Assembly: GCF_003967555.1 (NCBI RefSeq)
Contig: NZ_BIFS01000001.1
Location: 5,766,001 to 5,830,000, forward strand
DNA from: Dictyobacter kobayashii
GTDB lineage: Bacteria > Chloroflexota > Ktedonobacteria > Ktedonobacterales > Ktedonobacteraceae
Direction of reading: 5' to 3'
Length of the DNA: 64,000 bases
This document shows positions 1 through 64,000 of this stretch, piece after piece (positions within the stretch are counted from its first letter, which is position 1; every line of letters starts with the position of its first letter). The notes below the pieces were generated by a model that saw nothing but the letters and a program-made list of their open reading frames with translations, was not told the origin of the DNA and ran no database searches. The position numbers were made by a program, and so were the translations under genes.

Positions 1-2
1 TG

Positions 3-497
3 GGCATTACCATCCCTGGCATGTTTATCCTGGTTGGTCGCGAAGGCCTGAAAAAACGCTTTGAGGGCATCCAGGGTCCAGGCAGGCTCCCGTACCAACT
101 GCTGGTAGATGCCCTGCTGGTTATCGGGCTATTCATCATGTTGTACGGAAGCTATGCCAACCTGACATTAGGTGCGAACGGCTACCAGGTAGGAATAAAA
201 GGAAATGCGACCGGTTTCACGCTGTGGATGATCACGGTACTCCTGTTGCTGGGTGTGCGGGGAGCCTTCAAGCTGGCTTTTGGGCATAGGAGTGGTGAGC
301 TCTGGTATCGAGTGCTGAACAAACTGCTCTATGTCGTGATACTGGTCCCCTTCATCTATGCCGTGCGCTCCATCTTCACGGGCCAGGCACCGCTCATCCA
401 TATCGGCGCGGCCGCTCCGGCGGCGGCACTGATTCTGCTTGGCGGATTTCTGATCCTGGTCGTTGGACGAGCTGTCGGTCAAAAAGTAAGCGCGTGA
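3..497 (+). CDS. Membrane protein, 5' end outside window
   Basis: The frame is open from the first bases of the window, so the Met codon at 21 need not be the start and the N-terminus is missing. About four hydrophobic segments are visible, near residues 28-50, 66-85, 100-117 and 130-150 counted from that Met, with short charged loops, which indicates an integral membrane protein. I do not recognise the family. It ends 45 bases before the GH15 gene on the same strand and may be the first member of an operon with it. Confidence 0.6.
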   Translation, partial: GITIPGMFILVGREGLKKRFEGIQGPGRLPYQLLVDALLVIGLFIMLYGSYANLTLGANGYQVGIKGNATGFTLWMITVLLLLGVRGAFKLAFGHRSGELWYRVLNKLLYVVILVPFIYAVRSIFTGQAPLIHIGAAAPAAALILLGGFLILVVGRAVGQKVSA

Positions 498-542
498 GAT
501 AGGAATAAAGAGGCTCGCTAGTTGGAAGAAAGAAGGTACAAC

Positions 543-2504
543 ATGGTGCGGGGGAACGAATTTCATCAGGCACATTCACCAATCAATGCGTATGGTGTCA
601 TCGGCGATTGTCATTCAGTAGTGCTGATAGCGCCGGATGGGTCGGCAGACTGGGCCTGTCTGCCTGACTTCGATAGCCCGTCCATCTTTTGTCGCCTGTT
701 GGATGCGGAACATGGGGGATACTTCCAGATCGCGCCAACGGATGGCTCGCTGCAGGGATCGCAGCGCTATCTACACAGGAGCAACGTGTTGCAAACACGT
801 TTTGTGAGTGAGAAAGGGGCCATAGAACTGACCGATTTTCTGCCCGTGGAGACCTTGCAGGCCAGGTCCTATGAGGAGGTTGCCGCCAACCTGACAAACA
901 GGCACAGCCCTCGTAGCTGCCTGGTACGGATGATCGAATGTACGCACGGCAGTATGGCAGTTACTATGCGTCTCAAGGTAACTCCGCACTATGCAAGTGT
1001 GCCAGCCGAGGTCGTGCTTTGCCCTGATAATATGGGGGCGTTCATCTCTGGTGGCCTGCAACATGTGGCGCTGCTCGCCGCCGATGTGCACCTGGTGCCG
1101 TCATTCACCATGGAGATCGTACAGGACCCAGATGCGTGGCATCCGACCATCCAGGCGCAATTTGTATTGCACAAAGGAGAAAGCCTGACCTTTTTGCTGG
1201 GTGTGGAGGATAGCATCTACACCGCCCATGAGCTGTTTGGGGATGAATTATTGCAACGTGATTTTAACGCGGAGTTGATCCATACGCTCCAGTGCTGGCG
1301 CGATTGGATCGCTGGTTGCGCCATCTGTACCCGGCATGGACCATATGCGCACTGGGTGGAGCGCAGCGCGCTGGTGTTGAAGTTACTGACATATGCTCCC
1401 ACCGGCGCGCTAATGGCTGCTCCGACGACATCCTTACCCGAAGAACTGGGATGTGTGCGCCATTGGGATTACCGCTTCACCTGGCTGCGTGACGTGAGCT
1501 TTACGCTTTACGCCTTTAATACCCTGGGCGTTACCAGTGAGGCTGCGGCATTTATGGACTGGCTCGGCCATATCCCATATGTGGATAGTGAGGATCTGCA
1601 GGTTATGTATGGTATCCATGACGAACGTGTCCTGACCGAGCAGGAACAGATCCTCCTGAGCGGTTGTGCCGGTTCTAGCCCCCTGCGCATCGGTAATGGG
1701 GCGGGCAGGCAGCAACAACTGGATATCATTGGCGGCCTGCACCTGTACCAGTGCCAGCAGCAATCCAACATCATCCTGGATAGTTCGTTGTGGATACGCA
1801 TAAGAGCGCTGGTGGACTATGTGTGTGACCACTGGCAGGAGCCTGATAGTGGCATCTGGGAGATGCGGACCGAGCCACGTCACTTTGTCTATTCCAAGGT
1901 TATGTGCTGGGTCGCCTTGGATCGTGGCATCCGAGCCGCGGTACAGACTGGCCTGGAGGCTGATCTTCCCAGGTGGACGCAGGTACGCGAGCAGCTGCGG
2001 GCTGAGATCCTGGAGCGCGGGTATGATCCATCCCTCGGAGCTTTTACCCAATCCTATGGTGATCAGGTGCTTGACGCGGCGAATCTACTGCTGCCGCTGG
2101 TTGGCTTTTTAGCGCCCGATGATCCGCGCATGCTCTCAACGGTTGAGCGCACCATGGAGCTGTTAACCAATGAGGATGGTTTTGTCTATCGCTATCGCCC
2201 GGTGGATGGTCTGCCGGGCGCCGAGGGAAGCTGCTCCATCTGCACGTGCTGGTTGATCGACAACCTGGCTCTGCAATGTCGCGTTGAAGAGGCGCACGCC
2301 ATTTTTGAGCGCTTGCTCAGTTGTGCCGGTAACCTGGGCCTCTTCTCTGAGCAGGTTGATGCTCAGGGCAGCATGGTGCCAGGGAATTATCCCCAGGCAT
2401 TGACGCACATGGCTTTGATCAATAGTGCCAGTAATCTCTGTAATGCAGGCAAGCAGTGTTCCAGGAATGTTGCTGCGCTGGATAGCGTCGAGAATTGTGC
2501 CTGA
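543..2504 (+). CDS. Glycoside hydrolase family 15 protein (glucoamylase/trehalase type)
   Basis: A 653-residue protein typical of bacterial GH15 enzymes, which release glucose from alpha-glucosides or trehalose by inversion. The N-terminal beta-sandwich domain opens with the family-typical IGDCHSVVLIAPDGSADW-like segment. The (alpha/alpha)6 catalytic domain shows HWDYRFTWLRD, PRHFVYSKVMCWVALDRG and, near the end, LFSEQVDAQG, the region holding the catalytic base. The ATG at 543 is chosen over an upstream TTG at 522 because AGAAAGAAGG precedes it. There is no signal peptide, so it is cytoplasmic and may recycle trehalose or maltodextrin. The substrate cannot be told from sequence. A disulfide oxidoreductase gene follows after 22 bases. 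Confidence 0.9.
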   Translation: MVRGNEFHQAHSPINAYGVIGDCHSVVLIAPDGSADWACLPDFDSPSIFCRLLDAEHGGYFQIAPTDGSLQGSQRYLHRSNVLQTRFVSEKGAIELTDFLPVETLQARSYEEVAANLTNRHSPRSCLVRMIECTHGSMAVTMRLKVTPHYASVPAEVVLCPDNMGAFISGGLQHVALLAADVHLVPSFTMEIVQDPDAWHPTIQAQFVLHKGESLTFLLGVEDSIYTAHELFGDELLQRDFNAELIHTLQCWRDWIAGCAICTRHGPYAHWVERSALVLKLLTYAPTGALMAAPTTSLPEELGCVRHWDYRFTWLRDVSFTLYAFNTLGVTSEAAAFMDWLGHIPYVDSEDLQVMYGIHDERVLTEQEQILLSGCAGSSPLRIGNGAGRQQQLDIIGGLHLYQCQQQSNIILDSSLWIRIRALVDYVCDHWQEPDSGIWEMRTEPRHFVYSKVMCWVALDRGIRAAVQTGLEADLPRWTQVREQLRAEILERGYDPSLGAFTQSYGDQVLDAANLLLPLVGFLAPDDPRMLSTVERTMELLTNEDGFVYRYRPVDGLPGAEGSCSICTCWLIDNLALQCRVEEAHAIFERLLSCAGNLGLFSEQVDAQGSMVPGNYPQALTHMALINSASNLCNAGKQCSRNVAALDSVENCA

Positions 2505-2526
2505 TTGCGCATAAAGAAAGCGAACG

Positions 2527-3996
2527 ATGATGGTAAGAGTACAGTATGATTTGACGATTATTGGTGGTGGATCGGCCGGGCTTACGGCCGCCCACCTGGC
2601 GCAGGCTCTGGGTAGTAAGGTGTTAGTGATCGATAAAAAACGGCTGGGCGGTGATTGCTTGCATTATGGCTGTGTGCCGAGCAAGAGCCTGATTCACGTG
2701 GCGCGCATGGCGTGGGCGAGGCAGGTTGATGCACGACTGGGACTGAGCTCGCGCTATGAGGGCGTCGATATGGCCGGGGTGAGCGCGTACATCCAGGATG
2801 TGATTGCGCGCGTGGCTGCTGAGGAGAAGGCGTATACAGAGGGCGTAACGGTACGCTATGGGGATGTCTCGTTCATCTCACCGATGAGGTTGCGCCTGAA
2901 CGATGAGGAGATTGGTAGCGACAACGTGTTGATCGCTACCGGCTCACATCCGGCGATACCAGCGATTGAGGGATTGCGGGAAACGGGCTATGTGACCAAT
3001 GAAGATGTCTTTGATCTGACGGCCCTCCCTGCTTCGCTGATTGTCGCCGGCGGTGGCCCCGTCGGTGTCGAACTGGCTCAGGCGTTTGGGCGCCTGGGCA
3101 CAAATGTAGTGATTGTTCAGGGGCCAGACCGGCTGCTACCGCGCGAAGACCCTGAAGTGTCTGAAAGGATTACAGGCATCCTTAAATCTGAGGGCATTGA
3201 GATCGTCACGAATACGCGCGTAGTGAAAACGTATCGTAGCGCGAGTGGCAAGAAGATGGTTGTGGCCCGGCGTGGGGAGTTGATGTTACGCATTGAAGCG
3301 GATGAATTGCTGCTCGCCCTTGGCCGTGAGCCCAATATCGATGGCGCGCAGTCGGGGTCAGACCGTGCAGGGTTGAACCTGGAGGCGGCCGGAGTGCGCT
3401 ATAGCAAGAAAGGCATTATAGTCAATGAATACCTGCAAACATCGGCGGCGCATATCTTCGCCCTGGGTGATGTGATTGGCGGCTACCAGTTCACGCATGT
3501 AGCCTCATATCAAGCCGGGGTAGCGGTGCGCAACGCGCTGGTACCAATCTTCAAGCAGAAAGTGGATTACCGCGTCGTGCCCCGGTGCACTTTTAGCGAT
3601 CCTGAGGTTGCTAGCGTGGGACTCACAGTCAGCGAGGCGCTGCACCAATATAAGCATGTGCATGTCAGCAAGTTGCCGTGGGCTGCAATCGATCGCGCGC
3701 AAACGGCGGGCGAGACAAAGGGCTTTATCAAGCTTGTCCTGGCCGGAAAAAAAGAAGAGATTGTGGGTGCCCATATGGTTGGTTCAGGCGCGGGCGAACT
3801 ACTGGGCGAGATCGCCCTGGCGATGCAGCACCACCTGACCATCAACGATATCATGAATACCATCCATCCCTATCCTACCCTGGGGACAGGACTGCAACAA
3901 GTGGCCTTTGAAGCCTATCTCCACGGCCCCCAGACGGTGCGCAATCGGAAGCTCATAAACCAGCTCGCGCGCATCCGCCTGCTGGGCAACAGCTGA
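2527..3996 (+). CDS. Class I pyridine nucleotide-disulfide oxidoreductase (dihydrolipoamide dehydrogenase / mercuric reductase-like)
   Basis: A 489-residue flavoprotein. The N-terminal FAD-binding GGGSAG motif is at about residue 13, the redox-active pair GGDCLHYGCVPSK puts cysteines at 44 and 49, and an internal NAD(P)-binding motif VAGGGPVGVELAQAF follows. The C-terminal dimerisation domain carries HPYPTLGTG, whose His is the catalytic base in this family. These enzymes pass electrons between NAD(P)H and a disulfide or metal substrate. No lipoyl-complex genes and no mer genes are nearby and no N-terminal heavy-metal domain is present, so the substrate is open. Only a weak ribosome site is seen; starts at 2527 and 2530 are equally possible. 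Confidence 0.88.
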   Translation: MMVRVQYDLTIIGGGSAGLTAAHLAQALGSKVLVIDKKRLGGDCLHYGCVPSKSLIHVARMAWARQVDARLGLSSRYEGVDMAGVSAYIQDVIARVAAEEKAYTEGVTVRYGDVSFISPMRLRLNDEEIGSDNVLIATGSHPAIPAIEGLRETGYVTNEDVFDLTALPASLIVAGGGPVGVELAQAFGRLGTNVVIVQGPDRLLPREDPEVSERITGILKSEGIEIVTNTRVVKTYRSASGKKMVVARRGELMLRIEADELLLALGREPNIDGAQSGSDRAGLNLEAAGVRYSKKGIIVNEYLQTSAAHIFALGDVIGGYQFTHVASYQAGVAVRNALVPIFKQKVDYRVVPRCTFSDPEVASVGLTVSEALHQYKHVHVSKLPWAAIDRAQTAGETKGFIKLVLAGKKEEIVGAHMVGSGAGELLGEIALAMQHHLTINDIMNTIHPYPTLGTGLQQVAFEAYLHGPQTVRNRKLINQLARIRLLGNS

Positions 3997-4025
3997 GGCA
4001 ATGGAGAGAGGAAAAAGCCCAAAGG

Positions 4026-4194
4026 AACACGATTTGTACGTGTGGGGCTTGCCCCCGCTTTTAATCTTCACGCTCGAAAAAGCAATGATAAGGATGTTTT
4101 GCAGCTATTTATTTGAGCGCATAAAGTTATTATTGTTTGTTTTCAGGCAGGAACGGATTAAGCGGGGGCAAGCCCCGCACGTACAGATCGTGTT
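4026..4194. repeat. REP-like inverted repeat pair, locus a
   Basis: Two 35-base arms (4026-4060 and 4160-4194) are inverted copies with two mismatches. The core is TACGTGCGGGGCTTGCCCCC followed by GCTT. About 100 A+T-rich bases lie between the arms. The same arms recur at 40106-40275, 45498-45800, 54995-55459, 57981-58130 and 60884-61040. Short open frames crossing it are not genes. Confidence 0.85.
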
Positions 4195-4417
4195 TCTTGT
4201 TGCGCTCAGTTGATTATCTGGTTGCTGCGTGAGGTGTATTGTGCACGAGGCCGGCATGCTGCGGGTTGTACATGGCAAGTTGGTTGATAAGCCGCATGCC
4301 TATGCCGCCTACAGGGGAACCGTTTCGTGTTGCGGAGGCCTTCGTTTATGGGATGGGACGGGTTCGTGTTGTGGAAGCTTTTTTGGGTTTCGAACATGGT
4401 TTTCTTTCTTTGGGGGG

Positions 4418-4828
4418 TCACGCTCCATTTGCTGTGATGCGTCGCTGCATCACAGCTTGCCAACCTTCAGCCGTAAATGCATGTAGATGGACCGCAGGCT
4501 CATTTAACACAATAAGAGCTATCACCTCGACGCGATCAGGGGCGTGAAGCAGGAGAAAAGCCATCGAACGATCAGCACCTATCATCTCCACGTCGATGTC
4601 CTCTTTCTCCGCTTCAGTCAAATTGTGATGATTAGCCCAGGCGCACGCGTATGCCACAAGGTTTTGCTCTTCTGGCCCGGTCAGAGGCTCCTCAGGATAT
4701 CTGGTTTGCCATTCTCTGACGAGGTGAGCACACGGTTGTTTGTTTATCATCGCCTTACTGATCGCATCCAGGAGCTGGTATTGCTTGTTGATTGGCGCCT
4801 TTTGTGCCTTCTGTTGGTTATCATGCAT
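4418..4828 (-). CDS. Hypothetical protein
   Basis: A 136-residue hydrophilic protein starting MHDNQQ. This ATG is preferred because AAAGGA lies 9 bases upstream; an in-frame ATG seven codons earlier would contain that site. Its central part is rich in acidic residues and it has no membrane segment or signal peptide. I recognise no domain. It is alone on this strand between the REP pair and a promoter directed the other way. Codon use and the good ribosome site favour a real gene. Confidence 0.6.
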   Translation of the reverse strand: MHDNQQKAQKAPINKQYQLLDAISKAMINKQPCAHLVREWQTRYPEEPLTGPEEQNLVAYACAWANHHNLTEAEKEDIDVEMIGADRSMAFLLLHAPDRVEVIALIVLNEPAVHLHAFTAEGWQAVMQRRITANGA

Positions 4829-4909
4829 GCCTATCGTTCCTTTCATAATAGATCAAGAAGTGACGAATGTATTACGGATGCAGGAACAGATTTGTTCTAC
4901 AATTAATTC

Positions 4910-4938
4910 TTGCGCAAGCCATGCTCTTGAGGTATACT
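4910..4938 (+). promoter_or_regulatory. Sigma70-type promoter for the leader ORF / hydrolase unit
   Basis: TTGCGC at 4910-4915 and TATACT at 4933-4938 are separated by 17 bases. It points at the short ORF at 4977 and the hydrolase at 5155. Confidence 0.6.
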
Positions 4939-4976
4939 GTCTACCTACAGCAAAAATAGAAAGGAGGTGTACAGCG

Positions 4977-5033
4977 ATGCTTTTGAGATATGAACTGAGA
5001 ATGAGGCGGAACTGTACACCTGAACGCCAGTGA
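4977..5033 (+). CDS. Putative 18-residue leader peptide
   Basis: A short ORF reads MLLRYELRMRRNCTPERQ. A strong ribosome site (AAGGAGG, 4961-4967) lies 9 bases before its ATG. Half of that site falls in a perfect 10-base inverted repeat, AGGTGTACAG at 4965-4974 and CTGTACACCT at 5012-5021, so the mRNA can fold to hide the start. Five of 18 residues are Arg. With a promoter before it and a terminator hairpin after it, this looks like a translational attenuator for the hydrolase at 5155. That function is inferred. Confidence 0.45.
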   Translation: MLLRYELRMRRNCTPERQ

Positions 5034-5092
5034 ATTAAGTTCTGCCTCCCTTCATCCCCATAGGTTTATATTGCTTACTTTTTGAGAATTGT

Positions 5093-5126
5093 CGCCGCTG
5101 CTAGCCCCTTTTTCGCGGCGTTTTTT
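5093..5126 (+). terminator. Rho-independent terminator or attenuator upstream of hydrolase
   Basis: CGCCGC (5093-5098) pairs with GCGGCG (5115-5120) and six T follow. It lies between the leader ORF and the hydrolase start, 28 bases before the GTG, so it could attenuate the hydrolase. Confidence 0.65.
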
Positions 5127-5154
5127 GTGTTACAAACTCTGAAGGAGATTTTTC

Positions 5155-5979
5155 GTGGCAGATTTACATTCACAAACAGGTTTTTTGCAGGCACAGGGTG
5201 CCCCGCTGTACTATGAAGTTGCCGGTCAGGGCGAGCCAGTGCTGTTGATCCATGCCGGGGTCGCCGATAGCAGGATGTGGGACGAGCAGTTTGCGGCATT
5301 CGCCCAACACTACCGCACCATTCGCTATGATCAGCGTGGCTATGGCCGATCGCAGTATCCAGCCGGGCCTTTTGCCTATCACGAGGACCCGGTAGAGCTC
5401 CTCAAGTCTCTTGATATTGGGAAGGCGCACGTCGTTGGTATCTCGTTTGGCGGCAAAGTCGCGCTCGATTTTACGCTGGCGCATCCCGAGATGGTGGCTT
5501 CGCTGGTGCTGGTCGCGCCAAGCGTGGGTGGTACACAGCCCTCGGAACTGGTGCAGAAGTTCGCAGAGGAAGAAGAGGCTTATCTGGAGCGTGGCGACCT
5601 GGACGCTGCGACCGAGCTGAATCTGCGCATGTGGGTCGATGGCCCACAACGGACGCCCGAGCAGGTCGATCCATTGGTGCGCGAGCGCGTACGCACGATG
5701 CAGTATCATGCCTTCACCGTCCCGGTGCCCGAGGGAGCCGAGACGCTGGATTTGCAGCCGCCAGCCATCACGCGCCTGGCCGAAGTGCAGAGGCCGACCC
5801 TGGTTATAGTTGGTGACTACGACATCCCCAAGAAGTTAGAACTGAGCCAGCAGCTCGCAGAGCGGCTCGCCGATGCGCAACAGGTGATCATCCCCGGGGT
5901 GGCGCACATGGTTAGTATGGAGCAGCCCGAGCAGTTCAATCGTGTCGTCCTCTCATTCTTGAACAAAGTCGCCATTTAA
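5155..5979 (+). CDS. Alpha/beta hydrolase
   Basis: A 274-residue alpha/beta hydrolase of the 3-oxoadipate enol-lactonase/esterase type. The nucleophile elbow is GISFGG, the acid is probably the Asp in VGDYDIP, and the His is in PGVAHMVSME near the C-terminus. The oxyanion-hole segment LIHAGVADSRMW is at the usual place. The start is GTG, supported by GAAGGAG 8 bases upstream. It is cytoplasmic. The enzyme family is clear but the substrate is not. It sits behind a leader ORF and terminator, so its expression is probably conditional. Confidence 0.88.
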   Translation: MADLHSQTGFLQAQGAPLYYEVAGQGEPVLLIHAGVADSRMWDEQFAAFAQHYRTIRYDQRGYGRSQYPAGPFAYHEDPVELLKSLDIGKAHVVGISFGGKVALDFTLAHPEMVASLVLVAPSVGGTQPSELVQKFAEEEEAYLERGDLDAATELNLRMWVDGPQRTPEQVDPLVRERVRTMQYHAFTVPVPEGAETLDLQPPAITRLAEVQRPTLVIVGDYDIPKKLELSQQLAERLADAQQVIIPGVAHMVSMEQPEQFNRVVLSFLNKVAI

Positions 5980-6000
5980 TCGTCTTTGCGTTATCCCTTT

Positions 6001-6036
6001 CTTTATCTCATCCAAAGAGCTTTGGGTGAGATAAAG
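6001..6036. terminator. Long hairpin after hydrolase
   Basis: A 17-base stem (6001-6017 with 6020-6036) has a single G-T pair and a 2-base loop. No T run follows, so it may be a processing or terminator-like hairpin. Confidence 0.45.
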
Positions 6037-6252
6037 AAGCTGAGAAAACTTATCTTTAAGTTGGACCTGATCGGAATGAGATTAATAAATGCTAAGAAAG
6101 AGAATAAAGTGCATCTACATGAGTAACATGATCGTGCCATAGGAGGATAACGGATCGGTGCTTGCAGATGTGCGAGCAGAAATGGTTCGTTTGAGACAAG
6201 CAATAATATTGTTTTTTTATCGCACATACATCAAAATGATGTGGAGGACTCC

Positions 6253-6708
6253 ATGGCGAATTGGTCTATAAATCGTGTTGTGGCACTGGTGATTGGTATC
6301 ATCTTTCTTATTCTTGGTATTGTCGGTTTTGTGACTCCAACCGAGAACAGCACTGGTGTGCAGGCCATCTTCGGTATCTTCGACTCTGATACCATCCATA
6401 ATATTCTGTATGTTGTTACCGGCCTGCTGGGTATCGGATCAGCCTTCACCGGCTACGAGCGCCGCTTTAATCAGATCTTCGGCATCGTCTACATCTTACT
6501 CGCCCTGCTTGGTCTGATCCCACAGCTCTACTTCCCGGCTGGATCATATGGCAACGATAAAGGCCTGTTCCTGGGTCTGACCCACCTGAACGCTGGCGAC
6601 CACATCCTGCACCTGATCACTGGATTGATCGCAGCCGCTATTGGCTTCTTCGTCAAAGGTACAGTTAGAAATCCAGGTCCCAATGCCCGTGCTCGCCACA
6701 GCTTGTAA
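6253..6708 (+). CDS. DUF4383 family membrane protein
   Basis: A 151-residue protein with four hydrophobic segments, at about 8-29, 49-67, 74-92 and 115-135, and a conserved HILHLITG segment before the last one. This matches the four-helix DUF4383 membrane proteins common in Actinobacteria and Chloroflexota, whose function is unknown. The ATG at 6253 is preferred over a GTG at 6241 because GGAGG lies just before it. It is followed by a clear hairpin terminator, so it is probably monocistronic. Confidence 0.8.
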   Translation: MANWSINRVVALVIGIIFLILGIVGFVTPTENSTGVQAIFGIFDSDTIHNILYVVTGLLGIGSAFTGYERRFNQIFGIVYILLALLGLIPQLYFPAGSYGNDKGLFLGLTHLNAGDHILHLITGLIAAAIGFFVKGTVRNPGPNARARHSL

Positions 6709-6744
6709 GCTACCAGATTCACACTGCTAGCTCTTAATATGAAC

Positions 6745-6785
6745 GACCGTGCTCCCCACTATTTCGGGGATCACGGTCATTTCTA
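6745..6785 (+). terminator. Hairpin terminator after the DUF4383 gene
   Basis: GACCGTG..CCCC pairs with GGGG..CACGGTC around an 8-base loop and a T-rich tail follows. Confidence 0.65.
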
Positions 6786-7071
6786 TAGGGGAAAAGTGCA
6801 TGGTCAGAGCGTGCGAAGGACGTGGGAAGCGAACACGTTCGATGCAGCTTTCTGGTTTTTAGACAGGCCAATGTATGTGGTAAAATATTGAATGATCTAT
6901 TTATAAGAGTATTTAATGTCAAATGGATAGAAATTGATTGCGCGGCGCTTTTATGGTTGAGCGCCTGGCCATAACTATGCCTGCTGGCGTGGCACCCTGG
7001 CGGACGGCCTGCAATTTCTCCTGAAATGATTTTTTGATTGGAAGACAAATAGGCATAGGAGGGTTAGTTTG

Positions 7072-7557
7072 ATGGTTGTTTTAGAGCCGATGACAGAGGC
7101 GGAATTACAGAGTTACCTGGATTTCGCGGTAGCGGATTATGCCCAGGAGCACGTGAAGAGTGGGCGTTGGTCCGAGGGAGAGGCGCTGGCATTGGCCAAA
7201 AAGCAGTATGCTGAGTTGTTGCCCGCCGGAGTTGCTTCGCCGCAGCAATACCTTTTCACTCTTGTTGACCCGGAGCAGCAACGCAAGGTGGGCATCCTCT
7301 GGTTCGCGATTGAGGAGCGCAGGGGGCGGCGTGGCGCCTTTGTCTATGATATACGCATTGAGGAAGCTTATCGACACCAGGGTTATGGTTCGCAGGCTTT
7401 CCGCGAGATGGAGATGAAGGTGCGCGCTCTTGGGGCCAGCCAGATCGGCTTGCATGTCTTCGGGCATAATCAGGTCGCTCTAGAGATGTATCAAAAGCTG
7501 GGCTATGTGGCCACCAATATCTCGATGGTCAAAGAACTGGATCAGATGCAGCAATAA
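7072..7557 (+). CDS. GNAT family N-acetyltransferase
   Basis: A 161-residue GNAT acetyltransferase. It has an N-terminal helix that is rich in acidic residues, then the core with the acetyl-CoA pyrophosphate-binding RHQGYGSQAF (R/QxxGxG/A type), and a C-terminal HNQVALEMYQKLGYV segment typical of the family. The first strand-pair holds VGILWFAIE. ATG 7072 is chosen over TTG 7069 because AGGAGGG is better spaced from it. The acceptor substrate cannot be predicted. It is soluble and stands alone before the WD40 gene. Confidence 0.85.
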   Translation: MVVLEPMTEAELQSYLDFAVADYAQEHVKSGRWSEGEALALAKKQYAELLPAGVASPQQYLFTLVDPEQQRKVGILWFAIEERRGRRGAFVYDIRIEEAYRHQGYGSQAFREMEMKVRALGASQIGLHVFGHNQVALEMYQKLGYVATNISMVKELDQMQQ

Positions 7558-7606
7558 GCAATACCTGTCATTGAGTAACCAGACAGCAAGATAGGAGAAG
7601 CTCTCT

Positions 7607-8717
7607 ATGAGCACAGCGGAACCAGAGCAGCCTACATCTGACAGGCTGCCTTATGGGGTCAAGCTGTTGCGTATCTTTAAGGAGCCTACCGTCGCCTTTA
7701 TTGTGTCTATGGTGTGGTCGCCCGACGGGACGCGCGTAGCTACTGGCTCTTCGGATAAGACTATGCGTGTGTGGGAAGTAAGCAGCGGTGAGTTATTGCA
7801 TACCTCGGAAGTGTATGCATCTACAGTTAGGGAGGTGGAGTGGTCGCCTGATGGCAGGCGCGGCTTTCGGGTTTAGCACTGAGGTATGGATATGGGATAG
7901 CAGCAGCGGTGAGCTACTGCCATGTTGGGAGGGGCATCACGCAGGGATCTGGTCGCTGGCGTGGTCGGCCGATAGTACCAGGTTGGCTGGCTGGTCCGTG
8001 GGTTGGGAAGTGCGTGTCTGGGATGGTAGCAATGGGAAGTTGTTATATGAGGTGGAGGGACATCGCGAAGGACTGAAATTGTCTGTGGCGTGGTCGCCCG
8101 ATGGCAGACAGCTAGCCACTGGCCAGACGGATGGCATTGTACGAGTGTGGGATGGACATAGCGGGCAGCTCGTGCATAAGCTAGAAGGGGACCAGAGCCA
8201 TGCCTGGTCGGTTGATTGGTCACCTGATGGGACCCGGCTGGCCGCCGGTACAACCAGTGGTACCGCGCGAATCTGGGATGGTAGCAGCGGTAAACTCTAC
8301 CATGTGCTGGAAGGACGCACAAATTGGGTCAGATCAATAGCGTGGTCGCCCGATGGGACGCAGTTAGCTACCAGTTCCCTGGATAGGACTGTCCGGCTAT
8401 GGGATAGGAATAGCGGGATGTTGCTTTATACGTTAGAAGGATATACCGAGGGACGGAACCATTTATTGGCGTGGTCAGCGGATGGTATGTGGCTGGCGGC
8501 CAGCGCCTATAAAGGTGATCGCGGAGAGGTCTACATCTGGCATACTCCCAACTGGGAGCTGCGGGCAACCTTTCCCATGTCCGGCCTGATCCATGGGAAG
8601 CCATTTGCCTGGCACCCTGATCAACCCCTCCTGATTGCCCCTGGTCCAGTGCGGTCTGAGTTTAGCCTCTGGCAACTGGATGTGGATAATGCGAGGCCGC
8701 CCGGCGAGCATGCCTGA
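7607..8717 (+). pseudogene. WD40 repeat protein, frameshifted
   Basis: A cytoplasmic beta-propeller protein of about 370 residues. About seven units are visible, each with a WSPDGT-type turn followed by an (R/I)WD ending. The reading frame changes near 7860, inside the second repeat: the frame from 7607 holds repeat one and half of repeat two, and the frame ending at 8717 holds the rest. This is the only frameshift in the window that needs a net gain of one base (or loss of two). The good ribosome site (AGGAG) before 7607 supports this start. WD40 propellers act as protein-binding platforms; no partner is evident here. Confidence 0.8.
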
Positions 8718-8738
8718 CGGCCTCACGGCTAGCTTTAT

Positions 8739-10298
8739 TCAGGCGTGCAGGGTTCCCATAACACGGATGATGCTGGCGGCTGGTAGCTGGATGCGTGTAT
8801 GCTTGCCACCGTCGCTGCTACGTCGTGGGGCCGATAACTGGACGCGCTCAGGTTCCGCAAAGGTATTGCAGGCATGGATGTCGTCTGCTGTCAGCGTGAC
8901 AATCTCTAGTTCAGACCAGTTGGCCTGTCGTAGCTCGACATCGAGCTCCACCGGCTGGGTAGGGTGGGTATTGACGACCGTCATACACAGCACTCCATCC
9001 TTGATGGTGGCCGAACCATGCACGGCCTGCAGATCAAGGGTGCGCTGATCGGTATAGCAGGAGCGGCAATGTTCTTCCGAGGCCTCACCGTGGCTGATAG
9101 TTTCGGCCTGCGAGATCAAGCGAATAGCCTGGCCATGGCGATGCGGCTTGTAGAGATCAAAGACATGGTAGGTTGGTGTCTTGATACACTTATCATCCTC
9201 GACCAGTAGCAGCGACTGCAGTACATTGATCAGCTGCGCGATATTGGCCATATACAGGATATCCGCGTGGTTGTTGAAGACATCCAGCGTCAGCGCAGCC
9301 ACACAGGCATCGCGCAACGTATTCTGCTGCATGTAGATGCCATGGAAGCCTTCGAGCGAGGTCCCGCCGGGTCCACTGGGATGCCAGGTACCCCATTCAT
9401 CCACGATCAGTTTGACGCGCCGGTTTGGATCGAACTCATCCATGATCGAGCGATGCCCGCTCACGATACCATCAATGGCATAGCCGCGCGCCAACAGCTC
9501 CAGCCACTGCGAGTCAGTGTACTCGGTTGAGGAGCCAGTAGTTCCACAATAATAATGGGCGGCAAAGCCCTGCACCTGTTTGAGGCGGCAGGAGGTATGG
9601 TGGTTCTTCATAGTATCAAAGAAGCGGCGCGTCCAGGCGAAATCGCGGCTATTGGGTCCGCAGGCAATGGCCTGGACCTCGCTACCAGGATAGTTGAAGA
9701 CATAGGTGCGATAGCGCGCGAAGGCCGCCGCATACTCCTCTGGACTCATATTGCCGCCACAGCTCCAGTTTTCGTTGCCGATGCCCCAGAATTGTACCTT
9801 GAAGGGCTCGGCCGCGCCATTGCTACGCCGCTCGGCAGCCAGGGCCGAATTGCCCGCGAAATTACAATATTCCACCCAATCGCGCAGCTCTGAGGGCGCG
9901 GCCGAGCCAACATTGCCCGCAAAATATGGTTCAGCCCCCAGCTGGCGACTAAAATCTAGAAACTCGTGGGTCCCAAAAGCATTTGACTCCTCGGCCATCC
10001 CCCAGTACGTATTTACGCGCGTCGGGCGTTGCTCACGCGGACCGATGCCATCGCGCCAATGGTAATTATCGGCAAAGCAGCCCCCCGGCCAGCGCAGGAC
10101 CGGGATCTCCAGTGGGCGCAGGGCCTCCAGCACATCCTGGCGTATCCCGCGCGTATGAGGAAGCGGGCTCTCAGTGCCCACAAAAGTGCCTGGATAAATA
10201 CAATCGCCCAGGTGTTCAGAGAACTGACCATGGATATAGGGACTTACCTGTCCGATGGGCTCCTCTGGCAGGAGCACCACCCGCTGCACCGTCTCCAT
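8739..10298 (-). CDS. Alpha-L-arabinofuranosidase, GH51
   Basis: A 519-residue retaining GH51 enzyme that removes arabinofuranosyl side groups from arabinan or arabinoxylan oligosaccharides. The N-terminal (beta/alpha)8 barrel has LRWPGGCFADNYHW, the acid/base Glu176 in GIGNENW and the nucleophile Glu301 in VDEWGTW. The C-terminal beta-sandwich follows. There is no signal peptide, so it acts on imported oligosaccharides. The ATG at 10298 is chosen because AAAGGAG lies 9 bases upstream; the open frame runs further into the promoter. A GntR/LacI-type regulator is divergent from it, 85 bases away, and is the obvious candidate to control it. Confidence 0.93.
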   Translation of the reverse strand: METVQRVVLLPEEPIGQVSPYIHGQFSEHLGDCIYPGTFVGTESPLPHTRGIRQDVLEALRPLEIPVLRWPGGCFADNYHWRDGIGPREQRPTRVNTYWGMAEESNAFGTHEFLDFSRQLGAEPYFAGNVGSAAPSELRDWVEYCNFAGNSALAAERRSNGAAEPFKVQFWGIGNENWSCGGNMSPEEYAAAFARYRTYVFNYPGSEVQAIACGPNSRDFAWTRRFFDTMKNHHTSCRLKQVQGFAAHYYCGTTGSSTEYTDSQWLELLARGYAIDGIVSGHRSIMDEFDPNRRVKLIVDEWGTWHPSGPGGTSLEGFHGIYMQQNTLRDACVAALTLDVFNNHADILYMANIAQLINVLQSLLLVEDDKCIKTPTYHVFDLYKPHRHGQAIRLISQAETISHGEASEEHCRSCYTDQRTLDLQAVHGSATIKDGVLCMTVVNTHPTQPVELDVELRQANWSELEIVTLTADDIHACNTFAEPERVQLSAPRRSSDGGKHTRIQLPAASIIRVMGTLHA

Positions 10299-10314
10299 TG
10301 CGTGCATCTCCTTT

Positions 10315-10377
10315 TTTACCAATTGTTTACCAATTTGTCCAATATACTTGTTCTGGTAATTACTTACCATGTATAAT
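10315..10377. promoter_or_regulatory. Divergent promoter with probable GntR-type operators
   Basis: On the plus strand TTGTTC (10348-10353) and TATAAT (10372-10377) form a promoter with an 18-base spacer. An imperfect palindrome GGTAATTACTTACC (10355-10368) lies between the boxes. Two tandem TTTACCAATT copies lie at 10315-10336 on the hydrolase side. These are plausible binding sites for the adjacent regulator. Confidence 0.55.
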
Positions 10378-10383
10378 TATGTC

Positions 10384-11396
10384 ATGTCAAGACAGATGGA
10401 AGAGAAATTCAGCGCGCTACGGGAAATAGTAGCGCGGATGGCCGGACAGCGCCTACCGGGCGAGCGCGAGCTGGCCGCGCAATTGCAGGTCTCGCGACCA
10501 ACCCTGCGTGCCTGGCTGGATATCCTGGAGCAAGAAGGCAGCATACAGCGGCGGCAGGGCAGTGGCACCTATGCCGTAGATATACATGCCGAGCCAGCGC
10601 TGCGCTCAATCTCCTTGTTGATCGACGCCAGCCTTAAGCTGGGGGACGACCCCTTTGTCTCCTTGCTGGTGGATCAGCTGCTGGCCAGCCTGCAAGCCGA
10701 GCATATGCAATGCAGTATTGAACGCATTGCCAGCGACTCTCAAGTTCAGCTCCGCTTGCGCGACGGCGCGATCCTGATCGGACAGGCCGGGCAGGCGCTG
10801 ATCCAGCGCATCAGTGCATTCGATCTGCCCGTCGTCAGTTTGCTATTGACCAGCGAGCTAGCCTCTCATCCGCGCGTCAGTATCCTACAAACCGCCGACC
10901 GCGAAGCTGGAGCTGAGGCCGCCGCCTATCTATTGCGCGCCGCCTGTCAGCAACTGATCTTTGTTGGTAAGCAAGAGGTCAGCTCCTCATGGGAACGCTG
11001 GCTGGGGCGCAGCAGGCCGCACAGCAGGCGGGGGTCGAGATCGCATTTCGCACCTGTTCGCTCAACTATAATGCGGGCCTGCAGATGGGTCGCACACTGG
11101 CAGATACGCAGACGAGCGCCGGGCGCGGAATCATTGTCACCAACGACTGGCTGGCCCTGGGTGTGCGCACCGGTCTGCTGGGCAGAGGCATCGCCTTAGA
11201 GCAGAGTCCGCTGGTCAGCTTTGACGGCCTGGCCATGACCGAAGATCCATCCCTCGGCATTGCCTCCCTGAAAATCCCAATTGCTACCATGGCTGAAGAC
11301 GCCGTCAAAGAGCTACAACGCCTCTCCCGCCATCGCCTCCCGGCGGGCCGCACCGTGCGCTATCCCCTCTACTGGCGTTCTGAGTTGCTCGCATAG
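10384..11396 (+). pseudogene. GntR/LacI-type transcriptional regulator (AraR-like), frameshifted
   Basis: The N-terminal winged helix-turn-helix shows LPGERELAAQLQVSRPTLR, then IQRRQGSGTYA, as in GntR proteins. The rest is a LacI-like periplasmic-binding-protein domain that ends in the second frame (GIIVTNDWLALG, LVSFDG). That architecture is the one of AraR, the arabinose-sensing repressor. The frame is lost near 11009 at a G4 run and one missing base would repair it. The ATG at 10384 or 10396 is likely, because the longer frame would overlap the -10 box; translation may be nearly leaderless. Its position beside a GH51 gene supports a role in arabinoside utilisation. Confidence 0.8.
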
Positions 11397-11447
11397 ATAC
11401 GGGCTACCAGAACCTCCATATTTAATGGCGGTTCTGATAGCCCGTAT
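11397..11447 (+). terminator. Hairpin after GntR/LacI regulator
   Basis: An 18-base stem with one mismatch (11397-11414 with 11430-11447) begins right after the stop codon. Confidence 0.6.
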
Positions 11448-11550
11448 GATTGAGAAAAAGCAGGAAATGGGCAAAAAACTGAGCCATATGCTATTATTGA
11501 GCTGAATGGTTCTATTTATTTTATGTTGTGTATAGTAGCAAGGAAAGCAT

Positions 11551-12303
11551 ATGCGGATCCATTTTAGTGCACGGGATGCAGCTCCACGCTGGGCCGTAAC
11601 CGAGGGCTTGCAGGCGTTGGGACAGCAGGAGATACGCGTTCCACTATTCTGGTCGCGGGGTGATCTGCGCGATCGGCAGGTGGCCGATCTGCTCAATGTG
11701 ATCGAGCGTTATATCGCGGCACAGTCCAAGCGCATTGTGGCCAATCAGACCTTGCAATATGGCTGGACCACATTGCGTTTTGTCGCCGCCAACGCTGTTG
11801 AAGGCGCGGACGAGCTGCAAGCTGAAGAATTACGGCAGCCATTCGAGCATGGGGACCCACACTATGTACCAGGGGTGACGCTGGCCATTTATCTGCTGGC
11901 GCTACAGGATGAGGCCGAGCAACGCAATCGGCTGCTTGGAGAATCTGTGGTCACGAAACGTGCCCAGACGGCCATTACCTGCAATCGTATCACGCCTTAC
12001 GCACTTCAGTCGGGCCATCAGATACTGGCAGAGCGTGGCAGCGCCGGTAATCATCAATATAGCGGCTGGTTTATTGGTTGTGTAGAAAAGGATCATAATC
12101 ACAACGATACCGATCAACTCCTGCAGGTTCATCTCTCCCACCTGATCACCAGCTGCCCGGCCCTCTTTCCCTATCTCAATGCCCCGGTAAAAACCGCCCT
12201 GGTTATCGAGCCAGCCCAGGTTATCGTCTTTGCCCCAGATCAAAAGGAGGGCTTCCCAGATACGGTGCTCCCGCTGAAAGCGCTCCCTACGCTGGAGATG
12301 TAA
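11551..12303 (+). CDS. Hypothetical protein with Imm33/DUF2185-like C-terminal part
   Basis: A 250-residue soluble protein with AAGGAAAG ideally placed before its ATG. The first 140 residues are mixed alpha/beta and not recognised. The last 90 residues (SGWFIGCVEKDHNH, then HLSHLI, CPALFPYLNAP and a final VIVFAP) resemble the DUF2185/Imm33 group, often found as immunity or scaffold proteins. That similarity is from memory of the pattern and is weak. The opposite strand also carries an open frame here, but it has no ribosome site. No toxin gene is adjacent. Confidence 0.55.
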   Translation: MRIHFSARDAAPRWAVTEGLQALGQQEIRVPLFWSRGDLRDRQVADLLNVIERYIAAQSKRIVANQTLQYGWTTLRFVAANAVEGADELQAEELRQPFEHGDPHYVPGVTLAIYLLALQDEAEQRNRLLGESVVTKRAQTAITCNRITPYALQSGHQILAERGSAGNHQYSGWFIGCVEKDHNHNDTDQLLQVHLSHLITSCPALFPYLNAPVKTALVIEPAQVIVFAPDQKEGFPDTVLPLKALPTLEM

Positions 12304-12342
12304 ATGCTTCATACGTGCCCACACACACCCTTGTCGTCCGGG

Positions 12343-13175
12343 TTAGAGATTGTGCAGGAAGTCGAGTACGAGCTGGTTGAATTCGGTTGGCTTCTCCATG
12401 TTTGGCATGTGGTGGGTATCGGGAATTGAAGCCCGCCTAGCTCCGGCGATATCGCGCTCGAGTTTATCGGCGCTTTTGTGGAGCTGGAAGTGGTCGTCGG
12501 CACCTACGATGATCAAGGTAGGGACACGAATCTCTGTCAGGCGCCCGTGGGCCGGAGGCGTCAGCCCCTGGCGCGGCGCGGGGTCCAGCACCCAGACAAA
12601 AGAATATTCCGAGAGTTGCTGGCGTACCCGTTGGCGTGCGGCTGGATAGTGCGGTGATGGCACCAGGGTTGGATGGTCCATCAAGCAATCAACCATGCGA
12701 GGAATATCGCGATCCTGGACAGCCTGCTCGAATGGCATCCATTGCTGGATCAGGGTTTGCAGTTGCTCCTGCGTAAACATAACCTCATGTGGATAACCGG
12801 AGATGGGCGAGCCCACCAGGATCAAAGCATCGACCAGCTCAGGATGCTCGAGCGTAAAATCCAGGGCGATCTCGCCGCCCAGAGAGAGCCCAAGCAGGTA
12901 TGTCTTCTGAATGCCAAGAAAGCGCAGCAGGCATAGAGATCATCTCGATCAGCATAGGGACGCTGGGGCAGCGTTGACTTGCCGAAGCCGCGAATATCGT
13001 AGCGGATCACCTGGTAGCGCTCGGCCAGCAGGGAGAATTGATCATCCCACATGCGTCGATCCATATAGCCGCCGTGCAACAGCACCAGCGCATGTCCCTG
13101 GCCCAACATCTCATAATAGATCCGTGTGCCATTCGTTTCGACAAAACCTGTCTGTATCTGTTGTGCGTCATGCAT
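12343..13175 (-). pseudogene. Alpha/beta hydrolase, frameshifted
   Basis: A hydrolase of about 275 residues related to the one at 5155. The N-terminal frame has VLLHGGYMDRRMWDDQF and YDIRGFGKS; after one missing base near 12932 the second frame supplies the nucleophile elbow GLSLGG, the acid in VGADDHFQ and the His in DTHHMPNME. All catalytic residues survive, so the break is probably a sequence error. The start at 13175 (MHDAQQ) follows a GAAGAGG site. The substrate is unknown. Confidence 0.82.
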
Positions 13176-13406
13176 TGGGTAAGTATACCTCTTCCAGAGC
13201 ACTATTATAGCCAGCTAGCAAGCGATACCGATCAAATTGTGTAGCATCCAGTTTTACACGCTGCTTGCATTATTTTATGCAAGGTAGCCTTTTAAGATCG
13301 TACTTGATTTTTATCATAAATGCAAGCTTTTAACTTAATCTATCTTTTTGTTGGAAACGCTTGCACCCGCTCGCTATCGCAAAAGAAGCAAGCAATAGTG
13401 ACGCAA

Positions 13407-14036
13407 TCACTGTCGACCGGTGAATGCCAGGCGTACCCCCAGAGCAACCAGCACACCTCCTGTAAGCCGGTTAATCAGCCTGGCGGCTCCCGTGTGGCGC
13501 TTCAGCCATAGGCCCAGTCCACTGGACAGCAGGGCCACGCTCGAATCAACCGCTAAACCAGTAATATTGAATAGCAGCCCAAGGATCAAGAGTTGCAGAG
13601 GAACGTGTCCGCGCGCCTGGTCCACGAATTGTGGCAGAAAGGCCAGATAGAAGAAAGCCACCTTGGGATTGAGCAGGGTTGTGATTGTTCCCTGCGCAAA
13701 AGCTTTAAGGCGGCCTGTTTGGCTGCCTGCTGAATCCGTTAATAGATCTTCGTGGCTCAGGATGCTGCGCAGCCCCAGGTAGACCAGGTAGGCTGCCCCC
13801 GCATATTTAATGACCTCGTAAGCAAGCGGCACCAGTAGAAAAAGACCCGAAAGGCCAAGTGCCACCGCCGTTGTTTGCAGCAAGCCACCAGCTGCAATGC
13901 CCAGGCAAGAGATAACCCCGACCGAACGCCCCTGCCCGGTACTACGAGCAATAATATACAGCATATCAGGGCCAGGAATAACGCAAATCAATATGGCAGC
14001 AGCCACTAGCGAACAGATAACAGTTAAAGTTGGCAT
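13407..14036 (-). CDS. LysE/RhtB family amino acid exporter
   Basis: A 209-residue inner-membrane protein with about six hydrophobic segments. The family signature near the N-terminus is IPGPDMLYIIARS, followed by LLNPKVAFFYLAFLPQF, which is diagnostic for LysE/RhtB translocators. Members export amino acids such as lysine, threonine or homoserine lactone; the cargo cannot be assigned. Start MPTLTV at 14036 is preferred; AAAAGGA lies 12 bases upstream, and a second ATG at 14048 would be too close to it. Confidence 0.88.
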   Translation of the reverse strand: MPTLTVICSLVAAAILICVIPGPDMLYIIARSTGQGRSVGVISCLGIAAGGLLQTTAVALGLSGLFLLVPLAYEVIKYAGAAYLVYLGLRSILSHEDLLTDSAGSQTGRLKAFAQGTITTLLNPKVAFFYLAFLPQFVDQARGHVPLQLLILGLLFNITGLAVDSSVALLSSGLGLWLKRHTGAARLINRLTGGVLVALGVRLAFTGRQ

Positions 14037-14177
14037 TTGACAATCCATTCCTTTTCGATGCACATCTTGATCTTCGGTAATGGTCATATTTATAATTTGA
14101 GCGTTACAAGAAAGTATAAAGATTTATGTAGCGAGAGTCAAGGATACATCGAAGAGGAACAGGGCTTAATGTTCCTC

Positions 14178-14258
14178 TTTGTCGCCTGCGGCGCCGGGTT
14201 GGGAGTGTGGAGTGTATGTGGTAGGCGGCTGCGGCCGCCTACCACATACACTCCACAC
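14178..14258. repeat. Long palindrome with G+C-rich head (type 2, copy D)
   Basis: A perfect 25-base stem (14205-14229 with 14234-14258) has a 4-base TGCG loop. It is preceded by a head containing CGCCTGCGGCGCCGGGTT (to 14200). A diverged copy in the other orientation lies at 56427-56505. The stretch 14088-14398 holds no gene. Confidence 0.75.
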
Positions 14259-14344
14259 CTGAAAGAATGTCCATCGTATCGCTTGCTCGTGATCTCTGGA
14301 CGACCAGTAAAAGGCCCTGGAAGAGGAATTCAGCCTGTAGGTAG

Positions 14345-14364
14345 CGCCGCACGGCGTTTTTTTT
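14345..14364 (+). terminator. Terminator without an obvious gene
   Basis: CGCCG-CA-CGGCG followed by eight T on the plus strand. Both flanking genes read on the minus strand, so it may end an unannotated small RNA or be part of the repeat. Confidence 0.5.
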
Positions 14365-14398
14365 GTCGGCGCTAGTGTAGATAGCGGTGCTGCGCTAT

Positions 14399-15310
14399 TT
14401 AGGCGAGGAAATTTTGGATGATGGGGATGATAGCCCTGGCGTGGATGAAGAAGGAGGCGTGGTTGCCTTTTTTGAGGGCGACCAGCGTGACGTGCGAGAT
14501 GGTACGAGCCATCAACTGGGCATCCTCGAAGGGCACATCTTCATCGTCGGTGCCATGGACGATCAGGGTGGGGACAGTGATTTGTTCAAGTGGATACTGC
14601 TCGATGCGGGCGAAGTGATGCTGGTCGTTGTGATAGCCAGCTTCGCGCAGATGGTAGATAGTCCCGGAACAGAGCATGCCTGCCATAACGTGGCCCATGG
14701 GGAGAATGCGGATGATGGGTAGGATGCAGTAGAGGAAGAGGTCTGAGACCAGCAGGTGTTCGACTTGCTGGAGCAGAGAGCGTTTCCAGGCAGGTAGCAG
14801 TTGCAGGCTTTCAGCCGGGCAATAGCGTTGCACGATGGCACCGATCATGATCAGGTTGCGGCAGCGCTCAGGATGGCGCAGGGCAAACTGGATCGCTGAA
14901 GGCCCACCTCCTGAGAATCCGATCACGCTGGCCCGCTCGATGTGCAGCTCATCCAGCAGGGCCGCATACATATCGGCCTGCTGCTCAGGTGAAGCGCCCG
15001 AATCCTGGGGCGTGCCTAGATAGCCAGGACGGGAAGGAGAGATCATAGTACATTTTTCTGGATCGAAAAATTGCGCAAAGGCGAGCCCCTGATCATAGCC
15101 GCCGGGCGTCCCATGGGCATAGATTACCGCCGGGCCCCGACCACTGATCTGATATTCTACTGGCCCCGCGCTTGTCATAGCCACTAAACCATTGGTGCGG
15201 ATACGTCGCAACTCCTGCACGCGCCAGGACCGATACGACTGGAGCGCCCCGACCACGGCAGTTGTCAGCAGAGTTAGCAGACTGGTCAGAAAGAACAGAT
15301 TGGTGCCCAT
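14399..15310 (-). CDS. Alpha/beta hydrolase with N-terminal membrane anchor
   Basis: About 303 residues from the Met at 15310; the open frame extends to 15409 and a TTG start there cannot be excluded. A hydrophobic segment near the N-terminus (LTSLLTLLTTAVVGAL) would anchor it in the membrane. The hydrolase core then has YAHGTPGG, the elbow GFSGGG, the acid in HGTDDEDVPFE and the His in KGNHASFF. No well-placed ribosome site was found for either start. The substrate is unknown. It reads away from the marR gene. Confidence 0.8.
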   Translation of the reverse strand: MGTNLFFLTSLLTLLTTAVVGALQSYRSWRVQELRRIRTNGLVAMTSAGPVEYQISGRGPAVIYAHGTPGGYDQGLAFAQFFDPEKCTMISPSRPGYLGTPQDSGASPEQQADMYAALLDELHIERASVIGFSGGGPSAIQFALRHPERCRNLIMIGAIVQRYCPAESLQLLPAWKRSLLQQVEHLLVSDLFLYCILPIIRILPMGHVMAGMLCSGTIYHLREAGYHNDQHHFARIEQYPLEQITVPTLIVHGTDDEDVPFEDAQLMARTISHVTLVALKKGNHASFFIHARAIIPIIQNFLA

Positions 15311-15629
15311 CTTAAACGTTTGCCGTACTCTGGCAACAAACGTTTTCGGCCGGGCGCTCAAAGACAAAACCGGCGACACAACGACCAGCGAAAAAAGATG
15401 CCTGATCAAAATAACGATCCCTTCCAGGTTTTGTTATGCATTCATCGCGGAAATCGGCTACGCGCGAAAAACGATTGAGGTATAACGATTGCGTTACCCC
15501 TAAGCCAATGGCTAATTTATCCCGAACAAGAGCAACTGTAGCAAAGTCTTCCCGCGCTGGCAACAAAACAGTCCTTGTATAGCAGAAGTGGGTCATAAAA
15601 GCACTTTTGAGATTCCTGTTTCTTCATCC

Positions 15630-15658
15630 TTGACTTACTTTGAGTTTAGTGCTAAACT
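15630..15658 (+). promoter_or_regulatory. marR promoter with overlapping operator
   Basis: TTGACT (15630-15635) and TAAACT (15653-15658) have a 17-base spacer. The perfect palindrome AGTTTAGTGCTAAACT (15643-15658) covers the -10 box. The same half-sites recur at 16127, so autoregulation by the MarR protein is likely. Confidence 0.75.
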
Positions 15659-15689
15659 GTGGATAGTGATGAAAGGGGGGCGATGTGAG

Positions 15690-16103
15690 ATGCTTAGATC
15701 AGCAGTGTTTGCATGGTTACGGCTTTCGCGTATCTTTCAGAAGGTTGGCCGGGCGTCGGATGTGCATCTGCGCGGGTGGGGATTGAGTACGGCTCAGTTT
15801 GATATTCTGGCCCAGGTGGGGGCAGCCAAAGGGATTACGCAGCAGGAGCTGGCGGATCGCCTATTGGTCACGAAGGGTAACGTCTCGCAGTTACTGGATC
15901 GCATGGAGAAACAAGGATTGTTGACGCGCAGCCAGGAGCGGCGTAGCAATAGTCTGAGCCTGACTGACAAAGGGCAGGAGCTCTATGACCGGGTTGTACC
16001 GGCCCAGGAAGAGCTGGTAGCACGCCAGTTTCGCGGACTTACACCTGCCGAGGTGAGCGAGCTATTAGTGCTCTTGCGCAAGTTGGATCATGCGTTGGAT
16101 TAA
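15690..16103 (+). CDS. MarR family transcriptional regulator (MhqR-like)
   Basis: A 137-residue winged-helix regulator. The helix-turn-helix is ITQQELADRLLVTKGNVSQLLDRMEKQG and the wing is RRSNSLSLTDKG, both classic for MarR. The ATG at 15690 follows AAAGGGGGG by 9 bases; the open frame begins earlier but that part overlaps the promoter. It is 87 bases before a ring-cleaving dioxygenase gene, and both genes carry the AGTTTAG-NN-CTAAACT operator. In Bacillus the MarR protein MhqR represses a similar dioxygenase and responds to quinones; the same logic is inferred here. Confidence 0.88.
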   Translation: MLRSAVFAWLRLSRIFQKVGRASDVHLRGWGLSTAQFDILAQVGAAKGITQQELADRLLVTKGNVSQLLDRMEKQGLLTRSQERRSNSLSLTDKGQELYDRVVPAQEELVARQFRGLTPAEVSELLVLLRKLDHALD

Positions 16104-16126
16104 AACCCCTCTTTTTTTTGTTTGTA

Positions 16127-16142
16127 AGTTTAGAACTAAACT
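16127..16142. promoter_or_regulatory. Second copy of the MarR operator
   Basis: AGTTTAGAACTAAACT is a perfect 7+2+7 palindrome with the same half-sites as the one at 15643-15658. It lies 48 bases before the dioxygenase start. Confidence 0.75.
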
Positions 16143-16190
16143 GAAGATAGATTAGTTAGTAGACCCGAGCTATTCTCAAGGAGAATAAAA

Positions 16191-17168
16191 ATGCAATTAG
16201 GTGGACTCCATCATATCAGCGCCATTACTGGCAATGTTTCGCAGAACGTCGCATTTTATACCCAGGTTCTGGGCATGCGCCTGGTCAAGAAGACCGTCAA
16301 CCAGGACGACGTATCGGCCTATCACCTGTTCTATGGCGATGAGATCGGACATGCCGGCACCGAACTGACCTTCTTTGACTGGCCACAGTCTGGTCCAAAT
16401 CGTCCGGGAGTCGGCACCATTTCAGCGATCATGCTGGGTGTGACCGGACGCGAGGCGTTGCAGTGGTGGGCGAAACGCTTTGACGAGTTTGGCGTCGCCC
16501 ATGAAGGTATCCAGGAGCGCAGCGAGACCGCTAAAGCCTTCCTGGCCTTCCGCGATCCCGAGGGACAGCGTCTGGAGCTGGTAGATGACGAGGGTCGCAT
16601 GGGTGGTAAGCCCTGGGACAAAAGCCCGGTGCCAGCTGAGATGGGCATTCACGGACTGTACGGCGTGCGCCTGATGATCCGCGACCTGGCCTCAACCGCC
16701 AGACTGTTGACCGAGACCATGGGCTTCCGACCAACTTATAGCTATCAATCCGAGCAGCAGAACAGCGTCTCCGTCTTCGAGGTCGGCCCTGGCGGTCCTG
16801 GGACAGAGGTGCACCTGGATGTACGGCCCAACCTGCACTATGGTAATCCCGGTATTGGTGGCGTGCACCACGTCGCCTTCCGCACTCCCAACAATGAGGA
16901 GCACGAGCAGTGGCGCGCCAAAATCGCCCAGGTAGTTCGCAACGTAACCCCGGTTATCGAGCGCTACTACTTCCACGCCGTCTACTTCAGGGAGCCCAAC
17001 GGCGTCCTCTTCGAGGTCTCCACCGACGGACCCGGCTTTACCAACGACGAAGATCCCGAGCATCTGGGTGAATTGCTGGCCCTGCCACCATTCCTGGAGC
17101 CCTATCGCCGCGAGATCGAGGCCAACCTCAAACCGATTCGCCCGCTAAGCTTTGAGGCTGTCAAATAA
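16191..17168 (+). CDS. Ring-cleaving dioxygenase, glyoxalase/VOC superfamily (MhqO-like)
   Basis: A 325-residue protein with two tandem VOC modules. Metal-binding residues fit the His in GGLHHIS at residue 7-8, the His in GGVHHVAF and the Glu in GVLFEVSTDGPGF. Length and motifs match the hydroquinone-type extradiol dioxygenases of the MhqO/LinE-like group that open quinol rings using Fe(II). AAGGAG precedes the ATG. With the MarR gene it forms a two-gene electrophile or quinone response module, and a strong hairpin follows the stop. Confidence 0.88.
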   Translation: MQLGGLHHISAITGNVSQNVAFYTQVLGMRLVKKTVNQDDVSAYHLFYGDEIGHAGTELTFFDWPQSGPNRPGVGTISAIMLGVTGREALQWWAKRFDEFGVAHEGIQERSETAKAFLAFRDPEGQRLELVDDEGRMGGKPWDKSPVPAEMGIHGLYGVRLMIRDLASTARLLTETMGFRPTYSYQSEQQNSVSVFEVGPGGPGTEVHLDVRPNLHYGNPGIGGVHHVAFRTPNNEEHEQWRAKIAQVVRNVTPVIERYYFHAVYFREPNGVLFEVSTDGPGFTNDEDPEHLGELLALPPFLEPYRREIEANLKPIRPLSFEAVK

Positions 17169-17192
17169 ATATTGGTATAGTCTAAAAAAACA

Positions 17193-17231
17193 CCAATGGC
17201 TCATCTCTCCAAACGAGGGATGAGCCATTGG
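17193..17231. terminator. Bidirectional hairpin terminator
   Basis: A 13-base perfect stem (17193-17205 with 17219-17231). A run of A before it gives a T tract on the minus strand, and a short T tract follows on the plus strand. Confidence 0.65.
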
Positions 17232-17375
17232 CATAGCATCTTTTACACAATGAGCGATCCAGAGCAATAATAGATGCTTTTTATTTAAGAGAATAGTTAA
17301 TATTATATTGTATAGTATAAAGTCACTATTGTTGTTGATTCTGGATGTTTAAGGGATAGAAGAAGGTGAAAAAAG

Positions 17376-17892
17376 ATGCATTGTTTCCGTAGCAGGTGTC
17401 TGGGAAGCGCGTTCCTGTTGAGTGTCCTTGGTGCATTCCTCTTATCTGGCACAGTTTCAGCCCATCAAAATACATTCAATAGTCGAATGGTGCTCAATTA
17501 TTTGATAACGAAACAGAGCATTAAGGCGCCTGGGCGTGGCATTGTTTCGTTACAAATGGAGAGTGAAAAGGGCAAGCAGGCAGATATTGATAGTGCTGAG
17601 CTCCTTGCGGCACATAACGCGTATCGAGCACAGGTAGGTGTTACGCCATTAGTATGGTCAACCAGTCTGGCTCAGAGTGCTCAGCAATGGGCAAATCACC
17701 TGGCCGAAATACATGACCTGGTTCACAGTGACAATAATCGTTATGGAGAGAACATCTGGGAGGGAACGATTGGGGCGTATTCGTTAACGCAAATGGTTGA
17801 TAGTTGGGGAAGTGAAAAGAAGGATTATATCCCTGGCAGCACCTTTCCCGCTTCTTCAACGACTGGCAATTGGCAAGATGTTGGTCATTATA
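17376..17892 (+). pseudogene. Secreted CAP/SCP-domain protein, 5' part, split by tnpB element
   Basis: The first 172 codons of a cysteine-rich-secretory/PR-1 (CAP) family protein. A signal peptide spans residues 1-31, ending at VSAHQ. The CAP domain follows: LLAAHNAYRAQVGV, LAQSAQQWANHLAE, RYGENIW and NWQDVGHY. The normal continuation (TQ-I-W) is missing here and is found at 19443. An insertion interrupts the codon for Thr at position 173. In the interrupted state translation runs on to 17966 with unrelated residues. CAP proteins are exported; their molecular function in bacteria is mostly unknown. Confidence 0.9.
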
Positions 17893-17903
17893 GTTCCAAA
17901 ACT

Positions 17904-19186
17904 CTAGCGAATTCTAGACATGTTGGATTTGGAGGGAATGACGATCCTCACAGGATGCACTACTAAAGACGCTGGTAGCGCTACCAGCGTCTTATTCACA
18001 TCCTTTATCCCATTGCTGAAAGCATCTGGGAGTGCTTTGCGCAAAATATTATAGCTGCCGTTCACATCGGCATTGAATACTCTCCCGCTCTTTGCCTTGT
18101 ACAAACCGCGTGCTATCCGTCTTCCACTGAAGACCGGTTGCTTCTCACCCGTTTTCCCGTAGACTGGTATTGGATCCAGATCAAGGAAACTGGCTTTGCT
18201 CGTGTAGCTTTCCTCTTGCACAATGACAGAGATCCCGACCAATGTCGCTTTGTAGGTCAGCATGTCGATGAATCTAGCATGTGGCAATTGCACAAAGTGC
18301 TGGTTCTGCTTTTTACTCATGCTGGATTCTTGCTTCCAACCAGGATTGTTCCCAATCACCAACGTTGCGATCTGCTCAGTCACCAGCACATCAATCAGGC
18401 GTCTGGAAACCGTATGCATGTAATGCTCAATGCGTCGGGTTCTCTTGGCTGAGACTCGTTCTAATGTGCGTGATGTGTGATGATTGTGACTCATCTTCTT
18501 GCGAAGCTTTGCCGCCTGTTTATTGTAGCGTTGGTTCACGCTCTTGATTGGTCGCCCGTTAACAAGTCGTGGCACGAAGCCCGTTTTGTTTGATGTTAGC
18601 GCCACAAGATTGTTCACCCCAATATCTACCGCTGCGACAAGAGAGGGAGAAACCTGTTTCTGTTCTTCTGCTTTCGTGTAGACCACCTCAACCACATAGC
18701 CCCAGCTCGTGTCGGGACAATGCGAACCTGATCAACGTTGCGCTGTCTGGTTCGCACCTCGATACCAAGTTGCGATGGTTTGATGATGCCTTTGCGCAGT
18801 GCTGGAAGTGAGAGCGCCTGGATGGTATAGACAAGCATGTTCCTCCCATCTTTCTTGTCTTTGTACGCAGGCAACTTTGGGCGTCCTAAAAACCGTGATG
18901 GGTCGTCTTTGTATGTCTTGAGGGCCGCGAAGAAGGACATCCAGTTCTTGTCCAGAAGCCTGAGTACTTGCTGCGACACTTTAGCGGGAAGGGCACGATA
19001 CGCCTCATGCTTCTGCATGATCTTATCGAGTGCATTGTAGTTGAGGTATGCACCAGTGAAGATGAAGTGCTGTCTGATCTCGTAGAGTGCAGCATTATAG
19101 AGATTTTTGGAGGCGAATGCAGCACGATCAAGAGCCGCAAAGCGTGGATCAGTGTTCTTGATCACGTGCTGCTCGACCAATTGCAT
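17904..19186 (-). pseudogene. tnpB: TnpB, RNA-guided nuclease of IS605 element, frameshifted
   Basis: About 425 residues in two frames joined near 18716 by one missing base. The N-terminal part starts at MQLVEQHVIK (GGGGAGG upstream). The RuvC-like nuclease lies in the second frame, with Asp in AAVDIGVNNLVAL, Glu in QEESYTSKASF and Asp in FNADVNGSYNILRKA. The usual CxxC zinc-finger pairs before the last Asp are absent, as in some TnpB branches. The protein ends VVHPVRIVIP plus a short tail, 11 bases from the element end. TnpB proteins cut DNA guided by an RNA made from the element's right end. All three catalytic residues are present. Confidence 0.85.
17966..17993 (-). ncRNA. Candidate omega-RNA hairpin at tnpB 3' end
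   Basis: A 28-base perfect palindrome (14-base half AAGACGCTGGTAGC) lies inside the last codons of tnpB, about 75 bases from the right end. The scaffold of TnpB guide RNAs is encoded at this position in related elements. Only the palindrome is seen; the RNA itself is inferred. Confidence 0.35.
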
Positions 19187-19442
19187 CGCCATCCTCCCCA
19201 TCCTCTCATTCTGCGACAATCTTCTCTGGTATCCGTTTGGCTCGTCTTTGCCCATACAGTCTGGCACAGGAGCGAGAGAGAATGGACACAAGATCAGCCA
19301 GCAGGTCATTGTCAGCTTGGTTCACGACCTCGATCTCACATCCCTACCCTTTGAGCAAGCACGTACCTTCATGGGAGAGATTATAGCAGAGAACACAAGA
19401 GTTGTCAGTCGTTCGCTAGATTTTCAGTGAACATTCGTTATA

Positions 19443-19564
19443 CGCAAATTATTTGGGGAAACACAACAGAAGTAGGGTGTGGTCTTATGCATGATGATCA
19501 GAATGATTTTCTGGTTTGCCAGTATAATCCACCAGGAAACTATAGCGGACAAAAAGTATTCTAA
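19443..19564 (+). pseudogene. CAP/SCP-domain protein, 3' part
   Basis: The remaining 40 codons of the split gene at 17376. They read TQIIWGNTTEVGCG, then a C-terminal segment with FLVCQYNPPGNYSGQ, which are the two conserved CAP signatures that normally follow the GHY motif. Joined to 17376-17892 they give an intact 212-residue protein with no lost or added base. Confidence 0.9.
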
Positions 19565-19693
19565 CTGTCGGCCAGCCGACGCGATGGCTAGAAAGCCTCC
19601 CTTCAATATGACGGCAGATGACAGGAATATGGAGCTATATTGCAACAAGCTGGCATTTGCCTTGCGATGAACGTATATGTCATGGAGGGAATC

Positions 19694-20521
19694 ATGAAAT
19701 TTGGACTGGATGTCCCAACGACAGGCGCCTATGCGGATGCGCGTGTCTTAGCGCAGCTCGCGTTGGAAGCAGAAGTGGCAGGCTGGGATGGCTTCTTTAT
19801 CTGGGATGTACTGCCTGAAAGCCAACCTGTCATTGATCCCTGGATTGCGCTGACAGCTATTGCTTTGCAGACATCCCGTATCAAGATTGGCTTACTGGTA
19901 GCGCCGCTCGCCCGTCATCGCCCCTATCTTGTGGCTCAAAGACTCGCCAACCTTGATCAGCTTTCCGGGGGACGGATCATCTGTACCGTGGGGTTAGGAG
20001 CCTCCGAGGAAATGTGCGTAGCCTTTGGTGAAGAGAGTAAGCCGACAGTTCGAGCCAGGCAGCTAGATGAAGGGTTAGCCATTCTGGCCGGTTTGTGGAG
20101 CGAAGATCCGTTTTCCTTTAACGGCGAACACTATAAACTGCACCAGGTGAGCCTTCATGCTAAACCCCTTCAAACGCCCTGCATTCCTCTCTGGGTGGCA
20201 GGCGGCTGGCCCCGTCGTGCGCCATTCCGTCGTGCCGCCCAATGGGATGGAGTCAGTCTCAAATCTATTCAAGTCGAGAAGAACCAGTGGCTCACGCTTG
20301 ACGACTTTCGCAGCTGTCTGGCCTATGTGCGGGCTCATCGCTCACGATCCACTCCTTTTGAGGTGGTGATGAGCGGTGAAACTCCCAGCGACCGCGCGCA
20401 GGGGATCGCTATTGTGACGCCGTTTCAAGAGGCGGGCGCTACCTGGTGGGTAGAAGAAGGACTTGGTTGGAGCCTCGAAGAATTTCGAGCGCGTATCCAC
20501 CACGGACCACCATGTAGATAA
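19694..20521 (+). CDS. LLM-class flavin-dependent oxidoreductase
   Basis: A 275-residue protein of the bacterial luciferase-like monooxygenase family (F420- or FMN-dependent). MKFGLDVPTTGAYADARV opens the barrel, WDGFFIWD lies in strand two, and RPYLVAQRLANLDQLSGGR followed by VGLGASEEMCVAFGE is the diagnostic core. The Met at 19694 has GGAGGG 4 bases upstream; earlier in-frame Met codons lack such a site. The protein is somewhat short for the family but the frame is whole. The substrate is not predictable. Confidence 0.85.
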   Translation: MKFGLDVPTTGAYADARVLAQLALEAEVAGWDGFFIWDVLPESQPVIDPWIALTAIALQTSRIKIGLLVAPLARHRPYLVAQRLANLDQLSGGRIICTVGLGASEEMCVAFGEESKPTVRARQLDEGLAILAGLWSEDPFSFNGEHYKLHQVSLHAKPLQTPCIPLWVAGGWPRRAPFRRAAQWDGVSLKSIQVEKNQWLTLDDFRSCLAYVRAHRSRSTPFEVVMSGETPSDRAQGIAIVTPFQEAGATWWVEEGLGWSLEEFRARIHHGPPCR

Positions 20522-20639
20522 ATGTTATAGCAAGCAAGCGCATCGTATTTTTCTACTGGTGGCTCCTTGCCTGGCAAGGAACCATATCAGCTATTGATGC
20601 GCGTAGAGAGATAATAATGTCGCGCTCAAGTGAACATCC

Positions 20640-20669
20640 TTGACTTTTCATTCCAACATGATATATACT
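20640..20669 (+). promoter_or_regulatory. Promoter of tetR-family gene
   Basis: TTGACT (20640-20645) and TATACT (20664-20669) with an 18-base spacer, 33 bases before the start codon. Confidence 0.65.
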
Positions 20670-20702
20670 TGCCCATAGAAGAAAGGGAAGTATACAAACA
20701 CA

Positions 20703-21284
20703 ATGGCAGGAAAGAAAACATTTCAACCAGAGCAGGCACTAGACAAAGCCATGGGTCTGTTCTGGAAACAGGGATACGAAGGATCATCAATCGAAGATCT
20801 TGTTCAGTGCGTTGGACTTGGGCGCGGCAGTCTTTATGATACCTTTGGCGACAAGCATACATTGTACCTTGCCGCCCTTAAACGCTACCTGGCGCAATCT
20901 CTGGGAAGGACCGCAGCGCTACAAGATCAAACAGGATCGCTTTATGAGGTCCTGGAGCACTTTTTTCGATCCAATATTGATCTGTTGCTCGATGATCCTG
21001 CCCGCCGTGGTTGTTTCCTGGTCAATGCGTTATTAGAGATGGCTCCCCACGATAGGGAGGTCAGCGCATTAACACAAGCGGCCCTGCAAGAGACCGAAGA
21101 AGGATTTTATCGTTTGCTGATCAAAGCACAGGTGGCGGGCGAACTGTCCTGGACCTGTGATCCCCATCAATTTGCGCATTTTTTGCTGGGTACACTGATC
21201 AGTATTCGAGCCCTTGCTCGGGCGCAGCAGGACCGCCGTGTACTCGAAGACGTGGTAAAGACCGCATTGTCTGTGTTTCGCTAA
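20703..21284 (+). CDS. TetR/AcrR family transcriptional regulator
   Basis: A 193-residue repressor. The N-terminal helix-turn-helix reads ALDKAMGLFWKQGYEGSS, then GLGRGSLYDTFGDKHTLY, which is the TetR signature. The C-terminal half is an all-helical ligand-binding domain with RRGCFLVNALLEMAP, seen in a large subgroup that controls oxidoreductases and efflux. It has its own promoter. The next gene, an SDR, is preceded by a TetR-type palindrome, so it is the probable target. Confidence 0.9.
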   Translation: MAGKKTFQPEQALDKAMGLFWKQGYEGSSIEDLVQCVGLGRGSLYDTFGDKHTLYLAALKRYLAQSLGRTAALQDQTGSLYEVLEHFFRSNIDLLLDDPARRGCFLVNALLEMAPHDREVSALTQAALQETEEGFYRLLIKAQVAGELSWTCDPHQFAHFLLGTLISIRALARAQQDRRVLEDVVKTALSVFR

Positions 21285-21303
21285 TTTTTTTTTGCATTCA
21301 TCT

Positions 21304-21319
21304 TTGAATGATCGTTCAA
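21304..21319. promoter_or_regulatory. Probable TetR-family operator
   Basis: TTGAATGATCGTTCAA is a near-perfect 16-base palindrome of the kind bound by TetR proteins. It lies 20 bases after the tetR stop and 40 bases before the SDR start. Confidence 0.5.
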
Positions 21320-21358
21320 TGATGAGCTTGCAAAAAGCAGTCAGAAAGGTACCTCATT

Positions 21359-22093
21359 ATGAACATTAAAGATGCAACCGTGCTCGTTACTGGTGGTAAT
21401 CGTGGACTTGGCAAAGAACTTGTCCAGAAATTCCTCGATGCGGGAGCGCGCAAAGTCTATGTGGGAAGTCGTACGCCGATAGAGACGAGTGATCCGCGCC
21501 TGCAGCCAATCAAGCTCGACGTTACCAACGAAGAGGATGTGAAGGCGGCGGCAGAAGTCGCACGGGATGTCAATATCCTTATTAACAACGCGGGCATCGC
21601 ATCTTTCGCATCGGTGCTCACAGCGCCATCGATGCAGAGGGCACATGAAGAGATGGAAACAAACTACTTCGGAACCCTGGCCATGATACGAGCATTTGCT
21701 CCTATCCTGAAAAAGAATGGTGGTGGTGCAATTGTCGATATCCTCTCCGTCTTAAGCTGGTTTACCACACCACTGACCGCCGCATATAGTGCTTCCAAAG
21801 CGGCCGCCTTGCAGCTCACAGAAAGTGCTCGCATCGAACTGCGCTCACAGGGCACACAGGTCATAGCAGTTCACCTTGGGTATATGGATACAGATATGGC
21901 AGCCGACATTAATGCCCCCAAAGTCAGCCCCGCTGCGGTAGCGGACAAAATCATTGAGGGCATTATCAATGAGCAGGAAGAGGTGCTCGCGGACCAGAGG
22001 AGCCAGCACGTCAAAGCTGCGCTTGCCAGCGACAAAAAAGCTTTTTACCAGACGATACAAGCGGAATGGAACAAAACGGAACAACCTGTCTGA
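21359..22093 (+). CDS. SDR family NAD(P)-dependent oxidoreductase
   Basis: A 244-residue classical short-chain dehydrogenase. The cofactor loop TGGNRGLG is at 11-18, NNAG is present, the catalytic Ser lies in DILSVLSW and the Tyr-Lys pair in AAYSASKAA. After the nucleotide loop, GSRTP suggests NADP preference. The ribosome site AAAGG lies 10 bases before the ATG. It is probably controlled by the TetR protein encoded upstream. The substrate is unknown. Confidence 0.9.
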   Translation: MNIKDATVLVTGGNRGLGKELVQKFLDAGARKVYVGSRTPIETSDPRLQPIKLDVTNEEDVKAAAEVARDVNILINNAGIASFASVLTAPSMQRAHEEMETNYFGTLAMIRAFAPILKKNGGGAIVDILSVLSWFTTPLTAAYSASKAAALQLTESARIELRSQGTQVIAVHLGYMDTDMAADINAPKVSPAAVADKIIEGIINEQEEVLADQRSQHVKAALASDKKAFYQTIQAEWNKTEQPV

Positions 22094-22165
22094 GCTTGTC
22101 ATGTACAAAGCTAACAAAAGTGGATAGACGCCTGACGTTGTAGTTTTTCGATGAGAGTCTATGTG

Positions 22166-22210
22166 CCAGGTCGTCGTCGGCAGCTTTCAGAGCTGCCGAC
22201 GGCGACCTGG
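22166..22210. repeat. 20-base-stem hairpin
   Basis: CCAGGTCGTCGTCGGCAGCT (22166-22185) pairs with 22191-22210 with one G-T pair and a 5-base loop. It follows the SDR gene by about 70 bases and may end its transcript, though no T run is present. Confidence 0.6.
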
Positions 22211-22270
22211 TTGGTATCTTGCAAGATGTGCCGATGGCCCGGACATACGCATCACTTAAACATACACCCT

Positions 22271-22306
22271 GATATTGCCTTCGATACCTGTGTTGAAGGC
22301 AATATC
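22271..22306. repeat. 12-base perfect hairpin
   Basis: GATATTGCCTTC (22271-22282) pairs with GAAGGCAATATC (22295-22306). It lies between the SDR and the oxidase remnant; its role is unknown. Confidence 0.55.
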
Positions 22307-22400
22307 ATCTTTGTTGGAACGTGTGCAAACGCTACACATTGGACCAGTTGATCGATGCTTGGTGAGCATTCTTGTCAGCATTATTCCAGCGCATGCAGCA

Positions 22401-22590
22401 TCACCTGGCTGGCTTGATATTCTGGTTCACATGGAACAGATTGCTCGGATCATACGTTGCTTTAATCTGTGTCAGTCGGGCATAGTTGTCGCGATACGCT
22501 GCTTTCACATTGTCCGTGCCCTCATCCATCATCATGTTAACATAGCCACCTCCCGCCGAATAGGGATGCAAGCAACTCTCGTGTTGTGCT
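22401..22590 (-). pseudogene. Remnant of a berberine-bridge-type FAD oxidase, C-terminal end
   Basis: About 60 codons on the minus strand read HPYSAGGGYVNMMMDEG, then VKAAYRDNYARLTQIKATYD and FHVNQNIKPAR before a stop. This is the typical C-terminal BBE segment of FAD-linked oxidases, including the NYxRL and NxNI motifs. Upstream the frame meets stops, so about 400 residues of the ancestor are gone. It is a true decayed fragment, unlike the single-base breaks elsewhere. Confidence 0.7.
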
Positions 22591-22902
22591 CTTCAAGCAT
22601 ACTATTCTCCTTGTCAGTGCTACTGCGTACGCTGCATATGCAACTATCAACGCCTCGCGACCGTATGTGGAAGTCGCTGATCTTGCGGCACACGTTGTAA
22701 CACGTTGCGTAGAACGGATAGCGTTACTGCTGCTGTCAACAAGCATCTGTAAGTCACTGAGAGCATAGCATGGGTGAGGTTAGCAAAACTGTTGGATGAA
22801 AAAAGATAAGGTGGTGTTAGAAAGCATACGCGATTTTGTAGTAAAAAAACAATCCTGAGGAGGATATCCACCTGTAGAAAACCCGAGATTTTCAATTTGA
22901 CC
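22591..22902. other. Intergenic stretch without a supported gene
   Basis: Open frames exist on both strands but none has a ribosome site or recognisable sequence. It may hold further debris of the oxidase gene region. Confidence 0.4.
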
Positions 22903-22961
22903 TTGACAAATTAGGGTAAACAACCTAAAATTAGGATAGTGATTAGGGTGATTGCCCTAAT
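22903..22961 (+). promoter_or_regulatory. Promoter with two ATTAGGG-type operators
   Basis: TTGACA (22903-22908) and TAAAAT (22926-22931) with a 17-base spacer. The inverted repeat TTAGGGTAAACAACCTAA (22911-22928) overlaps the promoter and ATTAGGG-N6-CCCTAAT (22942-22961) follows it. Both sites share half-site TTAGG and point to a dedicated repressor, not obviously encoded here. Confidence 0.7.
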
Positions 22962-22993
22962 TTATCTGCCTGCCTGCAAGAAAGGAACTCTCT

Positions 22994-24738
22994 ATGAACT
23001 TGCAACTATCTACGCCTGCTGGCGATGCTGATTGGAAACTGGTCGATGTGGCTACCCGGCCTGATTGTGTGCCAGATGAGGGTGAGGTGCCCGTTCATGA
23101 GACCGAGGACGGTATTCGTTTTGTGCGGACCCCTGAAGAGCGCTTTGCCGATCTTCCTGATTATTCTTTCGCGCCTCACTATGCGATGGTTGAGGGCCTG
23201 CGCATGCACTATGTCGATGAGGGGCCAGCAAATGGTGAGGTGGTCTTATTGTTGCATGGTCAACCGAGCTGGTCCTACCTCTATCGGAAGATGATCCCGC
23301 CCATTGTTGCCGCTGGCTACCGCGTGATTGCCGTCGATCATATTGGGATGGGGCGCTCGGACAAGCCGATTGATCTCAGCTTCCACACTTTTGAAAAGCA
23401 CGTTCAGCGTCTCAAAACCTTTATCGCGACCCTTGGCCTGAACGACATTACCCTTTTCTGCCAGGACTGGGGCAGCCTGATAGGTTTGAGGGTAGCCGGT
23501 GATCAGCCCGAACGTTTCGCCCGCATCATCGTGGCGAATGGAACGCTGCCGGTGATCCCGAAGGGCATGAATCCCTTCCGTGTCCCCAATCCTGTCCAGA
23601 TTGATTGTACGCTAGGCGATTTTGCCCGCCCGGCCGATCTTTCTCCTGCTACCTGGCCAACCTTCTTCCAGCGCTGGATTATCTTCGCGCTGACCGCCCC
23701 TGATTTTACGCCCAGCCAGGTCGTTGCGTCCATGGCGACCCGGCCGCTGACGGCGCAGGAGAAGGCGGCATATGACGCGCCCTATCCTGGTTTCACCTAT
23801 AAGGCCGCTGTGCGCGCCTTTCCTTCGATGGTTGCCGCGATAGAAGAGCAGAACGTGCCTGCCTGGGATGCGCTTGGCGTGTATCAGAAACCTTTTCTGT
23901 TCCTGGCGGGTGAGCATGACCCCAACATGGGATCGGTGGCGAACCAGCAGCGCATGACCAGCCACGTTCCGGGCGCGCACGGTCAGCCGCACGAACGCTT
24001 CGAGGCGGGCCACTTTATTCAGGAGGATATTGGTCCCATCCTGGCCACAAAGGTCGTCAATTTCATGCAGGCGAATCCCCTGCCACAGGTTGCCATGGCG
24101 CCTGGTATGCCAAAGATGCAGCTGCGTGGACAGATGCACGGCGCGCGCTACGGCGAGGTACTGCTTGTCACGGGTCACCTGAACCACCTGGAGGCAACGG
24201 TCTACAACACCCTGGGCCTCAACGATTGTCCCGATGATCTCTGGCAGACCCTGGATGCCGAGGCGATTAAAAAAGAGTACAAGGCCCGTGGGGCCATCCT
24301 CAATGGTCCGCGCTACTTTTTGATGGATAAGATCGCCAGCGCGGATGTGAGTCAAGAGCGTTTTACCTTTGGCGCCTTGCAGATGCGGCGCATGGCGACT
24401 GTGCGCATTCCGCTCGCCACCGTGTTCGGGGACTCAAGCAGAAACCATATACCGAGAACATCGTTGCGCGTACGACCACCTATGTCTTTGACCGTGGTCG
24501 CGAGGTCTATGAGCTGGTTGCGCCCGATGGCACAACCTATATCATGCAAAGCTACTCGCTGAAAGTGGACCCCACTCTGACAGAGGCGAAGCTAAAGACG
24601 CTTGGTGACCGCCTGCACCTGCCCGCTGGCTGGCACTACCGCGTTCGCCAGCTTGAGCAGGAAAGTGTCCTGCACATCGACGGCCAGGCCCACCTCATCC
24701 AGGATGATTTCCAAAACTCTTATCAGCGTGTAGGCTAA
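22994..24738 (+). pseudogene. Haloalkane dehalogenase-like protein fused to a C-terminal conserved domain, frameshifted
   Basis: Residues 60-370 form an alpha/beta hydrolase of the haloalkane dehalogenase type: LLHGQPSWSYLYRKMIP, the nucleophile Asp with the adjacent Trp in CQDWGSLIGLRVAG, the acid in AGEHDPNMG and the His in EAGHFIQED. About 190 more residues form a separate domain (YFLMDKI, then TTTYVFDRGREVYELV, YIMQSYSLKVDP, FQNSYQRVG) that I know as a stand-alone conserved protein in other bacteria. One missing base in the G4 run near 24430 splits that domain. The likely start follows AAGGAA. The promoter has twin operators. Confidence 0.82.
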
Positions 24739-24786
24739 ACACTCGGAGGCGCAATACATTTCATCTAGCAACCAGACACGCCATCA

Positions 24787-24829
24787 AATGCACCAATAAG
24801 CACGATCTGTACGTGCTTATTGGTGCATT
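24787..24829. terminator. 18-base hairpin between convergent genes
   Basis: AATGCACCAATAAGCACG (24787-24804) pairs perfectly with 24812-24829 around a 7-base loop. It lies between the dehalogenase-like gene and a minus-strand gene, so it probably ends both. Confidence 0.6.
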
Positions 24830-24885
24830 CATTATGATAATATCCCTTATGGGTCACTCCACTCTTTACGCTGCGAAATCGTAGC

Positions 24886-25167
24886 TTAGCGCTGTCTTTT
24901 TTTGATCCAGGCGACGACCAGGCCACTCAGGAGGGTGACGACGCCGATGGCGGCCAGCACGAGCAGTGGCGTGATGAGGACAAAGAGTATGCTATAGGCG
25001 CCAAAGCCATGCTGGTTTGTGGATGGGAGGCTGTTCTGGTAGTTCGCGTAGATCAGCGCGACCAAGCCGATCAGGAACGTGAGCAGCAGTATGATGCATC
25101 CCGTGAGCGCTAATGTGTTTCGTGCTCGTACTTGTGGCTGTCTTTTTTGTGCTGGTTGCATATCCAT
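24886..25167 (-). CDS. Small membrane protein
   Basis: A 93-residue protein with a basic N-terminus and two long hydrophobic segments, at about residues 20-42 and 58-86, followed by IKKRQR. CAGGAGG lies 7 bases before the ATG at 25167. The fold suggests a two-helix hairpin in the membrane with both ends in the cytoplasm. I do not recognise a family. Confidence 0.65.
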   Translation of the reverse strand: MDMQPAQKRQPQVRARNTLALTGCIILLLTFLIGLVALIYANYQNSLPSTNQHGFGAYSILFVLITPLLVLAAIGVVTLLSGLVVAWIKKRQR

Positions 25168-25683
25168 GACGGAGCCTCCTGTGATTTGATTCCTGTATAT
25201 AGACACAGAAACGGTTCTTTTAACACATAGGTAACAGAATCATAAGCGACGGCCCACCAACGCCTCTGCGCACGAAACCTCAGCAGTGCTATGCCGCTTA
25301 TTGGGGCATATATTTTTTCTTTTTATGAGTTTTTTGGTGGGCACAAAAAACGTATATGGTCGTGTTTTATGACTATAGACGAGGCTAGAAAGTGTATTGA
25401 TGGGTTTAAAATAATATATACTCTAGTTGATACCGGTTCATCGGTCCTGAATGTCTATAGATGTAGATGTATGATGTATGTGTCTGGGTGGTTGATTCTC
25501 CACTGTTCGCTCGTAATGGTCGTGCCAGATTACGAAGTGTGACGATGTTCTAAATGGATATCTACCTCGTGGCCTTATTTCCATTTTTTTGGCAACAGGG
25601 AGAAGCAATAGGTGGGTGGAGGACAATAGGTGAAATAAATGTGAGGTTGTAGGGTTTTTTTGCTGCGATGAGGAGTGTATCTG
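25168..25683. other. Intergenic stretch without a supported gene
   Basis: A+T-rich DNA. Short open frames here lack ribosome sites and resemble nothing known. Confidence 0.4.
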
Positions 25684-27382
25684 ATGTCGAGAACCACTAC
25701 TACGCCCATACAACACCTGGCGCGCTGCTTGCTGTGCTTTGGTATTATTACCATCGAGCTATTCTGCTTCAATGTTTCTTCAGTTAACCACAATGTTTTC
25801 CAACCGCAAGCGCGCTCGGCTTCTGCCCATGCGCGCCTGGCTTCCCACTATGCTGATGGGGCCGATGGCATCTATTGGCCCCAGGGGCAGGCACTACCAA
25901 TTTTTGCCAGCCCCGATGAATTGGATGTCGCCCGGGTGACGAATCAGCCGGGCGACCTGTGTCTATTATTGGCAACGTTGCAGGGCCTGGTGAATCGCAG
26001 CCGTCCGCAGATCTACCTGGAGGAAGGGGAGCCGGCTGAGGGGCCAGCACCTGGCTGCAAAGCCTCAATGTACCCTATACGCTGCATACCGATCCCTGGG
26101 AGGTGGTTGATAAATATATTGCGACAGCGCGTGGCGTGATCGTCTATGATCCACATATTATCGACAGCGTCAACGTCGCGACCACCATGGCCGGTCTGGA
26201 TGATGGCGTAGTGGTCAGCCCGCAATTGATGAAGAGGCTGACGGCCGCACCGTATAATATGTCTGTACTGGCCGATCTGCGCGGCAAATTTAGCAGCAAC
26301 CTGCAGGCCAACATCTGGCAGGTCCAGAACCTCTGGCCACGCGCCTCGCACCGTCTACTGGTCGGGCTGCTTCCTACGACACCCAGCCAGATCGCTGGTC
26401 ACGTCACGACCTATGGTTACCTGCGCGACTACGCTGTGGCCAATCGGGCCATGGTCTTCTGGTTCTCGCTGCAGAGTCCGACCGAGATCAACCTGTTCCG
26501 GCAGGTGCTCTCGACCGTTACACCCGGCACGCCCTATCTGGGCTGGTACGACAAAGAGTTTCGTGGCGTGAGGTTGACCTCTAGCTATGGCGTCTACACG
26601 ATAGCCGCCGACTACTTCTCGAACCTCACCGTCTTCTCAGGTGTCCGAGCACCATCATTGCTCCAGAAAACGGCGCCCAGCCTGCCGTTGCGCAACAAGA
26701 TCTATGTGACATTTACCATGAGTGAGGGCGATAACTTTCAGTACGTGCAGCATGCCATGCGCCACTTGTGGGAGGACCCGCAGCGTGGCAACGTGCCCTT
26801 AAACTGGTCGATCAACCCCTTGTTGTATGATGCCGCACCCACCATGCTCAATCATTACCAGTTGACCGCCAGCGCCAACGACTACCTGGTGGCTGGACCC
26901 TCGGGAGGTGGCTATGCCTATCCCTCGAACTGGTTGTTCAGTAATCTGAACAGCTTTATGCGACAATCCAACAACTATATGCAGAAGGCGGGCCTGCATG
27001 TTATATTCATCATCGATGATCAGACCACCATCCCTTCTTACGTCTCGCATGCCTATAGCGCGTATGCCCATACCAGTGGTATCCTCTACAATTGGTGGAA
27101 TCCCATCAGCCGCATGACTGTCTCGGCGGGTAATCTTCCTGTTTCTACCCAGGTAACCGCGACCACGCGCCTGGATATGCTTAAGGCTATCCGCCTCAGT
27201 GCCAGCCAGTGGAACGGACGCTCACCACTTTTCATCTCCGCCCTGGCGATTTCCTGGAATCTCAGTCCAACCGACATCAAATATGTGGTCGATCACCTGG
27301 GTTCAAATTATCGTGTGGTCAGAGGCGATCAATACTTTCAACTCTTCCGGGCTGCCCGGGGCTGCCCACTGCCCATTATTAG
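25684..27382 (+). pseudogene. GxGYxYP domain protein, frameshifted
   Basis: About 565 residues, exported: a hydrophobic stretch at about 12-30 acts as a signal or anchor. The family name motif appears as GGGYAYPSNW in the C-terminal half. The N-terminal part (IYWPQGQALPIFASPDELDV, then GDLCLLLATLQGLVNR) matches the start of these proteins, which are found near carbohydrate-active genes and are of unproven activity. One base is missing near 26041. A second is missing near 27357, and restoring it gives the ending RAARGLPTAHY and a stop at 27382. As given, the frame runs on into the next gene. GAGGAG supports ATG 25684. Confidence 0.75.
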
Positions 27383-27488
27383 TGAGTGTTATAGTATAGA
27401 GGGATATTCGTTTTTCATTGTCGTAGGCTTATGCGCGGGCCACCGGGTGCGCCCCGCGTATACGTATACGTATAAAGGTAGAAGAGTT

Positions 27489-28476
27489 ATGCAAAATGAG
27501 AATATAGCACCAGCTACTGGAACGTCGCCGTTTGCCTCAAAGCCAGCACGTGAACGTGTTGGGTTGGTGTTGGATGGCTCAAATGCCGCGCAGGCGGTGC
27601 GTACCATCGTCGAGGCCGAAGGGGTTGGCGTGCGCCAGATCTGGATGACGCAGATGCCGCTCAGTCCGGACACCCTGACGACCATGGCGGCCGCAGCCAC
27701 GCAGACCAATGCGATCCGGCTAGGGACATCCATCATCCCGACCTATCCACGCCACCCGCTGACGATGGCCATGCAGGCTTTGGCCATCAACGACCTGGCC
27801 CCGGGTCGGTTGCGCCTGGGTATTGGTCCCAGCCACCGACCTATCATCGAAGGCATGTATGGTATCCAGATGGTGAAGCCGCTGGAGCATCTGCGCGAAT
27901 ACGTTGAGATTTTGCGGGGAGCCTTATGGCAGGGTAGGGTCGAGCACCACGGCAACTTCTTTAATGTCAACACAACCTTGCCACGGACTGCCAGATACCA
28001 ATCTTAATCTCAACTCTGCGTGTGGGGCCTTCCAGCTTGCCGGAGAGATCGCCGACGGAGCGCTCCCCTGGTTATGTCCGGTCCCCTACCTGCTGAAGAC
28101 GGCGGTCCCGGCCCTGCGCCAATCGGCGGCCCAGCACGGACGGAGCGCCCCGCCAGTGGTGGCCCACGTACTGGCCGCGATGAGCGACGACCACCAGGCG
28201 GTCCTGGAAGCCACGCGCAAGCAGATCGCCAGCTATGGGAGGCTCCCTTTCTATGCCAGCATGTTTGCCGATGCCGACTTCCCGGTTGGACCCGATGGGA
28301 CCATGTCGGACGAGCTGGTCAATAGCCTGGTCATCTCTGGTACACCCGAGGCGATCGCCGCCCGCTTTGGCGAGCTCCTCTCCAGCGGCCTGGACGAACT
28401 CCTGGTGCTGCCGGTTGCGGTCAAAGATGCGGCCAGCGAGCGCACCCAGCTTGCTCGCTTGATCGGCCAACTCTAA
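27489..28476 (+). pseudogene. LLM-class flavin-dependent oxidoreductase (F420-type), frameshifted
   Basis: About 330 residues. The first part has VGVRQIWMTQMPLSPDTLT, IRLGTSIIPTYPRHP and LRLGIGPSHRPIIEGMYG, typical of F420-dependent monooxygenases. Two single-base losses lie close together, near 27992 and 28028. Between them the third frame reads IPILISTLRVG, exactly the expected strand, and the last frame continues AFQLAGEIADGALPWLCP to GQL. The ATG at 27489 follows a GAAGAG site. The upstream gene's broken frame runs into this one, but that is an artefact of its own frameshift. Confidence 0.82.
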
Positions 28477-28535
28477 GATGTAAGCAACAGGTCGTGTTTT
28501 GGGTTGCTTTTGGCAGGCTGAAAAGTGGGGGGATC

Positions 28536-29857
28536 TTAATTGAGCTGGCGAATCCCCCTTATCATCAGGGCGGGCAGGTTCAGCAGGGTGATGATGATGC
28601 CACAGCCAATAAAGACCAGGCGGGGCCGATACTATCTGTGATGATGCCTCCCAACGCCAGGCCTACCGGAGTCAGGCAGAGCGAGCCCATCATATCGATA
28701 CTGCTCACGCGTCCCAGGAACTTGTCGGGGATCATCTGTTGCAGGATGATGAACCAGTTGACGTTGAAGAAACCCATGCTAAAGCCGATGAAGACGCTGG
28801 CGATACCGGCGACCAGCGGCTCGCTGCCGCGTGGCAGGGGCCAGCCCATCAGCGCCAGTGCGAGCCCGCTGATGATCGAGAAGAAATACATCTTCAGGCC
28901 ACGTCCATTGATCTGCTTTAGCTGGCCCACGATCAGGACGGCCACGATTGAGCCGATCGCGCTGGCCGAGGCCAGCATGCCTAGCAACCAGACACCAGAT
29001 CCATAGACGCTCGAAATGAGCTTCGGCAGCGCTACCTCCAGGGCCGCGCCGCTAAAGACATTGCCGCCGGCCGAGATCACAATACTCACCCAGAGCCACG
29101 TCGAACCGAGCACATAGTCCAGGCCGGCGCGCATATCGCTGAACACACCACGTACCCCCTGACGTTCCGCCTCGGCTTCAGCTGCCTGCGCAACGTTGAG
29201 CTCCTGCTGGCGACCAATATTTGTTTCAGGTGCTAGAGGGGCTGGCTCAAGCAGGCGCGCAGGTAGACGCATCGCCAGCAGGCAGAGCGTCGAGAGCACG
29301 AAGGACAGTCCATCCAGGCCAAAGGCGCTGCCAGGGCCGACCAGTGCCACACAGGCCGCGCCAAGCAGGGGTCCCACGAACTGGCTGAAGCGCAGGCTGA
29401 GTTCATTGAGGGCATTGGCCGAGGGTAGATCGTCCCGGGGAACCAGTTGAGCCGGGATCGATTGGTAGGCGGGAATAAAGAAGCCATCGACAATGCCAAA
29501 GAAGAGCGACAGCACGACCAGGTGCCATAGTTGCAACTGGTGCGTCCAGCTCAAAAGCGCGATCAGCAGCACGATAACGGCCCGGCTACCGTCCGACAAC
29601 AGCATCATCAAGCGCCTGGGCAGGCGATCGGCGACCACACCTCCCAGCAAGAGAAAGAGTACGCGGGGCAGCGCATTCGCCGTCACCACAATCCCCATTG
29701 CCGTGGCCGAGCCCGTCAGCACCAGGATAAGCCAGGCCAGCGCGGTTGTATAGGCGCCATCGCCAAGCGAAGAAATAGTTTGCCCGATCCATAAATACGT
29801 GAAAGGTCGATACTTAAAAGCGCGCAGTAAGCGAATACGACCACTAAATTCTAGCAT
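28536..29857 (-). CDS. MFS transporter, C-terminal frameshift
   Basis: About 440 residues with about twelve hydrophobic segments, of the MFS_3/enterobactin-exporter-like group that moves small drugs or siderophores out of the cell. The N-terminus reads FTYLWIGQTISSLGDGAYTTALAW, and LGGVVADRLPRRLMMLLSD is the loop-2/3 signature. The given frame stops at 28580, but one missing base near 28617 would restore the last helix (VFIGCGIIITLLNLPALM) and end at 28536. GAAGAGG precedes the start. The cargo is unknown. Confidence 0.85.
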
Positions 29858-30120
29858 CAAATAAGATAATCCTCTTCTATGCGAACCATTAAAACCATAA
29901 ATAGTGTTGAATGCTTATGAATAATCATCGTGTCGCCTCCTTTCACCATACATAAAAATATATAAACAGATGAATATTAAAACGAGCAAATGTCTGAGGT
30001 TGTAACCAACGTTCGTTTGATCGACCGTTCCTTTTGCGGATAGCGCGTAATGTAGAGCTTGCTTCGTGATAATCCCCAATCGATCCACCAGAATTTGCCG
30101 TGCTCGCTCGGAAGTCGTGA

Positions 30121-30390
30121 TCAGGAAAGCATGTTATCACCCCAATTCTTGATCTGATACTCTCTCACGACACCTTCCAGGTAGAACGGGTCCGACCTGG
30201 CGAAAGCCTCGGCGGCGGCCCGGCTACGGAAGAGCGCCATATTTCCACCTCCTGGGTCAGTAAAAGGACCTACGCCCACTACCTCGTCGCGGGCAATGAA
30301 CTGATCCAGGAATGCCTTGTGGCGAGGGTAGATGGCCATAATCTCGTCGCGAGTCTTTCCGGCGCTGCTGCCAATCACTGCAAATAACAT
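30121..30390 (-). CDS. YciI-like protein
   Basis: An 89-residue ferredoxin-like fold protein. It shows the YCII pattern: an early HKAFLDQFIARDEVVGVGPF with the conserved His, then a GGGNMALFRSRAAAEAFARSDPF segment with a conserved Asp-Pro, and VREYQIKNW at the end. YCII proteins are small dimers; a few are enzymes that act on chlorinated aromatics or muconolactone-like compounds. The role here is not known. It is transcribed alone in the direction of the MFS gene. Confidence 0.85.
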   Translation of the reverse strand: MLFAVIGSSAGKTRDEIMAIYPRHKAFLDQFIARDEVVGVGPFTDPGGGNMALFRSRAAAEAFARSDPFYLEGVVREYQIKNWGDNMLS

Positions 30391-30553
30391 TTTTCATCTC
30401 TTTTCAACAAACTTTTCTGCTCTTTTTTTATCTTGAGCAACATTTACGAGAACTGTTGCTCAAGAATGCAATTTACTGGTTTTGGAAAAAGTATACCTGA
30501 TGGGGAGCGGCTTTTCCAGGAATAATCCTTTTAGCGGACAGCGCGTTGTTCCC

Positions 30554-31123
30554 TTAAGGATGCTCTGGATCACTCTTAGTATCTCTGATATGCATCTTTG
30601 CCAGGGTCTGCGTGCGTACCTGCTCGATATTCAGGCCCAGACGTTCCAGGATCTCTGTGACTTCGCCCTGGCGCAGCAGGCCCAGCAGCAGGTGTTCGGT
30701 GCCCAGAAAGTGATGGTTGAGCTGCTGCGCTTCATCTATAGCCAGCTCAATTACATGTTTCGCGCCTGGAGTCAGGCCGATTTCTCCATACGCCGAGGCT
30801 GTGCCACGTCCCATATGCTCCTCGACCAGCTGGCGGGCCTGCTGGAGCTCGACTCCGAGACTGGCAAGTGTCTGTCCCGCAATACCATTGCCTTCGCGTA
30901 GTAAGCCCAATAAAAAATGCTCAGGGCCAATCGCGCTATGTTTTAAGCGACTCGCCTCTTCTTGAGACAGACTCAGTACGGCCCGGGCCCTATTAGTAAA
31001 CTTTTTAAACCTATCGCGCTCATGGACAGGAGCTTTGCGGCCCCCGCCACGGCGGCTGCCGAGTCCTGTTACGATGCGCCCTAATAAACCGCTAATCGAA
31101 AAAGATAGATTAAGGGTAGCCAT
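30554..31123 (-). CDS. Clp N-terminal domain protein
   Basis: A 189-residue protein with a double Clp-N repeat: FTNRARAVLSLSQEEASRL, IGPEHFLLGLLREG, then a second copy with AKHVIELAIDEAQQL and LGTEHLLLGLLRQG. This is the substrate/adaptor-binding module of ClpC, but no ATPase modules follow. It starts with a short basic region, RRGGGRKAPVHERDR. Stand-alone Clp-N proteins may act as adaptors or competitors for ClpC. GAAAGGAT precedes the ATG. Confidence 0.88.
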   Translation of the reverse strand: MATLNLSFSISGLLGRIVTGLGSRRGGGRKAPVHERDRFKKFTNRARAVLSLSQEEASRLKHSAIGPEHFLLGLLREGNGIAGQTLASLGVELQQARQLVEEHMGRGTASAYGEIGLTPGAKHVIELAIDEAQQLNHHFLGTEHLLLGLLRQGEVTEILERLGLNIEQVRTQTLAKMHIRDTKSDPEHP

Positions 31124-31290
31124 TGAGCAGATCCTTTCGCAATCTATTGCTGAACAGAGTAAGCTGTAATTGCAATATGCAGTACAAAGTACTTATTAGC
31201 TCCTTCTGTAGCAATAGTACGGCAGGTGACAGGCAAAAGGTTCCCACCGGGGCAGATTATATATTTATAGCCTGCTGCTGTGTTGTCTTG

Positions 31291-31380
31291 CATGCGTACG
31301 TGCGCTGACGCGCCCGAGCGTATTTTTTAATGGAAGTTGCAGGCCTGGGCTCTGCCCAGGCCTGCAACTTCCATTAAAAA
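31291..31380. repeat. Conserved head plus 27-base perfect palindrome (type 1, copy A)
   Basis: The head at 31291-31320 includes ACGTGCGCTGACGCGCCCGA. A 27-base perfect stem (31324-31350 with 31354-31380) with loop TCT follows. The head is shared with copies B and C; the stem sequence is not. Confidence 0.8.
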
Positions 31381-31535
31381 GAGATTTAGGTATCAGAATC
31401 TGTAAAATCTACCAAAAGAGATAATTTTGAGCTCTAAAGGCCAATATCTTATATGTAAGAGTGAGTTGCGGAATTGTGCACTTCGCTGTTCTATCATGAC
31501 CTGAAAAGCCTCTGGATGAAAAGAACCAAAATCTT

Positions 31536-31632
31536 CAGTATTTATGGGTGATTTGTGGAATTGTGCATCGCACAATTCCACAAATCACCCATAAATACTG
31601 TTCGGGTGCGTCAGCACACGCACGCACGCGAG
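31536..31632. repeat. 31-base perfect palindrome plus conserved head (type 1, copy B)
   Basis: The 31-base perfect stem (31536-31566 with 31570-31600) has a 3-base loop. The head lies at 31601-31632 and reads in the opposite direction from copy A. The DNA from 31124 to 31842 holds these two elements and no supported gene. Confidence 0.8.
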
Positions 31633-31842
31633 TGCTACGATCCCAGGGGGCACCAAAATCAGACCCTTTGTAATTCAGAACATCTTTTTGCAGATAACAA
31701 GATCGATTATGTAATGAAGGAATTACCAAATGCCCTTTCATGTGTTCCATGTCATGGGCTAACATAGTGATAGAGGAACTTTTTTCTGACCTTCTCCGTA
31801 GACAAGGCAGATAGCTAATAGTAAGGTAGAAAGGTTTGATCT

Positions 31843-33045
31843 ATGCAACAGCAAAGCCAGCGCCGAGGTTTCTCACCTTTTCAGGTGTTACCTATCGAGC
31901 AAACACTGCAAGCCTTTAACTGGTTTACAGCGATGAGGAGTAGCCAGCCGGTTTATTATGATGAACAATCACATATCTGGCATGTTTTCGGCTACGAGGA
32001 TGTGAAGCAGGCACTCACTGATCCTACCCATTTTTCGTCTGAGGATGTGCCGGGCTTTTCCGAGGATACTTTTTTACAGGGGACCGTCGTCGCCAAAGAT
32101 CCACCGGCCCATCGCAAGCTACGCAACCTGGTCAACCAGGCCTTCACGCCGCGCGCCGTCAACCATCTCTCTGATCGCGTGACGCAGATCGCGCAGGAAT
32201 TGCTGGACGAGGTGCTGCCAACTGGCAAGATGGACGTGGCAAAGGATATCGCCTTTCCCTTTCCAGCTAAAGTCATCGCTGAACTGCTAGGGGTACCTGC
32301 CGAAGACTGGGATATTTTTCGTCGCTGGGCGGGTGGAGAAGATGGGAATACCCGGCCCGAATCGCCGGAGCAGGCCATGCAGATGCGCCACACGATGGAG
32401 CAGCAGATGTATGCCTATTTTGCCCGCCTACTGGAAGAGCGCCGACGTTCTCCCCGTGAGGACCTGATCAGCAGCCTGAGCGTGGCCGAGATCGACGGTG
32501 AGCGCCTGAGCGAGAACGAACTGGTCAGCTTCTGTATCCTGTTGCTGGCAGCCGGGCAGGAGACCACCAAAAACCTGATCGCCAACGCCATGTACTGCTT
32601 CACCGAATATCCCGAGCTACAGGAACGCTTGCGGCAAGATCCAGCCCTGATGTCAACGACGATCGAAGAAGTACTACGCTTCCTGCCGCCGGTCTGGTTT
32701 ACCTTCCGCCGCACCGCCAGCGATGTCGAGCTGGGTGGAAAAACCATTCCAGCCAACTCCATCGTCCTGGTCTGGAACGCCTCGGCCAACCGTGATCCCG
32801 AGCAGTTTCCCGAGCCTGACCGCTTTGACATGCAGCGCGAGCCCAACCGGCATTTCACCTTTGGGCACGGCATCCACTTCTGCATTGGTGCTCCGCTGGC
32901 CCGGCTAGAGGCGCGCATCCTGCTACCCATGATGCTGGAGCAGCTCAAAGACATCAAGCGCGTCCCCGATGTGCCCATCAAAGTAAACGCGGGCATCGTC
33001 TACGTCATCCAATCGTTACCCATCACCTTTCAAGCGAAAGCATAA
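31843..33045 (+). CDS. Cytochrome P450
   Basis: A 400-residue soluble bacterial P450. The I-helix oxygen-binding motif is AGQETT (237-242), the ExxR pair lies in EEVLRF (276-279), and the haem-binding loop FTFGHGIHFCIGAPLARLE puts the ligand Cys at 347. PPAHRKLRNLVNQAFTPRAV is the usual C-helix segment. It needs a ferredoxin and reductase, none of which is adjacent, so partners are elsewhere. The substrate cannot be told. AGAAAGG precedes the start. A strong hairpin terminator follows. Confidence 0.95.
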   Translation: MQQQSQRRGFSPFQVLPIEQTLQAFNWFTAMRSSQPVYYDEQSHIWHVFGYEDVKQALTDPTHFSSEDVPGFSEDTFLQGTVVAKDPPAHRKLRNLVNQAFTPRAVNHLSDRVTQIAQELLDEVLPTGKMDVAKDIAFPFPAKVIAELLGVPAEDWDIFRRWAGGEDGNTRPESPEQAMQMRHTMEQQMYAYFARLLEERRRSPREDLISSLSVAEIDGERLSENELVSFCILLLAAGQETTKNLIANAMYCFTEYPELQERLRQDPALMSTTIEEVLRFLPPVWFTFRRTASDVELGGKTIPANSIVLVWNASANRDPEQFPEPDRFDMQREPNRHFTFGHGIHFCIGAPLARLEARILLPMMLEQLKDIKRVPDVPIKVNAGIVYVIQSLPITFQAKA

Positions 33046-33064
33046 AGCGTCAAAGAGCACCTGT

Positions 33065-33115
33065 AGACCCCGAGTCGCCCGGAAGCGTTCATTGCTTGCG
33101 GGCGGCTCGGGGTCT
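33065..33115 (+). terminator. Terminator after P450
   Basis: A 17-base stem (33065-33081 with 33099-33115) with one G-T pair; a T-rich tail follows. Confidence 0.7.
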
Positions 33116-33174
33116 CTATTTCGTCGCATGGTCGGGCATTGGCTAAGAGCGTTACCTATCGGGCATGCGAGCGT

Positions 33175-34554
33175 TTATGTGAGCTGCATCAGTGTCCTGG
33201 TCAGCACCTGCATGCCAAACTGGATATTGGCCACGGACACCCGTTCATCATGTCCATGGGCTAACTCATGGGGCGAAGGCAAGCCGGGTTCCGGGCGCGT
33301 AGGAATGAATCCATAGCAGATCACTCCGCGAGCGGCAAGGTAGGATGAGTCGGAGACCGCCGGTAGCAGATAAGGGACGACGCTGGCTCCTGGATCGGCG
33401 GCGGCGATGGCCGCATTCAGGGCTGTAAACAGGGGAGTAGCTGAAGGCAGCTCGTGACCAGGTTTCTCCTGCTCAAGCGTGATTGCGATTTTGGGGTCAG
33501 CAATGCGATTGCGAATCTCTCGCTCAAAGGCTTCTGGCGTCTGACCAGGGATGTTGCGCCCATCCAGTTGTACAGTGGCTTCGCTGGGGATGACATTGAT
33601 TGCCCCGGCGGTACCGGCCTGCAGGATAGTTGGCGAGGCTGTATTATGCAGCATGGCGCGCAGGGGATTAGCGATGCCCGGCTCCAGGCCCTTCAAAATC
33701 ATCTCTGACAGAGCCGGATTGAGAACTTGCTGCAGCAGCAGGCCGCGTGCACGCGTCTGTGTGGCAGCCAGCGCCTGGAGAAACGTCCTGGTCGTGGGGG
33801 TGACATGCATCGGGAGCGGCGTCGTATGCAGGCGCCGGATCGCCCGCGCCAGGCGTGCAATGGCATTATCGTTATGGGGAACGGAGCCGTGTCCGGGCGT
33901 CCCAGAGGCACGGAGCGTAATATGGGCACAGCCTTTTTGAGCTGTCTCGCACACATATAAGCGTTGGCCGCCCAGCTCAAACGCGAAGCCGCCCCCTTCA
34001 TTGAGTGCATATTCGGCATCGACCAATTCAGGCATGTTCTCAACAACCCAGCGCATGCCCCAGGTCCCAGACCGTTCTTCATCTGCGACGGCCAGGAGGA
34101 TAATGTCGCGACCGGGCAGAGGGCCTCCTTCTCGTACCTGACGAGCCATGTGCAGCAAAAGGGTCAATTCCATCGCCGTCATTTGCTTCATATCGGCGGC
34201 CCCACGACCATAAATATAGCCATTGTGGATCTCACCAGAGAACGGATCAACCGTCCAATGGTCGCGCTCTACGGGCACAACGTCGGTATGCGACAGAAGT
34301 AGCAGCGGACGTTGTGCCCCGCTCCCTCGCACACGAGCCCAGATGCTCTGGCGGCCCGGTGCTGGTTCGAGAATGCGGATCTCAATGCCGGCCTCCTGTT
34401 CCAGTTGGGATCGCAAGTAGTCAACGGCCAGGTATTCGTTCCCAGGAAGATTGACCGTCTGGCAACGTAACAATGCCTGAAGGTGGCGCACCGCTTCCGC
34501 GGCCAGCGTATCCAGGTCTGGTATCGCCATGGTCGATGATCTCGTCTCACTCAT
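33175..34554 (-). CDS. M20 family metallopeptidase
   Basis: A 459-residue peptidase of the M20/ArgE/DapE/CPG2 group. Zinc ligands fit the His-Asp in LLLSHTDVVPVE, the Asp in YGRGAADMK, the Glu-Glu of ADEERSG, and the His in ELAHGHDERV near the end. The inserted dimerisation domain has ASGTPGHGSVPHNDNAI. It hydrolyses peptides, N-acyl amino acids or related amides in the cytoplasm. GGAGTG supports the ATG at 34554; the open frame to 34668 lacks support. Confidence 0.92.
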   Translation of the reverse strand: MSETRSSTMAIPDLDTLAAEAVRHLQALLRCQTVNLPGNEYLAVDYLRSQLEQEAGIEIRILEPAPGRQSIWARVRGSGAQRPLLLLSHTDVVPVERDHWTVDPFSGEIHNGYIYGRGAADMKQMTAMELTLLLHMARQVREGGPLPGRDIILLAVADEERSGTWGMRWVVENMPELVDAEYALNEGGGFAFELGGQRLYVCETAQKGCAHITLRASGTPGHGSVPHNDNAIARLARAIRRLHTTPLPMHVTPTTRTFLQALAATQTRARGLLLQQVLNPALSEMILKGLEPGIANPLRAMLHNTASPTILQAGTAGAINVIPSEATVQLDGRNIPGQTPEAFEREIRNRIADPKIAITLEQEKPGHELPSATPLFTALNAAIAAADPGASVVPYLLPAVSDSSYLAARGVICYGFIPTRPEPGLPSPHELAHGHDERVSVANIQFGMQVLTRTLMQLT

Positions 34555-34718
34555 GAGTCGCACTCCATTTTTTTGTTGCATAGGATGCACTACAAGCCAA
34601 AATATATAAATGGCGCCGGAATCCCCTGATTGTAAATAGTAATAGTCATAGCTGCTGGCATCGATCATCGTATCTGCGGGGCGCCACTCCTATTTGTGCT
34701 GTTCCAGTATAGCAGCAA

Positions 34719-34761
34719 GCAGGCTTGCTCTCAAGAACATTTGCCGTGAGAGCAAGCCTGC
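34719..34761. repeat. 15-base perfect hairpin
   Basis: GCAGGCTTGCTCTCA (34719-34733) pairs with 34747-34761. It lies between divergent genes; the stretch 34555-35086 holds no other feature that I can support. Confidence 0.55.
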
Positions 34762-35086
34762 AGCGAATATGTCGTTCCTTGAAGGCGTCTTGTTCAGAGT
34801 GTCTACCGAAGCGTTGGTGCGTAGGATACATATCTTGTTGAGGAAATTTTTATTGGGTGAGATGCTATGAATCTAATTTCCTGGTGGATGATTTTCTATT
34901 TGTGACGTAGTTCATAGTAGAAAGCATGTGTTTGCTGTATTCTACGCATAGAGAGAAAAGCAGCTGTTTATTGAATGTCAAATGCGAGCATTGCCAGCTG
35001 CGATGGCGCCAGTTCATGCGATGGGCATCCCTATAGTCTCAGGATTTGAGCAGGGCCGCATGGAACGATTGAGAGGAAGCAGGCGT

Positions 35087-36259
35087 ATGAATATGCGAAT
35101 GCATAAAAAAAACGTTGGGCGGATAGTAAAAAGATGGTGGTTGAGGGTGGCGGCACTTGTGATGCTGGCTGCTGTGTTGAGCGTGGCGGGCCAGGGTTCA
35201 CAGGTGTTTGCCGCCGGCCGCGCGGCTGCTCCACAGGAGCCTCTGACCTCGATACGTATGTTGGATTACTCAAATGGATGGGCCTTAACGGATAGCAAAA
35301 TTTTAAAGACGCGCGATGGCGGCTGGCACTGGCAGAATGTGACGCCATCCGGGACCGTGTTGAACCGCCTGGCAAAGGCCGATTTCATGAATAGTCAATA
35401 TGCCTGGGTGGCCAACATAGCCGTCGGCGGGAATATCGAAGTACTGCGTACCGCCGATGGTGGGATTCACTGGCAGCAGGTGCAGATCGCGAACACCGCT
35501 GGTGCATATCTCACCGATATGCCACACTTTTTGAATGCCAATGATGGCTGGCTCTCGTTCTCCGTCGCCTATGGGATGAGCTCAGGTATCCTGGGCGACG
35601 TCTACCATACCACGGATGGTGGGCTACACTGGAGCAAGCTGGCAGATTACACACAGGTGCTTCAGGGACTGTATATCAATGGCCAGGCTTCTGGTATCTC
35701 GTTGAAGGATGCCAATAACATCTGGTATACTGAGGACCCGTTTGATATGAATAATCTTACCGGGGCCTCGACGTTGGATCATGCCTTTGCATCCGTCTCT
35801 CATGATGGCGGGAAAAGCTGGCATCTACAGCAGTTTCCGACTATTCCAGGCTTGAAGAATGCGCACTACACGACCACCCCGCCCCTCTTCTTCGGCCAGC
35901 AAGGCATCATGCCTGTTTACGTCTACACCCCGGATCGGAGTGTCAGTGGTCTGTGCATCTACACCAGTAATGACGGTGGTAACCACTGGTATACACAGCA
36001 ATTTACCAACTTCACTCCCAACATGGTCAATCTGGCTGATCCCGCCCACATTTATGCTGATACCAGGGATGGTCGGGTTTTTGCCACCAACGACGGCGGA
36101 CTCCACTGGTTCCAGGTGACCTCTACCGGCGTTATCGGCGACCTGAGCTTTATCGATAGCCACGATGGCTTCTTTATCACTGCTACCAGCAATCAATACC
36201 TGCTGCGTACCAGCGATGGCGGCCACAACTGGCAGCGTATCAACTATACCATCAGCTAA
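35087..36259 (+). CDS. Secreted YCF48/BNR-repeat protein
   Basis: About 390 residues. The basic N-terminus and hydrophobic stretch RVAALVMLAAVLSVAG form a signal peptide ending near VFAAG. At least six BNR/Asp-box-like turns follow (TRDGGWHW, TADGGIHW, TTDGGLHW, SNDGGNHW, TNDGGLHW, TSDGGHNW), each after a blade, so it folds as a beta-propeller like YCF48 or sialidase-type proteins. Active-site residues of sialidases are not evident. GAGGA lies 9 bases before the ATG at 35087. Probably a surface binding protein. It converges on the cellulase gene. Confidence 0.82.
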   Translation: MNMRMHKKNVGRIVKRWWLRVAALVMLAAVLSVAGQGSQVFAAGRAAAPQEPLTSIRMLDYSNGWALTDSKILKTRDGGWHWQNVTPSGTVLNRLAKADFMNSQYAWVANIAVGGNIEVLRTADGGIHWQQVQIANTAGAYLTDMPHFLNANDGWLSFSVAYGMSSGILGDVYHTTDGGLHWSKLADYTQVLQGLYINGQASGISLKDANNIWYTEDPFDMNNLTGASTLDHAFASVSHDGGKSWHLQQFPTIPGLKNAHYTTTPPLFFGQQGIMPVYVYTPDRSVSGLCIYTSNDGGNHWYTQQFTNFTPNMVNLADPAHIYADTRDGRVFATNDGGLHWFQVTSTGVIGDLSFIDSHDGFFITATSNQYLLRTSDGGHNWQRINYTIS

Positions 36260-36294
36260 AGCCCGGACGCCTGTCGGTGACAGGCTGTAATCGC

Positions 36295-36334
36295 AAAGGG
36301 GGCCATCCTCTCTCGCACGAGAATGGCCCCCTTT
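36295..36334. terminator. Bidirectional terminator
   Basis: AAAGGGGGCCAT pairs with ATGGCCCCCTTT (36323-36334), with an inner TCTC/GAGA stem. It lies between convergent genes and has A and T runs at its base. Confidence 0.8.
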
Positions 36335-36365
36335 ATGCATGGTAACTACCTCCTTTATACTGAAT

Positions 36366-38236
<1,871 letters not shown>

Positions 38237-38522
38237 CTATTAGTGGAGACTGAATAAAAACTGATGACCGCTTTATCATTTTTTGTTCATCATAATAGCT
38301 ATAAAGGTATACAATGTATCTACTGGATGAATGTATATGGTACTATTAAAATAGATAAAGGCCATATCGCAAGCGCAGGGATAGCGGGAATTATTTGAGG
38401 ATAGGTACAGCGATGTATTTATTTCAGCGCACTGGCATGTACTTTTGTACGGGATATACAACGACGCAACTCACTCATATCTATGGCAGATGACTCACGA
38501 TTTATCTGGGGGGAGAGAACGC

Positions 38523-39950
38523 ATGAGTACACATCTTTTACGTACCGCTCGTTGTCTACGCAACCTGACTATCAAGCAGCTCGCCGATGAAGCCCGCATC
38601 GGTTCATCGACGGTCTGGCGAGCCGAGCACAGTTACCCCATCAACGCGGAATCGCGCCGCCGCCTCTGCCAATACTTTGGCATGACCGCCCGTGAGCTCG
38701 GCCTGGTCGAAGAGGAGCAGACAACACTACATGTGGAGCAAGCAGGCTCCGGATCAGCTACCAATCCTCACACAGCTGGTATACAGCGCACACCGATGGT
38801 GTTGCAGAAAGGCTTCCAGCAGGAGCACCGGTCAGGCACCAGGGAGCCTGAAATTGCCCAGGAGCAGCGCGCTGGCGCCTGGTTGGCCTTGAATGCAACC
38901 GAGCTCTCAACCCTCTTTGAGGCGGGTTGGACCATTGACGAGGTACTCAACTCGCTGCGGGTCATCTTGCGCGGCGCCCAGGGTATGCCACCCAGTGTCA
39001 GGCAAAAGATCATGCAGATTAAAGATATTATCCCATCCTCTGATAAACATATCTCTATGGAAGAGCGCGTACACCTCTGCGATACCTTGCGCCAGAGCGT
39101 ATCGGAGGGCTGGCAGCGCTTCCATACTATGCGTCCCACCGAAGTACTGGTCTCGGCCCAGGCACAGCTCTACCTGGTTCAACAGACCCATGAGCTGATC
39201 TTTCCAGAGGTACGCTATAGCCTGTATGCTGGCCTCTACAACCTGATCGGGGCCGCCGCCTATCTACAGGGTTCTTACGCCGCCGCCCAGCAAGCCTATA
39301 CCAAAGCGCATATCGCCGCCCTGGAAGGGGCCGACATCTGGAATATGGCCCAGAACCTCAACTGGCAGGCCATCATCGCCAATGTGCGCGGCCAATATGA
39401 GTCCGCCATTGCCCATATCGAGGCGGCCCTGCGCTTGATCGCCAGCCAGGAGGGAGAAGCGTATGTGCGCCTGCGTGCGCACCTGTTTACGGACTGGGCT
39501 TATAATGCCTCATTCCTGCAGGATGCTCATCAGACCGAGGAGAAGTTGGATGCCTCGGCCAAATTTCTCGAGAAGCTGGGTCCGCATGAGGAATTTGACG
39601 CCACCCAATGGCAGCAGATGGCGGGCAGCTCTATGCTAAACCTCAAGCACTATTCGCGGGCCGTCAACCACCTGGAGACCGCGCTGGAGCAGCAGCCGGA
39701 GCCCTGGATCATACGGCGGGCCCGCACCCTGATGCCGCTCGCCGAAGCCTACGCCCGCAAACGCGAACTGGACGCCAGCCTGGTTACGGCCAGACATATT
39801 GTACCCTTGCTTGAAGAGATTGACTCCAGTATGCTCAACCAACGCTTTGTTGAATACCAGCAGGTTCTGGTCAAAGCATTTCCCCACGAACAGCGTGCCC
39901 ACGCCTTTATCCAGAGCGCGCGCCCGCGCCCCATGCTCACCGAGAATTGA
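38523..39950 (+). CDS. HTH transcriptional regulator with C-terminal TPR-like helices
   Basis: About 475 residues. The N-terminal XRE-type helix-turn-helix reads NLTIKQLADEARIGSSTVWRAE, with a following RRRLCQYFGMTARELGL. A low-complexity spacer leads to a long helical region (e.g. AAAYLQGSYAAAQQAYTKAH, YESAIAHIEAALRLI, YSRAVNHLETALEQQ) that looks like tetratricopeptide repeats. Such HTH-TPR proteins are often regulators that sense peptides or partner proteins. The ATG at 38523 is chosen for its GGGGGGAG site. It stands alone after a 370-base upstream region. Confidence 0.82.
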   Translation: MSTHLLRTARCLRNLTIKQLADEARIGSSTVWRAEHSYPINAESRRRLCQYFGMTARELGLVEEEQTTLHVEQAGSGSATNPHTAGIQRTPMVLQKGFQQEHRSGTREPEIAQEQRAGAWLALNATELSTLFEAGWTIDEVLNSLRVILRGAQGMPPSVRQKIMQIKDIIPSSDKHISMEERVHLCDTLRQSVSEGWQRFHTMRPTEVLVSAQAQLYLVQQTHELIFPEVRYSLYAGLYNLIGAAAYLQGSYAAAQQAYTKAHIAALEGADIWNMAQNLNWQAIIANVRGQYESAIAHIEAALRLIASQEGEAYVRLRAHLFTDWAYNASFLQDAHQTEEKLDASAKFLEKLGPHEEFDATQWQQMAGSSMLNLKHYSRAVNHLETALEQQPEPWIIRRARTLMPLAEAYARKRELDASLVTARHIVPLLEEIDSSMLNQRFVEYQQVLVKAFPHEQRAHAFIQSARPRPMLTEN

Positions 39951-40105
39951 GTTAGATTGAAAGGATAGGTAGATGACGGCAGCAGACTTTCTGCGGGAGC
40001 CGGGCGTGGGACCAGCGAGTTGGCGCGCAATGGCAGGTTATCCATGAACACTTGAGCCAGCTACCCGACTAGCGCCTGACAATAGATGCTTATAAAGCAA
40101 AAATA

Positions 40106-40275
40106 AACACGACATGTACGTGCGGGGCTTGCCCCCGCTTTTAATCTTCCTGCCCGAAAAATCAACAATAACAATGCCGTGCTCTCATATAAATAGCTGC
40201 AAAATTCTCTTTTTGTTGCTTTTTCGAGCGGGAAGATTAAAAGCGGGGGCAAGCCCCGCACGTACTGATCGTTAT
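40106..40275. repeat. REP-like inverted repeat pair, locus b
   Basis: Arms at 40106-40140 and 40241-40275 are the same 35-base sequence as at locus a. Weaker pairing continues inwards. Confidence 0.85.
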
Positions 40276-40594
40276 TCTTGTTGCGTCCGATGCATGATTG
40301 ATTCTTCAATGAAAAGTATTGGGGACAAGCTCCGAACCTATGCGCCTCGTTATTCTTGTTGCGTCCGATGCATTGATTGATTCTTCAATGAAAAGTATTG
40401 GGGACAAGCTCCGAACCTATGCGCCTCGTTATTCTTGTTGCGTCCGATGCATGATTGATTCTTCAATGAAAAGTATTGGGGACAAGCTCCGAACCTATGC
40501 GCCTCGTTATTCTTGTTGCGTCCGATGCATTGATTGATTCTTCAATGAAAAGTATTGGGGGCAAGCTCCGAACCTATGCGCCTCGCTTTTCTTG
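40271..40594. repeat. Four tandem copies of a 78/79-base unit
   Basis: Unit starts (ttgcgtccga) are at 40281, 40359, 40438 and 40516, with a fifth diverged start at 40595. Copies one and three are 78 bases (ATGCATGATTG), copies two and four are 79 (ATGCATTGATTG). Each contains GGGGACAAGCTCCGAAC, a diverged form of the REP arm. There are no unique spacers, so it is not a CRISPR. Confidence 0.85.
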
Positions 40595-40740
40595 TTGCGT
40601 TTTTCAGATGGATAGGGATAAAGGCGGCTTTTTTGCTGTCGGTAGATAGAGACGAATGGCCTTCTTTCGGTTATAATGGTGCCATTATTTTTATCTTCTG
40701 GATGGACGCGAAGAATTCCAGGGAAAAGGAATTATTTAGT

Positions 40741-41160
40741 ATGAAAGAGCAGATGCTGCTGGATTTTGAGCTGGCTCATAATCGTTTGTTGAGTGCGGCG
40801 CAAGATGCAGCTACGCGGGGCGTGGTCCTGCCTGATGGCTGGAGGGCCTGGGAGATTGTGGCGCACATAGGAGCCTGGGAGGTTGAGGCATCACATCGTA
40901 TTCCTGCTTTACTGGCCGGGGCCGGAAACAAGGATTATGATACCACGGACTTTAACGCGAAGGCTCTGGCCCAGGCGGAGGGGCAGACGTTTGAGCAGCT
41001 GGAGGGGGCGCTGCGCCAGGCTCACCAGCGCTTGCTAAGTTTGCTGGATGCATTGGATGCGCGTCATTTTAATGTGGGCGGATTGGTGCACGATTGGGTG
41101 ATCAATTCTATGAACCATAATCTTGAACATGCCCAGGCACTAGAAGAGGCGGGCGCCTGA
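40741..41160 (+). CDS. DinB-like / mycothiol-dependent maleylpyruvate isomerase-type protein
   Basis: A 139-residue helical-bundle protein. His residues in WEIVAHIGAWE and NSMNHNLEHA sit at the places where DinB-fold proteins bind metal, and LPDGWRAWEIVAHIG is typical of the N-terminal domain. The open frame extends upstream through the tandem repeat, but the ATG at 40741 is preceded by AAAAGGA and is the clear start. Members are thiol-dependent transferases or of unknown role. Confidence 0.7.
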   Translation: MKEQMLLDFELAHNRLLSAAQDAATRGVVLPDGWRAWEIVAHIGAWEVEASHRIPALLAGAGNKDYDTTDFNAKALAQAEGQTFEQLEGALRQAHQRLLSLLDALDARHFNVGGLVHDWVINSMNHNLEHAQALEEAGA

Positions 41161-41191
41161 ATTATCTGTTTCAACCGAACAGGCCAGTCGG

Positions 41192-41234
41192 GAGGGCAAG
41201 CACCTGCGCTAAGAGCGATTTTGTGCTTGCCCTC
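41192..41234. terminator. Bidirectional terminator
   Basis: GAGGGCAAGCAC (41192-41203) pairs with GTGCTTGCCCTC (41223-41234), between convergent genes. Confidence 0.65.
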
Positions 41235-41257
41235 TCTTGCTTGATCGTTTGTCTACG

Positions 41258-42754
41258 TTAGAAAGTCAGGCCATGACGTTGATAGTTCGCCGGGTCCTGT
41301 TCGGGAGGGAGTGATACTACGCGCGAGACAGTATTGAATAACATCGTTTCACGTTCATCGTTTGCATAAGTTGGCCATGGTGGTAGCGTTGTTACATTAG
41401 GATTGCCGTTACGGATGAACGCGATCCAGGCGGCATGCATTTGCTCGGCCAGCGCGTATTCCTCGGCTCCAAAGGTAAAGCGGAACGGAATTTGGAGTGG
41501 GTGAGGTCGGTTCAATGTGTTCCAGACGAATGGTAGCTCCAGGCTATGGAAGGCCCCGTGCGAGGTTTTATCCCAGTCGAAGCGATAGAGCCAGACCGGT
41601 AGATGCTGATATGCCTGCTCCCTGGCCAGATGTATGACCCCGAGCCGGTACAGATAGTCGGTCAGGACGATGGCCCAGGCCTCCTCAGGCGGGTGTTTCT
41701 GTCGGGCCGTCGCATAGGCGTCCGCTGCCGTCGCGCTATTGGAGCCAAACAAGGTGTGGAGTATTTGCCTATCTGGATGGGTCAATTGAGGATCGAGTGC
41801 CATATAGAGCCGGGCCTCATCGCGGTTGGTGCCGAGCAGCAATGGGACTCGGGCCCCCTTCCCCTGTGCCACCGCGTCGAGAGGGTAGTGTGGGAGCGTC
41901 GTACCATCCACTACAGGACCAAAGTAGCGCAGGTGTCTCACACCCCCAATACTCTCGCTTTGGATAAAGCGGATCTGCGCCGCCAGCAGCTCATCGGTTG
42001 AAAGCGTCAGCAACTTCTTCGCGTCATGGGCGCTTAATCCCAGGCCCGCGAGGAAACGGCGCGTAAAACTGGTCGCACTGGCGGTATCACGAGTTGTCTG
42101 ACCCGCTCCACTTTCCAGGATCGCCTGTTGAAAAAAGCCCTGGGCTGCCGGTAGGGCCAGCAAAGCCCCTACACACATCGCGCCCGCCGACTCACCCATA
42201 ATGGTCACCCGGCCAGGATCGCCACCAAAGCGCGCGATATTATCATGTACCCATTTAAGGGCCGCCACGATATCTAACAAGCCAGAATTGCCCGACGACG
42301 CATACTTCTCACCCAGCAGGTCCCCGAGATAGAGGAAGCCAGCAGCCCCCAGGCGATAATTGAGCGTCACCACTATCATATCGCCATCGAAGGCAAACTT
42401 TGTACCATCGTATTGAGGTTCAGAGCCAGAGCCAGAGACAAGTGCTCCGCCATGAATCCATACTAATACTGGACGACGTCCCTGACCCAGGCCAGGCGTC
42501 CAGACATTTAAATACAGGCAATCTTCATCCACCGTAGCCTCGGCGGCCAGCTGTGGATCCAGAGCCTGTAGTGCCCGGGGACCATAGGTGGTGGCGTCTC
42601 GCACCCCCGGCCAGGGTTCAGGTAACTCAGGAGCGCAGAAACGCAATGCTCCAATCGGTGGACGCGCAAAAGGTACGCCCTTAAAAGTCAACACCGGGCC
42701 TTCCTGAGCCCCTTGTAGCTTGCCATAAGATGTATCAACGATGATATTTTCCAT
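41258..42754 (-). CDS. Type-B carboxylesterase
   Basis: A 498-residue esterase of the para-nitrobenzyl esterase/cholinesterase family. The oxyanion-hole motif IHGGALVSGSG, the nucleophile Ser in GESAGAM, an acidic residue in LGTNRDEAR and the His in GAFHSLELPFVWNT are all in order. SEDCLYLN-like text (DEDCLYLNVWTP) is also diagnostic. There is no signal peptide, so it is cytoplasmic. It hydrolyses esters, including xenobiotic ones in related bacteria. AGGGGAG precedes the ATG. Confidence 0.93.
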   Translation of the reverse strand: MENIIVDTSYGKLQGAQEGPVLTFKGVPFARPPIGALRFCAPELPEPWPGVRDATTYGPRALQALDPQLAAEATVDEDCLYLNVWTPGLGQGRRPVLVWIHGGALVSGSGSEPQYDGTKFAFDGDMIVVTLNYRLGAAGFLYLGDLLGEKYASSGNSGLLDIVAALKWVHDNIARFGGDPGRVTIMGESAGAMCVGALLALPAAQGFFQQAILESGAGQTTRDTASATSFTRRFLAGLGLSAHDAKKLLTLSTDELLAAQIRFIQSESIGGVRHLRYFGPVVDGTTLPHYPLDAVAQGKGARVPLLLGTNRDEARLYMALDPQLTHPDRQILHTLFGSNSATAADAYATARQKHPPEEAWAIVLTDYLYRLGVIHLAREQAYQHLPVWLYRFDWDKTSHGAFHSLELPFVWNTLNRPHPLQIPFRFTFGAEEYALAEQMHAAWIAFIRNGNPNVTTLPPWPTYANDERETMLFNTVSRVVSLPPEQDPANYQRHGLTF

Positions 42755-43018
42755 TATTTACTCCCCTCTGAGCTCAAATAATGTGTCACATGTTTATCGA
42801 TTACAAGCATACATGATATGAATTATAAATTTCAATAGCGCAAAAAAAGAAATCATATCCTCCACTTTTTTGAGCCTTATCAGTATAGCAAATTATCTGA
42901 TCAATTGGAGGATGGATATTACCTTGCGGGCTCCAATAAAAATGCAGACTGTGCCGCCTTTCTCTATAGCGCGAAGAGTGGCGCAGCCTGCAGGCGCGTG
43001 GGGCGGGAACTGGTTAGA

Positions 43019-43540
43019 TTAGCCTGGCATAATGCCCATGACCAGCATATTGCCGGTGGTGCCGTCAAAAACCTCTTCGCCACTATTGTAAACTGGCTGA
43101 GGTGTTGGCGTTGATTTTTTGTCGATACGTCCCGTAGGAGGTCCGCTGGGAGCTGGGAACTGACCAGTAACGCGTACATAGCACACGATAGCGTCGTCTG
43201 CTACACCGGTCGACTCGCCTTTCATCAACTGGCTGGCCTCTTTGCTGGATACAAATTTGATACTGGCAATGGATATCGGTGTTACAGAACTGATGCGCAT
43301 ACCCTGGAAGCCATGGACTTTGATGTATTGGCGCACATCGTCCACTGTGAATGTAGGTGTTGTACACAGGTGTGGCTTGATGGCCGGAGCGCCTATGCTA
43401 TTTGCGGGCGCGGTCGGAGGTGTGCAGTGCGTACTGCTGACACTGGATGGCGTTGTTCCAGGTCGGATAATAAACCAGCCACCGATAGCTAGCAAGATTA
43501 GCAGGATAGCGATCACTAAAATAATTGATGGTCGCTTCAT
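43019..43540 (-). CDS. Membrane-anchored hypothetical protein
   Basis: A 173-residue protein with an N-terminal membrane anchor (IILVIAILLILLAIGGWFII) after a short basic start MKRPS. The exterior part has a Thr/Pro/Ser-rich linker with two cysteines, a small folded region (TFTVDDVRQYIKVHGF), then a Pro-rich C-terminal tail. GGAG at 8 bases supports the Met at 43540; the frame continues upstream without support. I recognise no family. Confidence 0.7.
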   Translation of the reverse strand: MKRPSIILVIAILLILLAIGGWFIIRPGTTPSSVSSTHCTPPTAPANSIGAPAIKPHLCTTPTFTVDDVRQYIKVHGFQGMRISSVTPISIASIKFVSSKEASQLMKGESTGVADDAIVCYVRVTGQFPAPSGPPTGRIDKKSTPTPQPVYNSGEEVFDGTTGNMLVMGIMPG

Positions 43541-43658
43541 AATAATACTCCAATTCACTGGATTTATTCTCTTATATTCCATAACGTGAATAGCAAGCAT
43601 TTTGTGACCGAAAGGGAGAAGCAATTTTTAAGTGGGCAACGACGTGAAGCTCTACTTA

Positions 43659-43713
43659 CATGAAAGCGGTAAGGAGCCAGCCCGCAGCGGGCTGGCTCCT
43701 TACCGCTTTCATG
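43659..43713. repeat. 26-base perfect palindrome
   Basis: The stem 43659-43684 pairs with 43688-43713 with loop CAG. It begins 12 bases beyond the stop of the TIR gene, so it probably serves as its terminator. Confidence 0.75.
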
Positions 43714-43724
43714 AAGTTTTGTGT

Positions 43725-45395
43725 TTATTTTTTTGGTGGGACGAGGGCGCTGAGGAGGACATCGAGGGCGGCATTGAATTTTTCGTCGCTCTGCTCAGCT
43801 TCGGTGAAGTCGCAGACCATACGATCCAGCACCGCGGTTTTGAGGTGGCTGGACTGAGGGTTCCAGGTTTCAAAGACATGGCGGTCGAGGGTGAGGGGGA
43901 GCAGGCGTTTGCTGCCACCCTCGCGGCTCTCGCGCGATAAGACCGAGTCGAGCTCATAGAGGACCGCTGGACGTTCAAGCGAGCGTTGGGAGCAGATCAG
44001 GATGGTACGATCAAATTCGTTGACGCCTTTTTGCATCCATTGGTAGGCCTTCTCGCCAGGAACACCGTCCATCAGGAAGAAAAAGGTGCGCACCCCCTTT
44101 TTGTTGAGGGCCTCGTTGAGTCGGTTGGCGAACTCCTGGTCGGGTGCCCCATAGCTGATAAAGGCCGATTGGCGTGGCTGAGCCGGGGTGCTGAGCGCGG
44201 AGGTTAGCAGCATCAGTTCCACGCCAAAGTCGAAACGGCTCCTGCTGGGATCAAAGACCGAGCGTTCGCGGCTCAGGAGCGAGAGGCCACCCTCTTTGAG
44301 TAGCGCATCCAGACCTTTGCGCGTATATTTGCGGGTCAGGTAGAGTCGAATCGTATCCTGGGGTGGAAAATCGACATGGGTGCGATCGGGCAACGAGATC
44401 TTCCTGGTTTCGTTACTATTATTATGGTAGAGGGCCTTAATGCGAATCGCCCGATCCTGTTCGACCGCGCCGATAAACGAGACATCATCCAGGTTGAGGC
44501 GCAGATCGGTATTTTGCAGCAGCGAGCTAGTGACGAACTCAGTAAACGGCCGGCTGCGTGAATACTCATCGGCCGCCTCCTGAACCGCCTCATCCTCTAG
44601 CGTCTCCGTATAGGCCACTTCAAGCAACAGACGATCCTGGGGACGCAACAATTTGGTCAGAATTTTAAGCAGCGTACCATCTTTCTCGAAGTTGGCCAGG
44701 GTATTGCCCAGCAAAGAAAACAGGATAGGATCATCTTCGACAATGCGATCCAGGATGCCGCGGCACTCCTCCACATTGCGTTGACTTGAGAAATCGAGCT
44801 GGATGGGCAGCACCTTGCGTCGTTCCAGTGAAGCCCCCTTGGTCGACTCCTGAACGCCCACGCGCAGCATTTCAGGGCTCATATCCACCGGAAAATAGAA
44901 GAGGTCGGGATGAATTTTATACAGGTCCCGTAACACATCGCGATCCTTATGACCGGTGCCGACACCCAGGCTCACATAATGGTAGTTCTGGCGATCCAGG
45001 CTGGGCAAAATCTGCGTCCAGCGTTCAGGGAATGACTCAATGCTCTCTTTCATCACCAGGTAAAAAGGATCATTACAGGCATGCGTCCAGGCCAGTGTGG
45101 GGCCGATGCCCCAATAAGAAAAACCGGAAGTGATTTCCTTGCCATCACCTGTAGAAGAGGCGCGACCCCGTAAATGTTGTGTCAGAGTGGCCAACTTCTT
45201 AGATTGATCTTCGCCGATAAAGCATAAAGTCCAGCCCACGCGCGCGCTGTTGATAGCCTGTTCGATTCTGCTCAATTCCTGCTGTGGCTTAGTCAGTTCT
45301 GGCCCATTCATTTCGCTTGCCGCTTTCCTCGTATTAATTTGTCCGCCTGCTGCATCGCGGGTTGAGAAGGTCTGGTCTAGATAACCTCGCTCCAT
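43725..45395 (-). CDS. EgtD-like methyltransferase fused to TIR domain
   Basis: A 556-residue cytoplasmic protein. Residues about 45-370 resemble the histidine-specific SAM methyltransferase family (EgtD, Methyltransf_33): SAM loop VSLGVGTGHKDRD (141-153), VDMSPEML (170-177) and LLGNTLANF (228-236). From 410 a TIR domain follows: SAFISYGAPDQEFANRLNEA, a central DRTILICSQRSL, and YELDSVL with Glu481 in the place of the catalytic Glu of TIR NADases. No transmembrane segment is seen. GGGGAG is well placed before the ATG. It stands alone between a REP array and a palindrome. Function is unknown; a role in defence or nucleotide signalling is inferred from TIR biology. Confidence 0.85.
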   Translation of the reverse strand: MERGYLDQTFSTRDAAGGQINTRKAASEMNGPELTKPQQELSRIEQAINSARVGWTLCFIGEDQSKKLATLTQHLRGRASSTGDGKEITSGFSYWGIGPTLAWTHACNDPFYLVMKESIESFPERWTQILPSLDRQNYHYVSLGVGTGHKDRDVLRDLYKIHPDLFYFPVDMSPEMLRVGVQESTKGASLERRKVLPIQLDFSSQRNVEECRGILDRIVEDDPILFSLLGNTLANFEKDGTLLKILTKLLRPQDRLLLEVAYTETLEDEAVQEAADEYSRSRPFTEFVTSSLLQNTDLRLNLDDVSFIGAVEQDRAIRIKALYHNNSNETRKISLPDRTHVDFPPQDTIRLYLTRKYTRKGLDALLKEGGLSLLSRERSVFDPSRSRFDFGVELMLLTSALSTPAQPRQSAFISYGAPDQEFANRLNEALNKKGVRTFFFLMDGVPGEKAYQWMQKGVNEFDRTILICSQRSLERPAVLYELDSVLSRESREGGSKRLLPLTLDRHVFETWNPQSSHLKTAVLDRMVCDFTEAEQSDEKFNAALDVLLSALVPPKK

Positions 45396-45497
45396 AGTTG
45401 TCTCCCCACACCTGTTTTAAACTATTCCTATGATACTACTATTTTACCAGCAATTGTTCATTTTTGATAGGCTAGAAATCACGCTCGGAGAGGAAAG

Positions 45498-45800
45498 AAG
45501 CGGGGCAAGCCCCGCGCATGCAATTATTAATTTTACGAGCAAATAGGAAATAAAACAATAAATGAAATGAAAAAATAAAAACGATCAGTACGTGCGGGGC
45601 TTGCCCCCGCTTCTTTCCTCGGCGCTCGAAAAAAGCGACAAGAAAAGCGATTTGCAGCTATTGCGTTATCTTCGGGCTTGAACGGATAAAGCGGGGGCAA
45701 GCCCCGCACGTACTGATCGTTTTTATTGCTGCTTTCGATGCGTTGATTTATTCTTAAATGAAAAGTATTGGGGGGCAAGCCCCGCACGTACTGATCGTTT
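45498..45800. repeat. REP-like cluster, locus c
   Basis: Four arm copies: a short one at 45498-45520, a forward arm at 45581-45612, an inverted arm at 45689-45720, and another at about 45770-45800. Between the last two is TTCTTAAATGAAAAGTATTGGGG, shared with the tandem repeat at locus b. Confidence 0.8.
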
Positions 45801-45812
45801 TTATTGCAGAGG

Positions 45813-48269
45813 TTAATTAAAGCTATCGGGTGCTGGATTGGCGCTTACGGGCGGTGGGCTGAGGAGGATGTTGATATCGTCGGTATTGGTGGGCAGGTGG
45901 TCGGTGCCGAAGGGGAGACGGATATCGACGCTATCAACGCCAGGTTGCGCGGCCAGATACGTTTTAGCGACGTCGGCGGTGGCTCCTTTGATGGGGAGGC
46001 GTAGTTTTTTGATCTGGGCATCGCTGAAGATGTAGGTCCAGGTGCCCCGCGCTTTAAGCGTGAGATAGACGATACCATCCCTGCCCGGTTCGGTATTGTC
46101 GGGTCCATTAACGGTAATCTGGCCTTGCAGCTGATAACTATTGCCCAGTTTTTTCTGGGCATAGCTATTGAGCAGGGCGAGCGCCGCCGCATCCGCGACG
46201 TTCTTTTGATAGGCTGGCACAACCCCCTGCGCCTTGATACTGATCTGTACTTTGTCGGCAGTCGCGTTGACGGGATCATTGGTATTGACCATAACTATCT
46301 TATAGTCAGGTTGGCCTGCCATGATCTCGCCGGTTTTGAGTTGTTGCTGTAATTCTTTGCCAAGTTGCTGTTTGAGTTTATTGAGTAGATTATTTTTAGA
46401 GCCATCCAGGTCTGCTTGCGAGAAAAAATGGGTTGTGGCATCATCCACACCGCCTGTGAAGGGAGCCGGATTGCTGGTGTACAGAGTAGGTGTGCAGCAG
46501 GCGCCGATGATGGCATTGGCGGAAATATTACCGGCCTGACCGGTCTGGACAGCCACGGCCGGGACACTGAGTCGGCCAGGCTGATTGTCCTGTTTGGGTG
46601 GGATAGAGGCGTCCTGCGTCAGTTGTACCTGAATGCCGTTGCCGGTGGTGAGGATGAGATTTTTCGAGACTGGAATCGCGTTGGGCGAGGTATTAACAAA
46701 TAGCACGGCGCCGTGGGCTTGCTGGCCCTGGGTTTTATTGATACCGGTCGTGGTAATAATGGTCTCGGCGGCCTCGGTGACGGTGAGCAAGCGATCAGGG
46801 ATGGCGCGGGCATTGAGATCGGTCGACTTGATCTGGGGAGAGGCGGTCAGCAAGAAGGCATTCTCCAGGTTGCTCGATTTAGGCGTGATGCGCACCGTGG
46901 CGGCATTGGTCATTCCGGGCAAGGCGAGATCGGAGGGGAAGATACTGGCTCCGAAGACACGCGGGATCAGTAACATGGCCAGCAAGAGCAGGGCGACCAG
47001 GGCTAAAAGTAAGAGGAAACGTCTCCGTTGTCGGGGCGGCCTCGAGGTCGCAGGCTCATCGGTGATGCGTACCCGGTGCCGAGCACGCTCAGCGCCATAG
47101 GGACGCTCAATTCTATCGGATCGCTCATCGGTGATTCTTTCAAGGCGCTCAGGCCGTTCAATGTGGTCTGCTCGCTCGCGGGTCTCACTGACCGCCACCG
47201 GGAGCGGGCTATCGCCGCCGCGTGGCCGTTGATGCATGATAATCGGTCTGGGCGGGTCTGCGGGCGGACGGCGCAGGCCAGGGGCATGTTTATTGGGACG
47301 AACCTCCGCCGCTGCGGCAGGCGACTGGCCAGGCGGTTGATCTTCGGGTTCAAGCTGAATAGTTGGCTTGACGGCCCGATTTGGCTTAACACTTTCCTTG
47401 ACCGGTAGAGGTACCGAGGTACCCTGCAGCGCAGCCAGAAAGGCCACGCGTAAAGCCGCCACCGTAGGATAGCGCTCCTCGGGCAGCTTGGCCATCGCCG
47501 TTTTCACCACCTCATCCAGTTCTGGCGGAATCGAGGCATCGTGTTCGCCCGGCGACGGAATAGGATCATGCAGGTGCATCTCAATCACGCGCACCTCATC
47601 GGGATCATTATAAGGCAGGTTCCCGGTCAGCATTTGATAGAGCAAAACACCCAGGGCATAGATATCGGTCAACGAGGTCACGATCCCCATTGTTTGTTCG
47701 GGGGCCATATAGTGTGGTGTTCCGGGCACCTGCTCAAGAGGGATCGGCTTGCCGACCTGGCTGGCATCACCGGGACGCATGGCCCGCACCAGGCCAAAGT
47801 CGGCCAGGTAGGCATAGGGAGGCATATTGCGCCGCAGCTCAAGCAAAACATTGGAGGATTTAATATCGCGATGGATTAAATTATGTTCATGCGCGTATTC
47901 GACCGCGTCCAGCATCTGCTGGTACATAGTCGAGACCTCACCGAGGCCGGGAAGGTTATGGCGCAGATAGCTGGTGAGGGTCCCACCCTCGATAAACGGC
48001 ATCACCAGGTACAGGATACCCTGTTCATCTCCAAACTCGATCAACGGCAAAATATGTGGATGTTGGAGGCGAGCAACCGTCTTCGCCTCGCGCGCGAAGC
48101 GCCGCCGCATATCAGGATCTGCGGCGTAATCACCCAGGATTACCTTAATGGCGACTCGACGATCAAAGGCCGTGCGCTGCCGCCCCTCGTAGACGGCTCC
48201 CATCCCACCGACACGAATCCGGCGGATAATATCGTAGTTGCCGAGTTGCTTGCCCTCAAGAGACAGCAT
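45813..48269 (-). CDS. Transmembrane Ser/Thr protein kinase with baseplate-J-like exterior domain
   Basis: An 818-residue kinase. The catalytic domain (about 11-270) has Lys42 in VAIKVI, HRDIKSSN (133-140), DFG (157-159) and an APE motif. The Gly loop RIRVGGMG lacks the usual first Gly. A charged linker (290-415, rich in RIER-type repeats) leads to one transmembrane helix at 416-437. The exterior 380 residues hold a baseplate-J/beta-sandwich type region (GAVLFVNTSPNAIPVSKNL, then IPPKQ, GNISANAI, CCTP, FTGGVDDA) and an oligomerisation-like tail. The same exterior domain ends the next two proteins. It is the last gene of the cluster in reading order. Confidence 0.88.
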   Translation of the reverse strand: MLSLEGKQLGNYDIIRRIRVGGMGAVYEGRQRTAFDRRVAIKVILGDYAADPDMRRRFAREAKTVARLQHPHILPLIEFGDEQGILYLVMPFIEGGTLTSYLRHNLPGLGEVSTMYQQMLDAVEYAHEHNLIHRDIKSSNVLLELRRNMPPYAYLADFGLVRAMRPGDASQVGKPIPLEQVPGTPHYMAPEQTMGIVTSLTDIYALGVLLYQMLTGNLPYNDPDEVRVIEMHLHDPIPSPGEHDASIPPELDEVVKTAMAKLPEERYPTVAALRVAFLAALQGTSVPLPVKESVKPNRAVKPTIQLEPEDQPPGQSPAAAAEVRPNKHAPGLRRPPADPPRPIIMHQRPRGGDSPLPVAVSETRERADHIERPERLERITDERSDRIERPYGAERARHRVRITDEPATSRPPRQRRRFLLLLALVALLLLAMLLIPRVFGASIFPSDLALPGMTNAATVRITPKSSNLENAFLLTASPQIKSTDLNARAIPDRLLTVTEAAETIITTTGINKTQGQQAHGAVLFVNTSPNAIPVSKNLILTTGNGIQVQLTQDASIPPKQDNQPGRLSVPAVAVQTGQAGNISANAIIGACCTPTLYTSNPAPFTGGVDDATTHFFSQADLDGSKNNLLNKLKQQLGKELQQQLKTGEIMAGQPDYKIVMVNTNDPVNATADKVQISIKAQGVVPAYQKNVADAAALALLNSYAQKKLGNSYQLQGQITVNGPDNTEPGRDGIVYLTLKARGTWTYIFSDAQIKKLRLPIKGATADVAKTYLAAQPGVDSVDIRLPFGTDHLPTNTDDINILLSPPPVSANPAPDSFN

Positions 48270-48278
48270 TGCGTACGT

Positions 48279-50812
48279 TTATCCTTTCAATGAACCAGAC
48301 GAAACTAGACCCCGCCCGGCTGGTGCTGTCGGTGTGGTATCTGACCCATTGACCGGGGGATTGTTGCCCCCCGGTGCGCTATTTGAGCCAGAAACTGCTA
48401 GCACATCAATTTTAATCTGCGTTGGATCGCCTGGCAAAGTCTTGCTGTCATCGCTCAGCTTGATCGCCACGCTCTTAAAGCCCTTTTGTGCGTTCAAGAA
48501 TGCCTGGGCATCGGCCAGCTTTTTGCCGGCCAGATTGTGGGCCAACTGCGCCTTCTGCGCATCCCCTATCTGATAGGCCCAGGTCCCCTGCGCGCTCACC
48601 AGTAGGGATATATTTCCCTTCTGGCGATTGACGCTGACCACGTTGGTTACAATATGGCCGACCAGGGCGTAGCCGGTCCCGGGATCGCTGGCCGCCTTCT
48701 TCTGCAAGCGGTCTTGCGCCACCTGCTGGGCCCCTTTCTGATCGTAGGCCATACCCGTACAGGTCGCCGAGACCGTCACCGAGGTCGACGTTATATTATG
48801 CCCCTGATCGCCGATCTCTCCTCGATTGCTGGTCACATTCTTCGTACAATTCGGGGTCCCGATCAACTGCTCATTAGCCGTCAACTGCTTAGTGAAATCA
48901 GCCTGTGCCTGTTTGGACAGCGAGGCCACCAGCGGGTTCACCACCGCATCTACATCCCCCTGCTGCACAAACGTATAATCCTGCGGGTCCTGACCACCTG
49001 CGAAAGTATTATTAGTCACAAAGATGAAATTATTGGCATTGCAACAATTTCCATTGAGTGTTCCAGCATCAATATTTCCAATCGTACCGCCAGTAACAGC
49101 ATGTGCTTTAATTGTTACCGTACCAATAGTATTAGTAGCTAGTTGCGCGGCAGGAATTGGAGCTGGTTCATCGGTAATTATGCTTACCCCGGCTCTTGTA
49201 GAAATGACAGTGCCTGAGGCGACTGTAAAGGGTTGGGTCGATCCATTCTTAAATGTTAGTGTGCCATGTGCTTTAGCGGCTGGCGTCTGGGTATGGCCGG
49301 TGCCGGTGACCTGACGTGTCTGGGCTCCTGGGGTAGCGTTAAGGTTTTGCAGGCTGACCTGCAACTGCTGGGCGTTAGGATTGGATGTGACGGCCTGCAT
49401 GACGTAGTTGTCGGTCACCACATGGCTATCCGGCGTGATGGTAATGGTAGCGGCAGTGGTTGAGCCAGCCTTTGGTAGGATACCGGAAATTGGTTGTACC
49501 ACTGTGCTCTGGAAGCTAGCCGGGGCCAGCCAGCCATAGGCTAGCATACCCATTGCCAGCAAGAAAATGAGCAAGAGCAAGAGTAGCAATAGGAGTCGTC
49601 CCGGGCGGCGCTGATTACGTCGGGCCGGGCGCTGCGGAGGATTTCCTCCGCCGCTGGGTGGACGTTGTGCCGCTATCGAGCCGGTATTGCCAGAGGCCGC
49701 AGCTACCGGGGTACCATGATTGGCAGCGGCGGCGCCAGCCAGTCCAGCCGCGCCTATCGCGGCCGCACCCATTCCGCCAGAGCGACGGCGGCCCGCGCCA
49801 TGGGTGGGTGGTGGTACATCAGAGTCGTCCAGTTCGGTTGGTACGATGATGGGTGGCTCGTTGGGTTTAGCTGGATTGCGCACGGGTGTTCGACCCGTGT
49901 TTGTCCCACCAGCGGCGCGTGGATTAACAGGCTGCAGGTCGATGATGCCCGGGCTGCCCCCGGCGGCATTATTCCCCTGTTGCGTGGCGTTGGGATTCTG
50001 TGCCTGCGCATTAGGGGTACGGGTAGCTGGATCGGCCGCTTTGGCTGGTTCATCGTCATCTAGATCGCGAGGTAAAGGGGCCGACCGATTAGCGCGGCGC
50101 ATGCGATCTGCGGTCAGGCCCGCACCTGCTCCGAGGGCAGCGGCTCCCGCGACACCTGTCCCACCGGTTGTGGGGCCCAGATCATCATCATCATCCAACG
50201 TACTGCGATTGGGTGTATTTGGCATGCGCGGCGTCGATGGAACCTGGGGCGAAGGCGTACTGGCGATTGGCGCGCCCGTTTGTGGCTCCGGCTCCTCAAA
50301 CTTCATCGTCGAATTGGGATCGCGTGGCTGCGCAATGCGGCTGGCAGCGGCCCCGGCGGCCGCACCTGCGACCGCCCCGCCTGCCGCCGATTTACCCCAC
50401 CCACCAAAGAAGCGGCTTTTCTTCTCCGGGGCAGGTTCTGGCTGTGGAGCGGGCGTAGCTGGATTGCCACCCTCGCGTAAAGTCTGCGTATAATCTTCCA
50501 AGGATGCATAGACAGGAAAGCGCCGCTGGCGCGCAAATTCTGCCGGCCCGGGGCCGCTCGGGCAATAAAGACCATCTCACCCTGCAATTTGCGGCGGACA
50601 CTTTTTAAATCATCAAAATCCTGTGGACGCTGAAAAGCTTTATTTGGATTGGGAAGAACGATTACAATCTGTTCGCGATTCAATTTTTCCTGGGTCAAGA
50701 TAGCCCCAAGTACACTTTTGCGATCGTCGTTGGGAGAAACATAGATGACACCAATAGTTGCACTTCGAGGGTCATTCATTCCCAGCAGATCCGTGCCGTT
50801 ACCCTGTCTCAT
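48279..50812 (-). CDS. Membrane protein with cytoplasmic Rossmann-like domain and J-like exterior domain, frameshifted
   Basis: The main frame is 48279-50501; one missing base near 50548 joins it to the true N-terminus at 50812. The first 110 residues (EQIVIVLP, FDDLKSVRRKLQGEMVFI, ARQRRFPVYASLEDY) form an alpha/beta fold without kinase motifs, of a type I know from Chloroflexota and Cyanobacteria fused to J-like domains. A long Pro/Ala/Asp-rich linker follows, then one transmembrane helix (LLLLLLLLLIFLLAMGMLA) and an exterior domain closely related to the one of the kinase upstream. It ends 10 bases before the kinase at 45813 begins, so the two are probably one operon. Confidence 0.75.
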
Positions 50813-51026
50813 AATCCATCCCTCTATGCCATAAATTTGCGTTCCTCGCCTATGGCGTTCATTTTACACTATACTGATCGATTAGGAAAGAGAAGAATAA
50901 GTTTGCTTATGCAAAATTAAAGTATTCTCACAAATATTAGATGTTTTATGGCTGCGTATAACTTTTTGCCGCCTGCGGCGGCGGGCGAGGGGTGGGGGAT
51001 GAGCAGGGGGACACCCCCTGACCCCC
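50813..51026. other. Intergenic stretch, mostly non-coding
   Basis: It holds a GCCGCC-TGC-GGCGGC hairpin near 50970, resembling the head of the type-2 palindromes, and then leads into the 32-base tandem array. Confidence 0.5.
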
Positions 51027-51218
51027 GCCATGGGACCTTGCAGGCCCCCTGGACCCCCGCCATGGGACCTTGCAGGCCCCCTGGACCCCCGCCATGGGAC
51101 CTTGCAGGCCCCCTGGACCCCCGCCATGGGACCTTGCAGGCCCCCTGGACCCCCGCCATGGGACCTTGCAGGCCCCCTGGACCCCCGCTGTGGGACCTTG
51201 CAGGCCCCCTGGACCCCC
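51027..51218. repeat. Minisatellite, six copies of a 32-base unit
   Basis: Copies start at 51027, 51059, 51091, 51123, 51155 and 51187, and partial units flank them. Each contains GCCATGGGACCTTGCAGGCC then CCCTGGACCCCC. Only the sixth has a change (GCTGTGGG). As 32 is not a multiple of 3, open frames here on both strands are artefacts. Confidence 0.9.
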
Positions 51219-51270
51219 GCTATTTGCGAGTGTGTCTGACTCCCATCAAGATGGGAAGCATGCCGTTCTT

Positions 51271-51357
51271 GTGCGGACGTGCGCTGGCGCGCCCGAGCTT
51301 TTTTTCTCTTGTGTGGTGCAAAAAGTGCGCACAGCCCACTTTTTGCACCACACAAGA
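51271..51357. repeat. Conserved head plus 21-base palindrome (type 1, copy C)
   Basis: The head at 51271-51298 contains ACGTGCGCTGGCGCGCCCGA, then a T run, then a perfect 21-base stem (51307-51327 with 51337-51357). A second small hairpin, GAGCGCCTTTGGCGCTC, follows near 51368. 51358-51634 holds no gene. Confidence 0.75.
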
Positions 51358-51634
51358 TGACTTCTTGAGCGCCTTTGGCGCTCAACCTCAAGCGCGAAGA
51401 TCGCGGAGATCATGAGGATCAGACACACTCTATTATTTTAATGTTATATCTTTGTTATACGATTAGCTGTTGCGTGTCGTATATTAAATGCCCTGCTATG
51501 GCCGAATGGGGCGAAGGGCTATTCTTAATCCTTTTCTCTTTTTCTTTCCCGCTTCGGATTTTCGGTATAAAAGATTTGCTACCTTATTTATCTCAAGAAT
51601 AGGGTCGATTCGTCAAGCATACAGTATCAACGGA

Positions 51635-54239
51635 TTACCCATTGGCTGATTTTGGTACCTGGATGTCCTGAATTTGTATGTTTATGCTGGCCGGGTTGGT
51701 TGGTAAGGTAGCTGTGTCACCCCCCTTTATATGAATGAACACGTTGGCGATGCCATTTTGCTGTTTTAGTAATGCCTCAGCCGCGCCGACCGATTTTCCG
51801 GCCACAGATTGGAGTAGCTGTCGTTGGCTCTGTGGGCTAAACTGATAGGCCCAGGTCCCCTGTGCGCTGACGAGCAAAGTGATATTTTGCGACTGACGAT
51901 TGACACTGACCACCTGCGACGTAATATTGCCGACCCGGGCATAGCCTGTCCCGGGATCGCGGGCCGCCATTCTCTGCAAGCGATCCTGGGCCACCTGCTG
52001 GGCCCCTTTCTGATCATAAGCCATCGCAGTACAGGTCGCCGAGACCGTCACCGAGGTCGAGGTAACATTGTGTCCCTGATCGCCGATCTCCCCCTTATTG
52101 CTGGTGATATTCTTTGTACAATCCGGGTTCCCGATCAGTTTTTCATTGGCGGCTAATTGACCGTTGATATCGCCCTGTGCCTGCTGTGTAAGCGTCTTAA
52201 CCAGTGGATTGACCACAGCATCCACATCTTCCTGCTGCACGAATTTATAATCCGCAGGATCTTGACCGCCTGTGAATGCACTTGTGTTTTGAACTACTAC
52301 AAAATTTCCTGTAGTACAGCATGTTTGATTAATGTTTAATGCCTGGATGTTTCCTATTGTTCCAACCTTTGTAGCGTGGGCAGAAATTGTTGCTTGACCA
52401 TCACGATTGGTGTTAGTATTAGCTGCCGGTATGGTAATTGGCCCATCCGTTAAAAATTCCGTTCCGTTTGGTCCTGGTATAGTAGTAGCGACAGATATTG
52501 TGAAAGGATTAAAAGATCCATTAAGAAATGTTAATATGCCTTTTGATACTGTTCCGTTGGTTTGGGTGTGGCCTGTACCAGTTATCTGACGAGTCTGGGT
52601 TGTGGGTGTGGCGGTCAGGTTATGCAGGCTGACTTGGAGTTGCTGAGGGTCGGGATTGGTGGTGACGGCTTGAAGTACATAGTTGTCGGTGACGGTTTTG
52701 CTGCTGGGGACGATGGTGATGGTGGGACCGCTCGGGTTGTTGGCGGTTCCTGGAAATATGGCGCTCATGCCGGTGAGGGTGTGGAGGCCCGGGAAGATGG
52801 GTGTGAGCAAGACAAGGAGCAGGCCGAGAATGAGTAAGGCGCTGACGAGCAGGCCGATGGTGAGCTTGCGGCCCGGTCGGCGTGGGCGCGTTGGTATAGA
52901 TTGGCCGGTGCCTCCTGAGCGGGCAGCTTTTTGTCCGGATGAGCTGTAGGCCTCTGGTGGCAGCACGCGCGTTGGCGGGACCGCTGCCCGGCCTGTGTTC
53001 GCGGGCGGGACCGCGTGTCCTGGCGAGGTGTTGAGGCCGCGCGATGTACGTAGCGAGCTGCGTGCCGGCGTGCCGGTATTCTTATAGTCTGAATTGCGCC
53101 GTGGTGGCATTGATGGATAGGCTGCGGCGTCGGATTCCTGATGTGGTGGGTGGGCCGCCTCGCTGTCCAGTTCGTATTCAGATGCATCGATGTAAGCTAT
53201 AGCATCAGGGGCCAGGTCGTCCATGTCGCCGGGCAGGTTGGGGCTGGACCAGATTGAATTGGCTGCTGTGGGCGGTTTGCGGGTCGCGCCATCTGGCGTA
53301 GCTGACGGCAGGGAGGGGTGCGACAACGAAGACTGCCGGGGTGGGTGCAGCGACTGCTGGCGTGAGATCGCATGCAGCGTGCTGGCCGAAATCACCTCCT
53401 GTACCGCATCCCAGAAATCCAGGGCATCCACGTAGCGCTGGCGCGGATCTTCCGTCAGGGCGCGCAGGATCACATCATCCAGGTCCGGTGGTAGCAGCTC
53501 AAACAACTCACTGGGTCGGATGAGCGGCTTGATGGGGGCACGGTTCCGCAGATCGACCAGAGAACGCTTGAAGGGTAGCCGACCCGTACACAATTGATAG
53601 AGGATCACCCCCAGCGCGAAGATGTCGCTGGCCGGCTCGGCCCGGCCCCGTAGCTGCTCGGGTGCCATATAGGGTAACGTCCCGCCTGCCGCAAAAGTAA
53701 AATGGGTCGCATCCTTCTCCACCGCCAGACCAAAATCGCTCAGAATCGCCTGCTCACCCCACCCGGAAGGGCCCGAAAAAGAATGTTCAGCGGCTTCAAA
53801 TCCCGGTGGATCACCCCCTGAGAATGGGCGTAGGAGACCGCCTGGCATAGCTGCTCAAACACCACCAGCGTCTGAGCGAACGCGAAGGGCACCCCGGGCC
53901 GCAAACGCTTATGGAGATCCCCGTTCTGGGCATACTCCATCACAATATAAGGCACAAACGACCCCTGCGACCCATCCAGCAGCTCCAGGCGAGCCCCCCA
54001 TAGATCCGCACCACATTGGGATGCTGCCAGCGAGCCACCTGAGCCGCCTCCTTCAAAAAGCGATCCACGGTCCGCTGCTCCAACTCCTGCGGCTTAATCA
54101 CCTTAACCGCCACCTCACGCATCTCACGCTCATCCCAGGCCAGGCAGACGTCCGCCATACCCCCGCTGCCCAGCACCCCATCCAATCGATAGCGCTGCCC
54201 CAGACGCTCCAAAGGAATCCCATAGCGCCACAATTTCAT
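51635..54239 (-). pseudogene. Transmembrane Ser/Thr protein kinase with J-like exterior domain, two frameshifts
   Basis: About 865 residues. The N-terminal frame has the Gly loop VLGSGGMADV and the lysine in VAVKVIK; the middle frame has YIVMEYAQNGDL and HRDLKPLNI; the main frame has AILSDFGLAVEK, YMAPEQLRG and DIFALGVILYQL. One base is missing in a C6 run near 53996 and one near 53760. After a disordered linker a transmembrane helix (IGLLVSALLILGLLLVLLTP) leads to the exterior domain with GTGHTQT, FLNGSFNPFTI, FTGGQDPADYKFVQQEDVDA and CTKNITSNKGEIGDQGHN. All catalytic motifs are present. GAGGTG precedes the ATG at 54239. Confidence 0.85.
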
Positions 54240-54484
54240 CGTAAGCACCTCAAAACAAACACACAAACAGACAAAAAGCCACCCATGAATGGCAAGAGCA
54301 CATATGGAATAACTATATACAATATAAGCAATTATTTCATTGTTATAGGAGAAAAGCAAGTAAGAACGCATCTCTTCATGCAAACGACACCCCAAAAATC
54401 AGCGACCTCCCATTTCCGCTTTTAAGAAGATACCGGGTATCTACAGATATAGAAAGTCGTAATAGTAATGGAAGGGAAGATCAA

Positions 54485-54991
54485 TTGGATGCATTTAAAA
54501 AACCTCGCCGCAAAAAATTTACCCCTCTTAAGCCGATGCGCCTTGAAGGATATGACTATCATTTGCCAGGCGCCTATACCATTACCATATGCGCCCGGAA
54601 GTTACAGCCTTTGTTTCTACACCCTACTTTACGCGACATCTTATATAAAGAATGGGAAAATCTCTCAAAACGCTTTGCCAATGTCGTTCCAGGAACAATG
54701 ATTGTCATGCACAACCATATCCACTGCATCCTCATAATTGAAGGCAATGACCCACACGAAAAAAGCGTCACAGATATCATTGGTACCTACAAATCCATTG
54801 CCGCCAATGCCTGGTTGCGCTACATCAAAGAAACAGGTGATCAACAAAGCGGCAAAATATGGAAAACGCGCTTTTATGATCATATTGTTCGTGGGAAGAT
54901 TGATTTTGATACCCAGACAGCTTATATCCTCAACAATCCAGCCGCATTTGAAGCCAAGCAGAAAAAGCACCATAAAGGAAAAGAAGAATAA
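54485..54991 (+). CDS. REP-associated tyrosine transposase (RAYT), IS200-like
   Basis: A 168-residue HUH-family transposase. The metal-binding motif is His78-Ile-His80 in VMHNHIHCI, the nucleophile is probably Tyr131 in KTRFYDHIVRG, and LPGAYTITICARK matches the N-terminal strand of RAYT proteins. These single-domain enzymes bind and cut hairpin REP sequences and are domesticated, with no ends of their own. The start is a TTG with GGAAGGGAAG 6 bases upstream. A cluster of REP-like repeats begins 10 bases after the stop. Confidence 0.85.
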   Translation: MDAFKKPRRKKFTPLKPMRLEGYDYHLPGAYTITICARKLQPLFLHPTLRDILYKEWENLSKRFANVVPGTMIVMHNHIHCILIIEGNDPHEKSVTDIIGTYKSIAANAWLRYIKETGDQQSGKIWKTRFYDHIVRGKIDFDTQTAYILNNPAAFEAKQKKHHKGKEE

Positions 54992-54994
54992 AAT

Positions 54995-55459
54995 CCAAAA
55001 TGTACGTGCGGGGCTTGCCCCCGCTTTATTCCTCGCCAAACGATAAGGGAGAATAAAAGATGTTATTGTTAATTTTTCGGGAATAGAGGGAGGAAGCGGG
55101 GGCAAGCCCCGCACGTACAGGTCTTTTTTATTGTTGATTTATTTCTTGCCAAACGATAAGGGATAATAAAAGATGTTATTGTTGATTTGTCGGGAATAGA
55201 GGGAGGAAGCGGGGGCAAGCCCCGCACGTACAGGTCTTTTTTATTGTTGATTTATTTCTTGCCAAACGATAAGGGAGGATAAAAGATGTTATTGTTAATT
55301 TTTCGGGAAGGGAGGGAGGAAGCGGGGGCAAGCCCCGCACGTACAGGTTATTTTTATTGTTGATTTATTCCTCGCTAAGCGATTAAAAAAGAATAAAAGA
55401 TGTTATTGTTGATTTGTCGGTAGGGGAGGTTAAAAGAGCGGGAAGCCCCCGCACGTACA
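54995..55459. repeat. REP array next to the RAYT gene, locus d
   Basis: A forward arm at about 55000-55027 is followed by inverted arms at 55094, 55207, 55320 and about 55435. The first three are exactly 113 bases apart, so a unit of arm plus A+T-rich spacer is tandemly repeated. The arm is AAGCGGGGGCAAGCCCCGCA followed by CGTACA. Confidence 0.9.
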
Positions 55460-55470
55460 TTTTGGGGGGG

Positions 55471-55995
55471 TCAGGCGATGAGGCCTTGTTGGTGGAGGAT
55501 GTCGAGGGTTTGGGTGGTTTCTTCGAGGGATTTGTTGAGGAGGGTGGCGATCTCCTGGGGGGAGCGGTAGCCGTCGATGAGGAGGTAGACGACGCGGTAG
55601 CGGTGGGGGAGCTGGCGGATCTGGTCGGGTTGGAGTTGGATTTTTTGGCGCGGGATGGGGTCGATATGGGGTTTGGGTTGTTGGATCGTTAATTGGGCCT
55701 GGCTGCTGGCGAGGTTGGATTGGAGCATGGCACGGTATTCGTTGCGGGCCGCTATGTTGGAGGTTTCGGGCGCGATAAGTTTCCAGTGGAGTTGGCCGAG
55801 GGGGGCGAGCATGGTTACCCAGCGTTCTCCCGGGCGCGGAGAGGGGACTGACAGGATGTCGAATGGTTTGCCGTCCTGGATCAGTATCTCGACGAAACCT
55901 GGTTTGCCGTTGATGATGATGTCGGCATGAAAGATGCCCGCGTATTTGTATGACGCGGCCAGGCGTAAAAGGTCTTCGTAGCTGACGTGTAACAT
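55471..55995 (-). CDS. Hypothetical protein with wHTH-like C-terminus
   Basis: A 174-residue protein starting MLHVSYEDLLRL. The first 90 residues are an alpha/beta region (FHADIIINGKPGFVEILIQD), somewhat like DUF4388. The last 60 (RYRVVYLLIDGYRSPQEIA, then ETTQTLDILHQQGLI) look like a winged helix. It reads towards the REP array. The upstream Met at 56004 is an alternative. The function is unknown; a role in regulation is only suggested by the C-terminus. Confidence 0.6.
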   Translation of the reverse strand: MLHVSYEDLLRLAASYKYAGIFHADIIINGKPGFVEILIQDGKPFDILSVPSPRPGERWVTMLAPLGQLHWKLIAPETSNIAARNEYRAMLQSNLASSQAQLTIQQPKPHIDPIPRQKIQLQPDQIRQLPHRYRVVYLLIDGYRSPQEIATLLNKSLEETTQTLDILHQQGLIA

Positions 55996-56426
55996 ATGCT
56001 TCAACCACCATTTTTATAGAATACTGCTCATTGACTATTAGGGCAACATATACGAGATGCAAATGCTGCATTGAGTTTGTGGTTATACAGTAGCATATTG
56101 CCAGCAGCAGTGAAACCCGTTTTTCTTTATAGAAAACTGATATGGTTTATCATTATGTGTCAATGTGTTTCTCTATATGTCACAACGGAGAAAACTTTTA
56201 TAGGCTTTTAATGGTTTAGCTATGTGATATATATTGTGTTACTTTTTTATTATGTCAACAATAATGCGTTGTGTCTGGTCGATTGCTGTTGGTATTTGTT
56301 TTTTTGAGGCTATTGTATGTAACGCAGAGCCGCCATGGCACGGATTGGATGGCCTGGCTGTTAGCTAGAAGATAGATGAAGGATGGGCTATGTAATGTTC
56401 GTCCAGAGAATGAATGTACATCTTTC
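55996..56426. other. Intergenic A+T-rich stretch
   Basis: No gene or RNA supported. It probably holds the promoter of the minus-strand gene. Confidence 0.4.
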
Positions 56427-56505
56427 AGGTGTGGAGTGTGTGATGGGCGGCTGCAGCCTCCCATCACACACTCCACGCCTCTAACCCGGCGCCGCAGGCA
56501 CCAAA
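56427..56505. repeat. Long palindrome with G+C-rich head (type 2, copy E)
   Basis: A 54-base inverted repeat (56427-56480) with two mismatches, similar to copy D at 14205 in stem and in head (the head AACCCGGCGCCGCAGGC is read on the other strand). Confidence 0.7.
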
Positions 56506-56607
56506 GAGAAACAGTAAATAGCCCTGTAAAGGATGTACCCTGATTGGTCTGTTGGCCGTAGACGAGATATAATAGAGGGCAATAGAGGGAGGAGTGATTA
56601 AGTTTTT

Positions 56608-57879
56608 ATGGTCTTAGCAAAGAATGGTAAAAGAGTTCTCTTATTGATGTCTCCGGCGACCTATCGGGCAGGAGCTTTTGTGCAGGCCGCGCAGCAACTT
56701 GGTTTGGACGCTGTGGTGGGATTGGATCTGCCAGAGACGCTGGCGGAATACTGGCATGTGCCGCTGGGTCTGGAGTTTGCGAATATCAGGACTTCAGTGC
56801 AGCGTATTGTTGAGTATGCACGCGAAAAACCATTCGCAGCGATCCTTTCGGTGGATGATAGTGCGACCGAGCTGGCTGCCTATGCCAATATGGCTCTGGG
56901 CCTGGCTAACAATTCTCCACAGGCCAGTGAAGCTGCGCGTGATAAATTACTAATGCGCCAATTGATGTCCGCTGGCGGCGCTCCCTGTCCTATTTTTCGT
57001 AATTTCTGGTTGTATGAAGATCCCGCATGGATTGCCAGCCAGGTCACTTATCCCTGTGTGCTTAAGCCACGTCGACTTTCGGGGAGCCGTGGCGTTATAC
57101 GTGCCGATAACGCGGCTGAATTTACGGCCGCCTTTGGCCGCCTGAAACGCTTGCTGGTCGCCGAAGGAGCCTCAGAGCACGAAACCTCCATCCTCGTTGA
57201 AGATTTCATCCCTGGCTTTGAAGTGGCCCTGGAAGGCCTGCTGACCGATGGCCACCTGAAGGTCCTGACCCTGTTTGATAAGCCTGATCCTCTGGATGGT
57301 CCTTTCTTTGAAGAAACGATCTACATAACGCCATCCAGGTTGCCCGCGCAGACGCAGCAAGAGATTGCCGACTGCGTTGCGACCGCCGCGGCATCGCTGG
57401 GATTGCGTACCGGGCCCGTCCACGCCGAGTTGCGAGTCAATGAACGCGGCCCCTGGATGCTGGAGATTGCCGGTCGCTCGATTGGTGGACTCTGCTCAAC
57501 GATCCTGGAATTTGGCTCGGGCATGTGCCTGGAAGAGCTCATCCTGCGCCATGCGATTGGAGAAGAGGTTGCTACCCTGGAGCGTGAGGAGCACGCGGCG
57601 GGCGTAATGATGATCCCTATTCCAGGCGCGGGCATACTCAAGGGAGTGCAGGGTGTTGAAGCGGCCAAGGCCGTACCCCTGATTACCGGTGTCGAGATCA
57701 CGGCCCAGCTCAACAACCAGCTTGTCCCATTGCCGGAGGGGGCCAGCTACCTTGGCTTCATCTTCGCGCGTGGTGACACGCCAACTGAAGTTGAAGCCGC
57801 CATTCGCCAGGCCCACCAATGCCTGCACTTCGAGATCCGACGCGGCATCCCGGTCCTCAATCAAGGCAGCGCTAAATAA
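56608..57879 (+). CDS. ATP-grasp domain ligase
   Basis: A 423-residue ATP-grasp enzyme. The N-terminal pre-grasp region ends near residue 105 (RDKLLMRQLMSAGGAPCP). The ATP-binding core has PCVLKPRRLSGSRGV with a Lys, ILVEDFIPGFEVALEGL and, for metal binding, MLEIAGRSIGGL. This layout fits carboxylate-amine ligases of the L-amino acid/dipeptide ligase or biotin carboxylase-like type. The substrate is unknown. GGAGGAG is the only strong ribosome site, 13 bases before the ATG, rather far. Confidence 0.85.
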   Translation: MVLAKNGKRVLLLMSPATYRAGAFVQAAQQLGLDAVVGLDLPETLAEYWHVPLGLEFANIRTSVQRIVEYAREKPFAAILSVDDSATELAAYANMALGLANNSPQASEAARDKLLMRQLMSAGGAPCPIFRNFWLYEDPAWIASQVTYPCVLKPRRLSGSRGVIRADNAAEFTAAFGRLKRLLVAEGASEHETSILVEDFIPGFEVALEGLLTDGHLKVLTLFDKPDPLDGPFFEETIYITPSRLPAQTQQEIADCVATAAASLGLRTGPVHAELRVNERGPWMLEIAGRSIGGLCSTILEFGSGMCLEELILRHAIGEEVATLEREEHAAGVMMIPIPGAGILKGVQGVEAAKAVPLITGVEITAQLNNQLVPLPEGASYLGFIFARGDTPTEVEAAIRQAHQCLHFEIRRGIPVLNQGSAK

Positions 57880-57980
57880 GGTAAAAAGCAACAATGCCAT
57901 TCATTTAGGGGATAGATGAATTATTCTAATGTAGCGAAAAAAGAGCATTATGTCTTTTAAGAAAGAGCAGCAATAAAAAA

Positions 57981-58130
57981 GATCAGTACGTGCGGGTCTT
58001 GCCCCGCTTCATCCGTCCCATCTCGAACGAAAACAATAATTAATGCTATGGCTCGAATTATATACCTGCATATTGTTATTGTTGCTTTTGCGGGTGGGGG
58101 CGCAGGAAGCGGGGCAATCCCCGCACGTAC
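57981..58130. repeat. REP-like inverted repeat pair, locus e
   Basis: A forward arm at 57981-58010 and an inverted arm at 58106-58130, both with one lost G compared with the other loci. Confidence 0.75.
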
Positions 58131-58151
58131 AATTCGTTATTATTGTGGCTT

Positions 58152-59140
58152 TTACGAGTTGGCGGGGAAGTCGCTGGTAATGGCCCGGGCATAGACGGCC
58201 GGATCTACATTGCCGCCGCTGATGATGCAGCAGACACGCTTACCACGGAAGCGCTCCGGTTGGGTTAGCAGGGCACCGAGGGCCAGGCCACCGGTCGGCT
58301 CTATCTTGAGATTAGAGTAGAGGAAACAATAGCTTAAGGCCGCCATGGTCTGCTCATCGGGACCTCAACGATATCGGCCAGCCCACGCTGCAGTATCTCC
58401 CAGTTAAGTTTTCCCAGGCTAATGGTGCGTGCGCCATCGGCCACGGTCGCGGGTTCAGCCTCATTCTTCACCAGGTGGCCGGTTCGCAATGAACGTGCCG
58501 CGTCATTGCCGGCCAGCGGTTCCGCGCCCACGATCTCGGTCGTGGCCTCCAGGTAGTCTCGTGCCACCACGATGCCGGAGCTCAAGCCACCCCCGCCAAC
58601 TGGAACAACAATCGTATCAAAAGGGCCGAGCGCCAGAATCTCGTGGCCCAGGGTTGAATTGCCCGCTACCACCCGATAATCATCATAGGCCTGCGCCCAG
58701 AAGGCATCCGGATATTGCTCCAACAACTGCGCCACGCGTTCTGCCCGGCTGATCTGGTGTACATCGATCAGGTCAACTGTGCCACCATAGGATTGGACGG
58801 CCGCTATTTTTACCTGGGCCGAGGTTTCCGGCATCACCACCGTGCACGACTTATCCAGCAACTTGCAGGCATAAGCCACCGCCTGCCCAAAGTTGCCCGA
58901 AGAAGCTGTCACGATCCGTGTCTGTGGCACGCTTGAAAGCAGATTATAAGCGGCCCTGAACTTAAAGCTACCGGTATGTTGCAGCGATTCGCTGGCGAGC
59001 GTTATTTCACAGCCCAGCTCCGCTGATAGGCGCGTTGCCAGCGTAAACAAGGTTGGGCGTATAAACGTTGGCAGCGTCTGCCAGACCTGCGCCACATATG
59101 CATTATTCAACTCTGGTGCTGATGGAAAAGAAGCAAGCAT
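58152..59140 (-). pseudogene. Threonine/serine dehydratase, frameshifted
   Basis: About 330 residues of a fold-type-II PLP enzyme. The PLP lysine is in GSFKFRAAYN, the substrate loop is ASSGNFGQAVAY, and the phosphate-binding loop is VPVGGGGLSSG. That combination is typical of threonine dehydratases and related serine racemases, which deaminate to 2-oxobutyrate. One base is missing near 58361; after it the last 60 residues (TMAALSYCFLYSNLKIEPTGG) continue in the expected way. There is no C-terminal regulatory domain. Confidence 0.88.
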
Positions 59141-59445
59141 TGTACTACCCCATCTCTAGATTTTATTGGCTTCAAATGAAATTTTAATCTTTTAAGTATA
59201 AACTATTATGGTGCCTTTATGGCGTTCCCGGCACCCCTTCTGATTGAAACCACTATGAGATGCTCCCTTTGTGGTTTATCGTACTCGAATGGAGCTGGAT
59301 CTGCAAGCGGGCGCTGGGGTAGATGGTTGTGGATGGGCTTGTTGTGAGGGGTTAGGATTTTTTGACGTATTTTCTTAAAAGAATTCAATGGGGAGAAAAA
59401 AATGCCAGGGGGAACATTTTTGATGGAAAAGTTGAGGGATAGCCT
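59141..59445. other. Intergenic stretch without a supported gene
   Basis: Open frames here are short and lack ribosome sites. GAGGGA near 59435 serves the next gene. Confidence 0.4.
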
Positions 59446-60213
59446 GTGCATGCACCTGTACGACGTGTGACGGCCAAGTATATCGCATTTCAGTATGGTG
59501 CGCTGTTTGGGCTGGGTGTTGGCTGTGTAGCACTCTTGCTGGTGACCTGTGTACCATGGTCAGATTTGCTCGTGTGGATGATTTTGCTGGTTGTGCTTTG
59601 GATGTTAGGAGTATTTGGGATCGGGGCCCTCAGCACGAATGTCACGGCCGATGCGGCGACCGGGGTGGCGGCAGGTTTTTGGGCGGGTGCCGTGGATGTC
59701 GTAATGAGCGTGATGCTGGTTGTCTATCTCCTGTATCGCTATCAGGAGCTTTTTTTCAATGTGCGCCAGACCTCGATCAAGGCCTGGAGTATCGAGTTCA
59801 TCTTGCTCTATGGTTTGCCGCTAGTGTGGATATTTTTGATTGTGCTCGGGTCGGTGCTGGGTGCGCTGGGAGGGCATCGTTCCCTGCGGCGCATGGGAAT
59901 GAAAAAGGATGCGCTGCCATTGCCTGCCCACCCGAGACGCGGTGTGGCCATCGTCAGCCTGCTGACTGGCATTGTTGGCGCACTAGCCCTGATATTCTCT
60001 TTTTTCTTGCCCGCCATCAATATCTGGCTGGTCTGTGCCAGCTTACTCCTCGCACTAATTGGAAGTATTGCTGTCATTGTGAATGAGCAGCAGTATATCT
60101 GGAAAGGGTGGGCGTATCTCGGCCTCTATCTGTCGCTGCTGGTAGCGCTGCTGGCGCTGCTACGCTTTGTATTGTGGCTGCTATTTTTTATGCATATTTT
60201 GTTGGGTTTCTAG
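59446..60213 (+). CDS. Membrane protein
   Basis: A 255-residue protein with about seven hydrophobic segments, first near 18-36, then 40-62, 72-95, 120-140, 165-185, 190-210 and 220-250. It has a central basic loop (GGHRSLRRMGMKKDA). The start is GTG, because GAGGGA lies 6 bases upstream and a stop is directly before in this frame. I do not recognise the family. It is followed by a GNAT gene 35 bases downstream, probably in the same operon. Confidence 0.7.
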   Translation: MHAPVRRVTAKYIAFQYGALFGLGVGCVALLLVTCVPWSDLLVWMILLVVLWMLGVFGIGALSTNVTADAATGVAAGFWAGAVDVVMSVMLVVYLLYRYQELFFNVRQTSIKAWSIEFILLYGLPLVWIFLIVLGSVLGALGGHRSLRRMGMKKDALPLPAHPRRGVAIVSLLTGIVGALALIFSFFLPAINIWLVCASLLLALIGSIAVIVNEQQYIWKGWAYLGLYLSLLVALLALLRFVLWLLFFMHILLGF

Positions 60214-60248
60214 AGCTATTAATTAATAAATACAAGGAAGGAGAAACT

Positions 60249-60803
60249 ATGTTTACGCTCGATGCTGTCTCTCTGCGGCCAATAGATAGTGGGGATCTGG
60301 ATGTGTGGTACGATTGGGAGCAGGACCTCGAAATATCTATGCTGGCAGGCTGGACGCCATTGCTGGCCAGGTCGGCATTTAAATATAAACACGAGCAGCG
60401 TATCAATGAGCCGCAGGACGACTTGAAGTATTTCGCGATCGATTACGCCGGCCAGTTTGTTGGCGTACTTCAACTGGCCTTGATTGATGATTGTGAGAAG
60501 CGTGCCGCGATCAGTATCGTCATCGGCGCGAAAGAGCACCGGGGACAAGGCATCGGGAGTATCGCCCTGCGCCTCCTGTTGGACTACGCCTTTACCGTAC
60601 GCAACCTGGAGCGCGTATACGCCGAGGTATGGGGCTTTAACATCCCTTCGCAGCGCCTGATGGAGCACGTCGGTTTCCAAAAAGAAGGTGTCCTGCGCCA
60701 GCACGAGCTGCACAACGGTAAGCGCCAGGACCTACACGTCTACGGCATCCTCAAACCCGAGTTCTATGAGCGCTACGAAACCATCTTTAAGGTCGCCGAA
60801 TAA
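60249..60803 (+). CDS. GNAT family N-acetyltransferase (RimJ/RimL type)
   Basis: A 184-residue acetyltransferase. The acetyl-CoA loop is HRGQGIGSIALRLLLDYAF, and NLERVYAEVWGFNIPSQRLMEHVGFQKEGVLRQ-like text is the typical end of RimJ/L proteins that acetylate protein N-termini or small amines. The ATG at 60249 follows AAGGAAGGAG. The longer frame runs into the preceding membrane protein. The acceptor is unknown. Confidence 0.88.
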   Translation: MFTLDAVSLRPIDSGDLDVWYDWEQDLEISMLAGWTPLLARSAFKYKHEQRINEPQDDLKYFAIDYAGQFVGVLQLALIDDCEKRAAISIVIGAKEHRGQGIGSIALRLLLDYAFTVRNLERVYAEVWGFNIPSQRLMEHVGFQKEGVLRQHELHNGKRQDLHVYGILKPEFYERYETIFKVAE

Positions 60804-60883
60804 AATATATGCGAGCTAGGCGCAAAAGCATCAATAAAAACGAAGCGTCCCCATCATAACGTAAAAGCAACAATAACAACGTT

Positions 60884-61040
60884 CTGTACGTGCGGGGCTT
60901 GTCCCCGCTTCCTCCGCTCCCAGTCGCAAAAGCAACAATAATAAAGCGATGTGCTCAACCAAATAGCTGCAAAATCTTTTTATTGTTAATTTTACGAGCG
61001 GGGACGTAGAAAGCGGGGGCAAGCCCCACACGTACAGATC
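60884..61040. repeat. REP-like inverted repeat pair, locus f
   Basis: A forward arm at 60884-60910 (one change, GTCCCC) and an inverted arm at 61011-61040. A degenerate arm follows near 61088. Confidence 0.8.
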
Positions 61041-61245
61041 TTGTTTATTTGGGCTTTTAATAATGGGAAGGGTAAAAGTAGAACAAGCCTGCACGTACGG
61101 GTGCGATGAATTGCTTATAGATGACGTTATGTATTGTAGTGTTTGATTAGAAAATTGCAGCTATAAAGTTAGATTTACCTGCCATATTTTGATGTGTTAT
61201 ACTGTGAGTGCGTCTGGATATATTGAGTCAAATGAGGAGACTGCT

Positions 61246-61569
61246 GTGGAGCAAAAGCAACACCGTGTGCACTATGATGAATTTGCCGAGCAATTCGTTT
61301 CCATTTTAGCTGAACACTGGTCTGATGTCCTTTTTATTATTAATCGTCAATCTCCTCGACTGGCTTCTCTATTACGTGTGGCATTGCCAACCACGCTCAA
61401 GCGTATGAATGGAGCCTGGCGCATCCAGATTATGACCAGGCGACTCTCTCAGCGAGAGGGATTGCAATCACCCCGCGATAATGAGATTGTCGCGCAGGCC
61501 ATTCGACTCTGGGCGCATTCTTCGGCGCAGTTACGTTTACCGCGTATCACGGTTGAGTTTATTTTGTAG
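61246..61569 (+). CDS. Small protein resembling DNA polymerase III gamma/tau C-terminal region
   Basis: A 107-residue protein starting at GTG 61246, with GAGGAG 7 bases upstream. The text EHWSDVLFIINRQSPRLASLLRVALP resembles the C-terminal region of DnaX proteins (W..ll..v...sp.laalL). The end is LRLPRITVEFIL. The relation is a pattern match only. The gene overlaps its convergent neighbour by 11 bases. Confidence 0.55.
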   Translation: MEQKQHRVHYDEFAEQFVSILAEHWSDVLFIINRQSPRLASLLRVALPTTLKRMNGAWRIQIMTRRLSQREGLQSPRDNEIVAQAIRLWAHSSAQLRLPRITVEFIL

Positions 61570-62053
61570 TTATTGTATCCTTTGTCGTAGCCAGGAACTG
61601 TCTGAGCACACCCACCACCAGTTCATGATCCTCTTGTTGTGGTAAACCGGAAACCGTCACGGTCCCAACGACACCCACGCCGCGAATGATCAGTGGAAAA
61701 GCACCGCCATGGGCCGCAAATTCGTGAGGGGAGATCAAATATTTTTCCTCAATCGTGGTTCCCGCTTGCTTAAGTGAGCGACCCACGAAGAAAGAGCTAT
61801 GGCCGAAGCGCTGCACCACATTATTCTTGCGGCGAATCCATTCTCCGTTGTCAATGGCGGTCCCCTCCATCGCAAAATGGAAGAGCTGCAGACCGTGGCG
61901 CGTAATATCAATGGCGACCGGCTTGCTGCGGGTCCTGGCCTCCTTGAGCAAGGCCAGCCCGAGCTCCAGGGCCATGTCATTGTTGAATTGGGTAAATTGG
62001 ATCTCTTCTTCCTGTTGCAACAATTCTTTTAATAATGCATCATCATGACTCAT
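61559..62053 (-). CDS. Heme-degrading/UPF0303 (DUF336) family protein
   Basis: A 164-residue protein of the Haem_degrading (GlcG/HbpS-like) fold, close to UPF0303. It shows LGLALLKEARTRSKPVAIDI, the central NGEWIRRKNNVV, and a C-terminal FPLIIRGVGVVGTVTVSGLPQQEDHE that is typical. Members bind haem or small ligands. A GAGGCG site lies before its ATG. It is convergent with the DnaX-like gene. Confidence 0.85.
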   Translation of the reverse strand: MSHDDALLKELLQQEEEIQFTQFNNDMALELGLALLKEARTRSKPVAIDITRHGLQLFHFAMEGTAIDNGEWIRRKNNVVQRFGHSSFFVGRSLKQAGTTIEEKYLISPHEFAAHGGAFPLIIRGVGVVGTVTVSGLPQQEDHELVVGVLRQFLATTKDTITTK

Positions 62054-62632
62054 ATGTTATGTTCGCCTCATTTCGTAGAAATTGTAACCAATTTGAGTAT
62101 AGCACACCCACAGTCGACGGAATGGTTGAGTTTGCAACATGCAGAGTGTTCACTCGTAGTATTAGTGCAGCCATGAGAGAGTTATGATGTATCCCGGTAG
62201 CTCCACTTACTCTAGATTATATGCCTATATCTTCCTCCGAGGGACCACTGCCAGAAGCGCGTATATTGGTAGATATCAGGGAGCAGATAGCGGGTGTAGA
62301 GGCAGCTGGCGATCTATGTGTGGCTTGCAATGGCGGTTGATAGTGGCTGCTTAAAAAAACGTTTACCAATATTTAACAAAGCATTGGTAGTTGTGGCATC
62401 ACTTCGTGCTATACTGGATTTGTTATAGTGAGTATTATGCACTAGCGGTAAATGCCATCCTAAACGCCGCTTATTCCACCTGTGGGTATCAAAAAAGAAG
62501 CGTTCGCGAGGGGCGCACCTACTGTGCAGGAAGGGAAGAAGCTCCCAACGATGGGCACAGCTACTTTAAATGAGGACGCGCAGCCCGACTGTACGGGTTG
62601 TTGAGTTCAGACAATTGGAAGGCAAGCTTTTT
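62054..62632. other. Intergenic stretch without a supported gene
   Basis: A+T-rich DNA with no recognised gene. The ribosome site (GGAAGG) for the LOG gene is at its end. Confidence 0.4.
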
Positions 62633-63519
62633 ATGAAAAATAGGAACACCAATATGAATGGATCGGGTAATCATCGGGATAAGACCGCGACAGAGCGTTA
62701 TAATGCCCTGCGCCAAAAAGGAGCCGTGACCGATGACGAGCGCTTGCTCAGTCGTCCGACGCAGCCACTGGTCAGCCCGAATCAGCCCGTTCCTAATGAG
62801 CGTATCAGAGAAGAGGAGCATGCCTTCGAGCGTGCGCTGAACTTTGATTATACGATGACAGATCCCTGGCGAGTGTTCCGCATTATGAGCGAGTTCGTCA
62901 ATGGTTTTGACGTGCTGGCCCATATTCCCCCTCAATCGCCATTTTTGGTTCTGCCCGCACGAAGCCGAATGATCCGAGCTATGCAGCGGCTACCGAGACC
63001 GCGCGCTTGCTGGCCCAGGCTGGTTTTGGCGTGATCACCGGTGGAGGTCCCGGCATTATGGAGGCTGCTAACAAAGGGGCACAGGAGGGTGGCAACCTCT
63101 CAATTGGCTGCAACATCGAGCTACCATTTGAGCAAGCCTCGAATCCATACCTGGACATCTCATTGGACTTCCGCTACTTTTTTGTGCGCAAGACCCTGTT
63201 CATGAAATACTCAAGCGCCTTTATCATCTTTCCCGGCGGCTTTGGTACTATGGACGAGCTGTTTGAGGCCCTTACCCTGATCCAAACCCAAAAGGTCAGC
63301 AACTTCCCGATTATCCTCTACGGGTCCAGTTACTGGAATGGCCTGATGAGCTGGCTTCGTGAGACCATGCTCGCCGTCGAAAACATTTCACCCAAAGACC
63401 TGGATCTCTTGCTTGTCTCAGATGATCCACAAGAGATCTGTACCCTGGTCTGTGATGCCTACCAGCGCAACAGCCAGCTCGAAAAAATCGATCCCTCCCG
63501 CGAGACCTCGATCCGCTAA
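62633..63519 (+). pseudogene. LOG family protein (cytokinin-riboside phosphohydrolase-like), frameshifted
   Basis: About 295 residues of the Rossmann-like LOG/lysine decarboxylase-like family, which remove ribose 5'-phosphate from nucleotides. The second frame has GVITGGGPGIMEAANKGAQE and the signature PGGFGTMDE. One missing base near 62933 (C run) separates this from the first 100 residues, and restoring it gives SIAIFGSARTKPNDP, the expected first strand. The ATG at 62633 is supported by GGAAGG. An N-terminal 90-residue extension is larger than in plant LOG proteins but common in bacteria. Confidence 0.85.
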
Positions 63520-63560
63520 ATTCGTATCGTCAAGGCTGGCAACGCAACCAACCCATGTCC

Positions 63561-63589
63561 AAGCAACCTGTATTCGCTCCAGGTTGCTT
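63561..63589 (+). terminator. Terminator after LOG gene
   Basis: AAGCAACCTG pairs with CAGGTTGCTT (63580-63589) and T-rich DNA follows. Confidence 0.75.
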
Positions 63590-63785
63590 TTGTTGTGCCT
63601 GCTCAGCGAGGAAATAGGAAAAAAGGTTAGCCAATTCAACCATTTACACAGGTCAACCGTAGACTAAAACAAGTACCATAATAGTACAGATAAGCGTACA
63701 AGCACATTGTTCAAGCAGGCAGAGGCGAGCCCATGTAGGCTGGCTTTTGCCATATGTTATTGATGAAATTAAAGGTTCTTCTTCC

Positions 63786-64000
63786 ATGCTACTATATAGC
63801 CCAGAAAATAAGGGTCGAATATTAACAATTGAACATCCAACCGAGAGCACACCAGCATTGATGGTGTTCTCTGGAAATGCAGGCCAGCTGTTGCGGGGCG
63901 ATATTCCCACCCTGAACATTTTAAAGGCGATGCGGCAGCGTGCACACCGCAACGGGGTAGCATTCACCATGCATTTACAGGAAGCGGGCGCCATCAGTAA
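63786..64000 (+). CDS. Hypothetical protein, 3' end outside window
   Basis: The frame is open from the ATG at 63786 to the window end (71 codons). It reads MLLYSPENKGRILTIEHP, then FSGNAGQLLRGDIPTLNILK and RAHRNGVAFTMHLQEAGA, with plausible codon use. A weak AAAGG site is 16 bases upstream. I do not recognise the family. An opposing open frame covers the same DNA and is judged less likely. Confidence 0.45.
   Translation, partial: MLLYSPENKGRILTIEHPTESTPALMVFSGNAGQLLRGDIPTLNILKAMRQRAHRNGVAFTMHLQEAGAIS

Follow-up and report, generated by a model that had tools for sequence, protein, structure and literature searches.

A methyltransferase-TIR fusion in Dictyobacter kobayashii as a candidate one-gene conflict protein

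A single gene of Dictyobacter kobayashii encodes a divergent member of the EgtD methyltransferase family joined to a TIR domain, and the same architecture is found in a second genus of the Ktedonobacteraceae. The gene is located in a stretch of 64,000 nt (contig NZ_BIFS01000001.1), here called the window, to which all coordinates without a locus name refer. With a rough probability of 0.42, and thus tentatively, its product can be read as a solitary one-gene conflict protein, in which the TIR domain would be the NAD-consuming effector and the methyltransferase half a module for control or modification that depends on SAM and a ligand. TIR domains are the parts of bacterial and plant immune proteins that cut NAD. 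Several signals derived from NAD are known to be their products, and what is sensed or made depends on the domain attached to them. TIR domains with varied partners are already known. If the partner depends on SAM, the fusion would tie methyl-donor metabolism to TIR immunity or hint at NAD-derived messengers that carry methyl groups. The literature searched, which included few subscription papers, contained no EgtD-type methyltransferase as a TIR partner, in agreement with an earlier note on this DNA that knew of no described system with this pairing.

The fusion gene and its occurrence

The gene is a 556-codon frame on the minus strand that starts at 45395 and ends at 43725, with 556 aa followed by a stop; read on the plus strand, the same interval contains many stops. 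Pfam recognizes Methyltransf_33 (PF10017) at residues 102-373 (4.6e-16, 59.2 bits versus a gathering cut-off of 23) and TIR_2 at residues 412-540 (8e-17, 62 bits versus a cut-off of 28). The minus-strand ORF, the Pfam matches and the orthologue confirm the earlier claim of one unbroken frame carrying both domains, and the residue positions given with it (methyltransferase motifs at 141-153, 170-177 and 228-236, TIR start at 410, Glu481) are all correct. The features are as follows.

43725-45395, minus strand: methyltransferase-TIR fusion gene, 556 aa, stop codon included (Pfam, ORF; orthologue at 62% identity)
45402-45407, minus strand: Shine-Dalgarno-like GGGGAG that precedes the ATG by 7-12 nt (seen in the sequence itself)
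44277-45092, minus strand: Methyltransf_33 domain, residues 102-373 (Pfam 4.6e-16; EgtD profile match)
44940-44969, minus strand: SAM-binding motif LGVGTGHKDR, residues 143-152 (EgtD Gly86 and Lys92 correspond to Gly144 and Lys150; identical in the orthologue)
44340-44342, minus strand: Tyr352 at the position of EgtD Glu282, with Thr354 at that of EgtD Ser284 (alignments)
43743-44168, minus strand: TIR domain with C-terminal extension, residues 410-551 (Pfam 8e-17; Foldseek 1.00)
43953-43955, minus strand: Glu481, equivalent of AbTir Glu208 (alignments)
43965-43967, minus strand: Ala477, equivalent of AbTir Trp204, Pro in the orthologue (alignments)

One orthologue with both domains in one frame was found in a Ktedonobacteraceae MAG of a different genus (JACDAE010000292.1, L001/L003). 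It was the only yield of a set of contigs from 84,980 species, searched by exact-peptide seeding, which reaches close relatives only. Since the same architecture occurs in this second genome, the fusion is neither an artefact nor a chance event. Identity between the two proteins is 61% in the methyltransferase part (224/365) and 63% in the TIR part (93/147), with 2 of 12 linker positions identical. With a dN of 0.28 and 0.27 for the methyltransferase and TIR halves, respectively, and saturated dS, the two halves are under equally strong constraint, so selection maintains both about equally. Third-position identity is 0.40 (methyltransferase) and 0.35 (TIR), compared with 0.72-0.81 at codon positions 1 and 2.

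The full-length fusion is rare. It is single-copy in its own genome and is present in 2 of 47 Ktedonobacterial genomes; the same two copies are the only ones among 400 sampled Chloroflexota genomes. No full-length relatives were found in plasmids, phages or IMG/VR viral contigs. The neighboring genes are a carboxylesterase, a small membrane-anchored protein and Ser/Thr kinases in D. kobayashii, and a sigma factor and a receptor-like protein next to the orthologue. As the two copies have no neighboring genes in common, nothing points to an obligate partner, and from its gene context the fusion looks like a one-gene system. The scanned neighbors of the fusion gene include no recognizable defence island. 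Nor do those of either copy form a recognizable housekeeping pathway, the setting that the earlier note held to be incompatible with its interpretation.

A search of window positions 40000-49000 for known RNA families found none. Palindromic intergenic repeats with the core GCGGGGCAAGCCCCGCACGTACTGATCG form a family at window positions 4010-4205, 40050-40600, 45480-45815, 54960-55460, 57966-58152 and 60864-61057, and one of these clusters lies just upstream of the fusion gene.

The methyltransferase half

The label 'EgtD-like' given in the earlier note is valid at the family level only. Membership in Methyltransf_33 stands, also for the orthologue (55.6 bits at the Pfam cut-off of 23), whereas the EgtD equivalog TIGR03438 is matched with 37.8 bits against a cut-off of 290.9. 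With this score, and with Glu282 replaced by Tyr352, the METHYLTRANSFERASE half was rejected as a true EgtD. A separate, typical EgtD (360 bits to PF10017) is encoded in the same genome beside EgtB (G000:C1:312044); no EgtB was found among the scanned neighbors of the fusion gene.

The methyltransferase half was aligned to M. tuberculosis EgtD (7SCF) and 17 Ktedonobacterial EgtDs. EgtD Tyr56, Thr163, Asn166 and Ser284 reportedly contact the bound amino acid; of this backbone site, Tyr56 (Tyr112), Thr163 (Thr232) and the amine-binding Asn166 (Asn235) are kept, and Ser284 is replaced by Thr354. A counterpart of EgtD Tyr206 is probably kept as well, with alignments that differ between methods. 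EgtD Tyr39, Gly86, Lys92, Asp113, Asp141 and Phe142, which line the SAM site, are all conserved as Tyr94, Gly144, Lys150, Asp171, Asp201 and Phe202.

The Glu282 position differs. It is occupied by Tyr352 in four alignment methods (P0001) and in three (P0002), with Tyr in both copies, as the Ser284 position is Thr in both, and Glu282 is invariant among the EgtDs aligned here. Glu282 is linked to substrate selectivity and forms the histidine pocket pair together with Ser284; an engineered EgtD (M252V/E282A) was solved with tryptophan (title of PDB 4PIP). From these residues, the simplest inference is that the enzyme framework serves a substrate which resembles an amino acid but is not histidine, and the fusion is probably not a histidine enzyme. 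The predicted structure of this half has a pLDDT of about 40 in two AlphaFold runs with 2-3 sequences, which is too low for pocket arguments. In the tree, its branch to EgtD amounts to 3.1 changes per site.

The TIR half and the preferred reading

A TIR fold is predicted for the C-terminal half (AlphaFold, pLDDT about 60-87), as the earlier note had proposed, with a Foldseek probability of 1.00 to BtpA, AbTir, PdTIR and the SPARTA TIRs. Glu481, the counterpart of the catalytic AbTir Glu208, is kept in the only orthologue, and the surrounding ELDxVLSRESREGG is kept across 62% identity. Two further positions have changed. AbTir Trp204, four residues before the Glu and present in nearly all close relatives, is Ala477 here and Pro in the orthologue, and AbTir Asp167 aligns with Phe in the fusion and is replaced in both copies. 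Formation of 2'cADPR by AbTir requires Trp204; the W204A mutant has reduced NADase activity and produces a non-cyclic ADPR-RNA, and much or all of the NADase activity disappears in W204A and D167A (PMC11374754, PMC10937652). By analogy, the TIR half could be inactive. However, the equivalent Trp is dispensable in TcpC (PMC11374754, PMC10937652), and Asp167 is also absent from the pentapeptide-repeat-TIR family.

The fusion TIR is homologous to Ktedonobacterial pentapeptide-repeat-TIR proteins over its full length including the C-terminal tail, and it derives from that local family. Since this TIR family otherwise sits behind pentapeptide repeats, the N-terminus represents a swapped module. Modular TIR conflict proteins typically swap modules. 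The D. kobayashii genome contains 14 TIR_2 matches. One pentapeptide-TIR of this genome (L052, G000:C1:1389613-1390011) has neither the Trp nor the catalytic Glu and is a probable pseudo-TIR. Another pentapeptide-repeat-TIR is encoded on a predicted viral contig (L055:2452-3444, IMGVR_UViG_3300048597_000412) that by eye appears to encode phage tail-type proteins.

ThsB proteins linked to His-ADPR are reported to have Tyr in the active site at a position that holds Phe or Ala in NADase TIRs (PMC11204291). Judged by its motif, the residue of the fusion that would take this place in the first TIR strand is Phe412. Together with Tyr at the Glu282 position in both copies and the separate true EgtD beside EgtB, this speaks against the shared histidine-type substrate suggested in the earlier note. 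The histidine link is the weakest part of an interpretation that is partly supported overall. Its alternative, a sensor joined to a toxic NADase, stands and comes close to the reading preferred here.

The reading that ranks second treats the TIR domain as a catalytically weak, multimerizing scaffold and the methyltransferase as the functional enzyme, whose substrate would be a small molecule or a macromolecule. It is unlikely: the replacement of the AbTir-critical Asp167 and Trp204 in both copies and the fully kept SAM site fit it, but a pure scaffold need not retain Glu481 and its flanking motif across 62% identity, and those close pentapeptide-TIRs that lost the Trp (L052, L072) have lost the Glu too, unlike the fusion.

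The preferred reading remains the one-gene conflict protein, with a role that would probably be anti-phage. In its favor are the architecture conserved between two genera with equal constraint on its halves, the swapped N-terminal module, the retained SAM site, backbone site and Glu481 alongside the changes at EgtD Glu282 and AbTir Trp204, the lack of neighbors common to the two copies, and the 14 TIR_2 matches of the genome; the replaced Trp204 and Asp167, the lack of a recognizable defence island, the mere two known copies and the low-confidence methyltransferase model count against it. In the proposed mechanism, the divergent Methyltransf_33 domain would hold the N-terminal place that pentapeptide repeats occupy in the local TIR family, and it would bind SAM together with an amine or a ligand resembling an amino acid, but not histidine. 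Self-assembly of the TIR domain would be controlled by whether the methyltransferase half is occupied or active. The assembled TIR would then cleave NAD+ to ADPR and nicotinamide, or perform base exchange, rather than form canonical cADPR. Cells under infection or stress would thereby lose NAD or form a non-cyclic nucleotide product.

Parallel clusters and comparison with known systems

A PF10017 scan of Chloroflexota found further divergent members. In two genomes from different Chloroflexota families, G341 and G318, divergent methyltransferases (L107:3989-4963 and L109:4568-5482, respectively) carry Phe at the Glu282 position in the alignments. Each is clustered on one strand with the same set of partners:

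L107:3459-6703 (G341): small membrane protein, divergent EgtD-like methyltransferase, NDT/TIR-like domain and second class I methyltransferase
L109:3156-8765 (G318): small membrane protein, divergent EgtD-like methyltransferase, NDT/TIR-like domain and second class I methyltransferase

The NDT/TIR-like domain scores just below the cut-off of Pfam Nuc_deoxyrib_tr, and its best PADLOC match is the model 'Effector, TIR'. TIR and NDT domains are reportedly distantly related (PMC13174449). The small protein has two apparent membrane helices and belongs to Pfam 8xMP in G341 and to no Pfam family in G318; a search for literature on 8xMP found none. The second class I methyltransferase occurs only in G341 and G318 among 399 sampled genomes. 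We know of no published name for this combination, and the clusters are a candidate undescribed conflict system on the basis of their gene content. In G341, a transposase-like gene (L107:6615-7532, IS1595-like by eye) lies at the 3' end of the NDT-methyltransferase gene, and the remainder of the second methyltransferase resumes downstream (G341:C1:133480-133818); the NDT-methyltransferase gene thus looks interrupted, and this copy may be broken.

In a further genome (G056, L108:4316-6167), the gene of another divergent Methyltransf_33 protein overlaps one that encodes the restriction domains Mrr_N and Mrr_cat. Matches in G556 and G310 and on plasmids proved to be true EgtDs. The tree, with its long branches, does not show a common clade of the fusion methyltransferase with those of G341 and G318.

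The parallel clusters support, but do not prove, a functional tie between EgtD-like methyltransferases and NADase-fold domains. Because the D. kobayashii genome lacks an 8xMP match as well as any convincing homologue of the second methyltransferase, the fusion gene is not a copy of the cluster.

These clusters bear on the reading ranked third, a signal-making pair, which is also unlikely. Here, the methyltransferase would methylate an amino acid or amine to which the TIR domain joins ADP-ribose by NAD+ base exchange, or it would methylate what the TIR domain produces, so that a methylated ADPR-type messenger results. Base exchange with imidazole compounds is documented for TIR domains, as is His-ADPR as a messenger (PMC11204291), the methyltransferase keeps its amino-acid-backbone residues, and the two clusters, from unrelated Chloroflexota, resemble a signal plus effector layout. 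Against this, the two copies of the fusion have no downstream effector gene in common, the cluster's 8xMP and second methyltransferase lack convincing counterparts in the host, Phe412 stands in the presumed place of the Tyr reported for His-ADPR-type ThsB, and the methyltransferase lacks Glu282.

More broadly, divergent EgtD-family methyltransferases and TIR/NDT-fold NAD enzymes might constitute an undescribed immune signaling module whose messenger is built from NAD+, SAM and an amino acid. In Ktedonobacteria the two would be joined in one protein, and in other Chloroflexota they would be separate genes clustered with those of a second methyltransferase and a membrane protein; this is a rather improbable generalization. 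Since divergent EgtD-like methyltransferases recur beside TIR/NDT-like domains, several systems are available for testing the idea. Enzyme folds can be reused by immune sensors. Ranked last among the readings, and improbable, is a pseudo-enzyme that senses SAM/SAH levels or a phage protein without methyl transfer: the lost Glu282 and the long branch to EgtD agree with it, but nearly all of the catalytic frame, with Tyr56, Asn166, Ser/Thr284 and the SAM site, is kept, beyond what pure binding requires.

Compared with EgtD (PF10017/TIGR03438; PDB 4PIM, 7SCF), the fusion belongs to the same Pfam family and shares the SAM site and most of the backbone site. It differs in its low equivalog score (37.8 versus 290.9), Tyr in place of Glu282, the attached TIR domain and the lack of an adjoining EgtB, and the host EgtD is separate. 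The pentapeptide-repeat-TIR proteins of Ktedonobacteria (L004-L009, L052; L055 on the viral contig) are its closest counterparts on the TIR side, homologous through the C-terminal extension, whereas its N-terminus is a methyltransferase and it has lost the Trp that precedes the catalytic Glu. The TIR fold and catalytic Glu are also those of AbTir and other bacterial TIR NADases, but in the fusion Trp204 and Asp167 are replaced and a methyltransferase is added. The likeness to Type II Thoeris (ThsB making His-ADPR, TM-macro ThsA) lies in the idea of TIR plus histidine chemistry; the fusion has Phe instead of Tyr in the first TIR strand (position inferred), its methyltransferase is not of the histidine type by its residues, and no TM-macro ThsA was found among the scanned neighbors. 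Like the fusion, the G341 (L107) and G318 (L109) clusters pair a divergent EgtD-like methyltransferase lacking Glu282 with an NADase-fold domain; in contrast, they consist of separate genes, carry an NDT-type domain rather than TIR_2, and include an additional methyltransferase and a membrane protein.
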